Origin: Devosia naphthalenivorans
GTDB taxonomy: Bacteria; Pseudomonadota; Alphaproteobacteria; Rhizobiales; Devosiaceae
DNA length: 64,000 nucleotides
Reading direction: 5' to 3'
NCBI RefSeq assembly: GCF_003056355.1
Contig: NZ_PYVW01000002.1
Coordinates: 372,001 to 436,000, forward strand
Shown here: positions 1-64,000 of the stretch, piece after piece
Position numbering within the stretch: the first letter of the stretch is position 1
Layout of the letters: each line of letters begins with the position of its first letter
Translations under genes and position numbers: made by a program
The notes under the pieces: generated by a model
The model's database searches: none
The model's input: only the letters and a program-made list of their open reading frames with translations
What the model was told of the DNA's origin: nothing

Positions 1-1
1 G

Positions 2-253
2 CTGATCATCATGACGGGGCTGACCATGAGCCCGGGGATAAACGCGGCGGCGCCGTGGATGCTGGACCTGTTTGGCGGGCGGCAAACGGCGCGAACGGTC
101 CATTTCATCGTCATGCTGCTGCTGGTGACGTTCTTTGTGGTCCATATCGTCATGGTAGTGGCGGCAGGACCGCTCAATGAGTTGCGCTCGATGATTACCG
201 GCTGGTATCGCGCCAGCCCGGGCACACCCACAACGCAGGGAGACAAGCCATGA
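2..253 (+). CDS. Cytochrome b/b561-type membrane protein, C-terminal part
   Basis: The reading frame is open from the window edge, so the start lies upstream and only the last 83 residues are visible. The segment contains one strong membrane helix (TVHFIVMLLLVTFFVVHIV) with two histidines 14 residues apart, the arrangement used to bind two b-type hemes in b561-like cytochromes. Its stop overlaps the start of the molybdopterin oxidoreductase by 4 bases (ATGA), so the two are translationally coupled. By inference this is the membrane electron-transfer partner of that periplasmic enzyme. The exact subfamily cannot be told from the fragment. Confidence 0.8.
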   Translation: MIIMTGLTMSPGINAAAPWMLDLFGGRQTARTVHFIVMLLLVTFFVVHIVMVVAAGPLNELRSMITGWYRASPGTPTTQGDKP

Positions 254-1038
254 GCGGGCTCATTACGCGACGCAATTTCCTGCGCGGGACGGCGGTGGCC
301 GGTTCTGGGCTGATCCTCGCTGGATGTGACCAGTTCGACTTTCTTGGCGCACGAGACAACCAGGTGCGCCAGGTGATGGAACAGGCCAACGTGCTTACCT
401 ATCAGGTGCAGCGGGCACTGATCGGGGACCAGACGCTGGCGCGGGAGTATTCCGCCAGCGAAATCCGGCAGGGGCAACGACCCAATGGCTCCATGGACCC
501 GACCACGCCGGAATATACTTTCCTCAAGATGCAGAACTTTGCGCCCTACCGCCTGACGGTCAAAGGCATGGTGGAACGGGAGGTGAGCTTTTCGCTCGAT
601 GAGTTGCGCAACATGCCGGCGCGGTCGCAGATTACGCGGCACGATTGCGTGGAGGGCTGGAGTTGCATTGCCAAATGGACGGGCACGCCATTGGGTCCGA
701 TCCTCGACATGGCGGGAGTGAAGCCGCAGGCCAGGTTCTGCGTCTATCATTGCTATGACAATATCCAGCGGACGCTGAGCGGCGATATCCTCTATTATGA
801 AAGCTCGGACCTGGTCGACGCCTATCATCCGCAGACGATCCTGAGCTACGGGCTCAATGACCAGGTCTTGCCGGTGGCGAACGGCGCGCCGATCCGGCTG
901 AGGATCGAACGAGCGCTGGGCTACAAGCAGCCCAAATACCTTCATACGATCGAGCTGGTGGATGATCTGTCGCCGTTCGGGCGAGGGAAGGGCGGGTACT
1001 GGGAAGATCTGGGGTATGACTGGTACGGGGGAATTTGA
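250..1038 (+). CDS. Tat-exported molybdopterin-dependent oxidoreductase, sulfite oxidase fold
   Basis: The 262-residue product begins with a twin-arginine signal (RRNFLRG, residues 7-13) followed by a hydrophobic stretch and a lipobox-like LAGC ending at Cys26. It is probably exported folded by Tat and may be lipid-anchored. The body matches the oxidoreductase molybdopterin-binding domain of the sulfite oxidase family; Cys133 in RHDCVEGWS is the expected cysteine ligand of molybdenum. The start overlaps the upstream cytochrome gene by 4 bases. The family includes sulfite oxidases and methionine sulfoxide reductase MsrP; the substrate here is unknown. It is shorter than MsrP, and a cytochrome b partner fits a periplasmic redox role. 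Confidence 0.88.
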   Translation: MSGLITRRNFLRGTAVAGSGLILAGCDQFDFLGARDNQVRQVMEQANVLTYQVQRALIGDQTLAREYSASEIRQGQRPNGSMDPTTPEYTFLKMQNFAPYRLTVKGMVEREVSFSLDELRNMPARSQITRHDCVEGWSCIAKWTGTPLGPILDMAGVKPQARFCVYHCYDNIQRTLSGDILYYESSDLVDAYHPQTILSYGLNDQVLPVANGAPIRLRIERALGYKQPKYLHTIELVDDLSPFGRGKGGYWEDLGYDWYGGI

Positions 1039-1390
1039 CGCTGTTCAGGTTCCCGCCGCAACCCCACCATGCACGGCGTTACCGCGAATTGCCTTGCTAT
1101 TCCAGCCTGCTTCCCCCATATCAGCGACATCGTCACCGGCGCATGGACCTTTAGTGGATCCGCTGGCGCCAGAAATTGGTGACGGACTTCTCTTCTTATC
1201 CCCTGCGGTGAGCGGCGAAGTCAGCCCGGAAACAGTTTGTCCGGGTTCGAGCCAGCACCCGCGCGATAGCTTCCCTTTTATCGCCCGATTGCACCTGTTG
1301 ACCCGCCCGCCGAAGGTTCGGTTGGCGTCATGCGCGCTGCATTGTTCTGCGCGCTCTGCAGCGCCATTTGGGCGCAGAAAGAACTGTTCT
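1039..1390. other. 352-base intergenic region upstream of the helicase
   Basis: No credible gene is seen. The helicase frame stays open through this stretch, but the translation (rich in Pro, Ala, Ser) resembles no domain and is treated as read-through. There is a short inverted repeat cccgga/tccggg at 1225-1245. The region could hold a long leader with a promoter, but no clear -35/-10 pair was identified. Confidence 0.5.
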
Positions 1391-2935
<1,545 letters not shown>

Positions 2936-2956
2936 GCCACAATCTTCGATTTATGG

Positions 2957-2986
2957 AAAAGGCGGCCCGAGTGGCCGCCTTTTTTT
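2957..2986 (+). terminator. Rho-independent terminator after the helicase gene
   Basis: An 11-base perfect stem aaaaggcggcc / ggccgcctttt (2957-2967 and 2973-2983) closes a 5-base loop and runs into six T residues. The A tract on the 5' side means it can also work for otsA, which is transcribed toward it on the other strand and ends at 3001. Confidence 0.9.
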
Positions 2987-3000
2987 GTTGGGTGATGGGG

Positions 3001-4413
3001 TCAGGCCACGGACGCGAGATAGAGAATGTCGCGCGTCGTGCCATCGGGCGCCGTGGAGGGCGCCAGGCGCTCGATGAAGCTCTTGGACCAGTCTTCCACA
3101 TTGTGCCTGCGGGCGGCGTTCATCAACGCCTGCCAGCGCTCGATACGTTCCTCCAGCGGCATGTCCAGCGCCATGCGCAAGGCCTCGGCAGTCTCGTCGG
3201 TGTCGAAAGGATTGACGAGGATAGCCGTATCGAAGATCTCGGCGGCGCCGGCGAAACGGGACAAGACCAATACGCCCGGGTCCTTAGGGTCCTGCGAGCC
3301 GACATATTCGTGGGCGACCAAATTCATCCCATCGCGGAGCGGCGTGACGAGGCCAACTTTTGCCAGGCGATAGAGGCCGGCAAGGCTCGCTTGCCCATAG
3401 GCGCGCTTCACATAGGTGAGGGGCGACCAGTCCGGCTCGGCAAAGCGCCCCATGACCCGCCCGCACATGGCATCCAGCGCGTCGCTGACCTCGCGATATT
3501 CCTTGATGGTGTCGCGCGAGGGCGGAGCCACCTGCAGCATATGGACATTGCGCCGGAAGCGGCTGTCATTGGCGAGGAGCTTTTCGTAGGCCTCGACCCG
3601 CTGTGGCAGGCCCTTGGAATAATCCAGCCGATCGACACCCAGAACAAGCTTCTGGACGCCCATGACGCGGTCCATGCGCTTGATCATCTTGGTGGCCGCA
3701 GGGCTGACGGCGAGCTTGGCAAAGGCGTCCGGGTCGGAGCCGATTGGAAAGGAAGCCACTTCCGTGCGGCTGAAATCCACGGTCTGGAGCGGGTCGCCGG
3801 ATAGGTTCGAGGGCGCCTGATGTTCGGCAAATTCGGTGAAGGCCGTGACGTCGCGCTGCGCCTGCATGCCGACCAGATCATAGCGCGATAGGTCGCGCAT
3901 CAATTCCTGGTGGTGGGGGATGGCGTAGAGCGCATCGAGCGTCGGGAAGGGGATATGCAGGTAGAACCCGATGCGGTTGCGTACGCCCAGGGCGCGCAAC
4001 TCACTGGCCAGCGGAATTAAATGGTAGTCATGCACCCAGATCAAATCGTCAGGTTTGAGCAGGGGCAGAAGGGCCCGGGCGAACTGCGCGTTCACCCCGC
4101 GATATCCCTCGTACCAGTGCGCCTCGATGGTTGCGAGGTCCAGCCGCAAGTGGAAGGATGGCCACAGGATCGAATTGGAAAACCCGGCATAATAGGCGTG
4201 ATGGTCGTCGCGGGTGAGATCGATCTGCGCGACCGAAAGGCCATCAATGTCCTCGAAGCGCGCCTTCTCGCTGGGGTGTTCCACCAGCTTGCCTGACCAG
4301 CCAAACCAGAAACCCTCGCGTTCGGCGAGGGTTTTGCGCAGCGCTACGGCAAGTCCCCCGGCAGTGGGTCCCTTGCCCGGCGTGCGGTTCGATACGACGA
4401 TAATTCTACTCAA
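3001..4413 (-). CDS. otsA: Alpha,alpha-trehalose-phosphate synthase
   Basis: This GT20 enzyme joins UDP-glucose and glucose 6-phosphate to trehalose 6-phosphate in the cytosol. The 470 residues match the usual OtsA length. Visible signatures are SNRTPGKGPTAGGL (8-21), WVHDYHL (126-132) and DRLDYSKGLPQR (261-272), plus the C-terminal LVNPFDTDETAEAL, which contacts the nucleotide sugar. The start is TTG at 4413, with a purine-rich ribosome-binding site (gggggcag) just upstream; no ATG is available. It lies 24 bases after otsB on the same strand, forming an otsB-otsA operon for trehalose, an osmoprotectant. Confidence 0.97.
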   Translation of the reverse strand: MSRIIVVSNRTPGKGPTAGGLAVALRKTLAEREGFWFGWSGKLVEHPSEKARFEDIDGLSVAQIDLTRDDHHAYYAGFSNSILWPSFHLRLDLATIEAHWYEGYRGVNAQFARALLPLLKPDDLIWVHDYHLIPLASELRALGVRNRIGFYLHIPFPTLDALYAIPHHQELMRDLSRYDLVGMQAQRDVTAFTEFAEHQAPSNLSGDPLQTVDFSRTEVASFPIGSDPDAFAKLAVSPAATKMIKRMDRVMGVQKLVLGVDRLDYSKGLPQRVEAYEKLLANDSRFRRNVHMLQVAPPSRDTIKEYREVSDALDAMCGRVMGRFAEPDWSPLTYVKRAYGQASLAGLYRLAKVGLVTPLRDGMNLVAHEYVGSQDPKDPGVLVLSRFAGAAEIFDTAILVNPFDTDETAEALRMALDMPLEERIERWQALMNAARRHNVEDWSKSFIERLAPSTAPDGTTRDILYLASVA

Positions 4414-4437
4414 TAAACTGCCCCCAGTTGTCCACCC

Positions 4438-5214
4438 TTAATGGGCTTCTGCTAACTCCCGATCGCGGGCGGCAATATCGCCCAGACCTTTGATCAATGC
4501 GTGGACCGATGCCACGTTGGCTATGCGCATCCGCGCCGCCGTATCGCCCTCACCCAGCTTGATGCCAACGCCACCCAGTTCCTGAGCCGCAATGAAAGCA
4601 TCCTCGTCGGTTATGTCGTCGCCGATAAAGATCGGCGTGCGGCCAAGGAAGGGTTCTTCGCGCATGAAGGCGCGCAGGGCTTCCCCCTTATTGACACCGC
4701 TGGGCCGGGCTTCGAAAACCATCTTGCCGGGCACCAGCGTGAAATCGGTAACGTTGTGCAGCGCCTCTTCCATGGCGTTGCGTGCCGTTTCCTCCAATTC
4801 CGGAGCCAGGCGGTAGTGCAGCGCAACTGCGCCTTCCTTGGCCTCCATCACCAGGCCCGGATTGGCCGCGACCAATGGCTCGATAGCGTGGGCGATTTCC
4901 TCTGCCCCCAGAACGGATGCAGGATCGATTGTTTCGATGAACCCGTCAGCGCGTCGGCGTTGGGTGCCATGAGCGCCGGCAATCGGAAGGTGGAGCGGGG
5001 ACAGGAACTTGTCGATATCTGCAATCTCCCGGCCGGTAAGCACCGCGAAGGCGCTGTCGAACTCACGCGCTGCGCGCTCTAGTTCGGCGGGCAGGTTCCA
5101 TGGCACGTCGATGTCATCAGGCGTTTCTGCCAACTCCACCAGTGTTCCATCGAAGTCAGTAAAAATAGCCAGCTGCGGAACAGCATGGGGACCGACAGCA
5201 TCAATTTGGGACAT
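4438..5214 (-). CDS. otsB: Trehalose-6-phosphate phosphatase
   Basis: This HAD-family phosphatase removes phosphate from trehalose 6-phosphate. The 258-residue protein carries HAD motif I TDFDGTLVEL with Asp20 as nucleophile and Asp22 as acid/base, and the late GDDITDEDAF motif (about 197-206) that binds magnesium. The ATG at 5214 gives a normal N-terminus. It is the first gene of the otsB-otsA pair. The 215 bases upstream to the next gene are non-coding and probably hold the promoter, though no clear boxes were identified. Confidence 0.96.
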   Translation of the reverse strand: MSQIDAVGPHAVPQLAIFTDFDGTLVELAETPDDIDVPWNLPAELERAAREFDSAFAVLTGREIADIDKFLSPLHLPIAGAHGTQRRRADGFIETIDPASVLGAEEIAHAIEPLVAANPGLVMEAKEGAVALHYRLAPELEETARNAMEEALHNVTDFTLVPGKMVFEARPSGVNKGEALRAFMREEPFLGRTPIFIGDDITDEDAFIAAQELGGVGIKLGEGDTAARMRIANVASVHALIKGLGDIAARDRELAEAH

Positions 5215-5429
5215 CGAATGAACCTGTGCGTGGATTACTTCACCAACAGCAACGCACGAGTTCCGGTTTGGTTCGCCTGGACATGCCAGCCATGTGCGGA
5301 GAGGCTCCCCGTGCCGCCCCAGTCACCGAAAATTCGCGGTGGGCGTCCATCCCGCCGGCCCGCGCCAAGGGGCGAACCGCAACACTGTTTGGTCTCAGAA
5401 CGGAACCGAGTTAGTGGCGCCCGAGCACA

Positions 5430-6224
5430 TTACATTGTTCTTAGGGGCACCACGGTATTTGACTCGGGACGCGCAAATTTGTCCCGATCTCGATACGCTG
5501 CCCCGAACAGACTGCCAGATATCATGGGGGGCGCTTTCGAAGCGCTGGCGCTGATCTGCACAACGGCGCTGCTGACGCGGGCACCCATAAGAGCGGCCTG
5601 GGTGCGGTTGTGTGCGCCCAGCTTCCGCATGATTTCCCGAACATGCACTTTGACCGTGGATTCCTGCAATGTGAGGTCACGCGCGATCTGCTTGTTGGAG
5701 ACTCCCTGGCGGAGTTTTTCGAGAACCTGCAATTGCCGCGGCGAAAGCTCGTCAATTGTCAAACCCGCAGGCTGTGTCGCTTCCGGTCGGGCGGCCTTTT
5801 GCAGGAGCGCCTCGCGAGGAAAGTAGGTTCCTCCGCCAATCACGAAGGCGAATATCTGTAGAGCCATATGCGGCTCCATGCTTGTGGACATGAAGGCCTG
5901 TTCCCCGAGTTGGGCTGCGAGGATAGCCTCCTCCGGCTCGTCCAGATCGGAAAGCACCAAGCATGGTACGTTGGCGAACACACGGGCAATGTCAGCGGCC
6001 CAGCGCGACATTTGCGCGGAATGCAGTGAGGTCCCACCTACGCTGAAGACGACAAATACCGGCGTTGCTGAAATCGGCAATGGCCGATTTAGCTCATTCG
6101 GAGCCAGGCTGATGGTGGCTACGCCCAAGGTCTCCGCCAAAGGTACTAGCAGCGCCGCTATACCGGCGCGGCGGAGTTCCTGGGCATCTACGACTACGAC
6201 ACATCGTTCCTGTATTATCGTCAC
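5430..6224 (-). CDS. LuxR-family transcriptional regulator with degenerate receiver
   Basis: The 264-residue protein has a C-terminal LuxR/NarL helix-turn-helix (about 160-215; LSPRQLQVLEKLRQGVSNKQ). The N-terminal half has the spacing of a response-regulator receiver, but where the phosphate-accepting aspartate should follow strand 3 the sequence is VFVVFSVGGTSL, with no Asp. It is therefore probably not controlled by phosphorylation. After the HTH comes an unusual tail of about 45 residues. The start is GTG 6224 with a G-rich site (aaggggg) upstream; no ATG fits. It lies between otsB and a second LuxR gene, at the edge of the exopolysaccharide locus, which it may control (inference). Confidence 0.85.
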   Translation of the reverse strand: MTIIQERCVVVVDAQELRRAGIAALLVPLAETLGVATISLAPNELNRPLPISATPVFVVFSVGGTSLHSAQMSRWAADIARVFANVPCLVLSDLDEPEEAILAAQLGEQAFMSTSMEPHMALQIFAFVIGGGTYFPREALLQKAARPEATQPAGLTIDELSPRQLQVLEKLRQGVSNKQIARDLTLQESTVKVHVREIMRKLGAHNRTQAALMGARVSSAVVQISASASKAPPMISGSLFGAAYRDRDKFARPESNTVVPLRTM

Positions 6225-6387
6225 TATCGCCCCCCTTAAGTAACATGACGTTTTACATTAACCTATATTGCCCACCGTAATATATTTTGAACACGTTTCT
6301 CATTGGCTTCCAATAGGCGGCGATGGACTAAAAGGTCTATATATGCACTTTGAAGATATAGTCCGGCCTCAATTTTATTGACTTAGG

Positions 6388-7068
6388 TTATATGCTAGGT
6401 CTTCCGCCGGCGAAGGCAGCTACGCTTGCCCTGTCATGGACATCAAGAACCTTGAACACAGCACTGACATGTGCCTTTACAGTTCCTTCTGAAAGTTGAA
6501 GCTGCCTGGCAATCTGCTTGTTACTCTTGCCTTGAGCTATAAGGTCAACCACCTCGAGCTGCCGGCTGGTCAGGCGGGTATTGACGAGGTTCAGTTCATG
6601 CCGATCCGGGCTGCCGCTCAACGATCTGCCGCTGGTTACTTGTGCCCCGTCATCCCCGACCTCGGAGAGGGCGGAAGGAACATAGATATGGCCGCTATTG
6701 ATGAGTTCCAGCGCCTGGACGACTTCCGCTACCTCCAGACGACGGGGGATATAGCCATGAATACCTACGATCAGTGCGCGCAGTATATCATCGCGCCCAC
6801 TGGACCGAGCGATGACCGCCAATCGCAACTCGGGGTAGTCCACCCGAAGCTTGGCGATATCGTTGAGGCCGTTCATATCCGGTAGGGCGATGTCGATCGC
6901 GGCAAAATCTATTGACGAGTTCGCCGCGAGAATGCGAGATGCTTCTGAAAAGCGCGAGACCGAAATAACTTCATGGAAGTTCAGGCGGTCTTTTAGGAGC
7001 GCAGCCAATGCGTAGCTGAAAAGTTCTTCGGTGTCCGCAATGAGAGCAATCGAAGCCGCCCCGTTCAT
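6388..7068 (-). CDS. NarL/LuxR-type response regulator
   Basis: The 226-residue product has an N-terminal receiver domain with a plausible phosphate acceptor Asp59 in AAIDIALPDMNG, and a C-terminal LuxR helix-turn-helix (166-215; LTSRQLEVVDLIAQGKSNKQ). The acidic pocket is reduced: the N-terminal pair is IADTEE rather than two adjacent aspartates. The start ATG 7068 is preceded by a very strong ribosome-binding site (ggagggag). No sensor kinase is adjacent. The 163 bases to the next regulator downstream are strikingly A+T-rich. Position next to exopolysaccharide genes suggests, but does not prove, control of them. Confidence 0.88.
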   Translation of the reverse strand: MNGAASIALIADTEELFSYALAALLKDRLNFHEVISVSRFSEASRILAANSSIDFAAIDIALPDMNGLNDIAKLRVDYPELRLAVIARSSGRDDILRALIVGIHGYIPRRLEVAEVVQALELINSGHIYVPSALSEVGDDGAQVTSGRSLSGSPDRHELNLVNTRLTSRQLEVVDLIAQGKSNKQIARQLQLSEGTVKAHVSAVFKVLDVHDRASVAAFAGGRPSI

Positions 7069-7386
7069 CTACTCCCTCCAGGAGATCACTGTATAACACT
7101 CCAGCTCTTCCAACATCTCAAAAAGAAGTGTTGATCGATTCAGTCTCTGACTTAGTTAATTGCTCCGTCTCCCGTCGGGCCGGCTCCCTTTCAGGGCCTT
7201 TCGGACGACGCCAGAAAAGCCCAGATTTTCCGAAGCGTAAAACGGGCTAGGCCACGGCCCGCCAGGCTAACCCGACCTGGATTATACCTAGGGATAAGTT
7301 TATACCGGGAGCTAGGCAAGTTCTGCACCACCCAAACGGGTGGGCGTGCCGGGCAGTCTTTGCGGGGTCAATTGGTCCTGCGTGCC
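7069..7386. other. 318-base intergenic region
   Basis: This lies between the start of the response regulator and the 3' end of the ATPase gene, both on the minus strand. No open frame of note and no clear terminator were seen. It probably holds the promoter of the response regulator near its right-hand start. Confidence 0.45.
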
Positions 7387-8223
7387 TTAGTAACCGTAGC
7401 GGTCAGGCAGGTAGCGGGTCTTGTTGAGGACTAGCCCGCCGAACTTGCTGTGCAGTGACAATTCTTTTTCGCACAGGTCTATATCGGCCATGGAGGTCTG
7501 CCCGGCGGCTGCAACAAGTATTATGGCATCGGTCGAAGGCAGGATTGCCAGAACATCATCCGTAGCGAGCATCGGTGGCAAGTCGAACACAACCAGGTCC
7601 AGCGACAGCGAATCGCGCATGCGGCGAATGGCTGGTCCGGGAACACACTCCATCAGGAGTTCCGCCGCGTTGGATGTCTGCGTGCTATTGGTTGCGATTG
7701 CCAACTGGTCTTTGAAGCGGCAGAGCCTTTCGCTCAAATTGGCCCGGCCGCGCAGGAAACTCTCGATATCGCTTTGGCCGTACCAGCCCAGCCTGCTGGC
7801 AAGGCTCGGACGATGCAGATCCAGGTCCAGCAAGGCCAGCTTGAAATTGGTTTGCTGGGCGAGGCTGAACGCGAGGTTGAGCGCCAGGGTGGTCTTGCCG
7901 CAACCGCCTCTTGGAGAGGTAATCCCGATGGTGCGCCACTTCTTCTCGCGTATCGTGCTCATCAGCCTGGTGCGCAACATGTTGATGGCGACGTGGGCGG
8001 GATCGCGCCGGGCGGCGGCAATGATCCTGTTGCGGGCGAGGTGACGCTTGTCCAGCTTGATCTCGGGCAAGTCGTCCCACCCTTCGTCTCTGAGGGCCAG
8101 GCGTGGTTCTTCAATCATCGGAACAAGCGGCACAACTTTGGGCCCGGAAATTTCTTGAGCAGGTCGCGCATCGTGGTGGAGGGGCTCACGGAAAATATCG
8201 TTCATGAAGACTTCCTCGGTCAT
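7387..8223 (-). CDS. Tyrosine-kinase-like ATPase of exopolysaccharide synthesis (CpsD/CapB type)
   Basis: The 278-residue cytosolic ATPase has Walker A SPRGGCGKTT (103-112), Walker A' LLDLDLHRP (131-139) and Walker B VVFDLPP (211-217), the set that defines bacterial tyrosine kinases that partner polysaccharide co-polymerases. The C-terminus is short and ends RYLPDRYGY, with three tyrosines (271, 276, 278) as a minimal phosphorylation cluster. It follows the chain-length gene with a 4-base overlap (8220-8223); together they equal one ExoP/Wzc chain split in two. The start could also be Met7. Its job is to control chain length and export through phosphorylation cycles (family knowledge). Confidence 0.88.
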   Translation of the reverse strand: MTEEVFMNDIFREPLHHDARPAQEISGPKVVPLVPMIEEPRLALRDEGWDDLPEIKLDKRHLARNRIIAAARRDPAHVAINMLRTRLMSTIREKKWRTIGITSPRGGCGKTTLALNLAFSLAQQTNFKLALLDLDLHRPSLASRLGWYGQSDIESFLRGRANLSERLCRFKDQLAIATNSTQTSNAAELLMECVPGPAIRRMRDSLSLDLVVFDLPPMLATDDVLAILPSTDAIILVAAAGQTSMADIDLCEKELSLHSKFGGLVLNKTRYLPDRYGY

Positions 8224-9677
8224 AACAGGATTACGCCGATGGCAATGAGCGGCACGACGACCCAGCGTGCCAGGCGCAGAGCACTCCAGCTCGAGTCAGC
8301 ACGGATGTAGGGAATGGATGTCATGACCTCGATACCGAGGCGGCGCTCGATCTCTACGGGCCGACGCACGCGCTCGTTAAGCAGTTCAAGCCCAAGCGCT
8401 ACTGCGATCGCCGCGGCGCCACCTATTCCAATGCTTAACAGAGCTAGAAGGAACCGCTTGGGTGCTACGGGGCGCTCGGGCGGTAAGGCGGGCTCCATCA
8501 AAGAAAGCTTTTCTCCCTGCAGACGGGCTTCGATCTGCTCACCGGTGGACGCCTCGGCCAGCCGGGCAACGGCGGCATTATATATCGACTGGGCATTCTC
8601 GTAATCGCGTTCCAGGGCATTGAGAGCCGCTTCGTTGGCCGGCGTGGCCTTGATGGAGGCGGTGAGCTCGGCGTCGGATTGCTCGAGCGAGTTTCGTTCG
8701 GCTTCTATGGCATCCAGACGGTCGCTGATTTCAGCCAACTGAAAGTCCAGGCTCGAGCCATTTGCATTACTGCCGGAGTTGCCTTGTTCGGGGCTGATCT
8801 GGGCTTCGACAGTCGCGATCTGGGTCAGCAGACCCATAATGGCCGGACTATCTTCGGTGAAGATCATCCTTTGTGATCTCAGCGCAGCGTTAAGCTCGGC
8901 AAGCCGCAACTGTTCGGGCGTCTGCATGGATTCGTCGGGCACATTGCCGGTGCGTCGATAAAGCTCGATATAGCCAGCGCGCCGACTTTCAAGCGAAGTT
9001 TTCTCGCGGTCCAGGAGAAGCAGCCGGTCGCGAATGTTGACCTGCATGGAGCGCCTGAAGTTGAGCGTATCCGGCATGGATTGGAGGTTGCGAGTCTTGT
9101 GGTTCTGCAACTGTACTTCGATGGAGGCGAGCGCCTGCGCGGTGCGAGCCACTTCTTCTTCGAAAAACGACAGACGGGCGCCAACGCGCTCGGTACGGCT
9201 GCTGAGGTCCCGCTGAAGGATTGTTGCAATCAGGTCGTTGGCGACTTCAGCCGCGAGTTCTGGCTCATCCGCTTCGAAGGAAACGGAAAAACCCAGCGCA
9301 TCTATGTTGTCGCCGAAAAGTACAGGGTTGAGATCTATCCGGCCGCGCAAATCTTCAGCGATGGCAGCGGGGGTTATCTTCGCTGCGTCGTCATAAAGCT
9401 CGTGCCGTTCCGCGAGATTTGCGAGGGCGTCTTGGGTAAGCAGTTCCTGGTGGATTATGTGAAACCGTGCCAAGGCACCGACTGCTTCACCCGAGCGTGT
9501 GCTGTTGGTGGCCACCTGAGGAGATTCCACCAAGATTGTGCCGCTCGCCCGGTAAACCGGAGGGATGGACAGCACGATCATCAGCCCGATGCCGCTTACA
9601 ACAGCCGCTATGGGGATCATCAGCGGCAAACGCTGAATGGCGAGATAGAGGTAAAACCGTAAATCAGCGCTTATCAT
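8220..9677 (-). CDS. Polysaccharide co-polymerase / chain-length determinant (Wzz/ExoP N-terminal type)
   Basis: The 485-residue inner-membrane protein has a first membrane helix at about 17-38, a long periplasmic domain with heptad-like coiled coil (roughly 170-390), a proline-rich PPERPVAPKRF just before the second helix (about 405-428), and an extra hydrophobic end (WVVVPLIAIGVILL). This is the Wzz domain with GNVR-like region seen in ExoP and Wzc, but without the fused kinase. It sets chain length and couples polymerisation to export. The third C-terminal helix would put the C-terminus at the membrane next to the separate kinase encoded downstream. Confidence 0.88.
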   Translation of the reverse strand: MISADLRFYLYLAIQRLPLMIPIAAVVSGIGLMIVLSIPPVYRASGTILVESPQVATNSTRSGEAVGALARFHIIHQELLTQDALANLAERHELYDDAAKITPAAIAEDLRGRIDLNPVLFGDNIDALGFSVSFEADEPELAAEVANDLIATILQRDLSSRTERVGARLSFFEEEVARTAQALASIEVQLQNHKTRNLQSMPDTLNFRRSMQVNIRDRLLLLDREKTSLESRRAGYIELYRRTGNVPDESMQTPEQLRLAELNAALRSQRMIFTEDSPAIMGLLTQIATVEAQISPEQGNSGSNANGSSLDFQLAEISDRLDAIEAERNSLEQSDAELTASIKATPANEAALNALERDYENAQSIYNAAVARLAEASTGEQIEARLQGEKLSLMEPALPPERPVAPKRFLLALLSIGIGGAAAIAVALGLELLNERVRRPVEIERRLGIEVMTSIPYIRADSSWSALRLARWVVVPLIAIGVILL

Positions 9678-9910
9678 GTTAATTGCCCAAAAGCTTGCCC
9701 GTCACTGGATGTATGGTGACGCGCTATCAGCTCCATCCTGGCTCCGATCAAGCCTTGCGGGGGCGCCCCCGGCAATAGCGCCCATGGGCTAGTTCAGGCG
9801 GGCGCGCGTTATGATCTAGTCCTTGGTCAAGATCATCCCGGACACGTGCCATGGCTTATGCTCGTTCCTCTGTTCGCTCCCGCCTCGTTCCGCGGCGAGG
9901 CAAGTTTCTG
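9678..9910. promoter_or_regulatory. Divergent intergenic region with inverted repeats
   Basis: This separates the co-polymerase gene (minus) from the export gene (plus), so it should contain divergent promoters. Three inverted repeats are visible: gtcac/gtgac at 9701-9720, a perfect 14-base palindrome cgggggcgcccccg at 9758-9771, and atgatct/agatcat at 9811-9836 with a 12-base spacer. Any of these may be an operator; none matches a site I can name. Confidence 0.4.
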
Positions 9911-11176
9911 ATGCGGCTGTCGTTTTCGCTTGCTGCCTTTGCCGCTGCGACCGGGTTGCCCGGTCCCGCTGCTGCGAGCGAGCTGTGGCCACAAACCAAG
10001 CTCAGGCTCACCGTGATACATTGGATGCCGATGAGCGGGTCCTATGAACGCTGGGACGCTTTCAGCGGTGAGTTCGTTGTTTCAGAGGAGGGCGCGATAC
10101 CGCTGCCTGTGATTGGGTCGGTTTCCACTTCCGGCAAATCCAATGACCAGCTTGCGGGCGAGATTGCTGCCGCTCTCAAGGGCAAGCTCGGCTTGGTCAC
10201 TGCCCCTGAAACCTCGATCGAAGTCATCGCTTATCCGTCTATCTACGTGGTTGGTGCGGTCTCGGCACCCGGAGCATTCAATTACCAACCCGGAATGAAC
10301 GTGCTGCAAGCCTTCGCCTTGGGCGGTGGCATCAAAGTCGAGCAGAACGGCACTAGTGCGGATCGTCTGCGCCTAGTTGCGGAGCTTCGCTCGCTGGAAG
10401 ACGAGATGCTGCGAGGTAGAGCCCGCATTGCGCGCTTGAGCGCCGAAATTGGCGGTAGCGCAGAGATCGTGTTCCCACGGGAAGTTACCGATAGCCCTGA
10501 TGCGGATCTTGCTGGTGCCGCCATGAACGAAGAGCAGGCGATCCTGGAAGCCCGGGCGCGGGAGCAGGAACGCCAGGCAAAATCGCTTGGAGAACTGATC
10601 GGATTGCTGGACCTCGAAATCGAAACTCTTACCACCCGGATGAGCGACATCGAAAAAGCGATCGCTTCCGCTGAGAAGGAACTGGCCGGTGTCGAGAGCC
10701 TCGTAGCCAAGGGATTGGCAACGATGTCGCGGCAATCGGACCTTGAGCGTCGGGTGGCTGATCTGCGCTTCGATAGGCTGACGCAAACGACCGCTATCTT
10801 GCGGGCGCAGCAGGCACGAAGCCAAGCCGATCGAGAGACGGCGCAACTTGAGGATGCCCGCGTAACTGAATTGGCTTTGGACCTGCAGGAAGAGCGGTCC
10901 AAACTCGAGCAACTATTGCTGCGTCAGGTCACAGCACAGCGCCTGATGCTCGACATGGATGTTGCGCCGGCAAGTGTCGGTGACCAAATGGTACAACCTG
11001 GTTACACCATCGTTCGCCAGAGCGCGCAAGGAGCGGAGGAATTGCCAGCGGATGAAACCACCCCCTTGCTGCCCGGGGACGTGCTCAAGGTAGTCAGAGC
11101 TGTTCCGGGGGCAAGCAGCACTCACCCAACAGCGGCGATGCACAACACGGAGCTTGCAGATCGCCAGGACAGGTAA
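9911..11176 (+). CDS. Outer-membrane polysaccharide export protein (ExoF-like, OPX)
   Basis: Start ATG 9911 is preferred because a gaggcaag ribosome-binding site precedes it and the product then opens with a clean signal peptide (MRLSFSLAAFAAATG, cleavage near Ala-Ala-Ala-Ser); an in-frame ATG at 9851 would add 20 basic residues. The 421-residue protein has a Poly_export domain (about 30-100), an SLBB fold (IYVVGAVSAPGAFNYQPG, about 115-132) and a long coiled coil (about 165-370). This is the layout of ExoF-type proteins of alphaproteobacteria that form the export path through the periplasm and outer membrane. It is divergent from the co-polymerase gene. Confidence 0.87.
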   Translation: MRLSFSLAAFAAATGLPGPAAASELWPQTKLRLTVIHWMPMSGSYERWDAFSGEFVVSEEGAIPLPVIGSVSTSGKSNDQLAGEIAAALKGKLGLVTAPETSIEVIAYPSIYVVGAVSAPGAFNYQPGMNVLQAFALGGGIKVEQNGTSADRLRLVAELRSLEDEMLRGRARIARLSAEIGGSAEIVFPREVTDSPDADLAGAAMNEEQAILEARAREQERQAKSLGELIGLLDLEIETLTTRMSDIEKAIASAEKELAGVESLVAKGLATMSRQSDLERRVADLRFDRLTQTTAILRAQQARSQADRETAQLEDARVTELALDLQEERSKLEQLLLRQVTAQRLMLDMDVAPASVGDQMVQPGYTIVRQSAQGAEELPADETTPLLPGDVLKVVRAVPGASSTHPTAAMHNTELADRQDR

Positions 11177-11186
11177 AGCGGGTGGT

Positions 11187-11861
11187 CTAACAGCCGGTGC
11201 CGCCGAATACGACACGGATGGTGCACAACATGATCCAGGCGTCGGTGCGAAACGAGAGCTTTTCCGCATAGAGCTGGTCGTAGCGAGCCCTGTCGGCGAA
11301 GGCTGATGCGTGGCGATCCTTTACCTGCCAAAGGCCGGTTATGCCTGGACGCAGATTGCCGTAGAGGACGCCGGGATAAAGATCGCGCTGCTGGGGGAAC
11401 ATGGGCCGCGGGCCGATCAGGCTCATGTCGCCCATCAGAACATTGTAGAGTTGGGGAAGCTCGTCGAACGAGTATTTGCGCAGGATCCGCCCAATGCGAG
11501 TGACCCGAGGGTCGTCCCGCAGCTTCTGCGTCCGGTCCCATTCCAGCTTAGCTTCCGGGTGCTGCGCCAGATAATCGGCAAGGGCACGTTCTGCATCAGG
11601 CACCATGGTCCTGAATTTCCAGAACCGGAATTCGGCGCCATGGCGACCGAGCCGCTTCTGGCAGAAGAACACGGTGCTACCGTTCAGCCGGATAAAGATC
11701 GCTATGATTGCCATCAAGGGCAGCAGAAACAAACCTAGTGCCGTGGCTCCGAGGATGTCGATCACCCGCTTGATGACCACATAAGATCTTGCTTTGGATT
11801 GCTCCGTATCGACTAGAGTGTTGCTGATCTCGAGTGGCACTCGTCCCTGGTCGGACAGCAT
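11187..11861 (-). CDS. Exopolysaccharide-initiating sugar-phosphate transferase (ExoY-like)
   Basis: The 224-residue membrane protein belongs to the bacterial sugar transferase family that moves a sugar 1-phosphate from a UDP-sugar to undecaprenyl phosphate, the first step of repeat-unit assembly. One membrane hairpin lies at about 33-57 (IDILGATALGLFLLPLMAI), followed by the conserved KRLGRHGAEFRFWKFRTM, KYSFDELPQLYNVLMGDMS and GPRPMF motifs with a catalytic Asp-Glu, and the C-terminal FGGTGC. Length and order match ExoY. It converges on the ExoF-like gene with a 10-base gap. The sugar (galactose or glucose) cannot be read from sequence. Confidence 0.92.
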   Translation of the reverse strand: MLSDQGRVPLEISNTLVDTEQSKARSYVVIKRVIDILGATALGLFLLPLMAIIAIFIRLNGSTVFFCQKRLGRHGAEFRFWKFRTMVPDAERALADYLAQHPEAKLEWDRTQKLRDDPRVTRIGRILRKYSFDELPQLYNVLMGDMSLIGPRPMFPQQRDLYPGVLYGNLRPGITGLWQVKDRHASAFADRARYDQLYAEKLSFRTDAWIMLCTIRVVFGGTGC

Positions 11862-12187
11862 TCTTTTGCACTCCTTCCTGCTCGGGGTTCAGTAACCGTC
11901 CAGCGCGCTGTGGTTTTGCCGAGACGCATCTGCGAACGGATCTTCAGATTGAACAAAGTAGTGCATTAATCTTTCATTTATCCTGCCCATTGGAGCTACC
12001 GGTGAGTTGCTGCGCAGAGCCGCGCGCACTTCTGCCACGCAGCCCAACAAGAGCTGGTGCAGCGCCTCCGTCAGCCCTTTAATTCTAGCCGTTTTGGGCG
12101 ATGGCGATTGGAAGTCCATTGCAGGACTGTTTCACTGGAAAGCGTGGCATCTTCAGTACTGCCGCGGATAAAGCAGGAGCAGTGGCG
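11862..12187. other. 326-base region between divergent genes
   Basis: This lies between the ExoY-like gene (minus) and the acyl carrier protein gene (plus), so promoters for both are expected here. Apart from one doubtful 76-codon frame on the minus strand (11889-12119), no feature was recognised. Confidence 0.45.
11889..12119 (-). CDS. Possible small protein, 76 residues, unrecognised
   Basis: An ATG-started frame on the same strand and 27 bases upstream of the ExoY-like gene encodes a soluble 76-residue peptide with a mixed, protein-like composition (RINERLMHYFVQSEDPF near the middle). No ribosome-binding site is evident before the ATG and no family is recognised. It may simply be chance coding in the leader of the transferase gene. 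It is listed so that it is not lost; the call is weak. Confidence 0.22.
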   Translation of the reverse strand: MDFQSPSPKTARIKGLTEALHQLLLGCVAEVRAALRSNSPVAPMGRINERLMHYFVQSEDPFADASRQNHSALDGY

Positions 12188-12457
12188 ATGTCTGATGTCG
12201 TTCTCGAAAGCATGAAGGATATTGTGGCAGAGACCCTTGGCTTGGGAGCGCGCCGTGACACGCTGACCGAAAACACCGCCCTCCTGGGTCAAATGCCTGA
12301 GCTGGATTCCTTGGCCGTGGTGGAACTGGCCATGGCCATCGAAAAGCGGTTCGGCATCACCATTGCAGACAACGATTTTGGCAGCGAACTGTTCGAGAGC
12401 ATGGGTTCGCTGGTTGCTTACGTCGAGCAGAGCACGAGCGCCGTGGCAGCTGAATAG
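12188..12457 (+). CDS. Acyl carrier protein
   Basis: The 89-residue protein has the carrier fold, with the phosphopantetheine attachment Ser41 in MPELDSLAVVELAMAIEKRF. It would carry an acyl or aminoacyl group as a thioester on a 4'-phosphopantetheine arm. The ATG 12188 is chosen over an in-frame upstream ATG at 12101 because an aggag site lies 10 bases before it and the domain starts there. It is the first of four genes (carrier, GNAT-like protein, AMP-forming ligase, PLP decarboxylase) on one strand. The divergent sequence and context argue against the fatty-acid-synthesis AcpP and for a dedicated carrier. Confidence 0.92.
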   Translation: MSDVVLESMKDIVAETLGLGARRDTLTENTALLGQMPELDSLAVVELAMAIEKRFGITIADNDFGSELFESMGSLVAYVEQSTSAVAAE

Positions 12458-12476
12458 CCTTGAGGCGGATGCCGAC

Positions 12477-13361
12477 ATGACAAGCGGGACGTATGCCAGC
12501 AGCAGTGCCGTTCGGTTGCAGCCGATTACCCGGAGCGATGTTCCTCGTGTCGCACGCTTTCTGCACCAACACTTGAACGAGCGCATCAGTGTGAAGAATT
12601 GGACCGACGCCATCATTCCGCCGTGGCAGGTCGAAGCACCGAACCATGGTTACATGCTTACCGTCGGAGACAACACGGTTGGTGTACAACTCGCCTTCTA
12701 TTCGGAACGGCGCACCCAGCAAGGCCCCGTCCGCATCTGCAACGTGGCCGCTTTCTGCGTGGTGCAGGTGTATCGCGCCCATAGCGTAAGGCTGTTGCGG
12801 GCGATCCTGGCGCAGCCCGGCTATAGTTTCACCGATCTCTCGCCCAGTGGCAATGTTCGCCCGCTGAACCTGCGGTTGGGCTTTGAAAAACTGGATACCA
12901 GCACTGCGCTGGTGTTCAACATGGTCTCGATGATCGGCCCATCCCGTGCGCGCCTGATCAGCAAGCCAAGCGAGATTGCGGCAACGTTGAGGGGCTCTGA
13001 TCTCCAGGTGTTTCATGATCACCGCCCGGCCCAGGCGGCGCACCAGTTGGTCCTGGTTAAAGGCGAGCGATATTGCCATGTCATTTTCCGGCGCGATCGC
13101 CGCAAGAACCTGCCGCTGTTTGCGACAATCCTGCATGTCAGCGATCCAGCTTTGTTCGTGGAAGCTCAGGCGCAGGTATTCAGATACCTGCTGCTGCACC
13201 TTGGCATCTTGTTCAGCCTCCTTGAACTGCGCTTGGTGGGTGACCGGCCGAAGCCTTCGCTGCTTTTGCGGGGTCACCGGCCCAAGATGTTCCTTAGCGA
13301 TACGCTGCGGCCACAGGCGATCGATTATCTCTATAGCGAACTGACTTGTGTGGCCTGGTGA
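12477..13361 (+). CDS. GNAT-like acyltransferase of the carrier-protein module
   Basis: The 294-residue product starts at ATG 12477 behind a gaggcgg site, 19 bases after the carrier gene. Residues 10-165 look like a GNAT fold: an N-terminal VRLQPITRSDVPRVARFL strand-helix and a closing FTDLSPSGNVRPLNLRLGFEK, the usual Asn...LGF end of GNAT domains. The C-terminal 130 residues match nothing I recognise and may be a second, degenerate acyltransferase half. By position it may move the group built on the carrier protein to a sugar or lipid; this is inference. No membrane helix or signal peptide is visible. Confidence 0.7.
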   Translation: MTSGTYASSSAVRLQPITRSDVPRVARFLHQHLNERISVKNWTDAIIPPWQVEAPNHGYMLTVGDNTVGVQLAFYSERRTQQGPVRICNVAAFCVVQVYRAHSVRLLRAILAQPGYSFTDLSPSGNVRPLNLRLGFEKLDTSTALVFNMVSMIGPSRARLISKPSEIAATLRGSDLQVFHDHRPAQAAHQLVLVKGERYCHVIFRRDRRKNLPLFATILHVSDPALFVEAQAQVFRYLLLHLGILFSLLELRLVGDRPKPSLLLRGHRPKMFLSDTLRPQAIDYLYSELTCVAW

Positions 13362-13384
13362 ATGCCGGGCCGGAGCGCCATTCC

Positions 13385-14953
13385 ATGAAGACCAACTTCC
13401 ATCATCTGCTAAGCGACGCTGTCCTGGCCTACCCAAACAACCGCGCGCTCAGTTCAGACGCAGTGACCCTAACGTACAGAGAACTTTGGCTAAGCGCCCT
13501 GGGGGTGAAGTCAGCCCTTGAGCAGATGGCTTTGGCCCGGCAAGATCGCGTTGCCATTTACCTCGACAAGCGCCTCGAAACTGTATCCGCCCTGTTTGGA
13601 GCATCGGCGGCAGGCGGGATTTTTGTGCCGATCAACCCGCTGCTGCGGCCATCTCAAGTCAGTTTCATACTGGCCGATAGTGGGGCGCGGGTGCTCGTCA
13701 CATCAGCCGAGCGGTTGAATCAGCTGGCCGACTGCCTTGGAACTTGCCCTGATCTGAGGCATGTCCTGCTTGTCGACGGGGCTGGGGACCTTCCAGTGTT
13801 GCCCAATGTGGACGTGCACGGTTGGCCTGCGGCATTGGCGCCGCAGCGCCATCATGCTGAAGGCCACACGCTCGATGTGGACCTCGCGGCGATCCTCTAT
13901 ACTTCCGGCAGCACTGGCAAACCCAAGGGCGTGGCACTGAGCCACCGCAACCTGCTCGCGGGCGCTGAGTCGGTGAGCCACTATCTGGCGAATTCGGAAC
14001 GCGACGTCATTCTAGCGGCATTGCCGCTCAGCTTCGATGCAGGCCTCAGTCAAATCACTACCGGTTTCCTGGTTGGCGCCCATGTAGTGCTGCTCAACTA
14101 TGTCATTCCGCAAGACGTACCCCGCATTTGCCAGCGTCATGGGGTAACCGGAATAACGGCAGTGCCGCCATTGTGGATCCAACTGGCTGAACTGAACTGG
14201 CCGGAGGAAGCGCGAAACAACCTTCGATATTTCGCGAATACTGGTGGCCGCATGCCGCGAGCGCTGCTTGGCCGGTTGCGAGAGCAATTCCCGCGGGCAT
14301 TGCCGTTCCTGATGTATGGGCTGACCGAGGCGTTCCGTTCGACCTATCTCGACCCCAGCGAGATTGATCGACGCCCAAGCTCTATTGGTAAGGCCATTCC
14401 AAACACCGAGATCCTGGTTGTTCGTCCGGACGGCTCACCTTGCGATCCCGGCGAGCAGGGCGAATTGGTACATCGCGGTGCGCTCGTTGCGCAGGGATAT
14501 TGGAACGATCCGGCGCGCACCGCGGAACGGTTCCGGCCGGTGCCGGGACGCGATCAGCCGTGGCGGTCGGCCGAGTTGGCCGTGTTTTCCGGTGATCTCG
14601 TTATACGGGACGACGAGGGGTTCCTCTACTATGTCGGGCGTAACGACGAGATGATCAAGACGTCGGGCTATCGTGTAAGCCCTACCGAAGTGGAAGAAGC
14701 GGCTTTCGATACCCGGCTCGTGGTTGATGCTGTGGCAGTGGGAGTGGACGATGATCGCCTCGGGCAAAAAATTGTTCTTATCGCCAGTCCGGCGGGGTCG
14801 GGACCACTTGATGTCGTCGGCCTGCTCTCACAGATGAAGCAGCGCCTGCCGCTCTATATGGTGCCGGCCGTGGTCATCGAACGGGCGGCCATTCCACGCT
14901 CGCCCAATGGCAAATTTGACCGGGTGCTCCTGCGGCAGGAACTGGCCGCATGA
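13385..14953 (+). CDS. AMP-forming acyl-CoA/acyl-carrier-protein ligase (exosortase-A-associated type)
   Basis: The 522-residue adenylating enzyme has the P-loop LYTSGSTGKPKG (171-182), YGLTEAFRSTYL (about 313), a GDL motif, the hinge RNDEMIKTSGYRVSP and the C-terminal catalytic lysine in PRSPNGKFDR. Start ATG 13385 follows a ggag site. It would activate an acid as adenylate and load it on CoA or, more likely here, on the carrier protein encoded two genes upstream. Length and sequence resemble the ligase family annotated as exosortase-A-system-associated, as does the decarboxylase that overlaps its end by 4 bases. The substrate is unknown; an amino acid is plausible. Confidence 0.87.
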   Translation: MKTNFHHLLSDAVLAYPNNRALSSDAVTLTYRELWLSALGVKSALEQMALARQDRVAIYLDKRLETVSALFGASAAGGIFVPINPLLRPSQVSFILADSGARVLVTSAERLNQLADCLGTCPDLRHVLLVDGAGDLPVLPNVDVHGWPAALAPQRHHAEGHTLDVDLAAILYTSGSTGKPKGVALSHRNLLAGAESVSHYLANSERDVILAALPLSFDAGLSQITTGFLVGAHVVLLNYVIPQDVPRICQRHGVTGITAVPPLWIQLAELNWPEEARNNLRYFANTGGRMPRALLGRLREQFPRALPFLMYGLTEAFRSTYLDPSEIDRRPSSIGKAIPNTEILVVRPDGSPCDPGEQGELVHRGALVAQGYWNDPARTAERFRPVPGRDQPWRSAELAVFSGDLVIRDDEGFLYYVGRNDEMIKTSGYRVSPTEVEEAAFDTRLVVDAVAVGVDDDRLGQKIVLIASPAGSGPLDVVGLLSQMKQRLPLYMVPAVVIERAAIPRSPNGKFDRVLLRQELAA

Positions 14954-16176
14954 GCCATCATCCGGCGCTTGATGGATTTGAAATTGCTGACGATGTCCTG
15001 CTGATCGGCGGCATTCCACTCGACCGTTTGGCTGAGCGGGTCGGCTCGACACCTTTTTTTGCCTATGACCGCAAGCGCATTGCCGACCGGGTCGCGCGAC
15101 TGCGTGCGGTGCTGCCCAAGGCGGTTCGACTGGCTTATGCCGCCAAGGCCAATCCGATGCCGGCTGTGATGCAACACCTTGCCTCATTGGTTGACGGGTT
15201 TGATGTTGCATCGGCTCACGAGCTCTCGGTTGCGCTCGATACCGGGGTTGCCCCCCATGAGATCAGTTTCGCGGGGCCCGGCAAGACTGATGCCGAGTTG
15301 GGGCGTGCCGTGGCCACCGGTGCCACGATTGAGCTGGAGTCCTTCCTCGAGGCCCGCCGCGTGACAGCGCTCGGTGATCGTCTGGGCATCCGGCCCCGTG
15401 TTGCCGTGCGGATCAATCCAGATTTCGTGGTCAGGGGCTCCGGGATGCGCATGGGGGGAGGATCGCAGCAATTTGGCGTTGATGCGGAGTGCGTTCCCGA
15501 TCTTTTACGGGAACTGGGCACAATGGACATTGAATTTGTCGGCTTTCACGTTTTCGCCGGCTCGCAAAATCTGGATGCCAACGTGATCGCCGAGGCCCAA
15601 GGCAAGTCCCTGGAGATGGTGGTGCGTCTCGCGTGTTCCTGCCCCGGGCCGGTACGCTACCTTAATCTGGGTGGCGGCTTCGGCATTCCTTATTTCAACA
15701 AGGATCGTCCGCTTGAGCTCGACCGCGTAGGTGAAAACTTGGCGGGCCTTGTCGAAACAATCCTTGAGCCGCACATGCCTGAAGCTCGGATCACCATAGA
15801 GCTGGGCCGGTATATCGTTGGAGAATCCGGCGTCTACGTAACCCGGGTGTTGGACAAGAAAAAATCTCGTGGAAAGACCTACGTTGTGGTGGATGGCGGC
15901 ATGCATCATCAATTGGCCGCCTCAGGGAATTTTGGCCAAGCGATCAGGCGAAACTATCCCATTGCATTGGGCAATCGCATGGGCTGTGGAAGCCCTGAAA
16001 CCGTCGACGTGGTTGGATGCCTGTGCACACCCCTGGACCTGCTGGGGCAGGATGTCGATCTACCCAATCCACAAGTTGGAGACTTGGTGGTCCTGTTTCA
16101 GTCCGGAGCTTACGGCCTGACAGCCAGCCCAACTGCTTTTCTAGGGCACCCTGCACCAGCTGAGTGCTTGGTGTAG
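14950..16176 (+). CDS. PLP-dependent decarboxylase (BtrK-like / exosortase-A-associated type)
   Basis: This 408-residue fold III PLP enzyme belongs to the ornithine/diaminopimelate decarboxylase group. Lys66 in YAAKANPMP is the expected Schiff-base lysine; NLGGGFGIPY is the phosphate loop, and GCLCTPLDLL corresponds to the catalytic Cys-x-x-x-Asp region. It resembles BtrK, which decarboxylates glutamate while it is bound to the carrier protein BtrI, and the decarboxylase annotated with exosortase A clusters. It overlaps the ligase by ATGA, so coupled synthesis is likely. In this setting it may remove CO2 from a carrier-bound amino acid to give an amine-ended group (inference). Confidence 0.87.
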   Translation: MSHHPALDGFEIADDVLLIGGIPLDRLAERVGSTPFFAYDRKRIADRVARLRAVLPKAVRLAYAAKANPMPAVMQHLASLVDGFDVASAHELSVALDTGVAPHEISFAGPGKTDAELGRAVATGATIELESFLEARRVTALGDRLGIRPRVAVRINPDFVVRGSGMRMGGGSQQFGVDAECVPDLLRELGTMDIEFVGFHVFAGSQNLDANVIAEAQGKSLEMVVRLACSCPGPVRYLNLGGGFGIPYFNKDRPLELDRVGENLAGLVETILEPHMPEARITIELGRYIVGESGVYVTRVLDKKKSRGKTYVVVDGGMHHQLAASGNFGQAIRRNYPIALGNRMGCGSPETVDVVGCLCTPLDLLGQDVDLPNPQVGDLVVLFQSGAYGLTASPTAFLGHPAPAECLV

Positions 16177-16323
16177 CCTGCCAAACGGGTCTTTGGCGCG
16201 GCGGGCGAGAGCATCATGCGTCGACCGCTCTTTGGAGCTATCGGCGGCATCGCGGTGAAGCACTAGCCTTTCTGAAACGGGTTCGCCAGTTTCCGGCGCA
16301 TAACTTCGGCCAAAGGACAGCCT

Positions 16324-17793
16324 ATGGCGGATCAGACTTCGGCTCCACCGACCAGACTGCAGAGCTATCGGGCAATCCTGCATTCCACTGCGCTGATAGG
16401 TGGCTCCTCTATAGTGGTCATGTTCTTTGCGCTGATCCGGATGAAGATCGTGGCTATCTTGCTGGGGCCCGCCGGCATCGGGCTGTTTGCGCTGTTCTCG
16501 TCGATAGCTGACGTCGCCGTCGCCCTTGCTGGCATGGGTGTCCAGCAATCGGGCGTTCGCCAGATCGCCCAGGCCCAAGGCAGCGGTGACCATGCCAAAA
16601 TTGCTGGCACGGTTCGCACGTTGGCACGGATATCGCTGATACTGGGGCTGGCTGGAGGTGTGGGGCTGGCAGTATTGGCGGTTCCAGCCGCGTTGCTCAC
16701 CTTCGGGAGCACGGAATATTCACTGGCCGTTGCGGCGCTAGGTGCAGTGGTGCTCCTGCGCATCCTCACCGGGGGACAGACTGCGCTTTTGCAAGGGCTG
16801 CGTCGCATTGGTGACCTTACCAAGTTCAATATCATCGCTGCTATCGCAAGCGTGGTTGTAACGGTGCCAATGGTCTTCGCCTGGGGCGCGGCGGCGATCG
16901 TTCCCTCGTTGATCATTGTGGCGCTGGTTACCTGGCTCACCGCTCAGTGGTATGCCCGGCGTGTACCCACGCCGACCTCGGTGCCGTCCGCCTCCGTGCG
17001 CGGCGAGGCTGGCGACATGCTGCGTTTGGGATTCGCGTTCATGGTGAGCGGGTTTTTGACCATGGGCACGGCTTATATCATCAGGATCATCGTGTTGCAT
17101 GACGGAGGCATAGTGGCCGCCGGCCTTTATCAAGCGGCGTGGGCGGTTGCGGGGCTTTATGTCGGCGTGGTGCTCCAGGCCATGGGGACGGACTTTTATC
17201 CGCGGCTCACCGCCGTTGCTACGGACAATGAAGAGGTGTGCCGCCTGGTCAATGAGCAGACACATGTCAGTCTTCTGATCGCTGCGCCTGGCGTTATTGC
17301 TACCATCACCTTTGCCCCCCTGGTCATTTCCGCATTCTACTCGAGTGAATTCAGCGGCGCCGTGGAACTGCTACGCTGGTTCTGCCTGGGCATGATGCTG
17401 CGTGTTATCTCGTGGCCGATGGGCTTCATCATCGTTGCAAAGGGCTGGCAGAAGACCTTTATTGCAATCGAGGTTGCGGCGGCGATACTTCAGGTTGGTG
17501 TAAGTGCAATCTTTGTGCCGCTTATTGGCATGGATGGGGCCGGAACTGGGTTCGTCTGCCTCTATGTGTGGCACGGGCTGCTCGTTTATGTGATTGTCCA
17601 TCGGAGCTGCGGTTTCAGATTTTCACATGGAAATCTGGTACTGCTACGACTGTTCGGGCCGGCCTGCGTGCTAGTGTTTACCGGCTCTCGTTTGCTGCCA
17701 TTCTGGTGGGCAACGGCAATTGGATGCACGATTTGTTGTATCGCTGGAACTCTCACCTTGAAGACTTTGCACCACTTGTACCGTGCTCACTAG
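16324..17793 (+). CDS. Polysaccharide repeat-unit flippase (Wzx family)
   Basis: The 489-residue integral membrane protein has about 12-14 hydrophobic helices spread evenly along its length and the N-terminal pattern of MOP-superfamily oligosaccharide flippases (IGGSSIVVMFFALIRMKIVA, LLGPAGIGLFALF). It turns lipid-linked repeat units from the cytosolic to the periplasmic face. An aaagga site precedes ATG 16324. The 147 bases between the decarboxylase and this gene show no terminator, so they may be co-transcribed. It converges with a GT2 gene 46 bases downstream. Confidence 0.92.
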   Translation: MADQTSAPPTRLQSYRAILHSTALIGGSSIVVMFFALIRMKIVAILLGPAGIGLFALFSSIADVAVALAGMGVQQSGVRQIAQAQGSGDHAKIAGTVRTLARISLILGLAGGVGLAVLAVPAALLTFGSTEYSLAVAALGAVVLLRILTGGQTALLQGLRRIGDLTKFNIIAAIASVVVTVPMVFAWGAAAIVPSLIIVALVTWLTAQWYARRVPTPTSVPSASVRGEAGDMLRLGFAFMVSGFLTMGTAYIIRIIVLHDGGIVAAGLYQAAWAVAGLYVGVVLQAMGTDFYPRLTAVATDNEEVCRLVNEQTHVSLLIAAPGVIATITFAPLVISAFYSSEFSGAVELLRWFCLGMMLRVISWPMGFIIVAKGWQKTFIAIEVAAAILQVGVSAIFVPLIGMDGAGTGFVCLYVWHGLLVYVIVHRSCGFRFSHGNLVLLRLFGPACVLVFTGSRLLPFWWATAIGCTICCIAGTLTLKTLHHLYRAH

Positions 17794-17839
17794 TCCTCGT
17801 TACATTGCAACTTATGGGCATTCCGTATGTAGTCCCAGG

Positions 17840-18862
17840 TCAAGCTGCCTTGTTGAGTTCTCGATGTCGCCAACTAGTCAAGCGGCGGAGCGCAAGCCGA
17901 ATTTGCCACAGCAAGGTTTCCGCAATGCTCGCCCGTCTTGTCCGGTATTCTTGTGCTCGGTGCCAGTTTTTGCTTTCCACTATCCCAGGAAATGCCCTCT
18001 CTGCGAAGCTACAGTACTCGTCTATCGTACCAGACATGGGGCGCCGCATTCTGACCTGATTGAGGACATACCAGAGGCTGTCGTTAGCGAGGCGTTTCCG
18101 CGCTCGGGATAGATATTCCTCCGCTTCTAAAAAGGACGCGCGACCTAAGACTAATTCATAGGTCTTTAGCTTTGCATATAGATCCAGCAAAGGCCCCGCG
18201 TGGAGCGTGTGCTGCATGCTGGAAGGATGAAGCCTATAGTATGCTTGATCGACCCCATCCAGCCGAGCGACTCCAGCATGGAGCGCCGCTCGCATCCACA
18301 TCTCCATGTCGCCTGTCTGAGGTAGGTCTGGGTTGTAGAGACCAATTTGTCGTTGAATGCTGGTGCGCATGACCACTTCGGGGGAGTGGATAAAGCAGCG
18401 GCCCCCTTCACACATGAGCCGCAACCACTCGCGGCCAGCCCAGATAATTGGCCGGCCTAGTCCATCTTGCTTGGCGGGAGGAAGCGTGTCTGTGAATTTT
18501 ATGGCGTTTCCGTAAACAAAGCCGACGGATGGATTCTCTTCCATTATGGCGGTCGCCCGAGCCAAGCAGCCAGGCGTGAGCAAGTCGTCGGCTGAAAGAA
18601 GAACCACGTAGTCCGCATCAGCGGCCGCTAAGCCTTCATTGTAGGTTGCTATGTGTCCCTGGTTCTTGGGATGATGGATGACTTTCACCCGCCGATCCTC
18701 GGCGGCGATCTCGTCGCACACCCGTGCGCTCTCGTCGGTTGACGCATCATTGATGATAAGTAATTTTACGTCCACACCCCTCTGCGAGAGCACAGAGGTC
18801 GCACAGGTCTTGATGAACCTTGCATAATTGTAGCACGGCACAACAATGTGAACTGAAGGCAT
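17840..18862 (-). CDS. Family 2 glycosyltransferase
   Basis: The 340-residue cytosolic enzyme has a GT-A fold opening with VHIVVPCYNYARFIKTC, the nucleotide-binding NDASTDES and the metal-binding SADDLL (about 95). The second half (GDMEMWMRAALHAG) supplies the ED-like catalytic region typical of GT2. It transfers one sugar to the growing lipid-linked repeat unit; donor and linkage cannot be predicted. ATG 18862. It is transcribed toward the flippase gene and away from the GT8 gene; the 246-base gap upstream probably carries divergent promoters. Confidence 0.9.
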   Translation of the reverse strand: MPSVHIVVPCYNYARFIKTCATSVLSQRGVDVKLLIINDASTDESARVCDEIAAEDRRVKVIHHPKNQGHIATYNEGLAAADADYVVLLSADDLLTPGCLARATAIMEENPSVGFVYGNAIKFTDTLPPAKQDGLGRPIIWAGREWLRLMCEGGRCFIHSPEVVMRTSIQRQIGLYNPDLPQTGDMEMWMRAALHAGVARLDGVDQAYYRLHPSSMQHTLHAGPLLDLYAKLKTYELVLGRASFLEAEEYLSRARKRLANDSLWYVLNQVRMRRPMSGTIDEYCSFAERAFPGIVESKNWHRAQEYRTRRASIAETLLWQIRLALRRLTSWRHRELNKAA

Positions 18863-19108
18863 TTTGCACCTGCCGGTCGCAATCTTCCAAGCTCCTCAGT
18901 GAGCGCTACTGCTAATATATCATCCGTGATTGCACAACAACTCGCCCGATCGATTTAGAGTTGGTGCGGAAGTTCTCTCTTACACTGCTTGGTTGGCCTA
19001 GATCGTTAGATTGGTGTTCGCCAACACGAACGTAAATTAGCATCGATGCAGCCAGTACTTCCAGGGAAGTCGGCCGTCTACGCGCTATCGTCACTAGTTT
19101 GCGGATGC

Positions 19109-20080
19109 ATGGATATGTTCGAGCCGCCCATACACATCGTTTTCACTGTTGACGGCGGGTACGCCATGCCACTCGCCACTGCCATATGTTCAATTGCTTC
19201 TAACGTGTCTGTGGGTGTGGAACTCATCTTTCATGTTTTATTCAGTGATTTTCCTCTTCCGTTGCGTCAGAAAGTCGAGGCTTCGCTCAACAACATCGGA
19301 CATCGATCGGCAACGATTACATGGCAGGAAGCTAGTACTGCAGGGCTAGCGCACCTCAGAATAAACAACAAAAACTTAAACAGCCTTGTGTTTTTACGTC
19401 TGCTAATTCCGCAACTGCTACCCGAGGACGTCAAAAAGGCGATCTATCTAGATGCAGACGTTGTCGTACTCGACAATATAGTTGCTCTCTGGACGGAGCC
19501 TTTGAGTGACGTCGCGCTGCTAGCAGTGCGCGACCGCATCGGTTCAGTTGGATCGCCCGCCGGACTCCAGAATTATCGCGAGCTCGGGATACCTGCAGAC
19601 GCCAAGTATTTCAACTCGGGGGTTCTGGTCCTCAATTTGGAGCGCTGGCGAAAGATGGGGCTAAGTGGAAGAATACTGCAATACATAGCTGAACATCCAA
19701 AATATACGTTAATGGAAGACCAGGACGGACTTAATGCAGTTTTGTTCGCCGACTGGGGTGAACTCGATTTTCGCTGGAATTGGCAGGTTGTTCCGAACAT
19801 GAAGAGGGCTATTCATGCGGGCTGCTGGGGATTGGGGCTGACAGAAAAAAGCATTGTCCACTTCGTTACCTCTGCAAAACCTTGGCTCCCAGGCAGCCAA
19901 TCCGCCGAACGAACTCTCTTCTATCACTATCTAGACATGACGGTTTGGCGAGGATGGCGCGTACCCGTGTTGCTGGAATGGAAAGTCGCTGCAAAGCGGG
20001 CAATCAAATCCGCAATCGCGTTACTTCACGTGTGTCGCAACACTGGTCACGCCGGGTTTGCTGCAGGAGCGGATTCATGA
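19109..20080 (+). CDS. Family 8 glycosyltransferase
   Basis: The 323-residue product fits GT8 (LgtC/GspA-like): IHIVFTVDGGYAMPLATAI at the N-terminus, the metal-binding IYLDADVVVLDNI, FNSGVLVLNLERWR, and EDQDGLNAVLF with a late HFVTSAKPW histidine region. These are retaining galactosyl- or glucosyltransferases. ATG 19109 is preferred since conservation begins right after it; ATG 19046 in frame would add 21 residues and 19115 would remove two. None has a strong ribosome-binding site. It overlaps the next GT2 gene by 4 bases. The DNA here is visibly richer in A+T than its surroundings. Confidence 0.87.
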   Translation: MDMFEPPIHIVFTVDGGYAMPLATAICSIASNVSVGVELIFHVLFSDFPLPLRQKVEASLNNIGHRSATITWQEASTAGLAHLRINNKNLNSLVFLRLLIPQLLPEDVKKAIYLDADVVVLDNIVALWTEPLSDVALLAVRDRIGSVGSPAGLQNYRELGIPADAKYFNSGVLVLNLERWRKMGLSGRILQYIAEHPKYTLMEDQDGLNAVLFADWGELDFRWNWQVVPNMKRAIHAGCWGLGLTEKSIVHFVTSAKPWLPGSQSAERTLFYHYLDMTVWRGWRVPVLLEWKVAAKRAIKSAIALLHVCRNTGHAGFAAGADS

Positions 20081-21033
20081 CAGGTTCGACACCCCGCGTT
20101 TCCGTTATCATCCCCGCCTTTAATCGGGCAACTACGCTGCGAGCGTCGGTAGAGAGCGTGCTTCGTCAATCCTATACCGATCTGGAGCTGATCGTTGTAG
20201 ATGACTGCTCCTCCGATGATACAGCGAACATAGCACTTGCGTTTGATGATCCACGTATCCGGCTTTTACGAACTACGAGCAATCTTGGAGCAGGAGGTGC
20301 GCGCAATGTTGGCGTCGCAAACAGCCGAGGCAGTTGGGTTGCCTTCCAAGATAGCGACGATGAATGGCTTCCAACGAAGCTCGAGAAGCAGATGGCACTG
20401 CTGGACAAGGGTGGTTCGGATCAGGTCGCCGCCTATTGTGGCTTGCTGCGTCTGGGCAAATTGAACGGCGTTGCCGACGCACGTTTGGAAATGAGCTACG
20501 TGCCGGATAAATCGCAACTAAAAGTCGATGGAGAATTGATTGAAGAACTGCTCCGGACGAGCATAATTAGTACGCAGACGCTTGTTGTGCGAAAAAATAT
20601 CTTTGAGAGTATCGGGGGATTCGACGCGGAATTGACTCCCATTGAAGACTGGGATTTCGCGCTCTCACTGTGCCAGAAGGGGTTAATAAAATTCGTTGAC
20701 CAGCCACTCGTACTTCAGCGTTTTTCCGAAAACAGCATTAGCAGAGACGGCGACAAACGGCTCATTTCCCAGATTAGAGTTGTGGAGAAGCACTATTCCA
20801 CTTTCTCCAAATACCCCGGAATTCTAGCTTATCAGTACCGCTTAATTTCAGGCGCCCTAAGGCGCAAAGGTGATTTTGCCGAGGCTTTACGCTATCTGCT
20901 TCGGGCGATCAAAGTACACCCCTCCAGCATACAGCTTTGGCCTCGAGCCGCGCACGTCGGTATCCTCACGCTCGCAGCTAATCCGTTTTTGGCTTGGCCG
21001 CGGAGGAATTTTGGCCGCGCCGCAGACAAATAG
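20077..21033 (+). CDS. Family 2 glycosyltransferase
   Basis: The 318-residue enzyme has GT2 motifs VSVIIPAFNRATTLRASV, VVDDCSSDDT, the metal-binding FQDSDDEWLP (about 83-92) and PIEDWDFALSL as the catalytic ED region. The start is ATG 20077, overlapping the GT8 stop (ATGA) and preceded by a gcaggagcgg site. The last 60 residues (GALRRKGDFAEALRYLLRAI) look like a TPR-type helix pair, seen on several GT2 proteins. It shares the lower G+C of the GT8 gene, so the pair was probably acquired together. It ends 60 bases before the convergent asparagine-synthetase-like gene. Confidence 0.88.
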   Translation: MTGSTPRVSVIIPAFNRATTLRASVESVLRQSYTDLELIVVDDCSSDDTANIALAFDDPRIRLLRTTSNLGAGGARNVGVANSRGSWVAFQDSDDEWLPTKLEKQMALLDKGGSDQVAAYCGLLRLGKLNGVADARLEMSYVPDKSQLKVDGELIEELLRTSIISTQTLVVRKNIFESIGGFDAELTPIEDWDFALSLCQKGLIKFVDQPLVLQRFSENSISRDGDKRLISQIRVVEKHYSTFSKYPGILAYQYRLISGALRRKGDFAEALRYLLRAIKVHPSSIQLWPRAAHVGILTLAANPFLAWPRRNFGRAADK

Positions 21034-21093
21034 TAGACGCGGTTAGGGTCATCAAAGACGACCTCTCCACTTGTCCCGCTGCGTTCAGGTTAG

Positions 21094-22593
21094 TTAAAAT
21101 GCCTTCCGGTATCTGAGTGCAATTTGTCGCAGCTTGCGGGCCGCACGGCGGGGATCCGCCGCTACGTCCTTGATGCGTTTGGTGAAATCGCGCCAGTTCC
21201 CGTACCTGTTGATGGGAATACTCAAGAGTTCCGGCCAAGAGCGACTGATAGCGTCTCGAAACACTCTACCATCGCGTCGCATCTCAGGGGGTATCGAAAG
21301 CATGGCCGCAAAGTTTGCGCGTGAGATCATGGGATGCAGTTCAGTTTCGACGGGATTGGCGTAGCTATCAGAAAAGGCCCAACTGCTCATGCGCAGTTCG
21401 AGGTATGCTAGGTCGAGCTTAAGCAGCGTGTCGAAGGCGTCGATCGGTTCCAGCCACCGTGCCACTGCTTGGACAACTTGCGGCTCACGCGGTAGCTTCA
21501 GGCGTGCGGTGATTCCGCTGGCGTCGATCGGTGTTTGATCATCAGCGCCAAGCCAGAGAAACCCACGGCCCACTTCACCACCGAGTCCTCCCAGAAAATA
21601 GCTACCGCGGAGGGGGTGTACGCTGGGGTGCATGGTCATATTTGCGCCGCTAATGCAGTGCCCAGCGCGAACTTGCCATCCCAGCGTCTGTGCCTGGGTC
21701 GCGATACGGTAGGGCAGTACCTCGTGCCGGAGGTTGAGTTCACGAGCAAGGTGACGAGCAGTGTGGACGTCAAGCCCACCAGAGGGCGCTGCAACCGTCA
21801 CCGCCTGAACAGCACTTGCGATAGGACGGAGTGCGGACAAGACAAATCGAGAATCGGTTCCCGCAGTGAGGGCAATTTTCACCGTGCCGGATCTCTGAAG
21901 GACCTCTACGGTCCGGCGAATGCGAACAAGAACGTCGTCGAATGTCGTCATTGGATCTGTAGACATCGCGATAGGCTCGGAAGGCCAGTGCCGGTGCGCC
22001 GCCCAACTGTCGAGATCCAGATAATGATTGCAGGTAAGGCGGTATATGTCTTTGTGGGCGGTCAAACCTGCTGGGAACCAGCCGGCTTGAGACACCCCGA
22101 GTTTGCGGTGCAGCTCGGTTTGAAGCCGGTTGCTATACTCATGAGGGTCCAGCAAGGTCATAGCCGTAGCGCCGGCTACTTTCCTCGAACGATCGTACAC
22201 GAGAGACTTAGTGCCATCTGCGTCGAGGTAAATCCTACTGCAATGGGGAATGTCTAGGACGAATATAAAGCTGCCCGTCAGCGAATATATATTGCGTTCT
22301 ACCCAGTTATCGACGGTATTGTAGTCAATATTTTCGTTTACCTGAGTCGCCACAGAAAGCAACCCGCGGTCCAGATCAATCGCATTGCCAAGTATTGCAC
22401 CGACAATGCGTCCGGTTCTCTCGTGTACTGCCGTTATGGAGAGGCCGCCGAACGTATCGATCGCGTGCCGAGACAACACATGTCGTACCGCACCCGATGC
22501 TATTGGTTCTTCCCGCCTTATTACAAGGAACTGGCCGTTTCTGCTGGGCCAAGCTGCGGTCATTGTTCCTAGCTCCATCAATACGGCTCGCAT
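21094..22593 (-). CDS. Asparagine-synthetase-like protein lacking a usual glutaminase domain
   Basis: The 499-residue protein has, from about 215, a synthetase-type nucleotide-binding core: ALTAGTDSRFVLSAL in place of the SGGLDS loop, and GGLGGEVGRGF resembling the late DGGDE-like loop. The N-terminal 190 residues do not begin with the catalytic Cys2 of glutamine amidotransferases, so glutamine hydrolysis is unlikely. ATG 22593 is chosen because the frame upstream runs into the epimerase gene, but the ribosome-binding site is weak and ATG 22578 or GTG further up are possible. The family forms amides through adenylates; here the substrate may be a uronic acid of the polysaccharide (inference). 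Confidence 0.65.
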   Translation of the reverse strand: MRAVLMELGTMTAAWPSRNGQFLVIRREEPIASGAVRHVLSRHAIDTFGGLSITAVHERTGRIVGAILGNAIDLDRGLLSVATQVNENIDYNTVDNWVERNIYSLTGSFIFVLDIPHCSRIYLDADGTKSLVYDRSRKVAGATAMTLLDPHEYSNRLQTELHRKLGVSQAGWFPAGLTAHKDIYRLTCNHYLDLDSWAAHRHWPSEPIAMSTDPMTTFDDVLVRIRRTVEVLQRSGTVKIALTAGTDSRFVLSALRPIASAVQAVTVAAPSGGLDVHTARHLARELNLRHEVLPYRIATQAQTLGWQVRAGHCISGANMTMHPSVHPLRGSYFLGGLGGEVGRGFLWLGADDQTPIDASGITARLKLPREPQVVQAVARWLEPIDAFDTLLKLDLAYLELRMSSWAFSDSYANPVETELHPMISRANFAAMLSIPPEMRRDGRVFRDAISRSWPELLSIPINRYGNWRDFTKRIKDVAADPRRAARKLRQIALRYRKAF

Positions 22594-22654
22594 TGGACGG
22601 TTGGACCAAACTCGCACCCGCCCAAACGCCAGGGCACCAACTGACGAGCCAGGT

Positions 22655-23614
22655 CTAGGCGTTTGCGAGCGCGGGGCGAGACAGTTGAGTCTCAAAATAG
22701 GCGATGGTTTTTGCCAAACCTTCTTCGAGTTGAATGGAGGGCTCCCAATCAAGCAGGGCACGTGCCCGAGTGATATCGGGACGGCGTTGGGTGGGGTCGT
22801 TTTCGGGCAGCGGACGCCTGACGATCGCAGAGCGAGAGCCGGTGAGCCTCAGGATTATCTCGGCTAGATCGAGTACGGTGACCTCAGTAGGATTACCCAG
22901 ATTAATGGGACCCGTAACGTCGTCTGGTGCCCCCATCATTCTGAGGAGCCCAGATATCAGGTCATCGACGAAGCAAAAGCTACGTGTCTGACTACCTTCG
23001 CCGTATATGGTAATCGGATTGCCGAGGAGCGCCTGAACGATAAAGTTGGAAACAACTCGCCCGTCCTGGGGGTGCATCCCAGGACCGTAGGTATTGAATA
23101 TCCGCACCACCCGAATTCGCAGTTGGTGCTGGCGAAAATAATCGAAGAACAGCGTTTCCGCACAACGCTTGCCCTCGTCATAGCACGACCGAGGACCGAT
23201 AGGATTGACATTGCCCCAATAACTCTCCGTTTGCGGATGTTGCAAAGGTTCGCCGTAGATTTCCGACGTCGACGCCTGCAGGATCTTCGCTCCCGTACGT
23301 TTCGCGAGCCCGAGCATGTTAATCGCGCCATGCACACTAGCTTTCGTAGTCTGCACCGGATCGGCCTGATAGTGAACCGGGGAGGCTGGACAGGCTAGAT
23401 TGTAGATCTCATCCACTTCCACATAGAGCGCAAAGGTTACGTCATGCCGCATGACTTCAAAGTTGGGTAAGCCTTGGAGGTGCGCGATGTTCGAACGGCG
23501 TCCGGTACAGTAGTTGTCAACGCAGAGCACATCGTGGCCAGCCTGAACTAGCCTCGTGCAAAGATGGCTACCGAGGAACCCGGCGCCGCCGGTGACGAGA
23601 ATGCGTCTGCTCAT
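22655..23614 (-). CDS. UDP-glucuronate decarboxylase-like NAD-dependent epimerase (UXS type)
   Basis: The 319-residue short-chain dehydrogenase has the NAD loop TGGAGFLGS (8-16), the catalytic Tyr145 and Lys149 in [11 protein letters not shown], and the diagnostic [20 protein letters not shown] stretch (75-94) that is typical of UDP-xylose synthases. It would convert UDP-glucuronate to UDP-xylose, a donor for the polysaccharide. ATG 23614. It is followed on the same strand by the asparagine-synthetase-like gene, 61 bases away. It is divergent from the polymerase gene, with 150 bases between. Confidence 0.88.
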
Positions 23615-23764
23615 AGTCTATCCCCCGCTGCAAATTTCTTGTCAGAACTAGCACGCGTATTTGAACCTTGAAGCTGACCGAAGGAGCTATGGTTCTGCCA
23701 AGTGCGTCAGTCCTAGTCTGGTGATCTACAGGTCCGGGGGGACCAACTGCTCTTCGGATTTAGA

Positions 23765-25186
23765 ATGACATCGAACTCGGCGGCCTCTTATTTAGGGACT
23801 GGGCAGCAGCCACCATCAACGTTCTTTGTTGCCGCACCGAGGGTGTCAAAATGGCCTCCAGCGGCGGTGACGGCCTTGATGGTCGCCCTTGTTATACCCT
23901 GGGTTTTTTCATTTGGCTCTGTAGCGGTCTCGTTGTACCGGCTGGTGCTCCTGGCAGTAGCGGTGCCCACACTGGCTTTTTGGCTTTCGGGTAAAGCAGG
24001 CCGGATCAGAGCAGTAGATATTCTGCTCGGGCTCTTTTGCATCTGGGCCACCATTGCCACGATCGTAGTTCATGGGGCTATGGAAGCGATCGAGCCCAGC
24101 GGAATTCTGTTTCTCGAAACTTTCATCGCCTATCTAGTGGCCCGTTGTTACATCCGTACGTATCAGGATCTTGTCGCCACCACCAGAATCCTGCTCCTGA
24201 TCGTGTCTGTTCTGCTACCGCTGGCGATTGTTGAGGCGATCACCCAACAGAAGTTAACGCTTGAGCTCTTCCGGCTTGTCTTGCCAAGCATCCAGGGCAC
24301 GACAAACGAGCTGCGCTGGGGGCTGGCTAGAGTGCAGGGGCCGTTTGAGCATCCCATTTTGTTCGGTGTCTTCTGCGGCGCACCTGCTGCACTGGCCTGG
24401 CTTGTTCTTGGTGTGGAAGCCCGTCTCGTCCAACGGTGGACAATGACTGCCATCGTCGCTGGGACTTCTATGCTGGCACTTTCATCGGGTCCAATGGTGG
24501 CTTTGCTCGTGCAGCTTGCGTTGGTCGTGTGGAGTTGGACGTTTCAGAAAACACCCTTTCGCTGGCGAATATTATGGGTCGTATGCATTGTTAGCTACTG
24601 CGCGCTCGAAGTGTTGTCTGACCAGCCCGTGTTGCATTTACTTACACGATTTGCCTTTGACCCTTGGACAGCTTTTTACCGTTTGCTGATTTGGGAATAT
24701 GGCTGGGCGTCTGTAATGTCTCATCCGCTATTTGGCACTGGGTTCAACGACTGGCTTCGCCCTGCGTGGATGTCTTCGAGCATCGACATGTTCTGGTTGC
24801 TTCCAGCGGTGCGGCACGGACTGCCAGCCGGCATTCTTCTGTTGTCCGCGTTCTTCGCCGCTTACCTCGCGGTTAGCTTCAAGCCCTGTCGTGAGCAGAA
24901 GCTGCTGGCGTGTCGTACCGCCTATCTTATCACCCTGAGCGGCTTCTTTTTGGCGGGATGGGCAGTGCATTTTTGGAACGCGACCTACGTGTTGTTCACA
25001 TTTCTACTCGGTAGTGGAATTTGGATTCTGGATGCTTCAGGTGGAGCTGCTGCGAATCCACCGGTGAACGCGCGTCAAGGAAACAGCAATCGACTGGGTA
25101 ATAGCCGCGTACGCCCAATCAGAGTCTCCCGCCAAAGCTACGTACAAAGTGCAGGAAATCTTTCCTCACACAAGGATCTTGGATGA
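23765..25186 (+). CDS. Polysaccharide polymerase (Wzy / O-antigen ligase family)
   Basis: The 473-residue integral membrane protein has roughly 10-12 helices and a large periplasmic loop containing GLARVQGPFEHPILFG, the Wzy_C/O-antigen ligase signature in which the Arg and His are expected to act; HPLFGTGFNDWL later fits the same family. It joins repeat units in the periplasm. The N-terminal 30 residues and the last 45 are hydrophilic. It overlaps the next glycosyltransferase gene by 4 bases. Polymerase rather than ligase is inferred from the surrounding Wzx/Wzz genes. Confidence 0.88.
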   Translation: MTSNSAASYLGTGQQPPSTFFVAAPRVSKWPPAAVTALMVALVIPWVFSFGSVAVSLYRLVLLAVAVPTLAFWLSGKAGRIRAVDILLGLFCIWATIATIVVHGAMEAIEPSGILFLETFIAYLVARCYIRTYQDLVATTRILLLIVSVLLPLAIVEAITQQKLTLELFRLVLPSIQGTTNELRWGLARVQGPFEHPILFGVFCGAPAALAWLVLGVEARLVQRWTMTAIVAGTSMLALSSGPMVALLVQLALVVWSWTFQKTPFRWRILWVVCIVSYCALEVLSDQPVLHLLTRFAFDPWTAFYRLLIWEYGWASVMSHPLFGTGFNDWLRPAWMSSSIDMFWLLPAVRHGLPAGILLLSAFFAAYLAVSFKPCREQKLLACRTAYLITLSGFFLAGWAVHFWNATYVLFTFLLGSGIWILDASGGAAANPPVNARQGNSNRLGNSRVRPIRVSRQSYVQSAGNLSSHKDLG

Positions 25187-26394
25187 GAGTGCTTCTTGTT
25201 GCGCCGACCTGTGACGGGACCGATGTGGGGGAATCGTGGGTGGCGTGTCAGTGGGCGTCCGGTCTGAGCGCATGTCATGACGTCACGCTATTGACCTATC
25301 GAAAGCGGGATCGACCTTCGGCTCGAGATCAATTGAAGAACTGCCGCGTCGTCGAATGGACTGAACCTCCATTCTTGGGCAGAGCCGAACGGCTCAATAG
25401 CATGATGGCGCCGGGCTACTTGCCGTTCTATTTCCGTGCCAGGCGCTGGATAGCGGCGGCACTCCGACGCGGAGAACAGTTTGACGTAGCGTTCCAGCCG
25501 GTGCCAGTCGCAATGCGCTATCCTTGTCCGGCGGTTGGTTTCGGAATCCCGGTGATCTTGGGACCGGTAGGCGGAGGGCTGAGTTCGCCGCCGGCATTTG
25601 CGGCGAAGGAGGGAACCGATCCCTGGTTTGTTCGCTTGCGCCGGCTGGACAGTATGCGGTTGAAGTACGACCCCCTTCTCAAGGGCAGTTATGAGAGCGC
25701 AAGCTGCGTATTGGGTATCGCGCCCTATGTCGCTGAAAAGCTCGCTGACCTTTCGCTCAAGCGCTTCGAGATCATGAGCGAAACCGCCATCAATGAGGTT
25801 CCGTCCCCGATTGATCGATCGGGACGGCTGGATCCCGTAAGAGCATTGTTTGTGGGTCGACTGGTTCGAACCAAGGGCGCGCGAGAAGCTATCGGGGCTA
25901 TGGCGCTCTGTCGGGATCTACCCCTCGTGCTCGACATCGTTGGTGATGGTCCCGACCGTGCAGCCTGTGAGGAAATCACGCGGGAAGCTGGTTTGGCAGA
26001 CCGTGTTCGGTTCTGGGGCTACCAGCCTCGAGAGACGGTGATGCAACACTACAGGATGGCCGACATATTCGTATTTCCTAGCTATAGGGAACCTGGTGGG
26101 AACGTGACATTGGAGGCAATGAGCAACAGCCTCCCGCTGGTCGTGTGCGGTCGCGGCGGCCCGGGCGCTGCCGTTGATGAGGCATGCGGTTTCAAGCTGC
26201 AGGTCACGACGCCCGATGAACTCACACGTGACGTGGCGGAGGCTCTTCGCAAACTTCTTTCCGACGACGACTTGCGCCACCGCATGGGGCAGGCCGCATG
26301 GGAGCATGTTCAGCGCACGGCATTGTGGAAGCACAAGATCGGTCGCATCAATGAAATTTTCGAGGAACTGGTGGTTCGCAGGGATTATGCCTGA
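25183..26394 (+). CDS. Family 4 glycosyltransferase
   Basis: The 403-residue GT-B enzyme has a C-terminal Glycos_transf_1 domain: ALFVGRLVRTKGAREAIGAM, IVGDGPDRAACEEI, VRFWGYQPRETVMQHY and FVFPSYREPGGNVTLEAMS, the last being the EX7E-type motif that binds the donor diphosphate. The N-terminal half binds the acceptor lipid. It starts inside the stop of the polymerase gene (ATGA), so the two are coupled. Donor sugar unknown. Confidence 0.92.
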   Translation: MRVLLVAPTCDGTDVGESWVACQWASGLSACHDVTLLTYRKRDRPSARDQLKNCRVVEWTEPPFLGRAERLNSMMAPGYLPFYFRARRWIAAALRRGEQFDVAFQPVPVAMRYPCPAVGFGIPVILGPVGGGLSSPPAFAAKEGTDPWFVRLRRLDSMRLKYDPLLKGSYESASCVLGIAPYVAEKLADLSLKRFEIMSETAINEVPSPIDRSGRLDPVRALFVGRLVRTKGAREAIGAMALCRDLPLVLDIVGDGPDRAACEEITREAGLADRVRFWGYQPRETVMQHYRMADIFVFPSYREPGGNVTLEAMSNSLPLVVCGRGGPGAAVDEACGFKLQVTTPDELTRDVAEALRKLLSDDDLRHRMGQAAWEHVQRTALWKHKIGRINEIFEELVVRRDYA

Positions 26395-26406
26395 CACATA
26401 ACCGGT

Positions 26407-26443
26407 TGCGCCTCCACATAGGCGCACTCCAATGATGCTGGAG
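26407..26443. terminator. Possible shared terminator hairpins between convergent genes
   Basis: Two adjacent stems lie in the 90 bases between the convergent GT4 and deacetylase genes: tgcgcct/aggcgca (26407-26413 and 26420-26426) and ctcca/tggag (26427-26431 and 26439-26443). No T tract follows, so they are at best weak or Rho-assisted ends. Confidence 0.35.
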
Positions 26444-26484
26444 CTGGGGCCGCTAAGCGGGCTGCCACGACAGCTTGCGGCCCT

Positions 26485-27147
26485 CTAGCTCAATTGTTTG
26501 AGTTGCATACCGGCAGCACGTCGTAAGCGCTTCAGGACCGGCAGTCGGCCGCTCAGAGCGCTCTCGATCTCCTGTGGTGACATTTGGTTGCGGATCGAGC
26601 GGCGCGGCTTGAGGAAACTTTGTTCGCGAGCGATGCCGCCATCCGAGGTGAAAGCAGCGCTGAAACCGGCTCTGCGTAAGGAGTGCAACACCTCTCGATT
26701 GTAGCGTCCAAAGGGAATGGCAAAAGTGTTCACCTCCGAACCGCAAATTTCCTCCAGCATTGCCCTGGACTGTGCCAGTTCGGTGGCAAGCCGCGTGGCG
26801 GAAAGCTTTGTGAGGTCGGAGTGATCAACCCCGTGGCTACCGATGGCCATGCCACAGGCATGTAGCTCGGCGACGTCCGCTGCCGCGAGTGAGCCGGGGT
26901 GGCCTAGTCGCCCGGTGAGAACGAAGAAGGATGCGGAAAGTCCGCGTTTCAATAGTTCGGGAAGGGCTATAGTCAGGTCCGAAATGTTGCTGTCGTCGAA
27001 AGTAATGGCCAGGTTTCCCCGATCGGCGTGGCCGGCAATTTGGTCGAGCAAGAAGCGGAATTGTTCTGTTCCCAGCCAGAAAGGGCCTTCGCCTGGCTCG
27101 AGCACGCGCTCCGGACGCCCTACACCGTGAAAATTGATGATCTGCAT
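26485..27147 (-). CDS. Polysaccharide deacetylase (CE4 family)
   Basis: The 220-residue protein carries the NodB-homology motifs TFDDSN (49-54) with the catalytic Asp and SHGVDH (104-109) with the zinc-binding histidines, followed by FAIPFGRYNREVL. No signal peptide is visible, so it appears cytosolic or is exported another way. It removes N- or O-acetyl groups from sugars; the repeat unit or a precursor is the likely target. It is short for the family, close to the bare domain. It lies 12 bases downstream of a GT2 gene in a run of four minus-strand genes. Confidence 0.88.
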   Translation of the reverse strand: MQIINFHGVGRPERVLEPGEGPFWLGTEQFRFLLDQIAGHADRGNLAITFDDSNISDLTIALPELLKRGLSASFFVLTGRLGHPGSLAAADVAELHACGMAIGSHGVDHSDLTKLSATRLATELAQSRAMLEEICGSEVNTFAIPFGRYNREVLHSLRRAGFSAAFTSDGGIAREQSFLKPRRSIRNQMSPQEIESALSGRLPVLKRLRRAAGMQLKQLS

Positions 27148-27159
27148 TGCACGCCTAGC

Positions 27160-28128
27160 TCACTTCCCGCTTTCCGCATAAACATACGTCCGTACCGGTC
27201 GCAGGGGGGATAGAGCTACCTTTAGTACCGCCCGATGGGCGCCGCTGCGCCAGGCTCGCAACAGCCCAAAAGTGGCAAGCGCACCGCGAAACATCGCCGT
27301 ACTCACGGTGCCGTGATGGCGAGAAAAGTAGCGAATCTGGTTACTGGTCATAATGGAGGTAAGGGCGGAACTTTGTTTGTAGTCCCCGCCGGCGTGAAAC
27401 ACCTGGGCCTCGGGCACGAAGACGATTTGAAGTTCCGCGCATCGGACACGGCGCTGATAGTCTACTTCTTCGCTGTATAAAAAGAAGCTCTCGTCCCAGT
27501 CGCCGATGCGCCTGCGGGCGCGGGCGGCCACGAGAAGGATCGCTCCGGTTGCCCAGTCTATGGACCGACCCCGATCGTATGCAGACTTGGCGGTGATCAT
27601 CTCGCCCAAGCCTATTCGGCTGGCAAGGGTTGGACCGAGCAGCGCCTGCCACCAGGTTGTCGAAAGCGTTGGTTCGCGTCGCAGAGAGTTGGCGCGAGAT
27701 CCGTCTGCGTTGAGGATCAGGGGAACCACAACGCCGATACTTTCGCCAGTGGCGCGTTCGACCAGCTTCTCCACCGAGCCAGGCAGCAGCCTTATGTCGG
27801 GATTGAGTATAAGCATGTTGGCATCGGCCGGCAGCGTGGTGGCAGCCAGATTTATGCCGGCCGCATAGCCTGCATTGGAACTATTGCGAATAACAAGAGC
27901 GCCAATCGAATGAGCCTGGGCGATCGCTACTGACCGGTCGCTGGATTTGTTGTCAACGACAACAACCTTGTATGGCCCGGCACCTTCCAGCCCCGCTGCA
28001 AGCGAGTTCAGCAGGTCAGGGAGGACATCAGCACTATTATAGGTCACGATTACCACGCCTAGTAGCGCCTGGCTCGCCAGTCCGGACGTTTGACCGGTGT
28101 GTTCCGAAACACTCATACACTTATCCAT
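27160..28128 (-). CDS. Family 2 glycosyltransferase (rhamnosyltransferase-like)
   Basis: The 322-residue protein has GT2 motifs GVVIVTYNSADVLPDLL, VVVDNKSSDRS, the metal-binding LNPDIRLLPGSVE and SFFLYSEEVDYQRRV, a combination typical of the WcaA/RfbN group that often uses dTDP-rhamnose. Rhamnose synthesis genes are present at 38.8-42.2 kb, so this is a reasonable guess. The start is ATG 28128; Met5 at 28116 is an alternative. The stop of the upstream gene directly abuts this start. Confidence 0.88.
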   Translation of the reverse strand: MDKCMSVSEHTGQTSGLASQALLGVVIVTYNSADVLPDLLNSLAAGLEGAGPYKVVVVDNKSSDRSVAIAQAHSIGALVIRNSSNAGYAAGINLAATTLPADANMLILNPDIRLLPGSVEKLVERATGESIGVVVPLILNADGSRANSLRREPTLSTTWWQALLGPTLASRIGLGEMITAKSAYDRGRSIDWATGAILLVAARARRRIGDWDESFFLYSEEVDYQRRVRCAELQIVFVPEAQVFHAGGDYKQSSALTSIMTSNQIRYFSRHHGTVSTAMFRGALATFGLLRAWRSGAHRAVLKVALSPLRPVRTYVYAESGK

Positions 28129-29031
28129 TCAGGACCTGTTCCACCTTGCCGCAGCGCCTGATCCCCCCGCATTTTTCGCTTCGTTCAGCATGGCGATGCC
28201 GCGATAGAAGCGGATGCGCGTGACGCCAAGCATGGCCAGGGTACGGGCGCGCAATCCGCTCAGGCGATCAGAGGCGGCAATACGAGGAATTTCGGTGAGG
28301 GGGGAAACCAGCACCGCAAAGGCGCGCAAGGTCCAGCGCGAGCGCCAGTTGGCGGATTGCCGGATTTCGCGGAGGTCATGCGCGATGTGGCGGTCCCACT
28401 TGTCGACGAGTTCGGCAAAGTTCCGGCGAGCGGGATGCTGCACGATCATCTTGGGTTCGTAGCGGACGCGATAGCCCATGGCGCTGGCGCGTTGACCCCA
28501 TTCGGTATCCTCGGCGATGTTGATGCCCAGAAAGCCGCCGACTTTGCGGAACACCCAGGCACGTACGGCAAGGTTGCCGCCGCCTGTGAAGCCCTTCTCA
28601 TCGATGTACTTCTTCATGCGGAAGGCGAAGACGCTTTCATACGCTTCCAGCATGGTGGGACGGCCTGGCTGCTGCTGCAGGATCCGCACGTCACCACCGA
28701 TGACCGAGGCATCGGGCGCGTTGTGGAAGTGCCCTTCGATCGCTGCAAGCCAGCCTGGGCCCGCCACGCAGTCGGCGTCGATAAAGGCCAGGATGTCGCC
28801 TCTCGCCGAGGCAACGCCCAAGTTCCGCGCGGGCCCGGGTCCCGGGACCGGTTGGCTCAGCAACGATACTTGATCATAGGAAGCGCAAATCTGGGTTGGT
28901 AGCTGGTGTGAACCATTGTCGACAACGATGATCTCGAAGGGCAGAGAACACCCTTCCTGCCTCTGCAGTGCCGCCAAACCACGCCTCAGGGCTTCGGGTT
29001 GGTTCAAGTGCGGTATGATAACGCTGATCAT
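28129..29031 (-). CDS. Family 2 glycosyltransferase
   Basis: The 300-residue enzyme begins MISVIIPHLNQPEALRRGL at ATG 29031, which overlaps the upstream stop (ATGA) and follows a strong gggaggc site; the in-frame extension to 29100 is rejected. Motifs are VVDNGSHQLPT, the metal-binding FIDADCVAGPGW and NIAEDTEWGQRASAMGY with the catalytic ED. A C-terminal basic amphipathic stretch (LRAFAVLVSPLTEIPRIA) may touch the membrane. Donor sugar unknown. Confidence 0.9.
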   Translation of the reverse strand: MISVIIPHLNQPEALRRGLAALQRQEGCSLPFEIIVVDNGSHQLPTQICASYDQVSLLSQPVPGPGPARNLGVASARGDILAFIDADCVAGPGWLAAIEGHFHNAPDASVIGGDVRILQQQPGRPTMLEAYESVFAFRMKKYIDEKGFTGGGNLAVRAWVFRKVGGFLGINIAEDTEWGQRASAMGYRVRYEPKMIVQHPARRNFAELVDKWDRHIAHDLREIRQSANWRSRWTLRAFAVLVSPLTEIPRIAASDRLSGLRARTLAMLGVTRIRFYRGIAMLNEAKNAGGSGAAARWNRS

Positions 29032-30329
29032 GTGCGTGCCTCCCGAAGGGCGAAGATGGAGTCGATGGCGCTGACATAGCGCTGCGCCTGGGTGGACCAT
29101 TGGAATTCACGCCCGGCGATATCGCGGGCCGCCCCCGCCATCTGCTTGCGACGAAAGCTGTCGTCGGCAAGGGAAATGATGCTGTCTGCCAGAGCTGAGG
29201 CGCTGTGGTCATGGGCGACGAGTGCCGCTCCACCAGCTTCGCTGCGCGCCTGCTTCAGGTCGAACTGCACAATCGGGATCCCGAGCATCATGTACTCGAA
29301 CACCTTGTTCATGGAGAGTTTCTCGTTGCAGCCATCAGGCGGGTCGGGGATGACGCCGATGTCCAGAGCGGAGAGGTGGCGCATCAGCGCCGTGCCGCTG
29401 AGATAGCCAGTGAACTGCACGGCGTTGCCCAACTTCAAGGTTTCGGCCAGTCGGCGCAGCCGCTCGAGCTCCGGCCCGTCTCCGATCAGCACAGCCTTGA
29501 TATCGGCGCGACCCCGCGCATAAACGATGTGATCCATCGCGCGCACCAGGGTCTCGACCCCATCCTGGATGCCCATGATCCCGATGTAGCCAACAATGCA
29601 TTTCCCATCGCCCACCAGCGCCGGCTCTGGCGCCTGACGGTGCATCTTGGCGGGATCGGGGTAGCTCTTGACGACAAACACTCGGTCGGCCGGCATGCCC
29701 CCGCGCTCTACGGCGATGTCCCGGAAGGTTTCGTTCGTGGCAATGCTGGCATCAGCCAGCCGAAAGGTCTGACGCTCCAGCAGGGTCAAGAACTTGAACA
29801 GCAGGTCCCGGCGGCCGAAGCGGCTGAAGTATAGCTCCGGGCTGAGGTCATGGTGATCGAACAGGAAACGTGTACCGAACAGGACCCGATGCACCAGAGC
29901 GATCAGGAACAGCAGGTCAGGTGGGTTGCAGGCCTGAATGACGTCGATGTGCTGACGTTCCCGCACGCGAAGCGAAAGTCGGAACTGGCTGATTAGGGCC
30001 GTCGTATATTCTGCGGGGTAGCCGCGCGCCGATGTGGCCTCGATCAGGTCGTGGCGGTAGACATGGACGCCTTCCAACACTTCGTATTGTGCGGTGTAGC
30101 CTTTTCCCTTCGGGCATATGACCGAGACGACATGACCCGCAGACTTGAGCGCGAGGGCTTCTTGCCAGACCCGCCGGTCAAATGGCACGGGCAGGTTTTC
30201 GACCAGAATGAGTATGTGCCGCGACTTGCCGATCTCAGCCTCCCCTGTCTTGCCAAGGAGAGCTCGGGCCGCGTCGCCACGGCCGCGCAGGCTCCTCTTG
30301 CATGACGAGGATGCGAAAACCCGCCGCAC
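29028..30329 (-). CDS. Family 4 glycosyltransferase
   Basis: The 433-residue GT-B enzyme shows ILILVENLPVPFDRRVWQEA near the N-terminus, FDHHDLSPELYFSRF, and a C-terminal donor site (VGYIGIMGIQDGVETLVRAM, LIGDGPELERLRRLA, NKVFEYMMLGIPIV). This pattern is common in exopolysaccharide loci. The start GTG 30329 is uncertain: the first 35 residues are Arg/Ser-rich and unlike the family, yet no ATG, GTG or TTG lies closer to the conserved beginning, though ggggagg occurs near residue 30. It heads the four-gene minus-strand run and is divergent from the GMC oxidoreductase gene. Confidence 0.85.
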   Translation of the reverse strand: MRRVFASSSCKRSLRGRGDAARALLGKTGEAEIGKSRHILILVENLPVPFDRRVWQEALALKSAGHVVSVICPKGKGYTAQYEVLEGVHVYRHDLIEATSARGYPAEYTTALISQFRLSLRVRERQHIDVIQACNPPDLLFLIALVHRVLFGTRFLFDHHDLSPELYFSRFGRRDLLFKFLTLLERQTFRLADASIATNETFRDIAVERGGMPADRVFVVKSYPDPAKMHRQAPEPALVGDGKCIVGYIGIMGIQDGVETLVRAMDHIVYARGRADIKAVLIGDGPELERLRRLAETLKLGNAVQFTGYLSGTALMRHLSALDIGVIPDPPDGCNEKLSMNKVFEYMMLGIPIVQFDLKQARSEAGGAALVAHDHSASALADSIISLADDSFRRKQMAGAARDIAGREFQWSTQAQRYVSAIDSIFALREART

Positions 30330-30505
30330 CGGGCCATAGTCCGTTCGGTATATTCCAGTACCGGGCCATCTAGTTGGACAGTCAGGGACCGCGGCATGGA
30401 TTTGCCTGAGTGAATAATCACGCTTGAATCGCGCGCTGGTGTTGGGGCCTTCGCTTGGCGATTGCTGGCTGGGTCGATCTTGCCCTACCGAGGGAAGATA
30501 ATGTC

Positions 30506-32206
30506 ATGACAATACGCGACCTGTCGGATGCGGCAGAAGGCTTGGGCTCAACCAACTACGAATACTGCATCATTGGCGGTGGCATGGCGGGCCTGTTCAT
30601 AGCGCGACGGCTTGCCGAAGCAGGCCGCCGGGTCGCTGTGCTGGAAAGCGGTAGGCTTGGATTTGATCAGCAAATCCATGAACTCAATACAATTGTCGAT
30701 TCATATGGGTACTACAGCAGGGCTCTAGACGGCCGGTATCGCGGACTTGGTGGCTCTTCTTCGCGATGGGGTGGGCGCCTTGTCCCGATCTACGGGCATG
30801 AGACCGCAAAACGAGATCATCTTGGCCTGGAAGGCTGGCCACTGGATTATCGGGAACTCCAGCCATATGGGCGGGAAATCGAGGCGGCCTTCGGGCTCCC
30901 TCCTGGCTCCTTCGGAAAGGAGGCCCTTGAGCGTTCGAAGCTTCATGCGGACTTCCCCACGGATGATCCCGATTTTACCGCACGTTTTGCGAAGTGGATC
31001 AACTATAGGCAGTGCAATCTGGGCCAGTTGTGGCGCCGTGCGTTGGAAAAGCTCCAGGGGCTGGATATCTGGCTGGGCGCCACTGTTACCAATTTTGTTT
31101 ATGACACAGCGCAGGGCAGGCTTGATGGCGTCCAAGCCAGTGACTTCTCCGGCAACAGGATCAGCGTGAATGCCGGGCATTTCATTGTAGCGGCCGGAAC
31201 GATTGAGACAACGCGGTTGCTGTTGTGGTTGGATGCCCAAACGGCGGGTCGGGCCTTTGGCAAGACCCAGGCGCTTGGACACTATTTCCAGGATCATCTC
31301 AAAGCCGAAGCCGCGACCATCGCACGCAACGACGTGGCAGAGAGCAACCGGCTATTCGGCTATCATTATATCGACGGCGCACGTCGCAGCTTGCATATCG
31401 ACTTGACCCAATCCGCCCAGGAGGCAGATGGTTCAACAAGTGCCTTCGCCTATGCGGCGATGGATCTTTCCAACAGCCCTCTTGTACGAATCAAGGCATT
31501 GGTCCGGGCGATGCAGGCGGGGCAGCTAAAGCTGAGCGATGCGATAGCCCTGGTCGACCAATTGCCATTGCTGCTGAACGTTGCCTTCTGGCGGCTGGTG
31601 CGCAAACAGGTCTACATGCCGGAGAATGTGCGACTCGGCCTGCAAATTGCCATCGAGCAGCGACCAAACTGGGACAACTACATAAAACTGTCAGCTGAAA
31701 GAGACAGGCTTGGCACTCCTAGGGCAGAGCTTTGGTGGCAGCCCAAGGTGGAGGACGAACTGACGTTTCGCGCCACCGCAAAGCGACTGAAGAACTATTG
31801 GGAGCGATCCTCGTTCGGACAGGGTTCTCCGCTTTCCTGGCTCGTGGGTGAGGATCGTGACGATTCACGGTTCATTGATGTCGCCAGTGCCTATGCCCAT
31901 CCTTCCGGCAGCACGCGGATGGGCACGGACCCGACCAGCTCTGTAGTGAGGCCGGATCTAACCTGTCACGGTGTGCCCAATCTTAGCGTGGCAAGCGCGT
32001 CAGTATTCCCCTCCGCCGGCAGCGCCAATCCCACCTATACGATCTTGCAACTTGCCCTCTGGCATGCCGACAAACTGTTGAAGGTGAAAAAGGTCGCTGC
32101 CGCGACGATTGAACCGGCTCCCTACACCGCCTCGGAGACCCGGACGATGGCCAGTGCTTCTCTCAATACGTCAGCGACCCGGGCAACATCCTCTTCTTCC
32201 ATCTGA
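30506..32206 (+). CDS. GMC-family FAD-dependent oxidoreductase
   Basis: The 566-residue flavoprotein has an N-terminal FAD loop CIIGGGMAGLFIARRL (21-36), GLGGSSSRWGGRL typical of GMC enzymes, and the C-terminal domain with HPSGSTRMG (catalytic His region) and SAGSANPTYTILQLA. Members oxidise alcohol groups of sugars and other polyols. The start ATG 30506 has a gagggaag site. The last 30 residues are unlike the family, low in complexity, and are encoded by bases that also code, on the other strand, for the end of the aminotransferase (85-base antisense overlap). A role in oxidising a sugar of the polysaccharide is inferred from location only. Confidence 0.87.
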   Translation: MTIRDLSDAAEGLGSTNYEYCIIGGGMAGLFIARRLAEAGRRVAVLESGRLGFDQQIHELNTIVDSYGYYSRALDGRYRGLGGSSSRWGGRLVPIYGHETAKRDHLGLEGWPLDYRELQPYGREIEAAFGLPPGSFGKEALERSKLHADFPTDDPDFTARFAKWINYRQCNLGQLWRRALEKLQGLDIWLGATVTNFVYDTAQGRLDGVQASDFSGNRISVNAGHFIVAAGTIETTRLLLWLDAQTAGRAFGKTQALGHYFQDHLKAEAATIARNDVAESNRLFGYHYIDGARRSLHIDLTQSAQEADGSTSAFAYAAMDLSNSPLVRIKALVRAMQAGQLKLSDAIALVDQLPLLLNVAFWRLVRKQVYMPENVRLGLQIAIEQRPNWDNYIKLSAERDRLGTPRAELWWQPKVEDELTFRATAKRLKNYWERSSFGQGSPLSWLVGEDRDDSRFIDVASAYAHPSGSTRMGTDPTSSVVRPDLTCHGVPNLSVASASVFPSAGSANPTYTILQLALWHADKLLKVKKVAAATIEPAPYTASETRTMASASLNTSATRATSSSSI

Positions 32207-33306
32207 ATGGAAAGCGGCAGCATGATCGAACAATCCTGGGCCGCTTCGGAACGGGCGAGGCTCGTGCCGATGCGGGCGCTGGCGGGGGCGGCGTAGGCGG
32301 GTTCGCGATGGGCGTTCATCACGCCGCGGCGGGAGGATACTCCGGCATCGAGCAGGAATTGCATGACCGCTCGCTGCTCGACATCCCTTGGCAATGTCAC
32401 GCAAAAACTCTGCCAATTGCTGCGGGCCCAGGATGGCTCGCCTGGCAAGATGAGTTCCGGAACATCGCCCAGATACTGCCAGTACAAGGCGGCGAGATTC
32501 CGGCGTTGGGCGATGATGTCGTCGAGCCGGCGCAGTTGCACGCGTCCGACCGCCGCCTGAATGTCGGTCATGCGGTAATTGTAGCCGACGGATAGATAAT
32601 TCTCGAAGATTACCGAGCTGGAGCCGTGACGTTCGCGATCCGAGACGCTCATGCCATGCTGGCGCCAGAGCCGGAATTTCTGGTCATACTCGGCGCTGGC
32701 GGTGGTCAGCATGCCGCCGTCACCGGTGGTGATCACCTTGCGAGGGTGGAACGAGAAGCAGGCGATGTCGCCGGCGGGCGCGCCGATTTTCTGCGAGCGT
32801 CCGCTCCAGTTGAACTCGCTGCCGGCAGCACAGGCCGCATCTTCGATAACGGGCAGGCCAAGGCGCCGGCCGATCTCGACAATAGAGACCATGTCGCACG
32901 GCATTCCCAGTTGATGCACGCACAGGATTGCCTTGGTGCGGGAGCCCACGGCTCGCTCGATCAGCAACGGATCGATATTGAACCCGTTGGGCTCGATATC
33001 GATGAACACCGGGGTCGCGCCACAGTAGCGAATGGTATTTGCCGTGGCGATGAAGCTGTGGCTGACCGTGATCACCTCATCTCCCTCGCTCACTCCCACG
33101 GCAAGAAGGGCCAGATGTAGCGCCGTGGTGCAGTTGGAAACGGCGCAGGCGTGCGGGCTGCCGACATAGTCGGCAAATTCTCGCTCGAAGGCGGCGACTT
33201 CCGGACCCTGGGTGACCCAGCCCGAGCGGATAACGCGCGCCGCCGCCTCAGCTTCCTCTTCGCCGAGGACGGGCAGGGCGATCGGGATCATGCCTTTTGA
33301 GTCCAT
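32122..33306 (-). CDS. DegT/DnrJ/EryC1-family sugar aminotransferase
   Basis: The 394-residue PLP enzyme has the fold I motifs of sugar aminotransferases: GSPHACAVSNCTTALHLAL, IEDAACAAGSEF and Lys190 in SFHPRKVITTGDGG as the Schiff-base lysine. It puts an amino group on a keto-sugar nucleotide, using glutamate. ATG 33306 (aaagg at a good distance) is preferred over 33291, whose AAAAGG lies too close. It overlaps the 3' end of the epimerase gene by 19 bases and is last in the six-gene amino-sugar run. Its 3' end overlaps the convergent GMC gene. Confidence 0.9.
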   Translation of the reverse strand: MDSKGMIPIALPVLGEEEAEAAARVIRSGWVTQGPEVAAFEREFADYVGSPHACAVSNCTTALHLALLAVGVSEGDEVITVSHSFIATANTIRYCGATPVFIDIEPNGFNIDPLLIERAVGSRTKAILCVHQLGMPCDMVSIVEIGRRLGLPVIEDAACAAGSEFNWSGRSQKIGAPAGDIACFSFHPRKVITTGDGGMLTTASAEYDQKFRLWRQHGMSVSDRERHGSSSVIFENYLSVGYNYRMTDIQAAVGRVQLRRLDDIIAQRRNLAALYWQYLGDVPELILPGEPSWARSNWQSFCVTLPRDVEQRAVMQFLLDAGVSSRRGVMNAHREPAYAAPASARIGTSLARSEAAQDCSIMLPLSIQMEEEDVARVADVLREALAIVRVSEAV

Positions 33307-34274
33307 GGGAGGACGCCTTTCTGTGCTTGTTCCTGGCGCCACCAGGCCACGAGATCGCTTAAGCCCTGCTCGAGCGAGATCTGGGCGGAGAAGCCGAGCA
33401 TGTCGCGCGCTTTGCTGGCGTCAGCCAGGCGCCTCGGCACGGGATTGACCTTGCGCTGTTCGGCGAATTCGGGGGCGATATCGACGTCCATCGCGACTGC
33501 CAAGGCGCGCGCGAGGTCCGTCAGGCTGGTCTCGGTGCCGGATGCGACGTTGAAGACTTCATCGGAAACGTCCGAAAGCGCTGCAGCGATATTGGCGCGG
33601 GCAATGTCACGGACATCCACGAAATCCATGGTTTGGGTTCCATCGCCGAAGATGATGGGTGCCTGGCCACGCTCCAGCCGTTCCATCCAGCGGATCAGTA
33701 CTTCAGTGTAGGCGCCGAACACATCCATCCGGGGGCCGTAGACATTGAAGTACCGCAGGGCCACGTAGCGCAGGCCGTACATCTCGGCGAAGCTGCGCAG
33801 CAGGGCTTCGTTGAAGGCTTTGGCCGCGCCATAGATGGTGCGATTGTTGTAGCTGTGGTGGTTCTCCCCGGTGGGGAAGCTGTCGGCCATGCCAAGCACC
33901 GACGCCGAGGAAGCTGCCACGACCTTGCCGACATTGGCCTTGGCTGCCGCTTCGAGCACGTTGAAGGTGCCCGTTGCCAGCACCTCCATTGCAAGCCGAG
34001 GTTCTTCGGCGCATTGGGTGATGCGGATTGCCGCCTGGTGGAACAGGATGTCGATGCCATCCATGACTTCGGCCAGTTGTTTGGTGTCGCGAATGTCGCC
34101 GTGGATCACGGTCACCTTGCCGCTCGACAGGGCGGTCGTCAGGTTCTCCATGCGTCCGCGCACGAAATTGTCGAAGATGACGATTTCGCGCGGATTGTGG
34201 TCGGCGACGAGATCGGCAATGTGCGAGCCGATCAGACCGGCACCGCCGGTAATAAGCACTCTTTTGTCACGCAT
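33288..34274 (-). CDS. NAD-dependent nucleotide-sugar epimerase/dehydratase
   Basis: The 328-residue extended short-chain dehydrogenase has the NAD loop TGGAGLIGSH at its start, DIRDTKQL for adenine binding, and the catalytic Ser (ASSASVLG), Tyr and Lys in TIYGAAKAFNEAL, then RYFNVYGPRMD. It most resembles UDP-hexose 4-epimerases. ATG 34274 is chosen (gggggg site at a good distance); it overlaps the preceding acyltransferase gene by 8 bases. It may supply the keto- or epimerised sugar used by the neighbouring aminotransferases. Confidence 0.9.
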   Translation of the reverse strand: MRDKRVLITGGAGLIGSHIADLVADHNPREIVIFDNFVRGRMENLTTALSSGKVTVIHGDIRDTKQLAEVMDGIDILFHQAAIRITQCAEEPRLAMEVLATGTFNVLEAAAKANVGKVVAASSASVLGMADSFPTGENHHSYNNRTIYGAAKAFNEALLRSFAEMYGLRYVALRYFNVYGPRMDVFGAYTEVLIRWMERLERGQAPIIFGDGTQTMDFVDVRDIARANIAAALSDVSDEVFNVASGTETSLTDLARALAVAMDVDIAPEFAEQRKVNPVPRRLADASKARDMLGFSAQISLEQGLSDLVAWWRQEQAQKGVLPWTQKA

Positions 34275-34977
34275 GATGTCCCCCCTTAGCCTGATCTGCC
34301 CCATCGGTGCGCCAGCGCATGAAGCGTGCCGGCACCCCGGCGACGATGGCGAATGGCTCCACGTCGGTGGTCACCACCGCGCCCGCGCCAACGATTGCTC
34401 CCTTGCCGATCGTCACGCCTGGCAGGATGACGGCATTGGTGCCGATATCGGCCCAGTCACCGATGCGGACGGGCCGTATATCGAGGTCGGTTTCGATGAT
34501 CGGCACATCGAGTGGGTAGCCGGTGTGTTCAGACCCCAGCAGCTTGGCGCCGGGGCCCCAGCCGACATGTTCGCCGATCACGAGGTCTCGGGCATCGATG
34601 AACGCCTGCGGGCCGATCCAGCTATGGCGCCCGATGCGGCAAGTGCCGTCGTAGCGGCCCTGGATGTTGGCCTGCGCGCCAATGAAAACGCCGTCGCCTA
34701 TTTCGAAGGTTTCCAGATGCTTGAAGGCAACGCCGCTGCCCACATTGACGCCGCTGCCGCAACTGCGTGCTGCCGCCCGGACGATGGAGCGCCGCATCAT
34801 GGCGTCCACCATGCCGTCGCCGTTTGCGAAGCGGCCGTAGAGTTCCACTAGGCCTCGGGCTGAATAGTCCTGGCGCAAGGCCTCGGCGAGGCCGGGTTCA
34901 AACGCTGCCTCCTGCGCCTTGGCGCGACCGTGTACTGCCCTGACGATGCGCCGCTCCAGCAGCGTTTCAGTGGACAT
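34267..34977 (-). CDS. Hexapeptide-repeat acyltransferase (left-handed beta helix)
   Basis: The 236-residue protein has about 75 N-terminal helical residues and then repeated hexapeptides (IGDGVFIGAQANI, IGRHSWIGPQAFI, IGDWADIGTNAVI, IGKGAIVGAGAVV) ending with FAIVAGVPARFMRW, the typical end of LbH acetyltransferases. It would acetylate the amino group of a sugar, as nucleotide sugar or in the chain. It overlaps the aminotransferase gene upstream by 11 bases and the epimerase downstream by 8. It is the second acyltransferase of this operon; the other is at 37104-37607. Confidence 0.88.
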   Translation of the reverse strand: MSTETLLERRIVRAVHGRAKAQEAAFEPGLAEALRQDYSARGLVELYGRFANGDGMVDAMMRRSIVRAAARSCGSGVNVGSGVAFKHLETFEIGDGVFIGAQANIQGRYDGTCRIGRHSWIGPQAFIDARDLVIGEHVGWGPGAKLLGSEHTGYPLDVPIIETDLDIRPVRIGDWADIGTNAVILPGVTIGKGAIVGAGAVVTTDVEPFAIVAGVPARFMRWRTDGADQAKGGHHA

Positions 34978-36073
34978 GGATGTCTCGCGCGACAGCGGCG
35001 GCCACGGTTTCGATCTGGGCCGGAGTCAGTTCGGGATACATGGGCAGCGACAGCACCTGCCTTGCCGCCGTCTCGGCCTCCGGAAAATCGCCGCGCCGGT
35101 AGCCGAGGTCGGCATAAGCGCGCTGCAGGTGAACCGGGATGGGGTAGTGCAGGCCCGTCTGCACGCCCGCGCTGGCGAGCGACGCCTGGAGCGCGTCCCG
35201 CTCGCGGCTGCGGACGGCATAGACGTGGTAAACATGGCGCCGGTCGCTCAGAGCCGTGGGCAGTTGCATGGTCGGGTTTCCGCCCAGCAACCGGTCATAT
35301 GCCCCGGCATGACTGCGCCTGCGCTCCGTCCAATCCTCCAGATGCGTGAGCTTGACGCCGAGCACCGCGCCCTGGATGGCGTCCATCCGGTAGTTGAAGC
35401 CCTTGGCGACGTGGTGATAGCGCTCCTGCTGGCCCCAATCGCGCAGGCAGCGCGCGGCGGTGGCGAGTGCCTCGTTGTTGGTGACGAGGATGCCGCCCTC
35501 GCCGCAGGCGCCCAAATTCTTGCCGGGATAAAAGCTGAAGCAGCCGGATAGCCCCAGGCTTCCCGCACGCCGCCCCTTGTATTCCGCGCCGTGCGATTGG
35601 CAGGCATCCTCGATGACCACCAGCCCATGGCGATCCGCCAGCATCAGCAGCGGGTCCATGTCGGCCATCTGGCCATAAAGATGAACCGGAATGATTGCCT
35701 TGGTGGCCGGTGAAATCGCGGCTTCCACCAATGCCGGATCCAGGGTCATCGTCACGGGATCGATGTCGACCAGAACGGGCCTGGCGCCGGCATAAAGAAT
35801 GGCTGCCACGGTGGCGACGAAGGTGAAGGGGGTGGTGATGACTTCATCCCCGCGCCCAATGCCTGCCGCGACCAGCGACAGGTGAATGGCACTGGTGCCG
35901 GTGTTGACGGCAATGCCGTGGCGGACGCCGCAATAGCTGGCGAAGTTGCGCTCGAATTCCGCCACCTCCTCACCCAGGATATACCGGCCCGAACGGAGCA
36001 CGCGCAGAACCGCCGCTTCAAGATCGGCACCGATCTGTTCGTACTGGGCGTTGAGATCGAGCAGAGGGATCAT
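34967..36073 (-). CDS. DegT-family aminotransferase (WbpE/WlbC-like)
   Basis: The 368-residue PLP enzyme begins MIPLLDLNAQY and has Lys185 in SFYPGKNLGACGEGG, the wording typical of WbpE-type enzymes that aminate the 3-keto group of UDP-GlcNAc-3-keto-uronate. VNTGTSAIHLSLVAAG and IEDACQSHGAEYKGR are further cofactor motifs. It follows an oxidoreductase (WbpB-like) with a 4-base overlap and precedes an acetyltransferase, the logical order for a 3-amino sugar. The specific sugar is not certain. Confidence 0.9.
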   Translation of the reverse strand: MIPLLDLNAQYEQIGADLEAAVLRVLRSGRYILGEEVAEFERNFASYCGVRHGIAVNTGTSAIHLSLVAAGIGRGDEVITTPFTFVATVAAILYAGARPVLVDIDPVTMTLDPALVEAAISPATKAIIPVHLYGQMADMDPLLMLADRHGLVVIEDACQSHGAEYKGRRAGSLGLSGCFSFYPGKNLGACGEGGILVTNNEALATAARCLRDWGQQERYHHVAKGFNYRMDAIQGAVLGVKLTHLEDWTERRRSHAGAYDRLLGGNPTMQLPTALSDRRHVYHVYAVRSRERDALQASLASAGVQTGLHYPIPVHLQRAYADLGYRRGDFPEAETAARQVLSLPMYPELTPAQIETVAAAVARDIHVH

Positions 36074-37107
36074 GCGAGCACCCGTTCCTGTTGCAGTTCG
36101 ACGACGGCGCCACGCTGCGCCAGCGATTTGGTGGCCGCCTCGAGGATTCTGACGACGCGCAATCCGGCCTGGCCGCTCGCGGTGGGCGCAGTGCCGTCGC
36201 CGATGCAGGCGACGAATTCCTTGAGTTCGCGGGAGAGCGCTTCGACGGTATCGAGCTGCGGCGCGGTCATGTCCCCGGTGCGATAGCCCACGCGCATCTG
36301 GCGCAGCTTCTCGCCATGCCGGGCCGCAGGCCCCGCCAGCGTGATGCCCTTGTCATAGACCTTGATTTTCTCGCTGGGCTCGAGATCGTCATAGACGATC
36401 ATCTTCTCGCTGCCCCCGACCAGCGTCCGGCGCACCTTGACCGGCGCCAGCCAGTTGACATGAACATGGGCGATGAAGTGGCTGGCGAAATGCAGGGTCA
36501 GATAGGCTATGTTCTCGGGCTCGCCGGGAACATGCCCCATGCCCATGGCGGACACGGCAACCGGGCGCTCCGGCAGCAGATAGTCCATGATGGCGAGGTC
36601 GTGGACGGCCAGGTCCCAGATGACGTTCACGTCATGCTGGAAGAGCCCGAGATTGATGCGCACTGAATCGTAATAATAGAGCTGGCCCAGCGAGCCATCG
36701 ATCAGCTCGCGCATTTTGCGAACGGCTGCCGTATGCACAAAAGTGTGGTCCACCGCCAGGGTCAGTCCGCGCCTTTCGGCTTCCTCCACCAGGCGTTCAG
36801 CGTCCTTCGTGCTCGAAGCCATTGGCTTTTCGACAAATACGTGTTTGCCGGCCTCCAGTGCGCGCAGGGCCATGGCGAAGTGGGTCGCCACCGGCGTTGC
36901 GATCGCGATGGCGTCCACCAGCGGATCATCGAGCAGGGTCTGGTAGTCTTCGGTGATTTCAACCGAAGGATAGCGGCTGCGCACGCCCGCCAGGCGCTCC
37001 GTCGCCAGATCGCACACCCACCGAAGCTTGACGTCGGGCAGCTCGCACAGATTGCGGACCAGGTTCGGACCCCAATAACCGTATCCCACAACGCCGATGC
37101 CGATCAT
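36070..37107 (-). CDS. Gfo/Idh/MocA-family sugar dehydrogenase (WbpB/WlbA-like)
   Basis: The 345-residue NAD(P)-dependent enzyme shows GVVGYGYWGPNLVRNL (6-21) as the nucleotide loop and EKP at 93-95 with VFVEKPMA, both diagnostic. HDVNVIWDLAVHDLAIMDY supplies the conserved His/Asp area. In the WbpB/WlbA branch it oxidises C3 of a UDP-GlcNAc uronate. ATG 37107 (gggag site, ATGA overlap with the acetyltransferase stop) is used; the in-frame extension to 37194 is Arg-rich antisense of the upstream gene. No UDP-GlcNAc 6-dehydrogenase gene is present in the window. Confidence 0.91.
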   Translation of the reverse strand: MIGIGVVGYGYWGPNLVRNLCELPDVKLRWVCDLATERLAGVRSRYPSVEITEDYQTLLDDPLVDAIAIATPVATHFAMALRALEAGKHVFVEKPMASSTKDAERLVEEAERRGLTLAVDHTFVHTAAVRKMRELIDGSLGQLYYYDSVRINLGLFQHDVNVIWDLAVHDLAIMDYLLPERPVAVSAMGMGHVPGEPENIAYLTLHFASHFIAHVHVNWLAPVKVRRTLVGGSEKMIVYDDLEPSEKIKVYDKGITLAGPAARHGEKLRQMRVGYRTGDMTAPQLDTVEALSRELKEFVACIGDGTAPTASGQAGLRVVRILEAATKSLAQRGAVVELQQERVLA

Positions 37108-37607
37108 GACCGGACTCCCGCGCTGCGCTTGCTGTTCTTCTGCTCGACGGTTTGGCCGACTATTCGCGCCGGCACGCCGACGACGATGGCGCAATCCGGC
37201 ACGTCGCGGGTGACCACTGAACCAGCGCCGACAAGGGCATATTCTCCGATCGTGATACCCGGCAGGATGGTGGCGTTGCTGCCGATGGAGGCCCCGCGAC
37301 GGACCAGCGTTGGCTCCAGCGTCCAGTCATTGGCGGACTGCAACTGCCCATCAGTTGCCACGGCGCGCGGATAGCGGTCATTGGTGAACATGACGCCATG
37401 ACCCAGAAACACGCCGTCCTCGATCGTGACGCCTTCGCAGATGAAGCAGTGGCTCGAAATCTTGCAGCGCGCGCCAATTGCCGCGCCGCGCTGAATCTCG
37501 ACGAACGTGCCGATCCGCGTTTCAGGGCCGATGCTGCACTCATAGAGGTTGATTAATTCGGGGTGGTAGAGAACGACATCCTTGCCCAGCGCCACATCGG
37601 TGATCAT
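37104..37607 (-). CDS. Hexapeptide N-acetyltransferase (WbpD/WlbB-like)
   Basis: The 167-residue protein is made mostly of hexapeptide repeats (IGPETRIGTFVEI, IEDGVFLGHGVMF, RRGASIGSNATI, IGEYALVGAGSVV) with the loop FTNDRYPRAV that in WbpD/WlbB enzymes surrounds the active-site Asn and the sugar. It acetylates the 3-amino group made by the WbpE-like enzyme. ATG 37607 with an aaggaag site is chosen over ATG 37625. It is first in the operon wbpD-like, wbpB-like, wbpE-like, LbH acyltransferase, epimerase, aminotransferase. Confidence 0.9.
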   Translation of the reverse strand: MITDVALGKDVVLYHPELINLYECSIGPETRIGTFVEIQRGAAIGARCKISSHCFICEGVTIEDGVFLGHGVMFTNDRYPRAVATDGQLQSANDWTLEPTLVRRGASIGSNATILPGITIGEYALVGAGSVVTRDVPDCAIVVGVPARIVGQTVEQKNSKRSAGVRS

Positions 37608-37936
37608 CGCATCGCTTCCTTGCATCCGTTGCAGGAAGCTTAGGGAAGGAACAAACGCTTGTTGCTAGCCCTCATGGTCTAGCGATTCCGGGGCGTTGCA
37701 GCCGGTACGGCAGGCGGGGTTTGATAGATCCGAAACGTCCCGACGCAGCGAGATCACGATCCTGCGAAAGCGCGGGATACTTCAGTAGACCTACTACGGA
37801 AGGCGTAGTCCGGCGATCTTTCTACATACAACTACCCATATTGGGCTAAGGCTTGGCACATCCATCAGGCGAATAGTGCCAATTGGCGACGGTTAATATT
37901 GTGTTCCCATAGTTTAGCACTTTGAGGGGCTACATC
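37608..37936. promoter_or_regulatory. 329-base divergent intergenic region with an inverted repeat
   Basis: Promoters for the amino-sugar operon (minus) and the LuxR-type regulator (plus) must lie here. One clear inverted repeat, actacg/cgtagt with a 5-base spacer (37793-37809), stands about 130 bases before the regulator and is a candidate operator. No gene or terminator was seen. Confidence 0.4.
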
Positions 37937-38674
37937 ATGAACTACGTCGCAAGTTTCCCATCTCGCGCTTTCATGCCCAGCCGCCGGGGCCAGGAACGCA
38001 TGCGCACGATCGTGGTCATCGCGCCAACCGGGACAATGCCGCCAGCATTCAAGCAGGCCGCAGAGGACGCCTTTCCATGGGCGGTTATAGAAGAGGTAGG
38101 GCATGTCGATGAGGCAATCCGCATCTTCCCAAACACCGTTTCGCTCCTGCTGGTCCACCCTGATTTCGTCAAGGATGCGGAGCGCAGCGCGTCCGATCTG
38201 TTCCGTTATCACCCGATGGCCATGACGGCCGCCATCGATGAAGGAGCTGGTACCCAGCGCGATGCAGCTGTCAGCCTGTTTGCGTCGCCGCTGGTGCGCA
38301 GCGTCCTGCCCATCCATGTGCGGAGCGAGATTTCCCTGTCGATCTTGGCGCTGCTGTTGCAGGGGATCGAGTATTTCCCGCGCTCGCTATTGGGCTCGGC
38401 ACTGGTCCAGGTCGAGCAACCCGCCCCACCGGCGCCTGCCGAAACCGACAATACCATTCCTGCGCATCTGCGTGTCCTGACCAAGCGTGAATTGCAGGTG
38501 CTTGAGCTCGTCCAGCGCGGTCTTCAGAACAAGTCCATCGCCTGCGATCTCAACCTTTCGGGCCATACGGTGAAAATCCACCTGCACAACATCATCAGCA
38601 AGCTTGGCGCGCGCAATCGTACCGAGGCCGCAGCAATTTACCGCCGGACGGGCAGGGAGGTCGCGCTCCACTAG
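37937..38674 (+). CDS. LuxR-family transcriptional regulator with degenerate receiver
   Basis: The 245-residue protein has a C-terminal LuxR helix-turn-helix (180-235; LTKRELQVLELVQRG, then GHTVKIHLHNIISKLGARNR). The N-terminal half follows a receiver-like pattern but strand 3 reads SLLLVHPDFVKD, without a clear phosphate-accepting Asp at the normal place, as in the regulator at 5430-6224. ATG 37937 has a gagggg site at proper distance. It stands between the amino-sugar operon and the rhamnose operon, and probably governs exopolysaccharide genes (inference). Confidence 0.85.
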   Translation: MNYVASFPSRAFMPSRRGQERMRTIVVIAPTGTMPPAFKQAAEDAFPWAVIEEVGHVDEAIRIFPNTVSLLLVHPDFVKDAERSASDLFRYHPMAMTAAIDEGAGTQRDAAVSLFASPLVRSVLPIHVRSEISLSILALLLQGIEYFPRSLLGSALVQVEQPAPPAPAETDNTIPAHLRVLTKRELQVLELVQRGLQNKSIACDLNLSGHTVKIHLHNIISKLGARNRTEAAAIYRRTGREVALH

Positions 38675-38786
38675 CCCGAGATCACCGGGTGGCGGCTAGC
38701 TCGTGGGAACTATTGCCGAAATGGCTGGCTGGGTGACGATTTCACCCGGTTAACAGGCCAGGGAGATTGCTGGCGGGGAGGGCGCT

Positions 38787-39665
38787 TTGAAGGGTATCGT
38801 TCTGGCCGGCGGCAGTGGAACGCGGCTCTATCCGCTGACACTGGCCATATCCAAGCAGATCTTGCCGATATTCGACAAGCCGATGCTCTATTATCCCTTG
38901 AGCATCCTGATGCGCGCGGGCATCCGCGACATCCTGATGATCTCGACACCGCGAGACTTGCCGGTGTTTGAGGCCCTGTTGGGCGATGGCGGCGAGTTCG
39001 GCGTTAATTTCAGCTATGCCGTACAGGCGGCGCCTAAAGGGTTGGCTGAAGCCTTCATCATCGGCCGCGAGTTCATTGGCGACGACAGCGTCGCCATGAT
39101 CCTGGGCGACAATCTCTATTTCGGCGATGGTCTCACCGATCTCTGTCGCGCTGCAGCCGACCGCGACGACGGGGCCAGTGTTTTCGCCTATCAGGTCGAA
39201 GATCCGCAGCGCTATGGCGTGGTCAGCTTCGATCCTTGCACCGGCAAGGCCATCCGCATCGTCGAAAAACCCCAGTTCCCCGAGTCCGACTGGGCAGTTA
39301 CGGGGCTCTATTTCTATAACAATGATGTGGTGCGCATCGCCGCCGGCATCACCCCCTCCGAGCGTGGCGAGCTGGAAATCACAGCGGTCAACAACGCCTA
39401 TCTTGAGCGTGGTCTGCTGCAGGTGGCGCAACTGGGCCGGGGCTATGCCTGGCTCGATACCGGCACGCACGAAAGCCTGCACGACGCTGCATCTTTTGTT
39501 CGCACCATCGAGCACCGGCAGGGCATGCAGATCGCGTGCCTCGAGGAAATCGGGCTGGAGATGGGCTGGCTCGATCCTGATCGAGCCCGGACCCGCGCGG
39601 CCATGCTCGGCAATACGCGCTATGCCTCCTACTTGCACAGGCGCATCCGGGATCTGGTGTCATGA
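38787..39665 (+). CDS. rfbA: Glucose-1-phosphate thymidylyltransferase
   Basis: This makes dTDP-glucose from dTTP and glucose 1-phosphate, the first step to dTDP-L-rhamnose. The 292 residues fit the family. Motifs are [13 protein letters not shown] (6-18), the pyrophosphorylase loop, [11 protein letters not shown] with the metal-binding Asp and [19 protein letters not shown] with the catalytic Lys. The start is TTG 38787, with a gggaggg site before it and no usable ATG. It heads rfbA-rfbC-rfbB-rfbD, all joined by 4-base overlaps. Confidence 0.97.
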
Positions 39666-40237
39666 GCCTGCAGATCCGCCCGCTAGCGCTACCCGGCGTT
39701 CTGGAGATCGTTCCCAAACGGTTTGGCGATGACCGTGGCGTGTTCTGCGAAACCTGGAACGCCGAGAGCTTTCGTGAAGCCGGGCTAGACCTCGACTTTG
39801 TCCAGGACAATCATTCCATATCCGCTGCGCGCGGCGTAGTCCGAGGGCTACATTATCAATTGCCGCCGCATGCGCAGGACAAGCTGGTACGCGTGGTGCG
39901 CGGTGCCATATTTGACGTTGCCGTCGATATCCGAAGGGACTCGCCCAGTTTTGGCAAATGGGTTGGGCTAGAGCTATCGGCCGACAAGTGGAACCAGCTG
40001 CTGGTTCCAAAGGGCTATGCGCATGGCTTCCAGACGCTCCAGCCTGATACCGAGGTAATCTACAAGGTCACCCATCGATATAGCCCGAGCCATGACCGTT
40101 CGATCCGCTTCGATGATCCCCAACTGGCTATCGCCTGGCCCATCGGTCCTGCCGAGGTTCAACTGTCGGACAAGGATGCACGGGCGCCACTGCTGGCGGA
40201 TGCAGAACTGCTCGCGCGCGGCGCGGTGCCGGCATGA
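39662..40237 (+). CDS. rfbC: dTDP-4-dehydrorhamnose 3,5-epimerase
   Basis: The 191-residue cupin epimerises C3 and C5 of dTDP-4-keto-6-deoxyglucose. Visible family motifs are [20 protein letters not shown] with the catalytic His, [20 protein letters not shown], and [11 protein letters not shown] followed by the conserved Tyr/Asp region. It overlaps rfbA and rfbB by ATGA at each end, so the order is A-C-B-D rather than the common B-D-A-C. Confidence 0.96.
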
Positions 40238-41301
40238 AGATCCTTGTGACAGGCGGGGCGGGGTTTATCGGCTCGGCCGTGTGCCGCCTCCTGGCGCAGG
40301 ACCCCGCCAATACGGTGGTCGTGCTCGACAATCTCACCTACGCGGGCAATCTCAGCTCGCTCGACGCAGTGCGCTCGACGCCACGGTTCTTCTTCGTGCG
40401 CGGCGATATCGGCGATGAGGCGCTGGTCAGCAAGACGCTTAACTATCACGGAATCGATCACGTCATGCACCTGGCGGCGGAAACGCATGTGGACCGCTCC
40501 ATCGATGCGCCCGCCGCCTTTCTCAATACAAATGTGGTCGGCACCTTCCACCTGTTGCAATCGGCGTTGCGCTATTGGCGAAGCCTGCCCGCCGACAGGC
40601 GCGAAGAATTCCGCTTCCACCACGTCTCGACCGATGAAGTGTTCGGGGATCTGCCGTTCGACGGAAGCCTCTTCACTGAAACAACACCCTATGCTCCTTC
40701 GTCGCCCTATTCGGCGTCCAAGGCCGCCTCGGACCATCTGGTCCGTGCCTGGCACCACACCTTCGGCCTGCCGGTGGTGCTGACCAATTGCTCCAACAAT
40801 TACGGGCCATACCATTTCCCCGAGAAGCTGGTGCCGCTCACTATTCTCAATGCTCTCGAGGAAAAACCGCTGCCGGTCTATGGCATTGGCAGCAATGTGC
40901 GTGACTGGCTCCATGTCGAGGACCACGCCCGCGCCCTGGTGCTGGTCAGCCAATCGGGGCAGGTGGGGGAAAGCTACAATATCGGCGGCCGTGCAGAATG
41001 CACCAATCTGCAATTGGTCGAGATGCTGTGCCAGCTGCTTGACATCAAGCAGCCACGCGCCAGCGGCGGACCCTATGGCGATCTCATCAGTTTCGTTGCC
41101 GACCGCCCGGGCCATGACCGGCGCTATGCCATGGACATCGGCAAAATCGAACGCGACCTTGGCTGGCAACCGCAGGAGACGCTGCAAACGGGCATGGCGC
41201 GAACGGTTGATTGGTACATCGACAATCCCGGCTGGTGGAAGCCCTTGCGGAAAAATCGCTACGCGGGCCAGAGGCTGGGCGTCGGAGTGCCCGCCCAATG
41301 A
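40234..41301 (+). CDS. rfbB: dTDP-glucose 4,6-dehydratase
   Basis: The 355-residue NAD-dependent enzyme removes water from dTDP-glucose to give the 4-keto-6-deoxy sugar. It has [10 protein letters not shown] (7-16), [13 protein letters not shown], the catalytic Thr-Asp-Glu in [12 protein letters not shown] and the Tyr/Lys pair in [17 protein letters not shown], then [12 protein letters not shown]. It overlaps rfbC and rfbD by 4 bases at each end. Confidence 0.97.
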
Positions 41302-42164
41302 AAATCCTCGTCACCGGCAGAACGGGTCAACTGGCACGATGCCTGGCCCAGATTGCCTGGGACGCTCCGGGGGTAGAGGTGGTGACGGTTGGTCGCCCCC
41401 AATTCGATCTGCTTGACGCCGCGAGCATCGCGCGGACGTTTCTCGCGGTACAGCCGGACCTTGTGGTTTCCGCTGCTGCCTATACCGCAGTCGACAAGGC
41501 CGAAAGCGAAGAGGAGGAAGCCTTCGCCGTCAATGCCACCGGCGCAGGGCTGGTTGCCGAGGCCGCCTTCCGACACGCCATCCCCATTATTCATATCTCG
41601 ACGGATTATGTGTTCAACGGCGACAAGGGCGCGCCTTACGAGGAGAGGGACCCCGTGGACCCGCTCAATGTCTATGGGCGCACCAAGCTTGAGGGGGAGT
41701 TCAGGGTCGCGTCGGCCAATGACCGGCATGTCATCCTGCGCACGGCATGGGCCTATAGTCCGTTCGGGCGCAATTTCGTGCGCACCATGCTCGATCTTGC
41801 CGCCAACCGGGAACACATCAATGTCGTAGCGGACCGGTTTGGCAGCCCGACATCCATGCTGGATCTTGGTGGCGCGATCCTGGCCGCTGCCCGAAATCTC
41901 GCACCCGGAAAATACGGCATCTACCATCTGGCGGGCAAAGGCCGCACCAATTGGGCCGATCTAGCCCGGGAGGTGATGGAAGCAAGCCGCGAGCTTGGCG
42001 GACCGCACGCCGAAATCGTCGGTATTGCGGCGGCCGATTATCCGACGCCGGCGGTTCGCCCGGTCGACTCCAGCCTCTCCTGTGCCCTGTTCGAGCGCAA
42101 GTTCGGCTGGATCATGCCCAATTGGCACCACAGCGTGCGCAATGTCGTGGAACAACTGGTCTAG
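41298..42164 (+). CDS. rfbD: dTDP-4-dehydrorhamnose reductase
   Basis: The 288-residue NADPH-dependent reductase finishes dTDP-L-rhamnose. It has [10 protein letters not shown] (7-16), [34 protein letters not shown] and [11 protein letters not shown] with the catalytic Tyr/Lys. ATG 41298 overlaps the rfbB stop; the frame open back to 41211 is discarded. It ends 16 bases before the convergent META-domain gene, leaving little room for a terminator. Confidence 0.96.
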
Positions 42165-42180
42165 ATCATCAACGCCGGAT

Positions 42181-42945
42181 TTAGGGGCGGCGGACCAGAC
42201 CCACCAGTGGGACCCCAGCCGCATCCAGCAATTGCAGGGCTGCGCCGTCCTGACGATAGTCTGAGGTGGCGCCCAGGGCCGCAAACAGCGCGGCTTCCTG
42301 GTCCATTACGTCGGGTGCGCAGGCCATGCGGGTTGCGGCAACGGCCCCAAAGCTGAGCGGGCTCGCTTCGAAATCGGCCTCGGTGAAGAAATTATTGCAG
42401 CCGCCATGGCCGCCCGCCCGATGATCGGGCGCAATGGAAAGTGTCACCCTGGTTTCGGCCAACACCGGCTTGCCGCCAATGCTCGTGACCATCCAGGCAG
42501 TATCGAGCAGGGAACTGGACGGGACTTCGGGCACTGCTGTCCTGAGGGGGGGTGGAACTGGCTCGGGCGAGAAGCTGACGATAATGAGCGTTGGTTCGGC
42601 CGGCGGAATGTCCACCGGCATCGCCGGCGCATTGCGGAACAGCGTCCGGCCTCCTGAACGGATTTCCGCCACGAGGCCAAACAGGCCACCCGCTTCGACG
42701 ACATTGCTGCGGACATCGAGGGTGAACTGGAGTGGCACGCCTCCCCGGCTGCCGACAGGGGCGGCGGCGCTGGCGATGACGCTTCCACCCGGTAGGGAAA
42801 CCAGGCTCACCCAAAGCTCGGCGTCGGCGGGCAACGCGATGCGCTCGCGATAGGTCACGTCGCCGGTAAACGTAAAATCGTCCGCAAGGGCGAAATGCAC
42901 GAACGACAACAAGGCAAAGGCCGTTAGCACCAGTTTCCTGAACAT
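42181..42945 (-). CDS. Exported YbaY / META-domain protein
   Basis: The 254-residue protein has a Sec signal peptide (MFRKLVLTAFALLSFVHFALA, cut near residue 21). It is followed by a YbaY-like beta domain (about 25-120; TYRERIALPADAELWVSL) and, after a Pro-rich linker, a META/HslJ domain (about 145-250) with GGKPVLAETRVTL, GCNNFFTEADF and ATRMACAPDVMDQEAALFAA. Both domains occur in periplasmic or envelope stress proteins; molecular function is unknown. There is no lipobox, so it is probably a soluble periplasmic protein. It marks the border between polysaccharide and purine genes. Confidence 0.85.
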   Translation of the reverse strand: MFRKLVLTAFALLSFVHFALADDFTFTGDVTYRERIALPADAELWVSLVSLPGGSVIASAAAPVGSRGGVPLQFTLDVRSNVVEAGGLFGLVAEIRSGGRTLFRNAPAMPVDIPPAEPTLIIVSFSPEPVPPPLRTAVPEVPSSSLLDTAWMVTSIGGKPVLAETRVTLSIAPDHRAGGHGGCNNFFTEADFEASPLSFGAVAATRMACAPDVMDQEAALFAALGATSDYRQDGAALQLLDAAGVPLVGLVRRP

Positions 42946-43005
42946 GGTTTCCTCCTGCCGCAGGGCAAGACTAGCGCGTTTTGTTACCGGAGGCGAGGGG
43001 AACGG

Positions 43006-43497
43006 CTACTGCATCATGACCGTGTGCGGGACATCGAAGTGGTGCTCCTCCAGATTGTTGCCATCGCCCCCGCGGTCCACCACCAGAAACTCGCTGACCC
43101 CATGCAACGGCGTCAGCACGCCATGCCAGGTGTTCATGGCAATATTGACGCCTTGCCCCGGCGCCGTGAGGAACGCCCGCGGCACGTCCGGAATGCCCGA
43201 AAGATCACCCGCAACAATGACCAGGAACGGCAGATCGCCGAGCGGAAAAAACGCTTGGCTCCCGAGCGGATGACGCTCCACAAGTCTGAGGCTCAGCGGC
43301 AGCTCATAAGGCTTACCCCGAAAGATGGAGATCAGCGGCCGCGGATGAACGCCGCCCAGCTCCACGCGCGCGAGATCGTGGTAGCGTTCCGTCATCCCCC
43401 CATTGATGGGGTAGTGATTGGCCCCCTCTTTCTGGATCACCTGCCCGAATGGGGCAAAGGCCTCGGGCGTCAGCGGTTCGATCAGGATCGTGCTCAT
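43006..43497 (-). CDS. allA: Ureidoglycolate lyase
   Basis: The 163-residue protein splits (S)-ureidoglycolate into glyoxylate and urea, the last step of allantoin use. It shows the AllA pattern: LTPEAFAPFGQVI at the start, FRGKPYELPLSLRLVERHPL, SQAFFPLGDLPFLVIVA and GVNIAMNTWHGVLTPL. ATG 43497 overlaps the allE stop by 4 bases; the frame extending to 43596 is discarded. The glyoxylate formed can be used by malate synthase G encoded at 60015-62177. Confidence 0.94.
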   Translation of the reverse strand: MSTILIEPLTPEAFAPFGQVIQKEGANHYPINGGMTERYHDLARVELGGVHPRPLISIFRGKPYELPLSLRLVERHPLGSQAFFPLGDLPFLVIVAGDLSGIPDVPRAFLTAPGQGVNIAMNTWHGVLTPLHGVSEFLVVDRGGDGNNLEEHHFDVPHTVMMQ

Positions 43498-44315
43498 GGC
43501 ATCAGCTTCATGTGGCGGTTGACGTCCTTGTAGAGCAGATAGCGGAACCGTCCCGGCCCGGCGTAGCAGGCTTGCGGGCAAAACGCGCGCAGCCACATGA
43601 AATCCCCGGCCTCCACCTCCACCCAGTCGCGGTTCAGCCGATACACCGCCTTGCCCTCGAGCACGTATAACCCATGCTCCATCACATGGGTTTCCTCGAA
43701 TGGAATGACCGCGCCCGGCTCCAGCGTCACGATATTGACGTGCATGTCGTGCCGGACATCGTCGGGCTCGACGAAGCGCGTGGTCCCCCAGCGATCGTTC
43801 GTTCCCGCCATCCAGTTGATCGGCTGCTCGCGTTCATTGGCCACGAAGGCGCTGGGCGCTTCGATCCCGTCGACCGCTTCATAGCGCTTGCGGACCCAGT
43901 GGAAACGCACCGGCGCCGTGCCCTTGTTATACAGGCTCCAACTCACCCCCGGCGGCAAGAACGCATAGCCGCCTTCTTCCAGCAAATGGCTTTGCCCCTC
44001 GATGGTCAGCGTCGCCTGGCCGGCGACCACGAACAACACGCCCTCGGCGCCCTTGTCGGGTTCTGGCCGCATGCTGCCGCCGCCGGGCAGCACCTCAACG
44101 ATGTATTGCGAGAAGGTTTCGGAAAAGCCCGATAGCGGCCGCGCGATCACCCAGGCGCGCGTCTGGTCCCAATGGGGCAGATAGCTGGTGACGATGTCGG
44201 TCATCACCCCGCGCGGGATCACGGCATAGGCCTCGGTGAATACCGCCCGGCCGGTATGCAAAGTCGTCTGGCCGGGCAGGCCGGCCGCCGGGGTTGCATA
44301 GGTGGAAGTGGACAT
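43494..44315 (-). CDS. allE: (S)-ureidoglycine aminohydrolase
   Basis: The 273-residue bicupin releases ammonia from (S)-ureidoglycine to give ureidoglycolate. Two cupin halves are visible: the first with FVVAGQATLTIEGQSHLL and GGYAFLPPGVSW, the second with PFEETHVMEHGLYVLEGKA and GDFMWLRAFCPQACYAG, holding the metal-binding Glu/His/Gln set of the AllE (YlbA) family. ATG 44315 follows an aggaga site. It is translationally coupled to allA. Confidence 0.93.
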   Translation of the reverse strand: MSTSTYATPAAGLPGQTTLHTGRAVFTEAYAVIPRGVMTDIVTSYLPHWDQTRAWVIARPLSGFSETFSQYIVEVLPGGGSMRPEPDKGAEGVLFVVAGQATLTIEGQSHLLEEGGYAFLPPGVSWSLYNKGTAPVRFHWVRKRYEAVDGIEAPSAFVANEREQPINWMAGTNDRWGTTRFVEPDDVRHDMHVNIVTLEPGAVIPFEETHVMEHGLYVLEGKAVYRLNRDWVEVEAGDFMWLRAFCPQACYAGPGRFRYLLYKDVNRHMKLMP

Positions 44316-44386
44316 TGGTCTCCTGACGCGCAGAGCAGTATCGGTAGCCAATGAGATAGCGCAGTTTACCGGCGCCCAAAAGTGGG

Positions 44387-44731
44387 TCAGGCGCTTCCCT
44401 GCTGCTCTGGCGTTTCCAGGTTCCGCTGAAGCTTGCTCAGCATCATGCTGGCATAGGCGGCATAGGGGCCGATCCAGCGTTCGTGGATGGCCTGGATCGG
44501 CAGCGCGTCAAGATGGTTCCAGCGCTCGCGCCCACGCCGTTCGGCGATGACGAGCCCCGCCTGCGCCAGCACGCCCAGATGCTGCATCACCGTGCAGCGA
44601 TCCAGCTCCGGCATCAGCTCGCAGAGCGCTCCGGTCGTGCGCGGCTCAACCTTGAGCAGGTCCAGCAATTGCCGCCGGACGCGGTGGCTCAGGGCCTTGA
44701 AAATGAGATCGTCCTGGTCGTCTGTTGACAT
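44387..44731 (-). CDS. ArsR-family repressor
   Basis: The 114-residue winged-helix regulator has KALSHRVRRQLLDLL, then ALCELMPELDRCTVMQHLGVL as the recognition helix region, and the wing GLVIAERRGRERW. No cysteine pair for metal is present, so it is of the metal-independent ArsR type often paired with an SRPBCC protein. Its start codon lies inside the inverted repeat at 44730-44749 and no ribosome-binding site precedes it, which suggests a leaderless message and self-repression. It is divergent from the SRPBCC gene. Confidence 0.9.
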   Translation of the reverse strand: MSTDDQDDLIFKALSHRVRRQLLDLLKVEPRTTGALCELMPELDRCTVMQHLGVLAQAGLVIAERRGRERWNHLDALPIQAIHERWIGPYAAYASMMLSKLQRNLETPEQQGSA

Positions 44732-44766
44732 GTTATGTTTCTATAACATATTGTGTTGCGGGTCAA
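44725..44766. promoter_or_regulatory. Divergent promoters with ArsR-type operator
   Basis: A perfect inverted repeat atgttat-6-ataacat (44730-44749) lies between the two start codons. On the plus strand ttgaca (44725-44730) and catatt (44747-44752), 16 bases apart, flank it and would drive the SRPBCC gene. On the minus strand ttgacc (44761-44766) and tataga (44740-44745), 15 apart, would start transcription at about the arsR ATG. A repressor bound to the repeat would block both promoters. Confidence 0.72.
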
Positions 44767-44782
44767 GTAGAGGATGTGAACG

Positions 44783-45244
44783 ATGGCATATGAATTCACG
44801 GTAAGCGGACGCATCGCCAAGCCGGTGCATGAGGTGTTCGAGGCAGTGGCTGATCCCGCCAGCCTCTCGGGCTATTTCACCACCGGCGGCGCCAAGGGGC
44901 GTCTCGAAACTGGTGCCACGGTGACCTGGGACTTTGCCGATTTTCCCGGCGCCTTCCCTGTCGAGGTGGTGGAAGTCGAGCAGGACAAGAAGATCGTCCT
45001 GCGCTGGGACGCGGACGGGGGTGACAGTCCGGGTGAGGCTGCGACCAAAACGACGATAACGATGACCTTCGCCCCACTCGAAGACGGTCGGACGCGCGTG
45101 TCGATCAAGGAGGAAGGCTGGCGCGAAACGCCCGCCGGGCTCAAGTCATCCTACGGCAATTGCGAAGGCTGGACCGGCATGATCTGCGCCATGAAAGCCC
45201 GTCTCGAATACGGGATCAACCTGCGCGAAGGCTTGTATGTGTAG
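44783..45244 (+). CDS. SRPBCC (AHSA1-like) domain protein
   Basis: The 153-residue protein is a single START/Bet v 1-like fold: VSGRIAKPVHEVFEAVADP at the start, VTWDFADFPGAFPVEVVEVE, and a long C-terminal helix NCEGWTGMICAMKARLEYGI. Such proteins bind hydrophobic ligands in a cavity; the ligand is unknown. It is divergently transcribed from an ArsR gene, a very common pairing in which the repressor controls this gene. ATG 44783 follows a gaggatg site. The pair interrupts the purine genes and has no evident part in that pathway. Confidence 0.9.
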   Translation: MAYEFTVSGRIAKPVHEVFEAVADPASLSGYFTTGGAKGRLETGATVTWDFADFPGAFPVEVVEVEQDKKIVLRWDADGGDSPGEAATKTTITMTFAPLEDGRTRVSIKEEGWRETPAGLKSSYGNCEGWTGMICAMKARLEYGINLREGLYV

Positions 45245-45278
45245 GTCTTTCGTTCAGCCGGATCCGGTAGCAGAGTAG

Positions 45279-45314
45279 CCCTCATGGTGAGCCTGTCGAA
45301 CCACGAGGGCGTGG
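45279..45314 (+). repeat. Dispersed hairpin repeat, family B, copy 1
   Basis: The 36-base element forms a stem ccctc-a-tgg / cca-c-gaggg around a loop containing tgagcctgtcgaa. A second copy at 62212-62248 has the same loop and ends, but with ccc/ggg in place of tgg/cca, so the pairing is kept by matched changes. Confidence 0.75.
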
Positions 45315-45354
45315 CACTGATGCCTCCGCATCAGGATGCGTTCATCCCCACGGT

Positions 45355-45426
45355 GTCATTCCCGCGAAAGCGGGAACCTCACTACCCCGCCACAGAAAGT
45401 GAGATTCCCGCGTTCGCGGGAATGAC
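45355..45426. repeat. Paired hairpin repeat, family A, copy 1
   Basis: Two 28-base arms, each with its own hairpin (ttcccgcg/cgcgggaa type), face each other across a 16-base spacer, and the whole is an inverted repeat beginning gtcattcccgcg and ending cgcgggaatgac. This is the layout of paired REP-like elements. It lies downstream of both the SRPBCC gene and the fusion gene, where it could also stop transcription or protect message ends. Confidence 0.8.
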
Positions 45427-45476
45427 GCCGTGGGGGAACTGACACCGCATCGCAGCGCGTTGGACTGCGACCGCGC

Positions 45477-46892
45477 CTACCCCAACAACGCCTGCAACCG
45501 CAAAAGCGCGATCCGCTCCACCTGCGTGCTGGCGGTTGCCAGTTCCGCTTCCGCAGAATTGCTCAACCGGCTCTCAAATGCCTGGAGGATGGACGCCTTG
45601 GTATTGTCGCGCACCGCAATGATGAACGGAAAGCCGAACTTCTCGACATAGGCGGTATTGAGCCTGTTGAACCGGTCGCGTTCCGCATCAGTCAGGGCGT
45701 CAAGTCCGGCAGATGCCTGTTCCGCGCTCGAAGCTTCGGTCAGGCGTTTGGCGGCGGCGAGCTTGCCGGCCAGATCGGGATGGGCGCGCAGCACGCTCAG
45801 GCGCTCCTCGGGCGTCGCCATGCGGAACTGCGTGCGCAAGGCAAAATGCAGCCCGATGGCGGTATCATGCGCTGGCCCCAGTTCGCTCTCCCAGGCGCGT
45901 TCGGCAATCCATGGCGAGTGTTCGAAGATCGAGCCATAGCGGTGGACGAACTCTGCCTTGTCGAGCGTATGCGGCCGCACTTCGGGCGCAACATAGGGGT
46001 GCTCGCCGGCCCAATGCTCGGCGATCTGCAGCCGGGTAGGGGTCCAGACACCATCGAAGCTCCTAATGTATTCAACGAACTTCCTGAGCCCCTGGAAACG
46101 TCCGGGCTGGCCCACGAGGCGGCAATGCAGGCCCAGCGACATCATCTTGGGCGAGCCCGCCTGGCCTTCGGCATAAAGGCAATCGAAGGTGTCCTTGAGG
46201 AACTGGAAATATTCCTCGCCCGTATCGAAGCCCGGTCCGGTGACGAAGCGCATGTCGTTGGTGGAGAGGGAATAGGGAATGATGAGGTGCGGCCTGCCCT
46301 CGAAAACCCGCCAATAGGGCAGGTCGTCATCATAGGTGTCCGAGATATAGGCGAAATTACCGATTTCGCAGACCAGGTCGATGGTGTTGAGCGAGGACCG
46401 GCCAGTGTACCAGCCCCTAGGGCGTTCGCCCGTTGCTATGGTGTGAAGGCGGATCGCTTCGGCGATCTGCTCGCGCTCCTGCTCGGGCGTCATGTCCTTG
46501 TGCTGCACCCATTTGAGCCCATGGCTGGCAATTTCCCAGCCGGCGTCCTGCATCGCCGCCAGTTGCGCCGGCGCGCGCATCAGGGCCGTGGCCACGCCAT
46601 AGACCGTCACGGGAACCTGGGTTTCGGTGAACAGGCGGTGCAGCCGCCAGAAACCGGCGCGGGCGCCATATTCATACATGGATTCCACATTGGCGTGGCG
46701 CTGGCCGGGCCAGGGCGCCGCGCCCAGCACGTCGACCAGGAACGCTTCGGAAGCGGCGTCGCCATGCAGGATATTGTTTTCGCCACCCTCCTCGTAGTTC
46801 AGCACGAACTGCACGGCGATGTGCGCACCCCCGGGCCAATTGGCGTTGGGTGGGTTGGAGCCATAGCCGTGCATGTCGCGGGGATAACGCAT
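45477..46892 (-). CDS. puuE: Bifunctional allantoinase PuuE / OHCU decarboxylase UraD
   Basis: The 471-residue protein is a fusion. Residues 1-300 are a metal-independent allantoinase of the polysaccharide deacetylase fold (YGSNPPNANWPGGAHIAVQF, NYEEGGENNILHGD, SHGLKW at 123-128, RGWYTGRSSLNT), which opens (S)-allantoin to allantoate. Residues about 310-471 are OHCU decarboxylase (FEHSPWIAERAW, 323-334; RAHPDLAGKL, 369-378, with the catalytic His; GFPFIIAVRDNTKASIL), which makes (S)-allantoin from OHCU. The two consecutive steps are thus in one chain. ATG 46892 follows a ggaag site. It is divergent from uraH, whose product feeds the UraD half. Confidence 0.93.
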   Translation of the reverse strand: MRYPRDMHGYGSNPPNANWPGGAHIAVQFVLNYEEGGENNILHGDAASEAFLVDVLGAAPWPGQRHANVESMYEYGARAGFWRLHRLFTETQVPVTVYGVATALMRAPAQLAAMQDAGWEIASHGLKWVQHKDMTPEQEREQIAEAIRLHTIATGERPRGWYTGRSSLNTIDLVCEIGNFAYISDTYDDDLPYWRVFEGRPHLIIPYSLSTNDMRFVTGPGFDTGEEYFQFLKDTFDCLYAEGQAGSPKMMSLGLHCRLVGQPGRFQGLRKFVEYIRSFDGVWTPTRLQIAEHWAGEHPYVAPEVRPHTLDKAEFVHRYGSIFEHSPWIAERAWESELGPAHDTAIGLHFALRTQFRMATPEERLSVLRAHPDLAGKLAAAKRLTEASSAEQASAGLDALTDAERDRFNRLNTAYVEKFGFPFIIAVRDNTKASILQAFESRLSNSAEAELATASTQVERIALLRLQALLG

Positions 46893-47042
46893 TGTTGTCT
46901 TCCGGTTTTCCGTTAGGCGAATAGTACGGTTTCGTGCATCGAGAACAAGGTGCACAAAAGTGGACCAGATGGTAAAAAATGGGCATTGCGCAACGGCGGT
47001 GATGCGATAGTCTGTTTTTCGGGGACGACGACGGAGCAGCAA

Positions 47043-47399
47043 ATGGCAGGTGGTGCACGCCTAACCACGCATGTGCTGGATACAATGCACGGCAAGCCGG
47101 CGCGCGGCATGCGCATCGAATTGTTGTACGTGCATGGCGACCACACGCACCACATCACCGACAGCTACACCAATGCGGATGGCCGCGTGGATCAGCCGCT
47201 CCTCGATGAGCAGCAGTTCCAGCATGGCGAGTTCGAGATTCACTTTCATGTCGGTCAGTATTTCGAGCGCCTCGGTGTCGAGCTCGAAACGCAGTTTCTC
47301 GACGTGGTGCCGATCCGCTTCACCATATCCGAGGACAAGCACTACCACGTGCCGCTGCTGGTGAGCCCGTTCGCGTATTCAACCTATCGGGGGAGCTGA
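47043..47399 (+). CDS. uraH: 5-hydroxyisourate hydrolase
   Basis: The 118-residue transthyretin-like enzyme hydrolyses 5-hydroxyisourate to OHCU. It shows LTTHVLDTMHGKPARGM at the N-terminus with the catalytic His10, RIELLYVHGDH with the conserved Arg, and the diagnostic C-terminal tetrapeptide YRGS (115-118). ATG 47043 with a cggag site is chosen; the open frame back to 46950 is not conserved. It is divergent from the puuE-uraD fusion, and repeats separate it from xdhA. Confidence 0.95.
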   Translation: MAGGARLTTHVLDTMHGKPARGMRIELLYVHGDHTHHITDSYTNADGRVDQPLLDEQQFQHGEFEIHFHVGQYFERLGVELETQFLDVVPIRFTISEDKHYHVPLLVSPFAYSTYRGS

Positions 47400-47473
47400 A
47401 ACATGGACACCTCTCCCGGCATCGCACCCCTCACCTCAGCCCTCAAGGGCACCGTGTACCTTGGCCCCACGAC

Positions 47474-47546
47474 GTTATTCCCGCGAACGCGGGAATCTCA
47501 CTTTTGGAGAGCAATGAAGGGAGATTCCCGCGTTCGCGGGAATGAC
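47474..47546. repeat. Paired hairpin repeat, family A, copy 2
   Basis: Left arm gttattcccgcgaacgcggg (from 47474) and right arm gagattcccgcgttcgcggg (from 47521) form a paired inverted repeat between uraH and xdhA. About 30 bases just to its right (to 47574) are nearly repeated beside the copy at 51673-51739. Confidence 0.8.
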
Positions 47547-47620
47547 GCCGCGGGTGAATTGGTGATGCAAGAAGCGTTCGACCCAAACACTCCCTCCCTC
47601 AGGGGAGGTCCGCCCACCGC

Positions 47621-47657
47621 GTCATTCCCGCGAAAGCGGGAATCTCACTTCAGTGAG
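47621..47657 (+). repeat. Single-arm hairpin repeat, family A, next to the xdhA ribosome-binding site
   Basis: One arm (gtcattcccgcgaaagcggg, from 47621) is followed by a small stem ctcact/agtgag (47644-47657). The gag of that stem is the start of the gaggggc ribosome-binding site for xdhA (ATG 47666), so the repeat forms part of the xdhA leader. Confidence 0.7.
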
Positions 47658-47665
47658 GGGCGCAC

Positions 47666-49123
47666 ATGGTAGAGATCACCACCGCCATCCGCTTCATCCT
47701 CAACGACGAGGAAATCACCCTCACCGACCTCAAGCCGGAAACCACTTTGCTGGACTGGCTGCGGCTGGAGCGGCGGCTGCGCGGCTCCAAGGAAGGCTGT
47801 GCCGAAGGGGATTGCGGCGCCTGTACGGTGTTGGTCGGCCGGTTGATGGACGACGAGATCATCTATGACTCGGTGACGGCCTGTATCCGTTTCGTCGGCA
47901 GTCTGCACGGCACCCATGTCGTTACCATCGAGCACCTGCGCGGCAAGGACGGGGCCCTTCATCCCGTGCAGCAGGCAATGGTCGATCATCATGGCTCGCA
48001 ATGCGGTTTCTGCACGCCGGGGTTCGTGATGAGCCTTTATGGGCTCTGGATGCGCGATCCGCAGCCGGGCCAGCGCGCCATCGAAAAGGCGCTGCAGGGA
48101 AATCTCTGCCGCTGCACCGGCTATGCCCCGATCATTCGCGCGGGCAAGGCGATTTCCACCTATGGCCAGCCACAGGGCGACCCGCTCTGGGCGGAGCGCA
48201 TCGCGCTCAAGAACAAGATCACAGCCATCACCGATGGGCGCCGGGTCGAGATCGGCGGGCAGATCATAGTGCCCGCGACGCTTGACGATTTCGCCCAGGT
48301 CTATGAAGCCAATCCCGGCGCAACCATTGTTGCCGGCTCTACCGATGTCGGACTTTGGGTGACCAAGTTCATGCGGTCCATCGGGCCGGTCATCTTTATC
48401 GGTCACCTGCCCGAGTTGCGGCGCATCGAGGAACACGAAGGCGCCTTGCGGTTCTATGCGGGTGTTTCCTACTCGGAAGCTTTGCCGCTGCTCACCCGGC
48501 ATTTCCCTCACATGGCCGAGCTGTGGAACCGCATAGCGGGCGAGCAGATCCGCAATATGGGAACAATCGGCGGCAACATCGCCAATGGCTCGCCCATTGG
48601 GGACACGCCGCCGCCGTTTATCGCTCTCGGCGCCCGGCTCCATTTGCGCTGCGGCGAGCAGCGCCGCGAAATCGATCTGGAAGATTACTTCCTGGCCTAT
48701 GGCAAGCAGGACCGCCAGCCCGGCGAGTTCGTCGAGGCTGTCACCATCCCTCATCTGCCGGTGGGGGACAAATTCGCGGTCTACAAGATCTCCAAGCGTC
48801 GCGAAGAAGACATCTCGGCGCTATGCGGGGCTTTCAGGGTATCCCTGGACGAGGCCGGCGTGGTGAGCGCGGTACGGATCGCCTTTGGCGGCATGGCGGC
48901 AACGCCCAAGCGTGCAGCGACGGTCGAGGCGGCGTTGATCGGCCAGCCATGGAATTTGGACACGGTCGATGCCGCGATGGCATTGTTCGCCCAGGACTAC
49001 CAGCCGATCTCCGATATGCGCGCCAGCGCCGAATACCGTTTGTTGACCGCACAGAACTTGCTCAAGCGCTTCTATCTTGAGACAATCGGGGAAGCACAAC
49101 GCCTCAAGCGGGAGGTTGCATGA
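47666..49123 (+). CDS. xdhA: Xanthine dehydrogenase small subunit (2Fe-2S and FAD domains)
   Basis: The 485-residue subunit carries electrons from the molybdenum site to NAD. The N-terminal ferredoxin-like domain has the first cluster Cys45, Cys50, Cys53 (CAEGDCGACT) and Cys73; the second cluster uses Cys113, Cys116, Cys148 and Cys150 (CGFC, CRC). From about 200 the FAD domain follows, with TIVAGSTDVGLWVTK and GTIGGNIANGSPIGDTPP, and a CO-dehydrogenase flavoprotein C-terminal domain from about 375. It is the first of xdhA-xdhB-xdhC. A repeat sits in the leader and another separates it from xdhB. Confidence 0.96.
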   Translation: MVEITTAIRFILNDEEITLTDLKPETTLLDWLRLERRLRGSKEGCAEGDCGACTVLVGRLMDDEIIYDSVTACIRFVGSLHGTHVVTIEHLRGKDGALHPVQQAMVDHHGSQCGFCTPGFVMSLYGLWMRDPQPGQRAIEKALQGNLCRCTGYAPIIRAGKAISTYGQPQGDPLWAERIALKNKITAITDGRRVEIGGQIIVPATLDDFAQVYEANPGATIVAGSTDVGLWVTKFMRSIGPVIFIGHLPELRRIEEHEGALRFYAGVSYSEALPLLTRHFPHMAELWNRIAGEQIRNMGTIGGNIANGSPIGDTPPPFIALGARLHLRCGEQRREIDLEDYFLAYGKQDRQPGEFVEAVTIPHLPVGDKFAVYKISKRREEDISALCGAFRVSLDEAGVVSAVRIAFGGMAATPKRAATVEAALIGQPWNLDTVDAAMALFAQDYQPISDMRASAEYRLLTAQNLLKRFYLETIGEAQRLKREVA

Positions 49124-49159
49124 TGCAGAATGTTCTCGCAAGTCTCGCCCACCCGCGAC

Positions 49160-49232
49160 GTCATTCCCGCGAAAGCGGGAATCTCCCTTCACTGTCCGGT
49201 GAACGTGAGATTCCCGCTTTCGCGGGAATGAC
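49160..49232. repeat. Paired hairpin repeat, family A, copy inside the xdhA-xdhB gap
   Basis: Left arm gtcattcccgcgaaagcggg (from 49160) and right arm gtgagattcccgctttcgcg (from 49205) form an inverted pair in the 139-base gap between two subunits of one enzyme. It ends 31 bases before the xdhB start. Since both genes must be read, it should not be a full terminator; it may lower or stabilise the downstream message. Confidence 0.8.
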
Positions 49233-49262
49233 GTGGTGGTTCCCTGGCGAGGAGTTCAGACC

Positions 49263-51593
49263 ATGAACAAGCACCAGGCCCCCATCGTACTAGCCAGTCT
49301 GCATACGCCGGTTCGCCACGATAGCGGGCCCAAGCATGTTGCCGGTTCCGCCGAATATATCGACGACATGATCGAGCCGGCTGGCACCATGCACGCCTAT
49401 CTGGCGCTCTCGACCAGGCCACATGCCGAGATCGTCTCGATCGACTTCCAGACCGTTGAATCCGCGCCCGGTGTCATCGGCGTTCTGACGGCGGATGATA
49501 TTCCCGGCGAGAACGACGTCAGCCCCAGCCACAAGCATGACGAACCGATCTTTGCCAGGGGCAAGGTGCATTTCTGGGGGCAGCCGCTCTTTGCCGTGAT
49601 CGCCGAAACGCGCGACCAGGCGCGGCGTGCAGCGCATCTGGCCAGGGTCGAATATCGCGACCTGCCGTTTGTAACCACAGTCCGGGATGCGCAGGCAGCG
49701 GGTCGCAAACTGGTGACAGAGCCACTCAAGCTCGAGCGTGGTGAAGTGGAGGCGGGGCTTGCCGCCGCGCCGCGCCGCGTCAAGGGCAGCATCGAGATCG
49801 GCGGTCAGGACCACTTCTATCTCGAAGGCCAGATCGCCATGGCCGTGCCCGGCGAGGATGAAGACGTGACCGTCTATTCCTCCACCCAGCACCCCAGCGA
49901 GGTGCAGTTGATGGTGGCGCAGGTGCTCGGCATTCGCCATCACGCCGTGACGATCAACGTGCGCCGCATGGGCGGTGGTTTTGGCGGCAAGGAAACGCAA
50001 GGCAACCTTTTTGCCGCCGTCGCGGCGCTCGCCGCGAAAAAGTGGAATCGTACCTGCAAGATCAGGCCGGACCGCGACGACGACATGACGGCGACCGGCA
50101 AGCGGCACGATTTCGTGGTCGATTACGACGTCGGTTATGATGACACCGGCAAGATCCATGCGGTGGATGCGGTTTACGGCGCCCGTGCCGGGTTTTCCTC
50201 CGACCTTTCAGGCCCGGTGACGGACCGTGCCCTGTTTCATGCCGACAACGCCTATTGGTATCCGGCCGTGCGGGTGCGCTCCGAGCCGCTTTACACCAAC
50301 ACGGTTTCCAACACCGCTTTTCGCGGTTTTGGCGGACCGCAGGGCATGCTGGCGGCCGAGCGCTGGATCGAAGATATCGCCTATGCCCTTGGCAAGGACC
50401 CACTCGATATCCGCAAGGCCAATTTCTACGGCACCGATACCGACAACATAACGCCCTATCACCAGCCGGTCGAAGACAACATCATTCATCGGGTCGTGGA
50501 AGAACTCGAAACCTCGTCGGACTACCAGGCCCGCCGCCGCGCTATCCTGGAATACAATGCCGGAAGCCCAATCCTCAAAAAAGGTATCGCGCTGACGCCG
50601 GTCAAGTTCGGCATCTCCTTCACCGCAACCTGGTACAACCAGGCCGGTGCACTGGTCCATGTCTACAAGGATGGCTCGATCCATTTGAGCCATGGCGGCA
50701 CTGAAATGGGGCAGGGGCTCTATATCAAGGTGGCGCAGGTCGTGGCCGATGCCTTCGGAGTGGGACTCGACGTGGTCAAGATCATGGCGACCACCACGGG
50801 GAAAGTGCCGAACACGTCTGCGACGGCAGCGTCGTCGGGTTCGGACCTCAACGGCATGGCGGCCGCCGACGCGGCGCGCCAGATCAAGGAACGGCTCCTC
50901 AAGCATGCAGCCAGGGTGCATGGCGTAAGCGAAAGCGAAGCAAGTTGGGTGCAAGGTGGGGTCCAAACGCAAGCAGGCTTCATACCATTTGCGGAGCTTG
51001 CTGCCTCTGCTTATCTCAACCGCGTGCAACTTTCGGCCGCGGGTTTCTATGAAACGCCAAAGATTCATTGGGATCGCGCCACCGGACGCGGGCACCCATT
51101 CTACTATTTCGCCTACGGCGCCGCCGCCAGCGAAGTCACCATAGATACATTGACCGGCGAATACACCGTCGACCGCGTGGATATACTCCACGACGTCGGC
51201 AAATCCCTCAATCCAGCCATCGATATAGGCCAGATCGAGGGTGGTTTCATTCAAGGCATGGGCTGGCTGACCACCGAAGAACTATGGTGGGACACCAAAG
51301 GCCAACTCCGCACCAAAGCCCCCTCCACCTACAAAATCCCCCTAGCCTCCGACACCCCCCCCATTTTCAACGTCCGCCTCGCGGAGTGGTCGACCAACAA
51401 GGAACCCACCATTGGCCGCTCCAAGGCAGTAGGCGAACCGCCGCTAATGCTGGCAATGAGCGTCGTTGAGGCGCTGTCGATGGCGGTGGCGAGCGTGGCG
51501 GACTACAAAATAGCGCCCGGCCTCAACACTCCCGTCACCCCCGAACGCGTGCTGATGGGCTGCGAGCGGTTGAAGCGGGAGGCGCGGGGGTGA
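49263..51593 (+). CDS. xdhB: Xanthine dehydrogenase large (molybdopterin) subunit
   Basis: The 776-residue subunit oxidises hypoxanthine and xanthine to urate at the molybdenum cofactor. It shows RHDSGPKHVAGSAEYIDDM at the start, the cofactor loop MGGGFGGKE (about 236-244), AFRGFGGPQGMLAAERWIE, GGTEMGQGLYIKVAQV and, near the C-terminus, KAVGEPPLML with the Glu that acts as base. ATG 49263 is used; upstream bases belong to the repeat. The length matches bacterial XdhB. Confidence 0.97.
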   Translation: MNKHQAPIVLASLHTPVRHDSGPKHVAGSAEYIDDMIEPAGTMHAYLALSTRPHAEIVSIDFQTVESAPGVIGVLTADDIPGENDVSPSHKHDEPIFARGKVHFWGQPLFAVIAETRDQARRAAHLARVEYRDLPFVTTVRDAQAAGRKLVTEPLKLERGEVEAGLAAAPRRVKGSIEIGGQDHFYLEGQIAMAVPGEDEDVTVYSSTQHPSEVQLMVAQVLGIRHHAVTINVRRMGGGFGGKETQGNLFAAVAALAAKKWNRTCKIRPDRDDDMTATGKRHDFVVDYDVGYDDTGKIHAVDAVYGARAGFSSDLSGPVTDRALFHADNAYWYPAVRVRSEPLYTNTVSNTAFRGFGGPQGMLAAERWIEDIAYALGKDPLDIRKANFYGTDTDNITPYHQPVEDNIIHRVVEELETSSDYQARRRAILEYNAGSPILKKGIALTPVKFGISFTATWYNQAGALVHVYKDGSIHLSHGGTEMGQGLYIKVAQVVADAFGVGLDVVKIMATTTGKVPNTSATAASSGSDLNGMAAADAARQIKERLLKHAARVHGVSESEASWVQGGVQTQAGFIPFAELAASAYLNRVQLSAAGFYETPKIHWDRATGRGHPFYYFAYGAAASEVTIDTLTGEYTVDRVDILHDVGKSLNPAIDIGQIEGGFIQGMGWLTTEELWWDTKGQLRTKAPSTYKIPLASDTPPIFNVRLAEWSTNKEPTIGRSKAVGEPPLMLAMSVVEALSMAVASVADYKIAPGLNTPVTPERVLMGCERLKREARG

Positions 51594-51672
51594 TGGTGGT
51601 GCGCGTTCCGGCTGCAACACCGCAATCTGGCCTCCCCATGAGAGGGGGCACTATTTACGTTGACCACACAGT

Positions 51673-51739
51673 GTCATTCCCGCGAAGGCGGGAATCTCAC
51701 TTCACTTCAGCGCATAAGTGGCGCTTTCGCGGGAATGAC
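51673..51739. repeat. Paired hairpin repeat, family A, with a shortened right arm
   Basis: The left arm gtcattcccgcgaaggcggg (from 51673) faces a truncated right arm gcgctttcgcgggaatgac (51721-51739). The sequence to the right (to about 51790) repeats, with few changes, that beside the copy at 47474-47546. It stands between xdhB and xdhC. Confidence 0.75.
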
Positions 51740-51834
51740 GCCGCGGATGAATTGGCAATGCAAGAAGAGTGCGACGTGAACACTCCTCCTGAGGGCCGAG
51801 GCTGGATCGGGGTTTTAGGCTCCGGTGCAAAATC

Positions 51835-52695
51835 ATGACCAGCTCCGCCGAACTCGCCAGCTTCTTCATGAAGAATGCCCATGCAATTCTGTGCGAACTC
51901 ACCTCCGTCCGCGGCTCGTCTCCGCGCGAGCAAGGCACCTTCATGCTGGTGGGGCCGGATGCTCTGTTTGGCACAATTGGGGGTGGTGCACTGGAATACA
52001 TGGTGATCGACCATGCGCGACGGCTGATCGCGGAGGGGCGGGCCGAAGAGGCCATGGATGTGCCGCTCGGGCCCGAAATCGGCCAATGCTGCGGCGGACG
52101 TGTCAGGGTCAGCCTGCGATATGCTGACGGCAAGACGCGCCAGCAACTCACGGACAGGATCGCGGCCGAAGAGGCGGCGCTACCACATGTCTATGTTTTC
52201 GGTGCAGGCCATGTGGGGCGGGCGCTGGCGCAATTCCTCGCCATGCTGCCGGTGCAACTCGAAGTCATCGACACAAGACGCGAGGAGCTCGATCTATTGC
52301 CGCCAGGTGTAAAGGCGCGGGCCGTCGCCATGCCTGAAGCGGTGGTCCGTTCGGCCCCGGATGGAAGCAGCTACGTTATCCTGACCCACGACCACGCGCT
52401 GGATTTCCTGATTGCCCAGGAGGCGATGGCCCGAACTGACAGCCCCTATGTCGGCATGGTGGGTTCGCAGACCAAGCGGGCGCGGTTTGCGAGCTGGTTC
52501 CGGGCCGAAGGTGGTGATGGGAAAGCACTGGAGCGGCTCGTCTCGCCGATCGGCAGCCAAGGCATTGGGGATAAACGGCCTGAAGTCATCGCGGCACTGG
52601 CGGCAGCCGAAATTATGGTTCACATTGGCAAACGGGAAGCCGAGTTTGCGCGGGCGCGCGCCCCTGGGTCATTGGGGGTGGTCATTGGACGTTAG
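51835..52695 (+). CDS. xdhC: Xanthine dehydrogenase accessory protein
   Basis: The 286-residue chaperone binds molybdenum cofactor, supports its sulfuration and inserts it into XdhB. The N-terminal XdhC/CoxI domain has ELTSVRGSSPREQGTFMLV and a Cys pair in IGQCCGGRV; the C-terminal Rossmann-like domain has VYVFGAGHVGRALAQFLA and YVGMVGSQTKRARFASW, then GSQGIGDKRPEVIAALAAAE. ATG 51835. It ends next to the start of the ABC transporter ATPase gene, so xdhABC and the importer probably share a transcript. Confidence 0.95.
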   Translation: MTSSAELASFFMKNAHAILCELTSVRGSSPREQGTFMLVGPDALFGTIGGGALEYMVIDHARRLIAEGRAEEAMDVPLGPEIGQCCGGRVRVSLRYADGKTRQQLTDRIAAEEAALPHVYVFGAGHVGRALAQFLAMLPVQLEVIDTRREELDLLPPGVKARAVAMPEAVVRSAPDGSSYVILTHDHALDFLIAQEAMARTDSPYVGMVGSQTKRARFASWFRAEGGDGKALERLVSPIGSQGIGDKRPEVIAALAAAEIMVHIGKREAEFARARAPGSLGVVIGR

Positions 52696-52696
52696 T

Positions 52697-54229
52697 ATGC
52701 CGCATCGGCTTGAATTGACTGGGATTACCAAGCGCTTCCCTGGCGTTCTTGCCAATGACAACGTCTCTTTTGCAGTTCGCCCCGGTGAGATACACGCACT
52801 GCTTGGCGAAAATGGCGCGGGCAAGTCCACCCTGGTCAAGATGATCTACGGGATCATGCAGCCTGACGCCGGCGAAATTCGCTGGAACGGACAACCAATT
52901 TCCGTTGCCAACCCCAAGGCCGCCCGCAAGCTGGGCATCGGCATGGTGTTCCAGCATTTCTCGCTGTTTGAAGCGCTGACGGTGCTGGAAAACATCGCGC
53001 TGGGGATGGATAGCAAGATCCCATCACGGGAACTCGAAGCCCGCATCAGGCAGGTGATGAGCACCTACGGCCTTCTGCTCGACCCGCATCGTACCGTGGC
53101 CACCCTCTCGGTGGGCGAGCGGCAGCGGATCGAGATCGTGCGGGCGCTGCTGCTTGACCCGAAGCTGCTGATCATGGACGAGCCCACTTCGGTGCTCACC
53201 CCGCAAGAGGTCGAGCAATTGTTCGAGGTGCTGCGCAAGCTCGCGGCACAGGGTTGTTCCATTCTCTACATTTCCCACAAGCTGCACGAGATCAAGGCGC
53301 TGTGCGATACGGCGACGATCCTGCGCGGTGGCAAGCTGGTGGACACCTGCGATCCCAGGCAGGAAACCTCGCGCTCCATGGCCGAAAAGATGATCGGCGC
53401 GGGGCTCAAGGATATCGTGCGTGCGGCGGGGCGGAGCTTGGGCGAGCCCAAGCTGGTGGTCTCGCGGCTGTCGACCGTCAAGACTGGCCATTTTGAAGTG
53501 CCAGTCGATGATGTCAGTTTCACCGTCAGGGTCGGCGAAATCTTCGGAATAGCGGGCGTTGCAGGGAACGGTCAGAACGCGCTGCTGGACGCACTTTCGG
53601 GCGAAATCCGCAGCGACGACAAGAATGCGGTCGCCATCGATGGTTATCCGCTGGGCTTGCTCGATACGACGGGGCGCCGCAAGCACGGGCTCTGCGCCGT
53701 ACCCGAGGAGCGCAATGGCCACGCTGCCGTCAGCGATTTTACCCTCAGCGACAATTCGATCCTGACCGCGCGAGACCGGTTGGGGATGGTCATGCTGGGG
53801 CTGATTAATTCGGGTGCTGCCAAAACCTATACCGGCAAGGTCATCGCCGACTTCGCCGTGAAGGCGCTGGGGCCGGCCTCGACGGCAGGTTCCCTGTCTG
53901 GCGGCAATCTGCAGAAATACATCATGGGCCGCGAAATCCTGCAGAAACCCAGCGTTCTTGTGGTCAGCCAACCCACCTGGGGGGTCGATGCCGGTGCCGC
54001 TGCGGCGATCCATCAGTCTCTGGTGGACCTTGCCGCGGCGGGCTCGGCTATCGTGGTGATCAGCCAGGATCTCGATGAGCTTCGGGCGCTGTGCGATACC
54101 TTGGCGGTAATCAATATGGGGCGCCTTTCCGCCGCGCGTCCGGTGAGCGAGGTGAGTGTGGAGGAGATCGGCCTACTGATGGGTGGCGTGCACGGCACTG
54201 CGGAGGCGCACGATGCAGTTCCGGCTTGA
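52697..54229 (+). CDS. Purine/nucleoside-type ABC importer, tandem ATPase
   Basis: The 510-residue protein has two ABC domains. The first is complete: Walker A GENGAGKST (37-45), signature TLSVGERQRIEIVRAL, Walker B LLIMDEPTSVLTP. The second has the degenerate loop GVAGNGQNAL, signature SLSGGNLQKYIMGRE and VVSQPTWGVDAGAAAAIH, the usual form in BMP-linked importers. ATG 52697 stands 1 base after the xdhC stop; TTG 52685 in frame has a better-spaced ggggg site and is an alternative. With two permeases and a BMP-type binding protein it forms an importer for purines or nucleosides (inferred from context). Confidence 0.93.
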   Translation: MPHRLELTGITKRFPGVLANDNVSFAVRPGEIHALLGENGAGKSTLVKMIYGIMQPDAGEIRWNGQPISVANPKAARKLGIGMVFQHFSLFEALTVLENIALGMDSKIPSRELEARIRQVMSTYGLLLDPHRTVATLSVGERQRIEIVRALLLDPKLLIMDEPTSVLTPQEVEQLFEVLRKLAAQGCSILYISHKLHEIKALCDTATILRGGKLVDTCDPRQETSRSMAEKMIGAGLKDIVRAAGRSLGEPKLVVSRLSTVKTGHFEVPVDDVSFTVRVGEIFGIAGVAGNGQNALLDALSGEIRSDDKNAVAIDGYPLGLLDTTGRRKHGLCAVPEERNGHAAVSDFTLSDNSILTARDRLGMVMLGLINSGAAKTYTGKVIADFAVKALGPASTAGSLSGGNLQKYIMGREILQKPSVLVVSQPTWGVDAGAAAAIHQSLVDLAAAGSAIVVISQDLDELRALCDTLAVINMGRLSAARPVSEVSVEEIGLLMGGVHGTAEAHDAVPA

Positions 54230-55295
54230 GAAACGCCAGGAGCCATCGCAGCTGATGGTCTATGCAACGCCCGTGGCGGCGGTGCTGCTGACCATGATCG
54301 TGGGCGCCATCATCTTTTCGCTGATCGGCTATGATGGCATCGGCGCGGTTCGGGAAATATTCCTGACGCCACTGACCAATTCCTACAAATGGCAGGATTT
54401 GGGGATCAAGGCTGCGCCGCTCATCATCATCGGCGTAGGCCTTTCGATTGCCTATCGCGCCAATGTCTGGAACATCGGTGCGGAGGGGCAGTACGTCATG
54501 GGCGGGCTCGCCGGCACCTGGGTGGCGCTGGCGACGTATGGCATGACGGGCCCATGGATCTTGCCATTGATGATCCTGGCTGGCGTGGTGGGCGGGGCGC
54601 TCTATGCCGCCATTCCCGCCTTTTTCAAAGTGCGCCTGAACGTCAACGAAATCCTGACCTCGCTGATGCTGACCTATGCCTCGGTGCAATTGATCTATTA
54701 TCTGATCCGCGCGCCCTGGAAGGACCCGATGGGCATGGGCTTTCCACAAACGCGGTTGTTCTCGGAAGCGGCGCGCCTGCCCACGGTCATACCCGGAACC
54801 ATCGTGCACCTGGGGGTGCCAATCGCCATCCTCGTCGCATTCGTTGCGTGGTTCATCATGTCCCGCTCGGTCTTTGGCTATCAGATGAAGGTCGTCGGTG
54901 CGGCTCCCCATGCCGCGCGCTATGGCGGGTTTTCGGAAAGCAAGACGATCTGGCTGGCCATGCTGGTGAGCGGTGGGTTGGCAGGTCTTGCGGGGATACT
55001 GGAAGTCGCTGGACCCTTTCAGCGCATGGTCCCGGGTTTCCCAACCAATTATGGGTTCACCGCGATTATCGTCGCCTTCCTCGGGCGGCTCAATCCGCTG
55101 GGGGTGATCTTCGCCGGCGTCGTCATGGCGATAACCTTCGTCGGCGGCGAGGTTGCCCAGACGACGATTGGCCTGCCCAACGCGGCCACCGGCATCTTCC
55201 AGGCCATGGTGCTGTTCTTCCTCTTGGCCGGTGATATCCTCGTGCGCTATCGGCTGAGGCGCGTCTCCAGCATTCCAGCGTCCGGGGCGGCGTAA
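54213..55295 (+). CDS. ABC importer permease subunit 1
   Basis: The 360-residue membrane protein of the BPD_transp_2 family has about 8-10 helices, and the conserved AYRANVWNIGAEGQYVMGGL and FFKVRLNVNEILTSLMLTYA that contact the ATPase in nucleoside importers. ATG 54213 with a cggaggc site overlaps the ATPase gene by 17 bases. It pairs with the next permease as a heterodimer. Confidence 0.93.
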   Translation: MQFRLEKRQEPSQLMVYATPVAAVLLTMIVGAIIFSLIGYDGIGAVREIFLTPLTNSYKWQDLGIKAAPLIIIGVGLSIAYRANVWNIGAEGQYVMGGLAGTWVALATYGMTGPWILPLMILAGVVGGALYAAIPAFFKVRLNVNEILTSLMLTYASVQLIYYLIRAPWKDPMGMGFPQTRLFSEAARLPTVIPGTIVHLGVPIAILVAFVAWFIMSRSVFGYQMKVVGAAPHAARYGGFSESKTIWLAMLVSGGLAGLAGILEVAGPFQRMVPGFPTNYGFTAIIVAFLGRLNPLGVIFAGVVMAITFVGGEVAQTTIGLPNAATGIFQAMVLFFLLAGDILVRYRLRRVSSIPASGAA

Positions 55296-56218
55296 TGGAC
55301 ATAACCATTGCCATCTTCATCACTCTTGTCGGTGCCGCCACCCCAATCCTGATTGCCGCACTTGGGGAACTGGTGGTGGAGAAGGCGGGCGTCCTCAATT
55401 TGGGCGTCGAAGGCATGATGCTGGTCGGCGCAATCGCAGGATTTGCCGCGCAGTTCTATACCGGCAACCCCTATCTGGCGCTGCTTGCTGGTGCCTTTGC
55501 CGGCGCCGCAACCTCGATGATCTTCGGCTTCCTGACGCTGAGCCTTTCGGCCAACCAGACCGCCACGGGACTGGCGCTCACCATATTCGGCACGGGTTTT
55601 TCGGCGCTTGCAGGCGCGCCGTTCTCGGCCCGGCCAATCGAGTTGATGCGCCCATTGTTCCCGGCCGAGCTTGCCACCCATCCAATGTGGCGCGTGCTGT
55701 TCGGCTATTCGGCGCCGGTTTATTTTTCCTTCTTCATGGTCTTCGCCATCTGGTACTTCCTCAAGAAGACCCGGGCGGGGCTTATCCTGCGCGCCGTTGG
55801 TGAAAACGACCTATCTGCCCATTCCATCGGATATTCGGTCAAGGGTGTGCGCTATGCGGCAGTAATGTTCGGTGGTGCGATGGCGGGCATTGCGGGCGCG
55901 TGTTTCCCGCTATTGCTGACCCCGCAATGGGCCGAACGCATGACGGCAGGGCGCGGCTGGATAGCGGTGGCGCTGGTGGTCTTTGCTTCGTGGAAACCGT
56001 TCCGCCTCCTGGCCGGCGCATATCTCTTCGGCCTTGTGATGACCATGGAACTCTATGCCAAGGCCGGGGGTGGGCCTCTGTCGATCATCCCGTCGGAACT
56101 CTGGGCTGCCTTGCCCTATCTTGCGACTATTGTCGTGCTGGTGCTGATTTCGCTTCGGCGCGACGCTTCGACCAATGCACCGGCCTGCCTCGGCAAGCCG
56201 TTTCTGCCCAGTAATTGA
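55295..56218 (+). CDS. ABC importer permease subunit 2
   Basis: The 307-residue membrane protein has about 8 helices with ALGELVVEKAGVLNLGVEGM at the start and SLSANQTATGLALTIFGTGF in the coupling region, typical of the second permease of nucleoside importers. Its ATG shares one base with the stop of the first permease (TAATG), a tight coupling. It is followed 54 bases later by the binding protein. Confidence 0.93.
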   Translation: MDITIAIFITLVGAATPILIAALGELVVEKAGVLNLGVEGMMLVGAIAGFAAQFYTGNPYLALLAGAFAGAATSMIFGFLTLSLSANQTATGLALTIFGTGFSALAGAPFSARPIELMRPLFPAELATHPMWRVLFGYSAPVYFSFFMVFAIWYFLKKTRAGLILRAVGENDLSAHSIGYSVKGVRYAAVMFGGAMAGIAGACFPLLLTPQWAERMTAGRGWIAVALVVFASWKPFRLLAGAYLFGLVMTMELYAKAGGGPLSIIPSELWAALPYLATIVVLVLISLRRDASTNAPACLGKPFLPSN

Positions 56219-56272
56219 GATGGCGCCAATGACCGTCTCGATCTGCAACGAGAAGTCACTCAGGAGAGACAG

Positions 56273-57358
56273 ATGACGATTACACGCCGGACTATCCTCA
56301 AAACGGGCGCCGCTGCCGCGGCCCTGCCGCTGTTGGGCTCCAGGGCCTTTGCTCAAGGCGAGCCGCTCAAGATCGGCTTTATCTATGTCGGCACGATCAA
56401 CGACAATGGCTACAACTATGCCCACAATCAGGGACGCCTCTATGTCGAAGAACAACTCGGCGATGCGGTGGAAACCACCTATGTCGAGAACGTGCCGGAA
56501 GGCCCCGATTGCGAGCGCGTGCTGCGCGAACTGGCCCAACAGGGCAACAAGCTGATCTTCGCCACCAGCTTCGGCTTCGGCGACTCGGTGATCAAGGTCG
56601 CTCAGCAATTCCCGGACGTAAAGTTCGAGCACGCCACAGGCTACCAGAAGGCCGAGAACGTGGGCCTCTACAACGCGCGCTTCTATGAGGGTCGCGCCGT
56701 CTGCGGCACCATCGCCGGCCATCTCTCCAAGACCGGCAAGCTTGCCTATATCGGCTCGTTCCCGATCCCCGAAGTGGTGATGGGCATCAATGCGCTGGCC
56801 CTGTCGGCCCGCCGCATCAATCCCGACATCACCGTGAAGCCCGTCTATATCTCCACCTGGAATGACCCAGCCAAGGAAGCCGATGCTGCCCGTGCGCTGA
56901 TCGACCAGGGCGTCGATGTCATCGCCCAGCACACCGACGGCCCGGCGGCCCTGCAGGTTGCTCAGGAACGTGGCATCATCGGCGGCTTTGGCCAGGGTGC
57001 GGACATGAGCGCCTTTGCTCCGGAGACGCAGCTGACTGCCATCATCGACAATTGGGGGCCGCATTATCTGGCGTCGGCCCAAGCCGTGATCGATGGCACC
57101 TGGGTTGCCGGCGACACCTGGGAAGGCCTCAAGGAAAACGTGGTCGAGATGGGACCGTATAACGAGAAGATCCCCGCCGAAGTCGTTGCCGATGCCGAGA
57201 AGGTGCGGACCGGCCAGATCGATGGCTCGTTCCATATATTCACCGGTCCGATCAAGGACAACACCGGTGCCGAGCGTGTCGCTGCAGGTGTCACCATGAC
57301 CGATGCGGAACTGCTCTCGATGGACTGGTACGTCGAAGGCGTCGAACAGCCGGCGTAA
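56273..57358 (+). CDS. BMP-family substrate-binding lipoprotein-like protein of the importer
   Basis: The 361-residue periplasmic protein has an N-terminal signal with adjacent arginines (TITRRTILKTGAAAAALPLL) that suggests Tat export, cut near RAFAQ; there is no lipobox Cys. The mature part is a BMP/PnrA-type binding protein: KIGFIYVGTINDNGYNYAHN, LRELAQQGNKLIFATSFGFG, and GGFGQGADMSAFAPETQLTA. These bind nucleosides or purine bases. A caggag site precedes ATG 56273. A terminator follows, closing the xdh-transporter run. Confidence 0.93.
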   Translation: MTITRRTILKTGAAAAALPLLGSRAFAQGEPLKIGFIYVGTINDNGYNYAHNQGRLYVEEQLGDAVETTYVENVPEGPDCERVLRELAQQGNKLIFATSFGFGDSVIKVAQQFPDVKFEHATGYQKAENVGLYNARFYEGRAVCGTIAGHLSKTGKLAYIGSFPIPEVVMGINALALSARRINPDITVKPVYISTWNDPAKEADAARALIDQGVDVIAQHTDGPAALQVAQERGIIGGFGQGADMSAFAPETQLTAIIDNWGPHYLASAQAVIDGTWVAGDTWEGLKENVVEMGPYNEKIPAEVVADAEKVRTGQIDGSFHIFTGPIKDNTGAERVAAGVTMTDAELLSMDWYVEGVEQPA

Positions 57359-57384
57359 GGGTTTTTGTCGATATGATCGTTGAG

Positions 57385-57410
57385 GAGGCGGGCCCACGCC
57401 CGCCTCTTTT
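57385..57410 (+). terminator. Rho-independent terminator after the binding-protein gene
   Basis: A perfect 9-base G+C-rich stem gaggcgggc/gcccgcctc (57385-57393, 57398-57406) with a 4-base loop is followed by tttt. It lies 27 bases past the stop of the binding protein and 34 bases before the start of puuD, so it separates two transcription units or tapers the first. Confidence 0.85.
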
Positions 57411-57443
57411 GTGACCAGATGGTCTAGCGAGGGGGACGGTGCG

Positions 57444-58670
57444 ATGCCCGATTATGCGATTGCCTATGAATGGCTTAGTTTCGCCGTGCGCTGGCTGCAT
57501 GTGATCACGGCCATCGCCTGGATCGGCTCGTCCTTCTATTTCATCGCGCTCGACCTTGGCCTGCGCAAGACGCCCAGCCTTCCGCCACTGGCGCATGGCG
57601 AGGAATGGCAGGTGCATGGCGGCGGGTTCTACCACATCCAGAAATACCTGGTTGCGCCCGACTTTTTGCCCGAGCACCTGACCTGGTTCAAATGGGAGAG
57701 CTATTGGACCTGGCTTTCGGGCTTCATGCTCATGGTGCTTATCTATTACGTCGGCGCCGACATCTACCTGATCGACCGCAACGTGCTCGACGTGCCCAAT
57801 TGGGCGGCGATTTTGATTTCCATGGGATCGATCGTGCTGGGCTTCGTCATCTACAACCGCCTGTGCAAGTCGCCGCTGGGCAATTCGCAGAACGGGCTGA
57901 TGCTGGTGCTGTTCGTGATCCTGACGGCGATGGCCTGGGGCTACACGCAGTTGTTCACGGGCCGTGCGGCGATGCTGCACATGGGCGCGTTTACCGCTTC
58001 GATCATGGCGGCGAACGTGGCGATGATCATCATCCCCAACCAGAAAATCGTCGTCGCCGATCTGAAAGCCGGCCGCGTGCCCGATGCAAAATACGGCAAG
58101 ATCGCCAAGCAGCGCTCGCTGCACAACAACTACCTGACGCTGCCGGTCATCTTCTTCATGCTGTCGTCCCACTATCCGCTGGCTTTCGCCACGCAGTGGA
58201 ACTGGATCATCGCCTCGCTGATCTTCCTCGTCGGCGTGGTGATCCGGCATTATTTCAACACGCGCCATGCCCGCAAAGGCAATCCGCACTGGACCTGGGC
58301 TGTTGCCGTCATCCTGTTCATCGTCATTGCGTGGCTCTCATCGGGCCCCAAGCTTGCCGGTTCGGCGGGAGAGGAGGTAGCGTCTCGTGCGGCCGAACCC
58401 TTTCTTGCAGCAGAGCATTTTGCCGCTGCCAGCCTAGCGGTGCAGACACGATGCGCCATGTGCCACAATGCGGAGCCTGTTTGGCCCGGCATTTATGAAG
58501 CGCCCAGGAACGTGATCCTCGACAACGACATCGCTATCGCCAACCACGCCAAGGATGTTGCCATGCAGGCAGGCTATTCCCATGCCATGCCGCCAGGCAA
58601 TGCCAGCGAGATGACCCCCGAAGAACGCGCGCTATTGGTCGCCTGGTTTCGCGAAGGCTCGGGTCAATGA
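57444..58670 (+). CDS. puuD: Urate hydroxylase with C-terminal cytochrome c domain
   Basis: The 408-residue membrane protein oxidises urate to 5-hydroxyisourate. The first 310 residues hold about 8 helices with the PuuD pattern (RWLHVITAIAWIGSSFYFI, HGGGFYHIQKYL, WFKWESYWTWLSGF). The end is a small cytochrome c with the heme motif CAMCH (337-341) and a late MPPGN with the likely Met ligand. Electrons therefore pass to the respiratory chain rather than to oxygen directly. ATG 57444 with a gaggggg site is used. It overlaps guaD by 4 bases. No soluble uricase or HpxO gene is seen. Confidence 0.95.
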   Translation: MPDYAIAYEWLSFAVRWLHVITAIAWIGSSFYFIALDLGLRKTPSLPPLAHGEEWQVHGGGFYHIQKYLVAPDFLPEHLTWFKWESYWTWLSGFMLMVLIYYVGADIYLIDRNVLDVPNWAAILISMGSIVLGFVIYNRLCKSPLGNSQNGLMLVLFVILTAMAWGYTQLFTGRAAMLHMGAFTASIMAANVAMIIIPNQKIVVADLKAGRVPDAKYGKIAKQRSLHNNYLTLPVIFFMLSSHYPLAFATQWNWIIASLIFLVGVVIRHYFNTRHARKGNPHWTWAVAVILFIVIAWLSSGPKLAGSAGEEVASRAAEPFLAAEHFAAASLAVQTRCAMCHNAEPVWPGIYEAPRNVILDNDIAIANHAKDVAMQAGYSHAMPPGNASEMTPEERALLVAWFREGSGQ

Positions 58671-59971
58671 GCCGGACTATTTTGCGTGGGCGGGTGCTGA
58701 GCTTCGTCAGCGAGCCCCAGGGCATGGATGACGCGGGCAGCTATCGCTATTGGGAAGATGGCGCGATCACGATCGAAACCGGCAAGATCATTGCCGTCGG
58801 CGACTTCGTTGCCACGGACGGTGCCGAGATCATCGATCATCGCCCGCATCTGATCCTGCCCGGCTTTATCGATACGCACCTTCACTATGTGCAGTCGCAG
58901 ATCATGGCGTCCTATGCAGGCTCGCTGCTGGAATGGCTCAACACCTACACGTTTGTGGAAGAACAAAAGTTCAGCCAGCAGGGACACGCCGAAGTTGTCG
59001 CTTCGGCCTTCTATGACGAATTGATCCGCCATGGCACGACGACGGCGGTAGCCTATTGCTCCAGCCATCCGCGGTCGGTAGATGCGTTTTTCGGCGAGGC
59101 CGAAAAGCGCAACATGCTGATGGTTGGCGGAAAGGTCATGATGGACCGCAACGCGCCCGAAGCGCTCTGCGACACCGCCCAATCCAGCTATGACGATACC
59201 AAGATGCTGATCGAGCGCTGGCATGGTCGGGGCAGGGGGCTCTATGCCATCTCGCCACGCTTCGCGATCACCTCGACGCCCCAACAGCTGGAAGCCGCAA
59301 GAGCACTCGTCGCGGAACACCCCGACTGCTATGTGCAGACCCACCTAAGCGAAAACGACGCCGAGATCTCGCTGTCGATGCAGCTTTATCCAAACTCGCC
59401 GGACTATACCGGCATTTACGAGGATTATGGGCTGCTGGGCCCCAGGACGCTGCTGGGCCACAGTATCCACCTCAACCATCGTGAAACCCGCGTGCTGGCC
59501 GAAACCGGTTCGGTGGCGGTCTTCTGCCCCACCTCCAATCTCTTTCTCGGGTCGGGCCTGTTTGATCGGGAGCGGCTGAGCAAGGCCGGCGTCCGTATCG
59601 GGGTGGCAACAGATATCGGCGGAGGCACCAATTTCTGCATGCTGCGCACGCTGGATGAGGCGTACAAGATCCTGCAGTTGCGTGGGCAGCGGATGAACCC
59701 ATTCGCCTCGTTCTATATGGCGACGCTGGGCAATGCGGGGGCGCTGTCGCTGGAAGGCACCATCGGCGCCATTGCGCCCGGCAATTCCGCCGACCTCATT
59801 GTATTGGACGCAGCGGCAACACCAGCCATGGCGCTCCGCAAGCAGACGATTTCCAGCCTTGCGGAGGAGCTGTTCCTGCTGCAAACCCTTGGCGATGATC
59901 GCTCGATAGCGGAAGTCTATGTCGCTGGCGCAAGGGCGAAGTCCGTTTTGAGCGGGTTGGCAGCGTCATGA
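58667..59971 (+). CDS. guaD: Guanine deaminase
   Basis: The 434-residue amidohydrolase converts guanine to xanthine. Zinc ligands are His71 and His73 in [13 protein letters not shown], then [10 protein letters not shown] (His) and LLGHSIHLN (His), and the Asp in [15 protein letters not shown]. The CxxH-like [11 protein letters not shown] segment is typical of GuaD. It starts inside the puuD stop (ATGA). Its product is the substrate of XdhAB. Confidence 0.95.
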
Positions 59972-60014
59972 TCCTGACTTAAGTCTGGTCAGTCTGCACA
60001 TAAAGGAAGCACTA

Positions 60015-62177
60015 ATGCCTCAGTATCTGACGAAAGCCGCCCTCTCGGTTCATTCCCTGCTGGTCGATTTCGTCGAGAAGGAAGTGCTGCCGGGAACTGC
60101 GGTATCAGCCGATCAGTTCTGGTCGGGCTTTTCTGCACTTGTGGCCGAGCATGCGCCAACCAATGAGCGCTTGCTGCTGCGTCGCGACGAGTTGCAGAGC
60201 CAGGTCGATGATTGGCATCGCCGCTATGGTCCGGTGGTCAACAATCCGCAAGGCTACGAGTTTTTCTTGCGCGACATCGGCTATCTCGTTCCGGAACCGG
60301 CCGATTTTACCATCGAGACTGAAGGACTTGATCCGGAGATCAGCTCCCTTTGCGGCCCGCAACTCGTGGTGCCGGTTAGCAATGCGCGCTATGCGCTCAA
60401 CGCCGCCAATGCCCGCTGGGGCAGTCTTTATGACGCGCTATACGGCACCGATGTTATCGCGCGCGATGGCGATCTGGCGCCGGGTGCGGGCTTCAACGCT
60501 CAGCGCGGTCAGGCTGTCGTCAGCAAGGCGGCAGAGTTCCTCGACGAAACTTTCCCCCTGCAGACGGGCAGCCATCGCGATGTCACCGGCTATCATGTGG
60601 TCAAGCAGGATGGCGTCCACCGCTTCGTCGTGGACACCGCGGCTGGCCGCACCGCGCTCAAGGATGAGGCCGCGTTCGTTGGCTTCGGCGGCACGGAGGC
60701 CGCGGGTGAACTGGTGCTGCGCCACAATGGGCTGCATGTCATCCTAGTCATCAATCCCGAGAGCCCGATTGGGCGTACGCACAAGGCCGGTCTCAGCGAT
60801 GTCGTCGTTGAAGCGGCCCTGACCACCATCCAGGACGGCGAAGATTCGGTCGCTGCCGTCGATGCCGAGGACAAGGTCGGCGTTTATCGCAACTGGCTGG
60901 GCCTGATGAATGGCACGCTCGAGGACACCTTCGAGAAGGGCGGCAAGAACGTCACGCGCAAGCTCAATGCCGATCGGACCTACAAGGACATCAACGGCGC
61001 GGCGCTCGTGCTCAAGGGCCGCTCCTTGCTGCTGGTGCGCAACGTCGGACACCTGATGACTACCGACGCGGTGCTGTGGAACGACAAGCCCATCGGCGAA
61101 GGCCTGATGGATGCTGCCATCACCGCGCTTTGTGCCCTGCAGGACAAGGTCAACAGCACGACCGGCGCCATCTACGTGGTCAAGCCCAAGATGCACGGCC
61201 CCGAAGAAGTCGCCTTTGCCTGCGCGATCTTCTCGTCCGTCGAGGCCATGCTGGGGCTCAAGCCCAATACCATCAAGATCGGCATCATGGACGAGGAGCG
61301 CCGCACGTCGGCCAATCTCAAGGCCGCCATTTATGAAGCGCGCTCGCGTGTCTTCTTCATCAATACCGGCTTCCTCGATCGCACGGGCGACGAGATCCAC
61401 ACCTCGATGGAGGCGGGCCCGGTGCTGCGCAAGGACGAGATCAAGGCAGAGCGCTGGATCGTGTCCTACGAAGACCGGAACGTGCTGATCGGCCTGGCTT
61501 GCGGGCTTTCCGGCCGGGCGCAGATTGGCAAGGGCATGTGGGCTCGCCCCGATGACATGGCCGCCATGATGAGCTCCAAGGCGGGCCACCCTGCGTCGGG
61601 CGCAAACACTGCTTGGGTGCCGTCGCCCACGGCGGCAACGCTTCATGCTCTCCACTATCACCAGATCGACGTGTTCGAGGCCCAGCGCCGCAGGCACAAC
61701 CAGGCAGTGCCGCCGCTTGGTGAACTCTTCTCCATGCCGGTGCAGGCGCCTTTCAGCCTCAGCCGCGAGGAAATCACGCGCGAGCTAGAGAACAATGCGC
61801 AGGGTATCTTGGGCTATGTGGTGCGCTGGGTGCAGCAGGGTGTCGGCTGCTCCAAGGTGCCCGATATCAATGATGTCGGCCTGATGGAAGACCGCGCCAC
61901 CTGCCGCATCTCATCCCAGGCGGTGGCCAATTGGCTGCGTCACGGACTAGTATCGCGGGACGAGGTTACGTCCACGTTCGAGCGCATGGCAGCCGTGGTC
62001 GATGCCCAGAACGCGGGCGATCCGCTCTATCGCCCCATGGCGGAAAATTTCCAGTCGGTCGCCTTCCAGGCCGCGCTCGATCTGGCGCTGCATGGTGCCG
62101 ACCAGCCAAGCGGCTACACCGAGCCGCTGCTGCATGCCGCCCGCCGCAAGGTCAAGGCGCGTGAAGCCGCCCGTTAA
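60015..62177 (+). CDS. glcB: Malate synthase G
   Basis: The 720-residue monomeric enzyme condenses glyoxylate with acetyl-CoA to malate. The length is that of isoform G. Conserved stretches include [39 protein letters not shown] with the catalytic Arg, [20 protein letters not shown] and [20 protein letters not shown], and the late [20 protein letters not shown] with the catalytic Asp region. An aaaggaag site precedes ATG 60015. It uses the glyoxylate released by AllA, so the purine island ends in central metabolism. Confidence 0.97.
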
Positions 62178-62211
62178 AGCGTGTCGCACGGAATGGGATT
62201 CACGCAACAGA

Positions 62212-62248
62212 CCTCACCCTGAGCTTGTCGAAGGGCGAGGTCGTGGCA
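62212..62248 (+). repeat. Dispersed hairpin repeat, family B, copy 2
   Basis: The 37-base element cctcaccctgagcttgtcga followed by agggcgaggtcgtggca forms a stem cctc-a-ccc / ggg-c-gagg. It lies in the 100-base gap between the convergent glcB and adenine deaminase genes. Compared with copy 1 (45279-45314), the inner stem differs at both sides in a matched way. Confidence 0.75.
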
Positions 62249-62277
62249 TCAAGCCTCCATTCGCTCGACCTGGCGGC

Positions 62278-63987
62278 TCAGTCCACGAAGTCGAACTTGT
62301 CGACGTCAAACAGCCCTCGGTCGGTCATCTTGAGATGCGGGATGACTGGTAGGGCGAGGAACGCCACCTGCAAGAAGGGCTCGGGCAGCACGCATCCCAG
62401 GGCATAGGCCGCCTCGCGCAGCGCATGCAGATCGTGCGTAACCGCTTCGAATGGCTCAAGGCTCATTAGCCCAGCCAGCGGCAGGGCCAGTTCGGCGGTG
62501 ATCTTGCCCTCATCGGCAACAGCGAAGCCGCCGCCGAGTTCGATCAGGCGGTTGACGGCCAGAGCCATATCGGCGTCAGTGGCCCCGATCACCGTGATGT
62601 TGTGGCTGTCATGTCCAACTGACGACGCGATGGCACCGCGCTTGAGCCCAAAGCCCTTCACGAACCCGCGGCCGATATTGCCGTTGCGCCCGTGCCGCTC
62701 GATCACGGCAACCTTGAGCACGTCGGCTCTGAGATCCGGCAGGGTGCCTCGCTCATCCACGGGAAGCGTTGCGCTTTCCCGGAAGGTCAGGATCAGGCCT
62801 GGCTTGACCCCGATCACCGGCGTCTGGTTGCGATCGGCGCGTGCCGGCACGATGAAATCATCTGCCGAGACGTGCCTGGCCTTGACCGAGTGCAGCCCGA
62901 CCGGCGGCACAGGCACCCGCGCGGCGAAAAGCTCGGGGCCCACCAGCCGGCCTCCGGTCACCACCTCGGAGACGCGGCAGTCTTCAAGGCTATCGAGTAA
63001 CGCAATATCGGCTCGCCAACCTGGCGCCAGCAGGCCGCGGTCCGTCAAGCCGAAGATGCGTGCTGCCGAGTGGCTCGCGGCACGATAAACATGGTGCAGC
63101 GGCCGGCCCATGGCGATCAGCCGCCGGATCGAGCTATCGAGATGACCCTCTTCGGCGATATCGAGCGGGTTCCGGTCGTCGGTACATAGCGCCACGAAGG
63201 ATGAAGTATTTTCGTCCAGAATCTCGGCCAGCGCCTTGAGATCCTTTGACACCGAACCCTCCCGGATCAGGATCGCCATGCCTTTGGAGAGCTTTTCGCG
63301 CGCCTCGGCCGCGGTGGTCGCCTCATGGTCGGTGCGGATTGCTGCCGCGAGATAGCCGTTGAGGTCGATGCCGCGCAGCAGTGGGGCGTGCCCATCGATA
63401 TGGTGGCCCTGGAACGCGGCGAGCTTGGCGATGATCCCCGGATCGGCATTGAGCACGCCCGGGAAATTCATCATCTCGGCCAGGCCAATTACTTTGGGAT
63501 GCCCGCGGAACGGCTCTAGGTCTTCAATCTCCAATGCCGCGCCGGAGGTTTCAAACGCCGTTGCCGGGACGCACGAAGAGAGATTAACCCGGACGTCCAT
63601 GATGGTCTGCTCGGCGCAATCGAGAAAATACTTGATCCCCTCGGCGCCCAACACATTGGCGATCTCATGGGGGTCGCAGAAAACCGTCGTCACGCCATGC
63701 GGTAGCACGCAGCGATCGAACTCGAAGGGGATTACCAACGAGGATTCAATATGCAAATGAGTGTCGATGAAGCCGGGCACAGCGAAGCGCCCTTTGCCGT
63801 CGATCTCTACCGCTCCTTCATATTCCGCATGCGTGCCCACGATCCTGTCATCGACGATGGCGATATCGGTAAGCGTGACATCGCCCGTGATGACATCGAG
63901 CATTTGCACGTTCTTGATCACCAGATCGACTGGCGCCTTCCCTCGTCCGGCCATGATCATGCGGGTGAGCGCCTGGGCTGAAGTCAT
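62278..63987 (-). CDS. ade: Adenine deaminase
   Basis: The 569-residue amidohydrolase converts adenine to hypoxanthine, which XdhAB oxidises. It shows the metal-binding [12 protein letters not shown] (72-83, His77 and His79), [31 protein letters not shown] and the C-terminal domain with [19 protein letters not shown], all typical of bacterial Ade. The gene is complete in the window: ATG at 63987, 13 bases before the edge. It is convergent with glcB. Confidence 0.96.
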
Positions 63988-64000
63988 CGATCCGTCCTGC

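Follow-up and report, generated by a model that had tools for sequence, protein, structure and literature searches.

Within the stretch of DNA analysed here (64,000 nucleotides, hereafter the window), a gene for an ArsR-family repressor and a gene for an SRPBCC/AHSA1 protein diverge from each other with 51 bases between them, which raises the question of how two opposed promoters, an operator and the start of the repressor gene are accommodated in so small a space, and from which base the repressor message begins. With a probability of about three in four, the locus is a compact self-regulating divergent switch, in which one ArsR dimer would shut both promoters and the arsR message would be leaderless or nearly so. 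The layout itself is well supported, and from it we infer both the binding by ArsR and the position of the arsR 5′ end.

The repressor gene (44387–44731, minus strand) encodes a protein of 114 amino acids, which scores above the cut-off for PF12840 (35.9 bits versus 27) and thereby belongs to the winged helix-turn-helix ArsR/SmtB superfamily, while remaining under the cut-offs for PF01022 (20.1 versus 22) and for the NCBIfam model HTH_metalloreg (47.5 versus 55). Its predicted structure (mean pLDDT 81.5, pTM 0.62) has ArsR-family structures as its top Foldseek matches, with E values of about 1e-5. The divergent partner, a COG3832-type protein of 153 amino acids (44783–45244, plus strand), displays an AHSA1/SRPBCC domain (PF08327, 51.7 bits versus a cut-off of 22.1), and the fold search with this protein returned Aha1-domain proteins; for both products, the structure comparison identifies general families only. 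The two adjacent genes thus form an ArsR–COG3832 pair, and the partner is divergent, not part of a co-directional operon with arsR, both in the window and in all 97 non-redundant relatives found by protein search. A Shine–Dalgarno sequence, GAGGA (44770–44774, plus strand), precedes the partner gene and has a counterpart in 97 of 97 loci, a slightly generous figure given that the best of the in-frame starts was taken.

Classical metal-sensing ArsR/SmtB repressors carry a CxC metal motif in the region of the DNA-binding helix. No such motif is present in the ArsR protein described here, and a metal-sensor reading was rejected for this reason. Two single cysteines are nearly invariant, Cys37 (115 of 124 loci) and Cys46 (119 of 124), which gives a bare hint that thiols or metalloids are sensed.

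In Devosiaceae, the two genes lie within a cluster for urate/ureide catabolism (43006–49123 in the window), which includes genes for a ureidoglycolate lyase, a bicupin, a PuuE-type deacetylase fused to an OHCU decarboxylase, an HIU hydrolase and an XdhA-like protein. In 45 of 124 loci, arsR is followed in the same orientation by a gene for an AllE-like cupin, mostly at about 50–170 bases and otherwise farther away, and the PuuE–UraD fusion is located on the opposite side of the pair from AllE in 49 of 124. Since the named loci bearing AllE are from Devosia and Pelagibacterium, the linkage to urate and ureide breakdown may be local to the Devosiaceae.

The presumed ArsR operator is a perfect inverted repeat, ATGTTAT-GTTTCT-ATAACAT (44730–44749), and was found letter for letter where the initial annotation had placed it. 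That annotation had also described the repeat as filling the space between the TTGACA and CATATT hexamers of the plus strand, 16 bases apart; position and spacing hold, and the repeat in fact extends into both hexamers, sharing the last base of TTGACA and the first three of CATATT. Similarly, the arsR start codon had been placed inside the repeat, which is correct for its A and T, the G lying just outside. On its own, a bare repeat of this geometry is unremarkable: the window contains 20 perfect repeats with seven-base arms and a six-base gap, against a mean of 5.15 over 20 shuffles, and seven of the 20 are copies of a dispersed ATTCCCGC repeat. Palindromic repeats of this dispersed kind, ATTCCCGC...GCGGGAAT, are found at 45404, 47477, 47524, 47624, 49163, 49210 and 51676. 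Shuffling the 51-nt intergenic space, to which the actual repeat adds two bases of the arsR ATG, yielded a seven-base-arm repeat with a gap of 2–10 in 11 of 2000 trials. The operator has a single exact occurrence in the 4.49-Mb genome; with up to three mismatches allowed there are 17 matches in total, compared with 13 for a reversed-pattern control, and no further copy better than three mismatches was detected. A chance origin was rejected on the strength of conservation among relatives, which places the repeat far beyond chance even though bare repeats of this type are common in the window.

The initial annotation had named a lack of conservation of the repeat among the outcomes that would refute its reading, and the reading passed this test. 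ArsR homologues (E of at most 1e-20) were present in 78 of 136 genomes of the family, with the best 30 loci being read, and 80 SRPBCC loci were taken from named genomes, these being the best 80 of 270 relatives. All 97 non-redundant protein-found loci bear the repeat, with none (87 loci), one (nine) or two (one) of the 14 arm bases mismatched, and in every one of them the arsR ATG enters the left arm by two bases, in frame. The same offset and frame recur when 27 loci found by pattern are added, giving 124 of 124; this set leaves out three weak pattern matches (L002–L004), a short record without an arsR match (L049), four places with the motif and without the gene pair (L116, L117, L120 and L166) and 40 duplicates, with loci from L173 onward being treated separately. 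The bases of the arms are 96–100% conserved, as opposed to 33–56% for those situated 4 to 14 positions beyond its end. These loci, whether counted as 97 or as 124, share ancestry and are not independent trials. Their hosts include Devosia, Pelagibacterium, rhizobia, Hyphomonas, Sphingomonas, erythrobacteria, a Bordetella and two Micromonosporaceae, several being metagenome bins, and the repeat is also carried by plasmids of Sinorhizobium, Paracoccus and Roseibium and, with two mismatches, by a Tsukamurella plasmid. Loci from genomes of the window's own genus are identical to those of named Devosia records across the 300 bases that were compared.

A search with the exact motif gave a consistent picture. 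It matched 76 of the 136 family genomes, with one exact site in each, and among the family places listed arsR starts exactly one base inside the end of the motif in 72 of 75; two of the other three come into line after correction of the alignment start, and the third falls at the end of a contig. Among the genomes of the order, 23 of 249 carry the exact motif, 22 of them beside an arsR and SRPBCC pair, and among those of the class 10 of 385 do so, with the pair alongside in seven; the family, order and class samples overlap, genome G000 being present in each.

The ATG at 44731–44729 (minus strand) is likely to be the sole start of arsR, because an in-frame TAG lies four codons upstream and no ATG, GTG or TTG intervenes before the conserved FKAL motif. 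Among the 97 protein-found loci, the in-frame stop four codons upstream is present in 84, and an in-frame ATG or GTG six codons upstream, within the other arm of the repeat, in 11. Ahead of FKAL, there is no start codon other than the embedded ATG in 81 loci, whereas the remaining 16 have one. An alternative start preceded by a Shine–Dalgarno sequence at threshold or better is available in five loci (L044, L076, L090, L094 and L113), with that of L106 falling just short. The offset of the embedded ATG is retained also where the protein has additional N-terminal residues, as in L044 and L093.

The repeat is flanked and overlapped by the elements of two opposed promoters. The −35 element of the SRPBCC promoter, TTGACA (44725–44730, plus strand), lies within the first three codons of arsR and is found in 92 of 97 loci; its −10 element, CATATT (44747–44752), reads CATAAT, CATATT or CATGAT in 53, at a spacing of 16 bases. 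On the minus strand, TTGACC (44761–44766) occupies positions −35 to −30 counted from the first base of the arsR ATG, with TTG being present in 84 of 97 loci and TTGAC in 42; TTG is absent from exactly −35 in the other 13, including the actinobacterial loci L076 and L113. The initial annotation had paired this hexamer with TATAGA, and the letters and coordinates of both were confirmed, whereas the spacing is an atypical 15 bases. Within the −10 region (44738–44745), TATAGA (44745–44740) and TAGAAA (44743–44738) are both matched by conserved counterparts, namely TATAAA in 70 of 97 loci and TAAAAA in 63, respectively; TAGAAA, separated from TTGACC by 17 bases and occupying −12 to −7 relative to the ATG, fits the usual −10 register better. 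The consensus promoter scan listed no promoter on the minus strand.

Read on the plus strand, the arsR −35 element appears as CAA or CAAG, and in rhizobia it forms part of CAAGGAG, so its conservation was also considered as that of a mere segment of the SRPBCC ribosome-binding site. CAA lies 14 bases from the repeat in 84 of 97 loci, and no other offset has it in more than 6. For the 71 loci in which SRPBCC has no N-terminal extension, the standard deviation of its distance is 1.6 nt to the repeat versus 3.8 nt to the SRPBCC gene; when extensions are counted (89 loci), the values are 1.5 and 12.7, part of the latter stemming from the extensions themselves. This tighter tie to the repeat, together with the persistence of CAAG in relatives where no SRPBCC gene faces arsR, led to rejection of the ribosome-binding-site reading.

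Those relatives are L196, L198 and L199, in which ArsR is 43–46% identical and no SRPBCC gene lies opposite; they offer the clearest evidence for telling the two promoters apart. Their repeat is ATGTAAT-6-ATTACAT, with the ATG again two bases within it, and CAAG is again found 14 bases past the repeat (a −35 CTTGA for arsR), while the TTGACA of the opposite strand is missing. Given this retention and the loss of TTGACA where no SRPBCC gene faces arsR, the embedded ATG and CAAG are most probably elements of arsR, whereas TTGACA would serve the divergent partner. An AHSA1 gene follows arsR co-directionally in L196 and L198, and the gene downstream in L199 gave no Pfam match in the short piece scanned. 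The opposite case is offered by L188, where the whole operator, TTGACA included, is intact and faces a DUF899 gene, with SRPBCC not detected; the site is therefore not tied to SRPBCC, and the partner gene is perhaps exchangeable and may have been swapped here.

More distant ArsR relatives are heterogeneous. A −35-like pentamer lies 34–37 bases before the candidate ATG, with no Shine–Dalgarno sequence at threshold, in L197, L202, L208, L209, L211 and L212, and at −26 in L205; no such layout was seen in L200, L201, L203, L204 and L206, and neither L207 nor L210 could be read. For the Tsukamurella locus L174, a pentamer resembling a −35 element was looked for and not detected, which speaks against the proposed reading. 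Repeats with seven-base arms and six-base gaps built of other half-sites (ATGCAAC, AGGCAAC) occur near the arsR starts of L202, L203 and L212, which suggests operators diverging along with their repressors. In L195 the repeat is degraded (three mismatches), a GTG start stands in place of the ATG and the neighbourhood of arsR yielded no homologue of SRPBCC; this locus counts against the proposed reading, since leaderless initiation would disfavour GTG. An ArsR paralogue (G000:C12:229303-229605) has a Shine–Dalgarno sequence and lacks the layout described here.

The absence of a ribosome-binding site before arsR, already noted for the single sequence, extends to the relatives: none of the 97 loci has a Shine–Dalgarno match at −3.4535 kcal/mol or better, a threshold quoted in the available text of PMC3616915. 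A leaderless or nearly leaderless arsR message is supported by this absence, by the TTG fixed at −35 in most loci and by the usual lack of an alternative start. Such messages are ordinary in this bacterial class, with 171 reported in S. meliloti (PMC3616915) and 375 in Caulobacter (PMC4117421). As the layout is also found in relatives without a divergent partner, leaderlessness of arsR may have preceded the divergent gene order.

A symmetric conserved site that overlaps two promoters has the layout of a shared divergent operator, and the following mechanism is envisaged. One ArsR dimer would bind the 20-bp repeat, covering on the plus strand the space between the −35 and −10 elements of the SRPBCC promoter and on the minus strand the arsR promoter from −18 to +2. 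Since the core of both promoters would be covered, a single binding event would repress them together. Transcription of arsR would start at the AUG or within about two bases of it, and translation without a Shine–Dalgarno sequence would provide little repressor. Upon release of ArsR by a signal, SRPBCC would be produced in quantity from its strong Shine–Dalgarno sequence; weak leaderless translation of the repressor combined with strong translation of the partner would favour a sensitive switch.

Other explanations would assign the same letters different roles. The arsR gene might be carried on a longer message, for example by read-through from the co-oriented puuE-uraD upstream of it in Devosiaceae, and be translated from an internal AUG without a Shine–Dalgarno sequence, in which case it would not be leaderless. 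PuuE–UraD does lie upstream on the same strand in the 49 loci mentioned above, and no terminator-like site was found between 45200 and 45520; nevertheless, the layout and the −35 element are kept without such a neighbour (75 of 124 loci show none within the stretch examined), and TTG holds a constant place 35 bases ahead of the ATG, so that read-through is an unlikely source of the arsR message.

It is also conceivable that the repeat, bound by ArsR, effectively controls only one promoter, or that it serves to activate SRPBCC. L196, L198 and L199, with elements of an arsR promoter only, would accord with one-promoter control, which we nonetheless regard as quite improbable given that the repeat extends into the core of either promoter and that both sets of elements are conserved. 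The dyad could even be a by-product of two overlapping opposed A+T-rich promoters, without any repressor site, and indeed TTGACAT and the TATAAA-like letters explain part of it. The contrast between its arms and the bases outside, and the altered yet still symmetric repeat of relatives that lack the opposite −35 element, make this origin very hard to sustain. The switch with one ArsR dimer acting on both promoters therefore remains the preferred reading.

ArsR/SmtB repressors acting on a shared divergent operator are familiar from smtA–smtB and similar systems, which are metal sensors. To our knowledge, the start codon does not lie within the operator in systems of that type. In the literature searched, which covers journals in part, no account of a shared ArsR operator that incorporates a start codon was found. 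The nearest proven case is acuR of the acuR-acuI-dddL operon of Rhodobacter sphaeroides, likewise an alphaproteobacterial autorepressor, whose leaderless message was mapped by 5′-RACE and starts at the AUG (PMC3017554). As at arsR, its operator is an inverted repeat with a six-base spacer that overlaps the promoter, and the promoter is similar, the centres of TTGATT and TATTAT lying 35 and 10 bp ahead of the AUG; AcuR differs in belonging to the TetR family and in heading a single co-directional operon, a divergent second promoter not being described in the available text of that report. Leaderless autorepressors with overlapping operators are thus already known, and the arsR/SRPBCC site is a deeply conserved variant.

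Other systems share particular features. The cvkR/cas12k locus of Anabaena also combines a leaderless repressor mRNA with a conserved palindromic site and a short distance between the two start codons (82 nt), but CvkR is of the MerR type, is associated with a CRISPR-associated transposon and neighbours a gene that is itself leaderless, and the available part of that report does not locate the start codon within the operator (PMC9938897). Leaderless repressor messages of λ cI and Tn1721 tetR, from families other than ArsR, are named in PMC3017554 and PMC9938897. The ArsR–COG3832 pair described in PMC2701414 involves both protein families, a stable pairing and an ArsR subgroup without conserved metal motifs; in the text available it is a predicted operon and candidate toxin–antitoxin system, whereas the present genes are divergent with a shared predicted operator. 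A COG3832–ArsR pair of Stenotrophomonas showed no toxicity in the available account (PMC7650669), and a toxin–antitoxin reading of the arsR/SRPBCC pair was rejected for lack of support.

For this ArsR subgroup, which is found in Alphaproteobacteria and reaches into Actinomycetota, it appears reasonably probable that operator, start codon and two promoters are fused into a near-invariant cassette of about 45 bp, in which leaderless translation would keep the ratio of repressor to target low. Because the first bases of the repressor message would be letters of the operator, promoter, operator and translation start could not evolve separately. If this is true, the cassette would represent a conserved natural case of operator, promoter and translation start as a single element, and would provide many natural variants with which to ask why repressors so often have leaderless messages. 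Its DNA signature would locate this uncharacterized repressor/SRPBCC pair in genomes and predict the target of the repressor, and the likely true start of arsR would be fixed for annotation.
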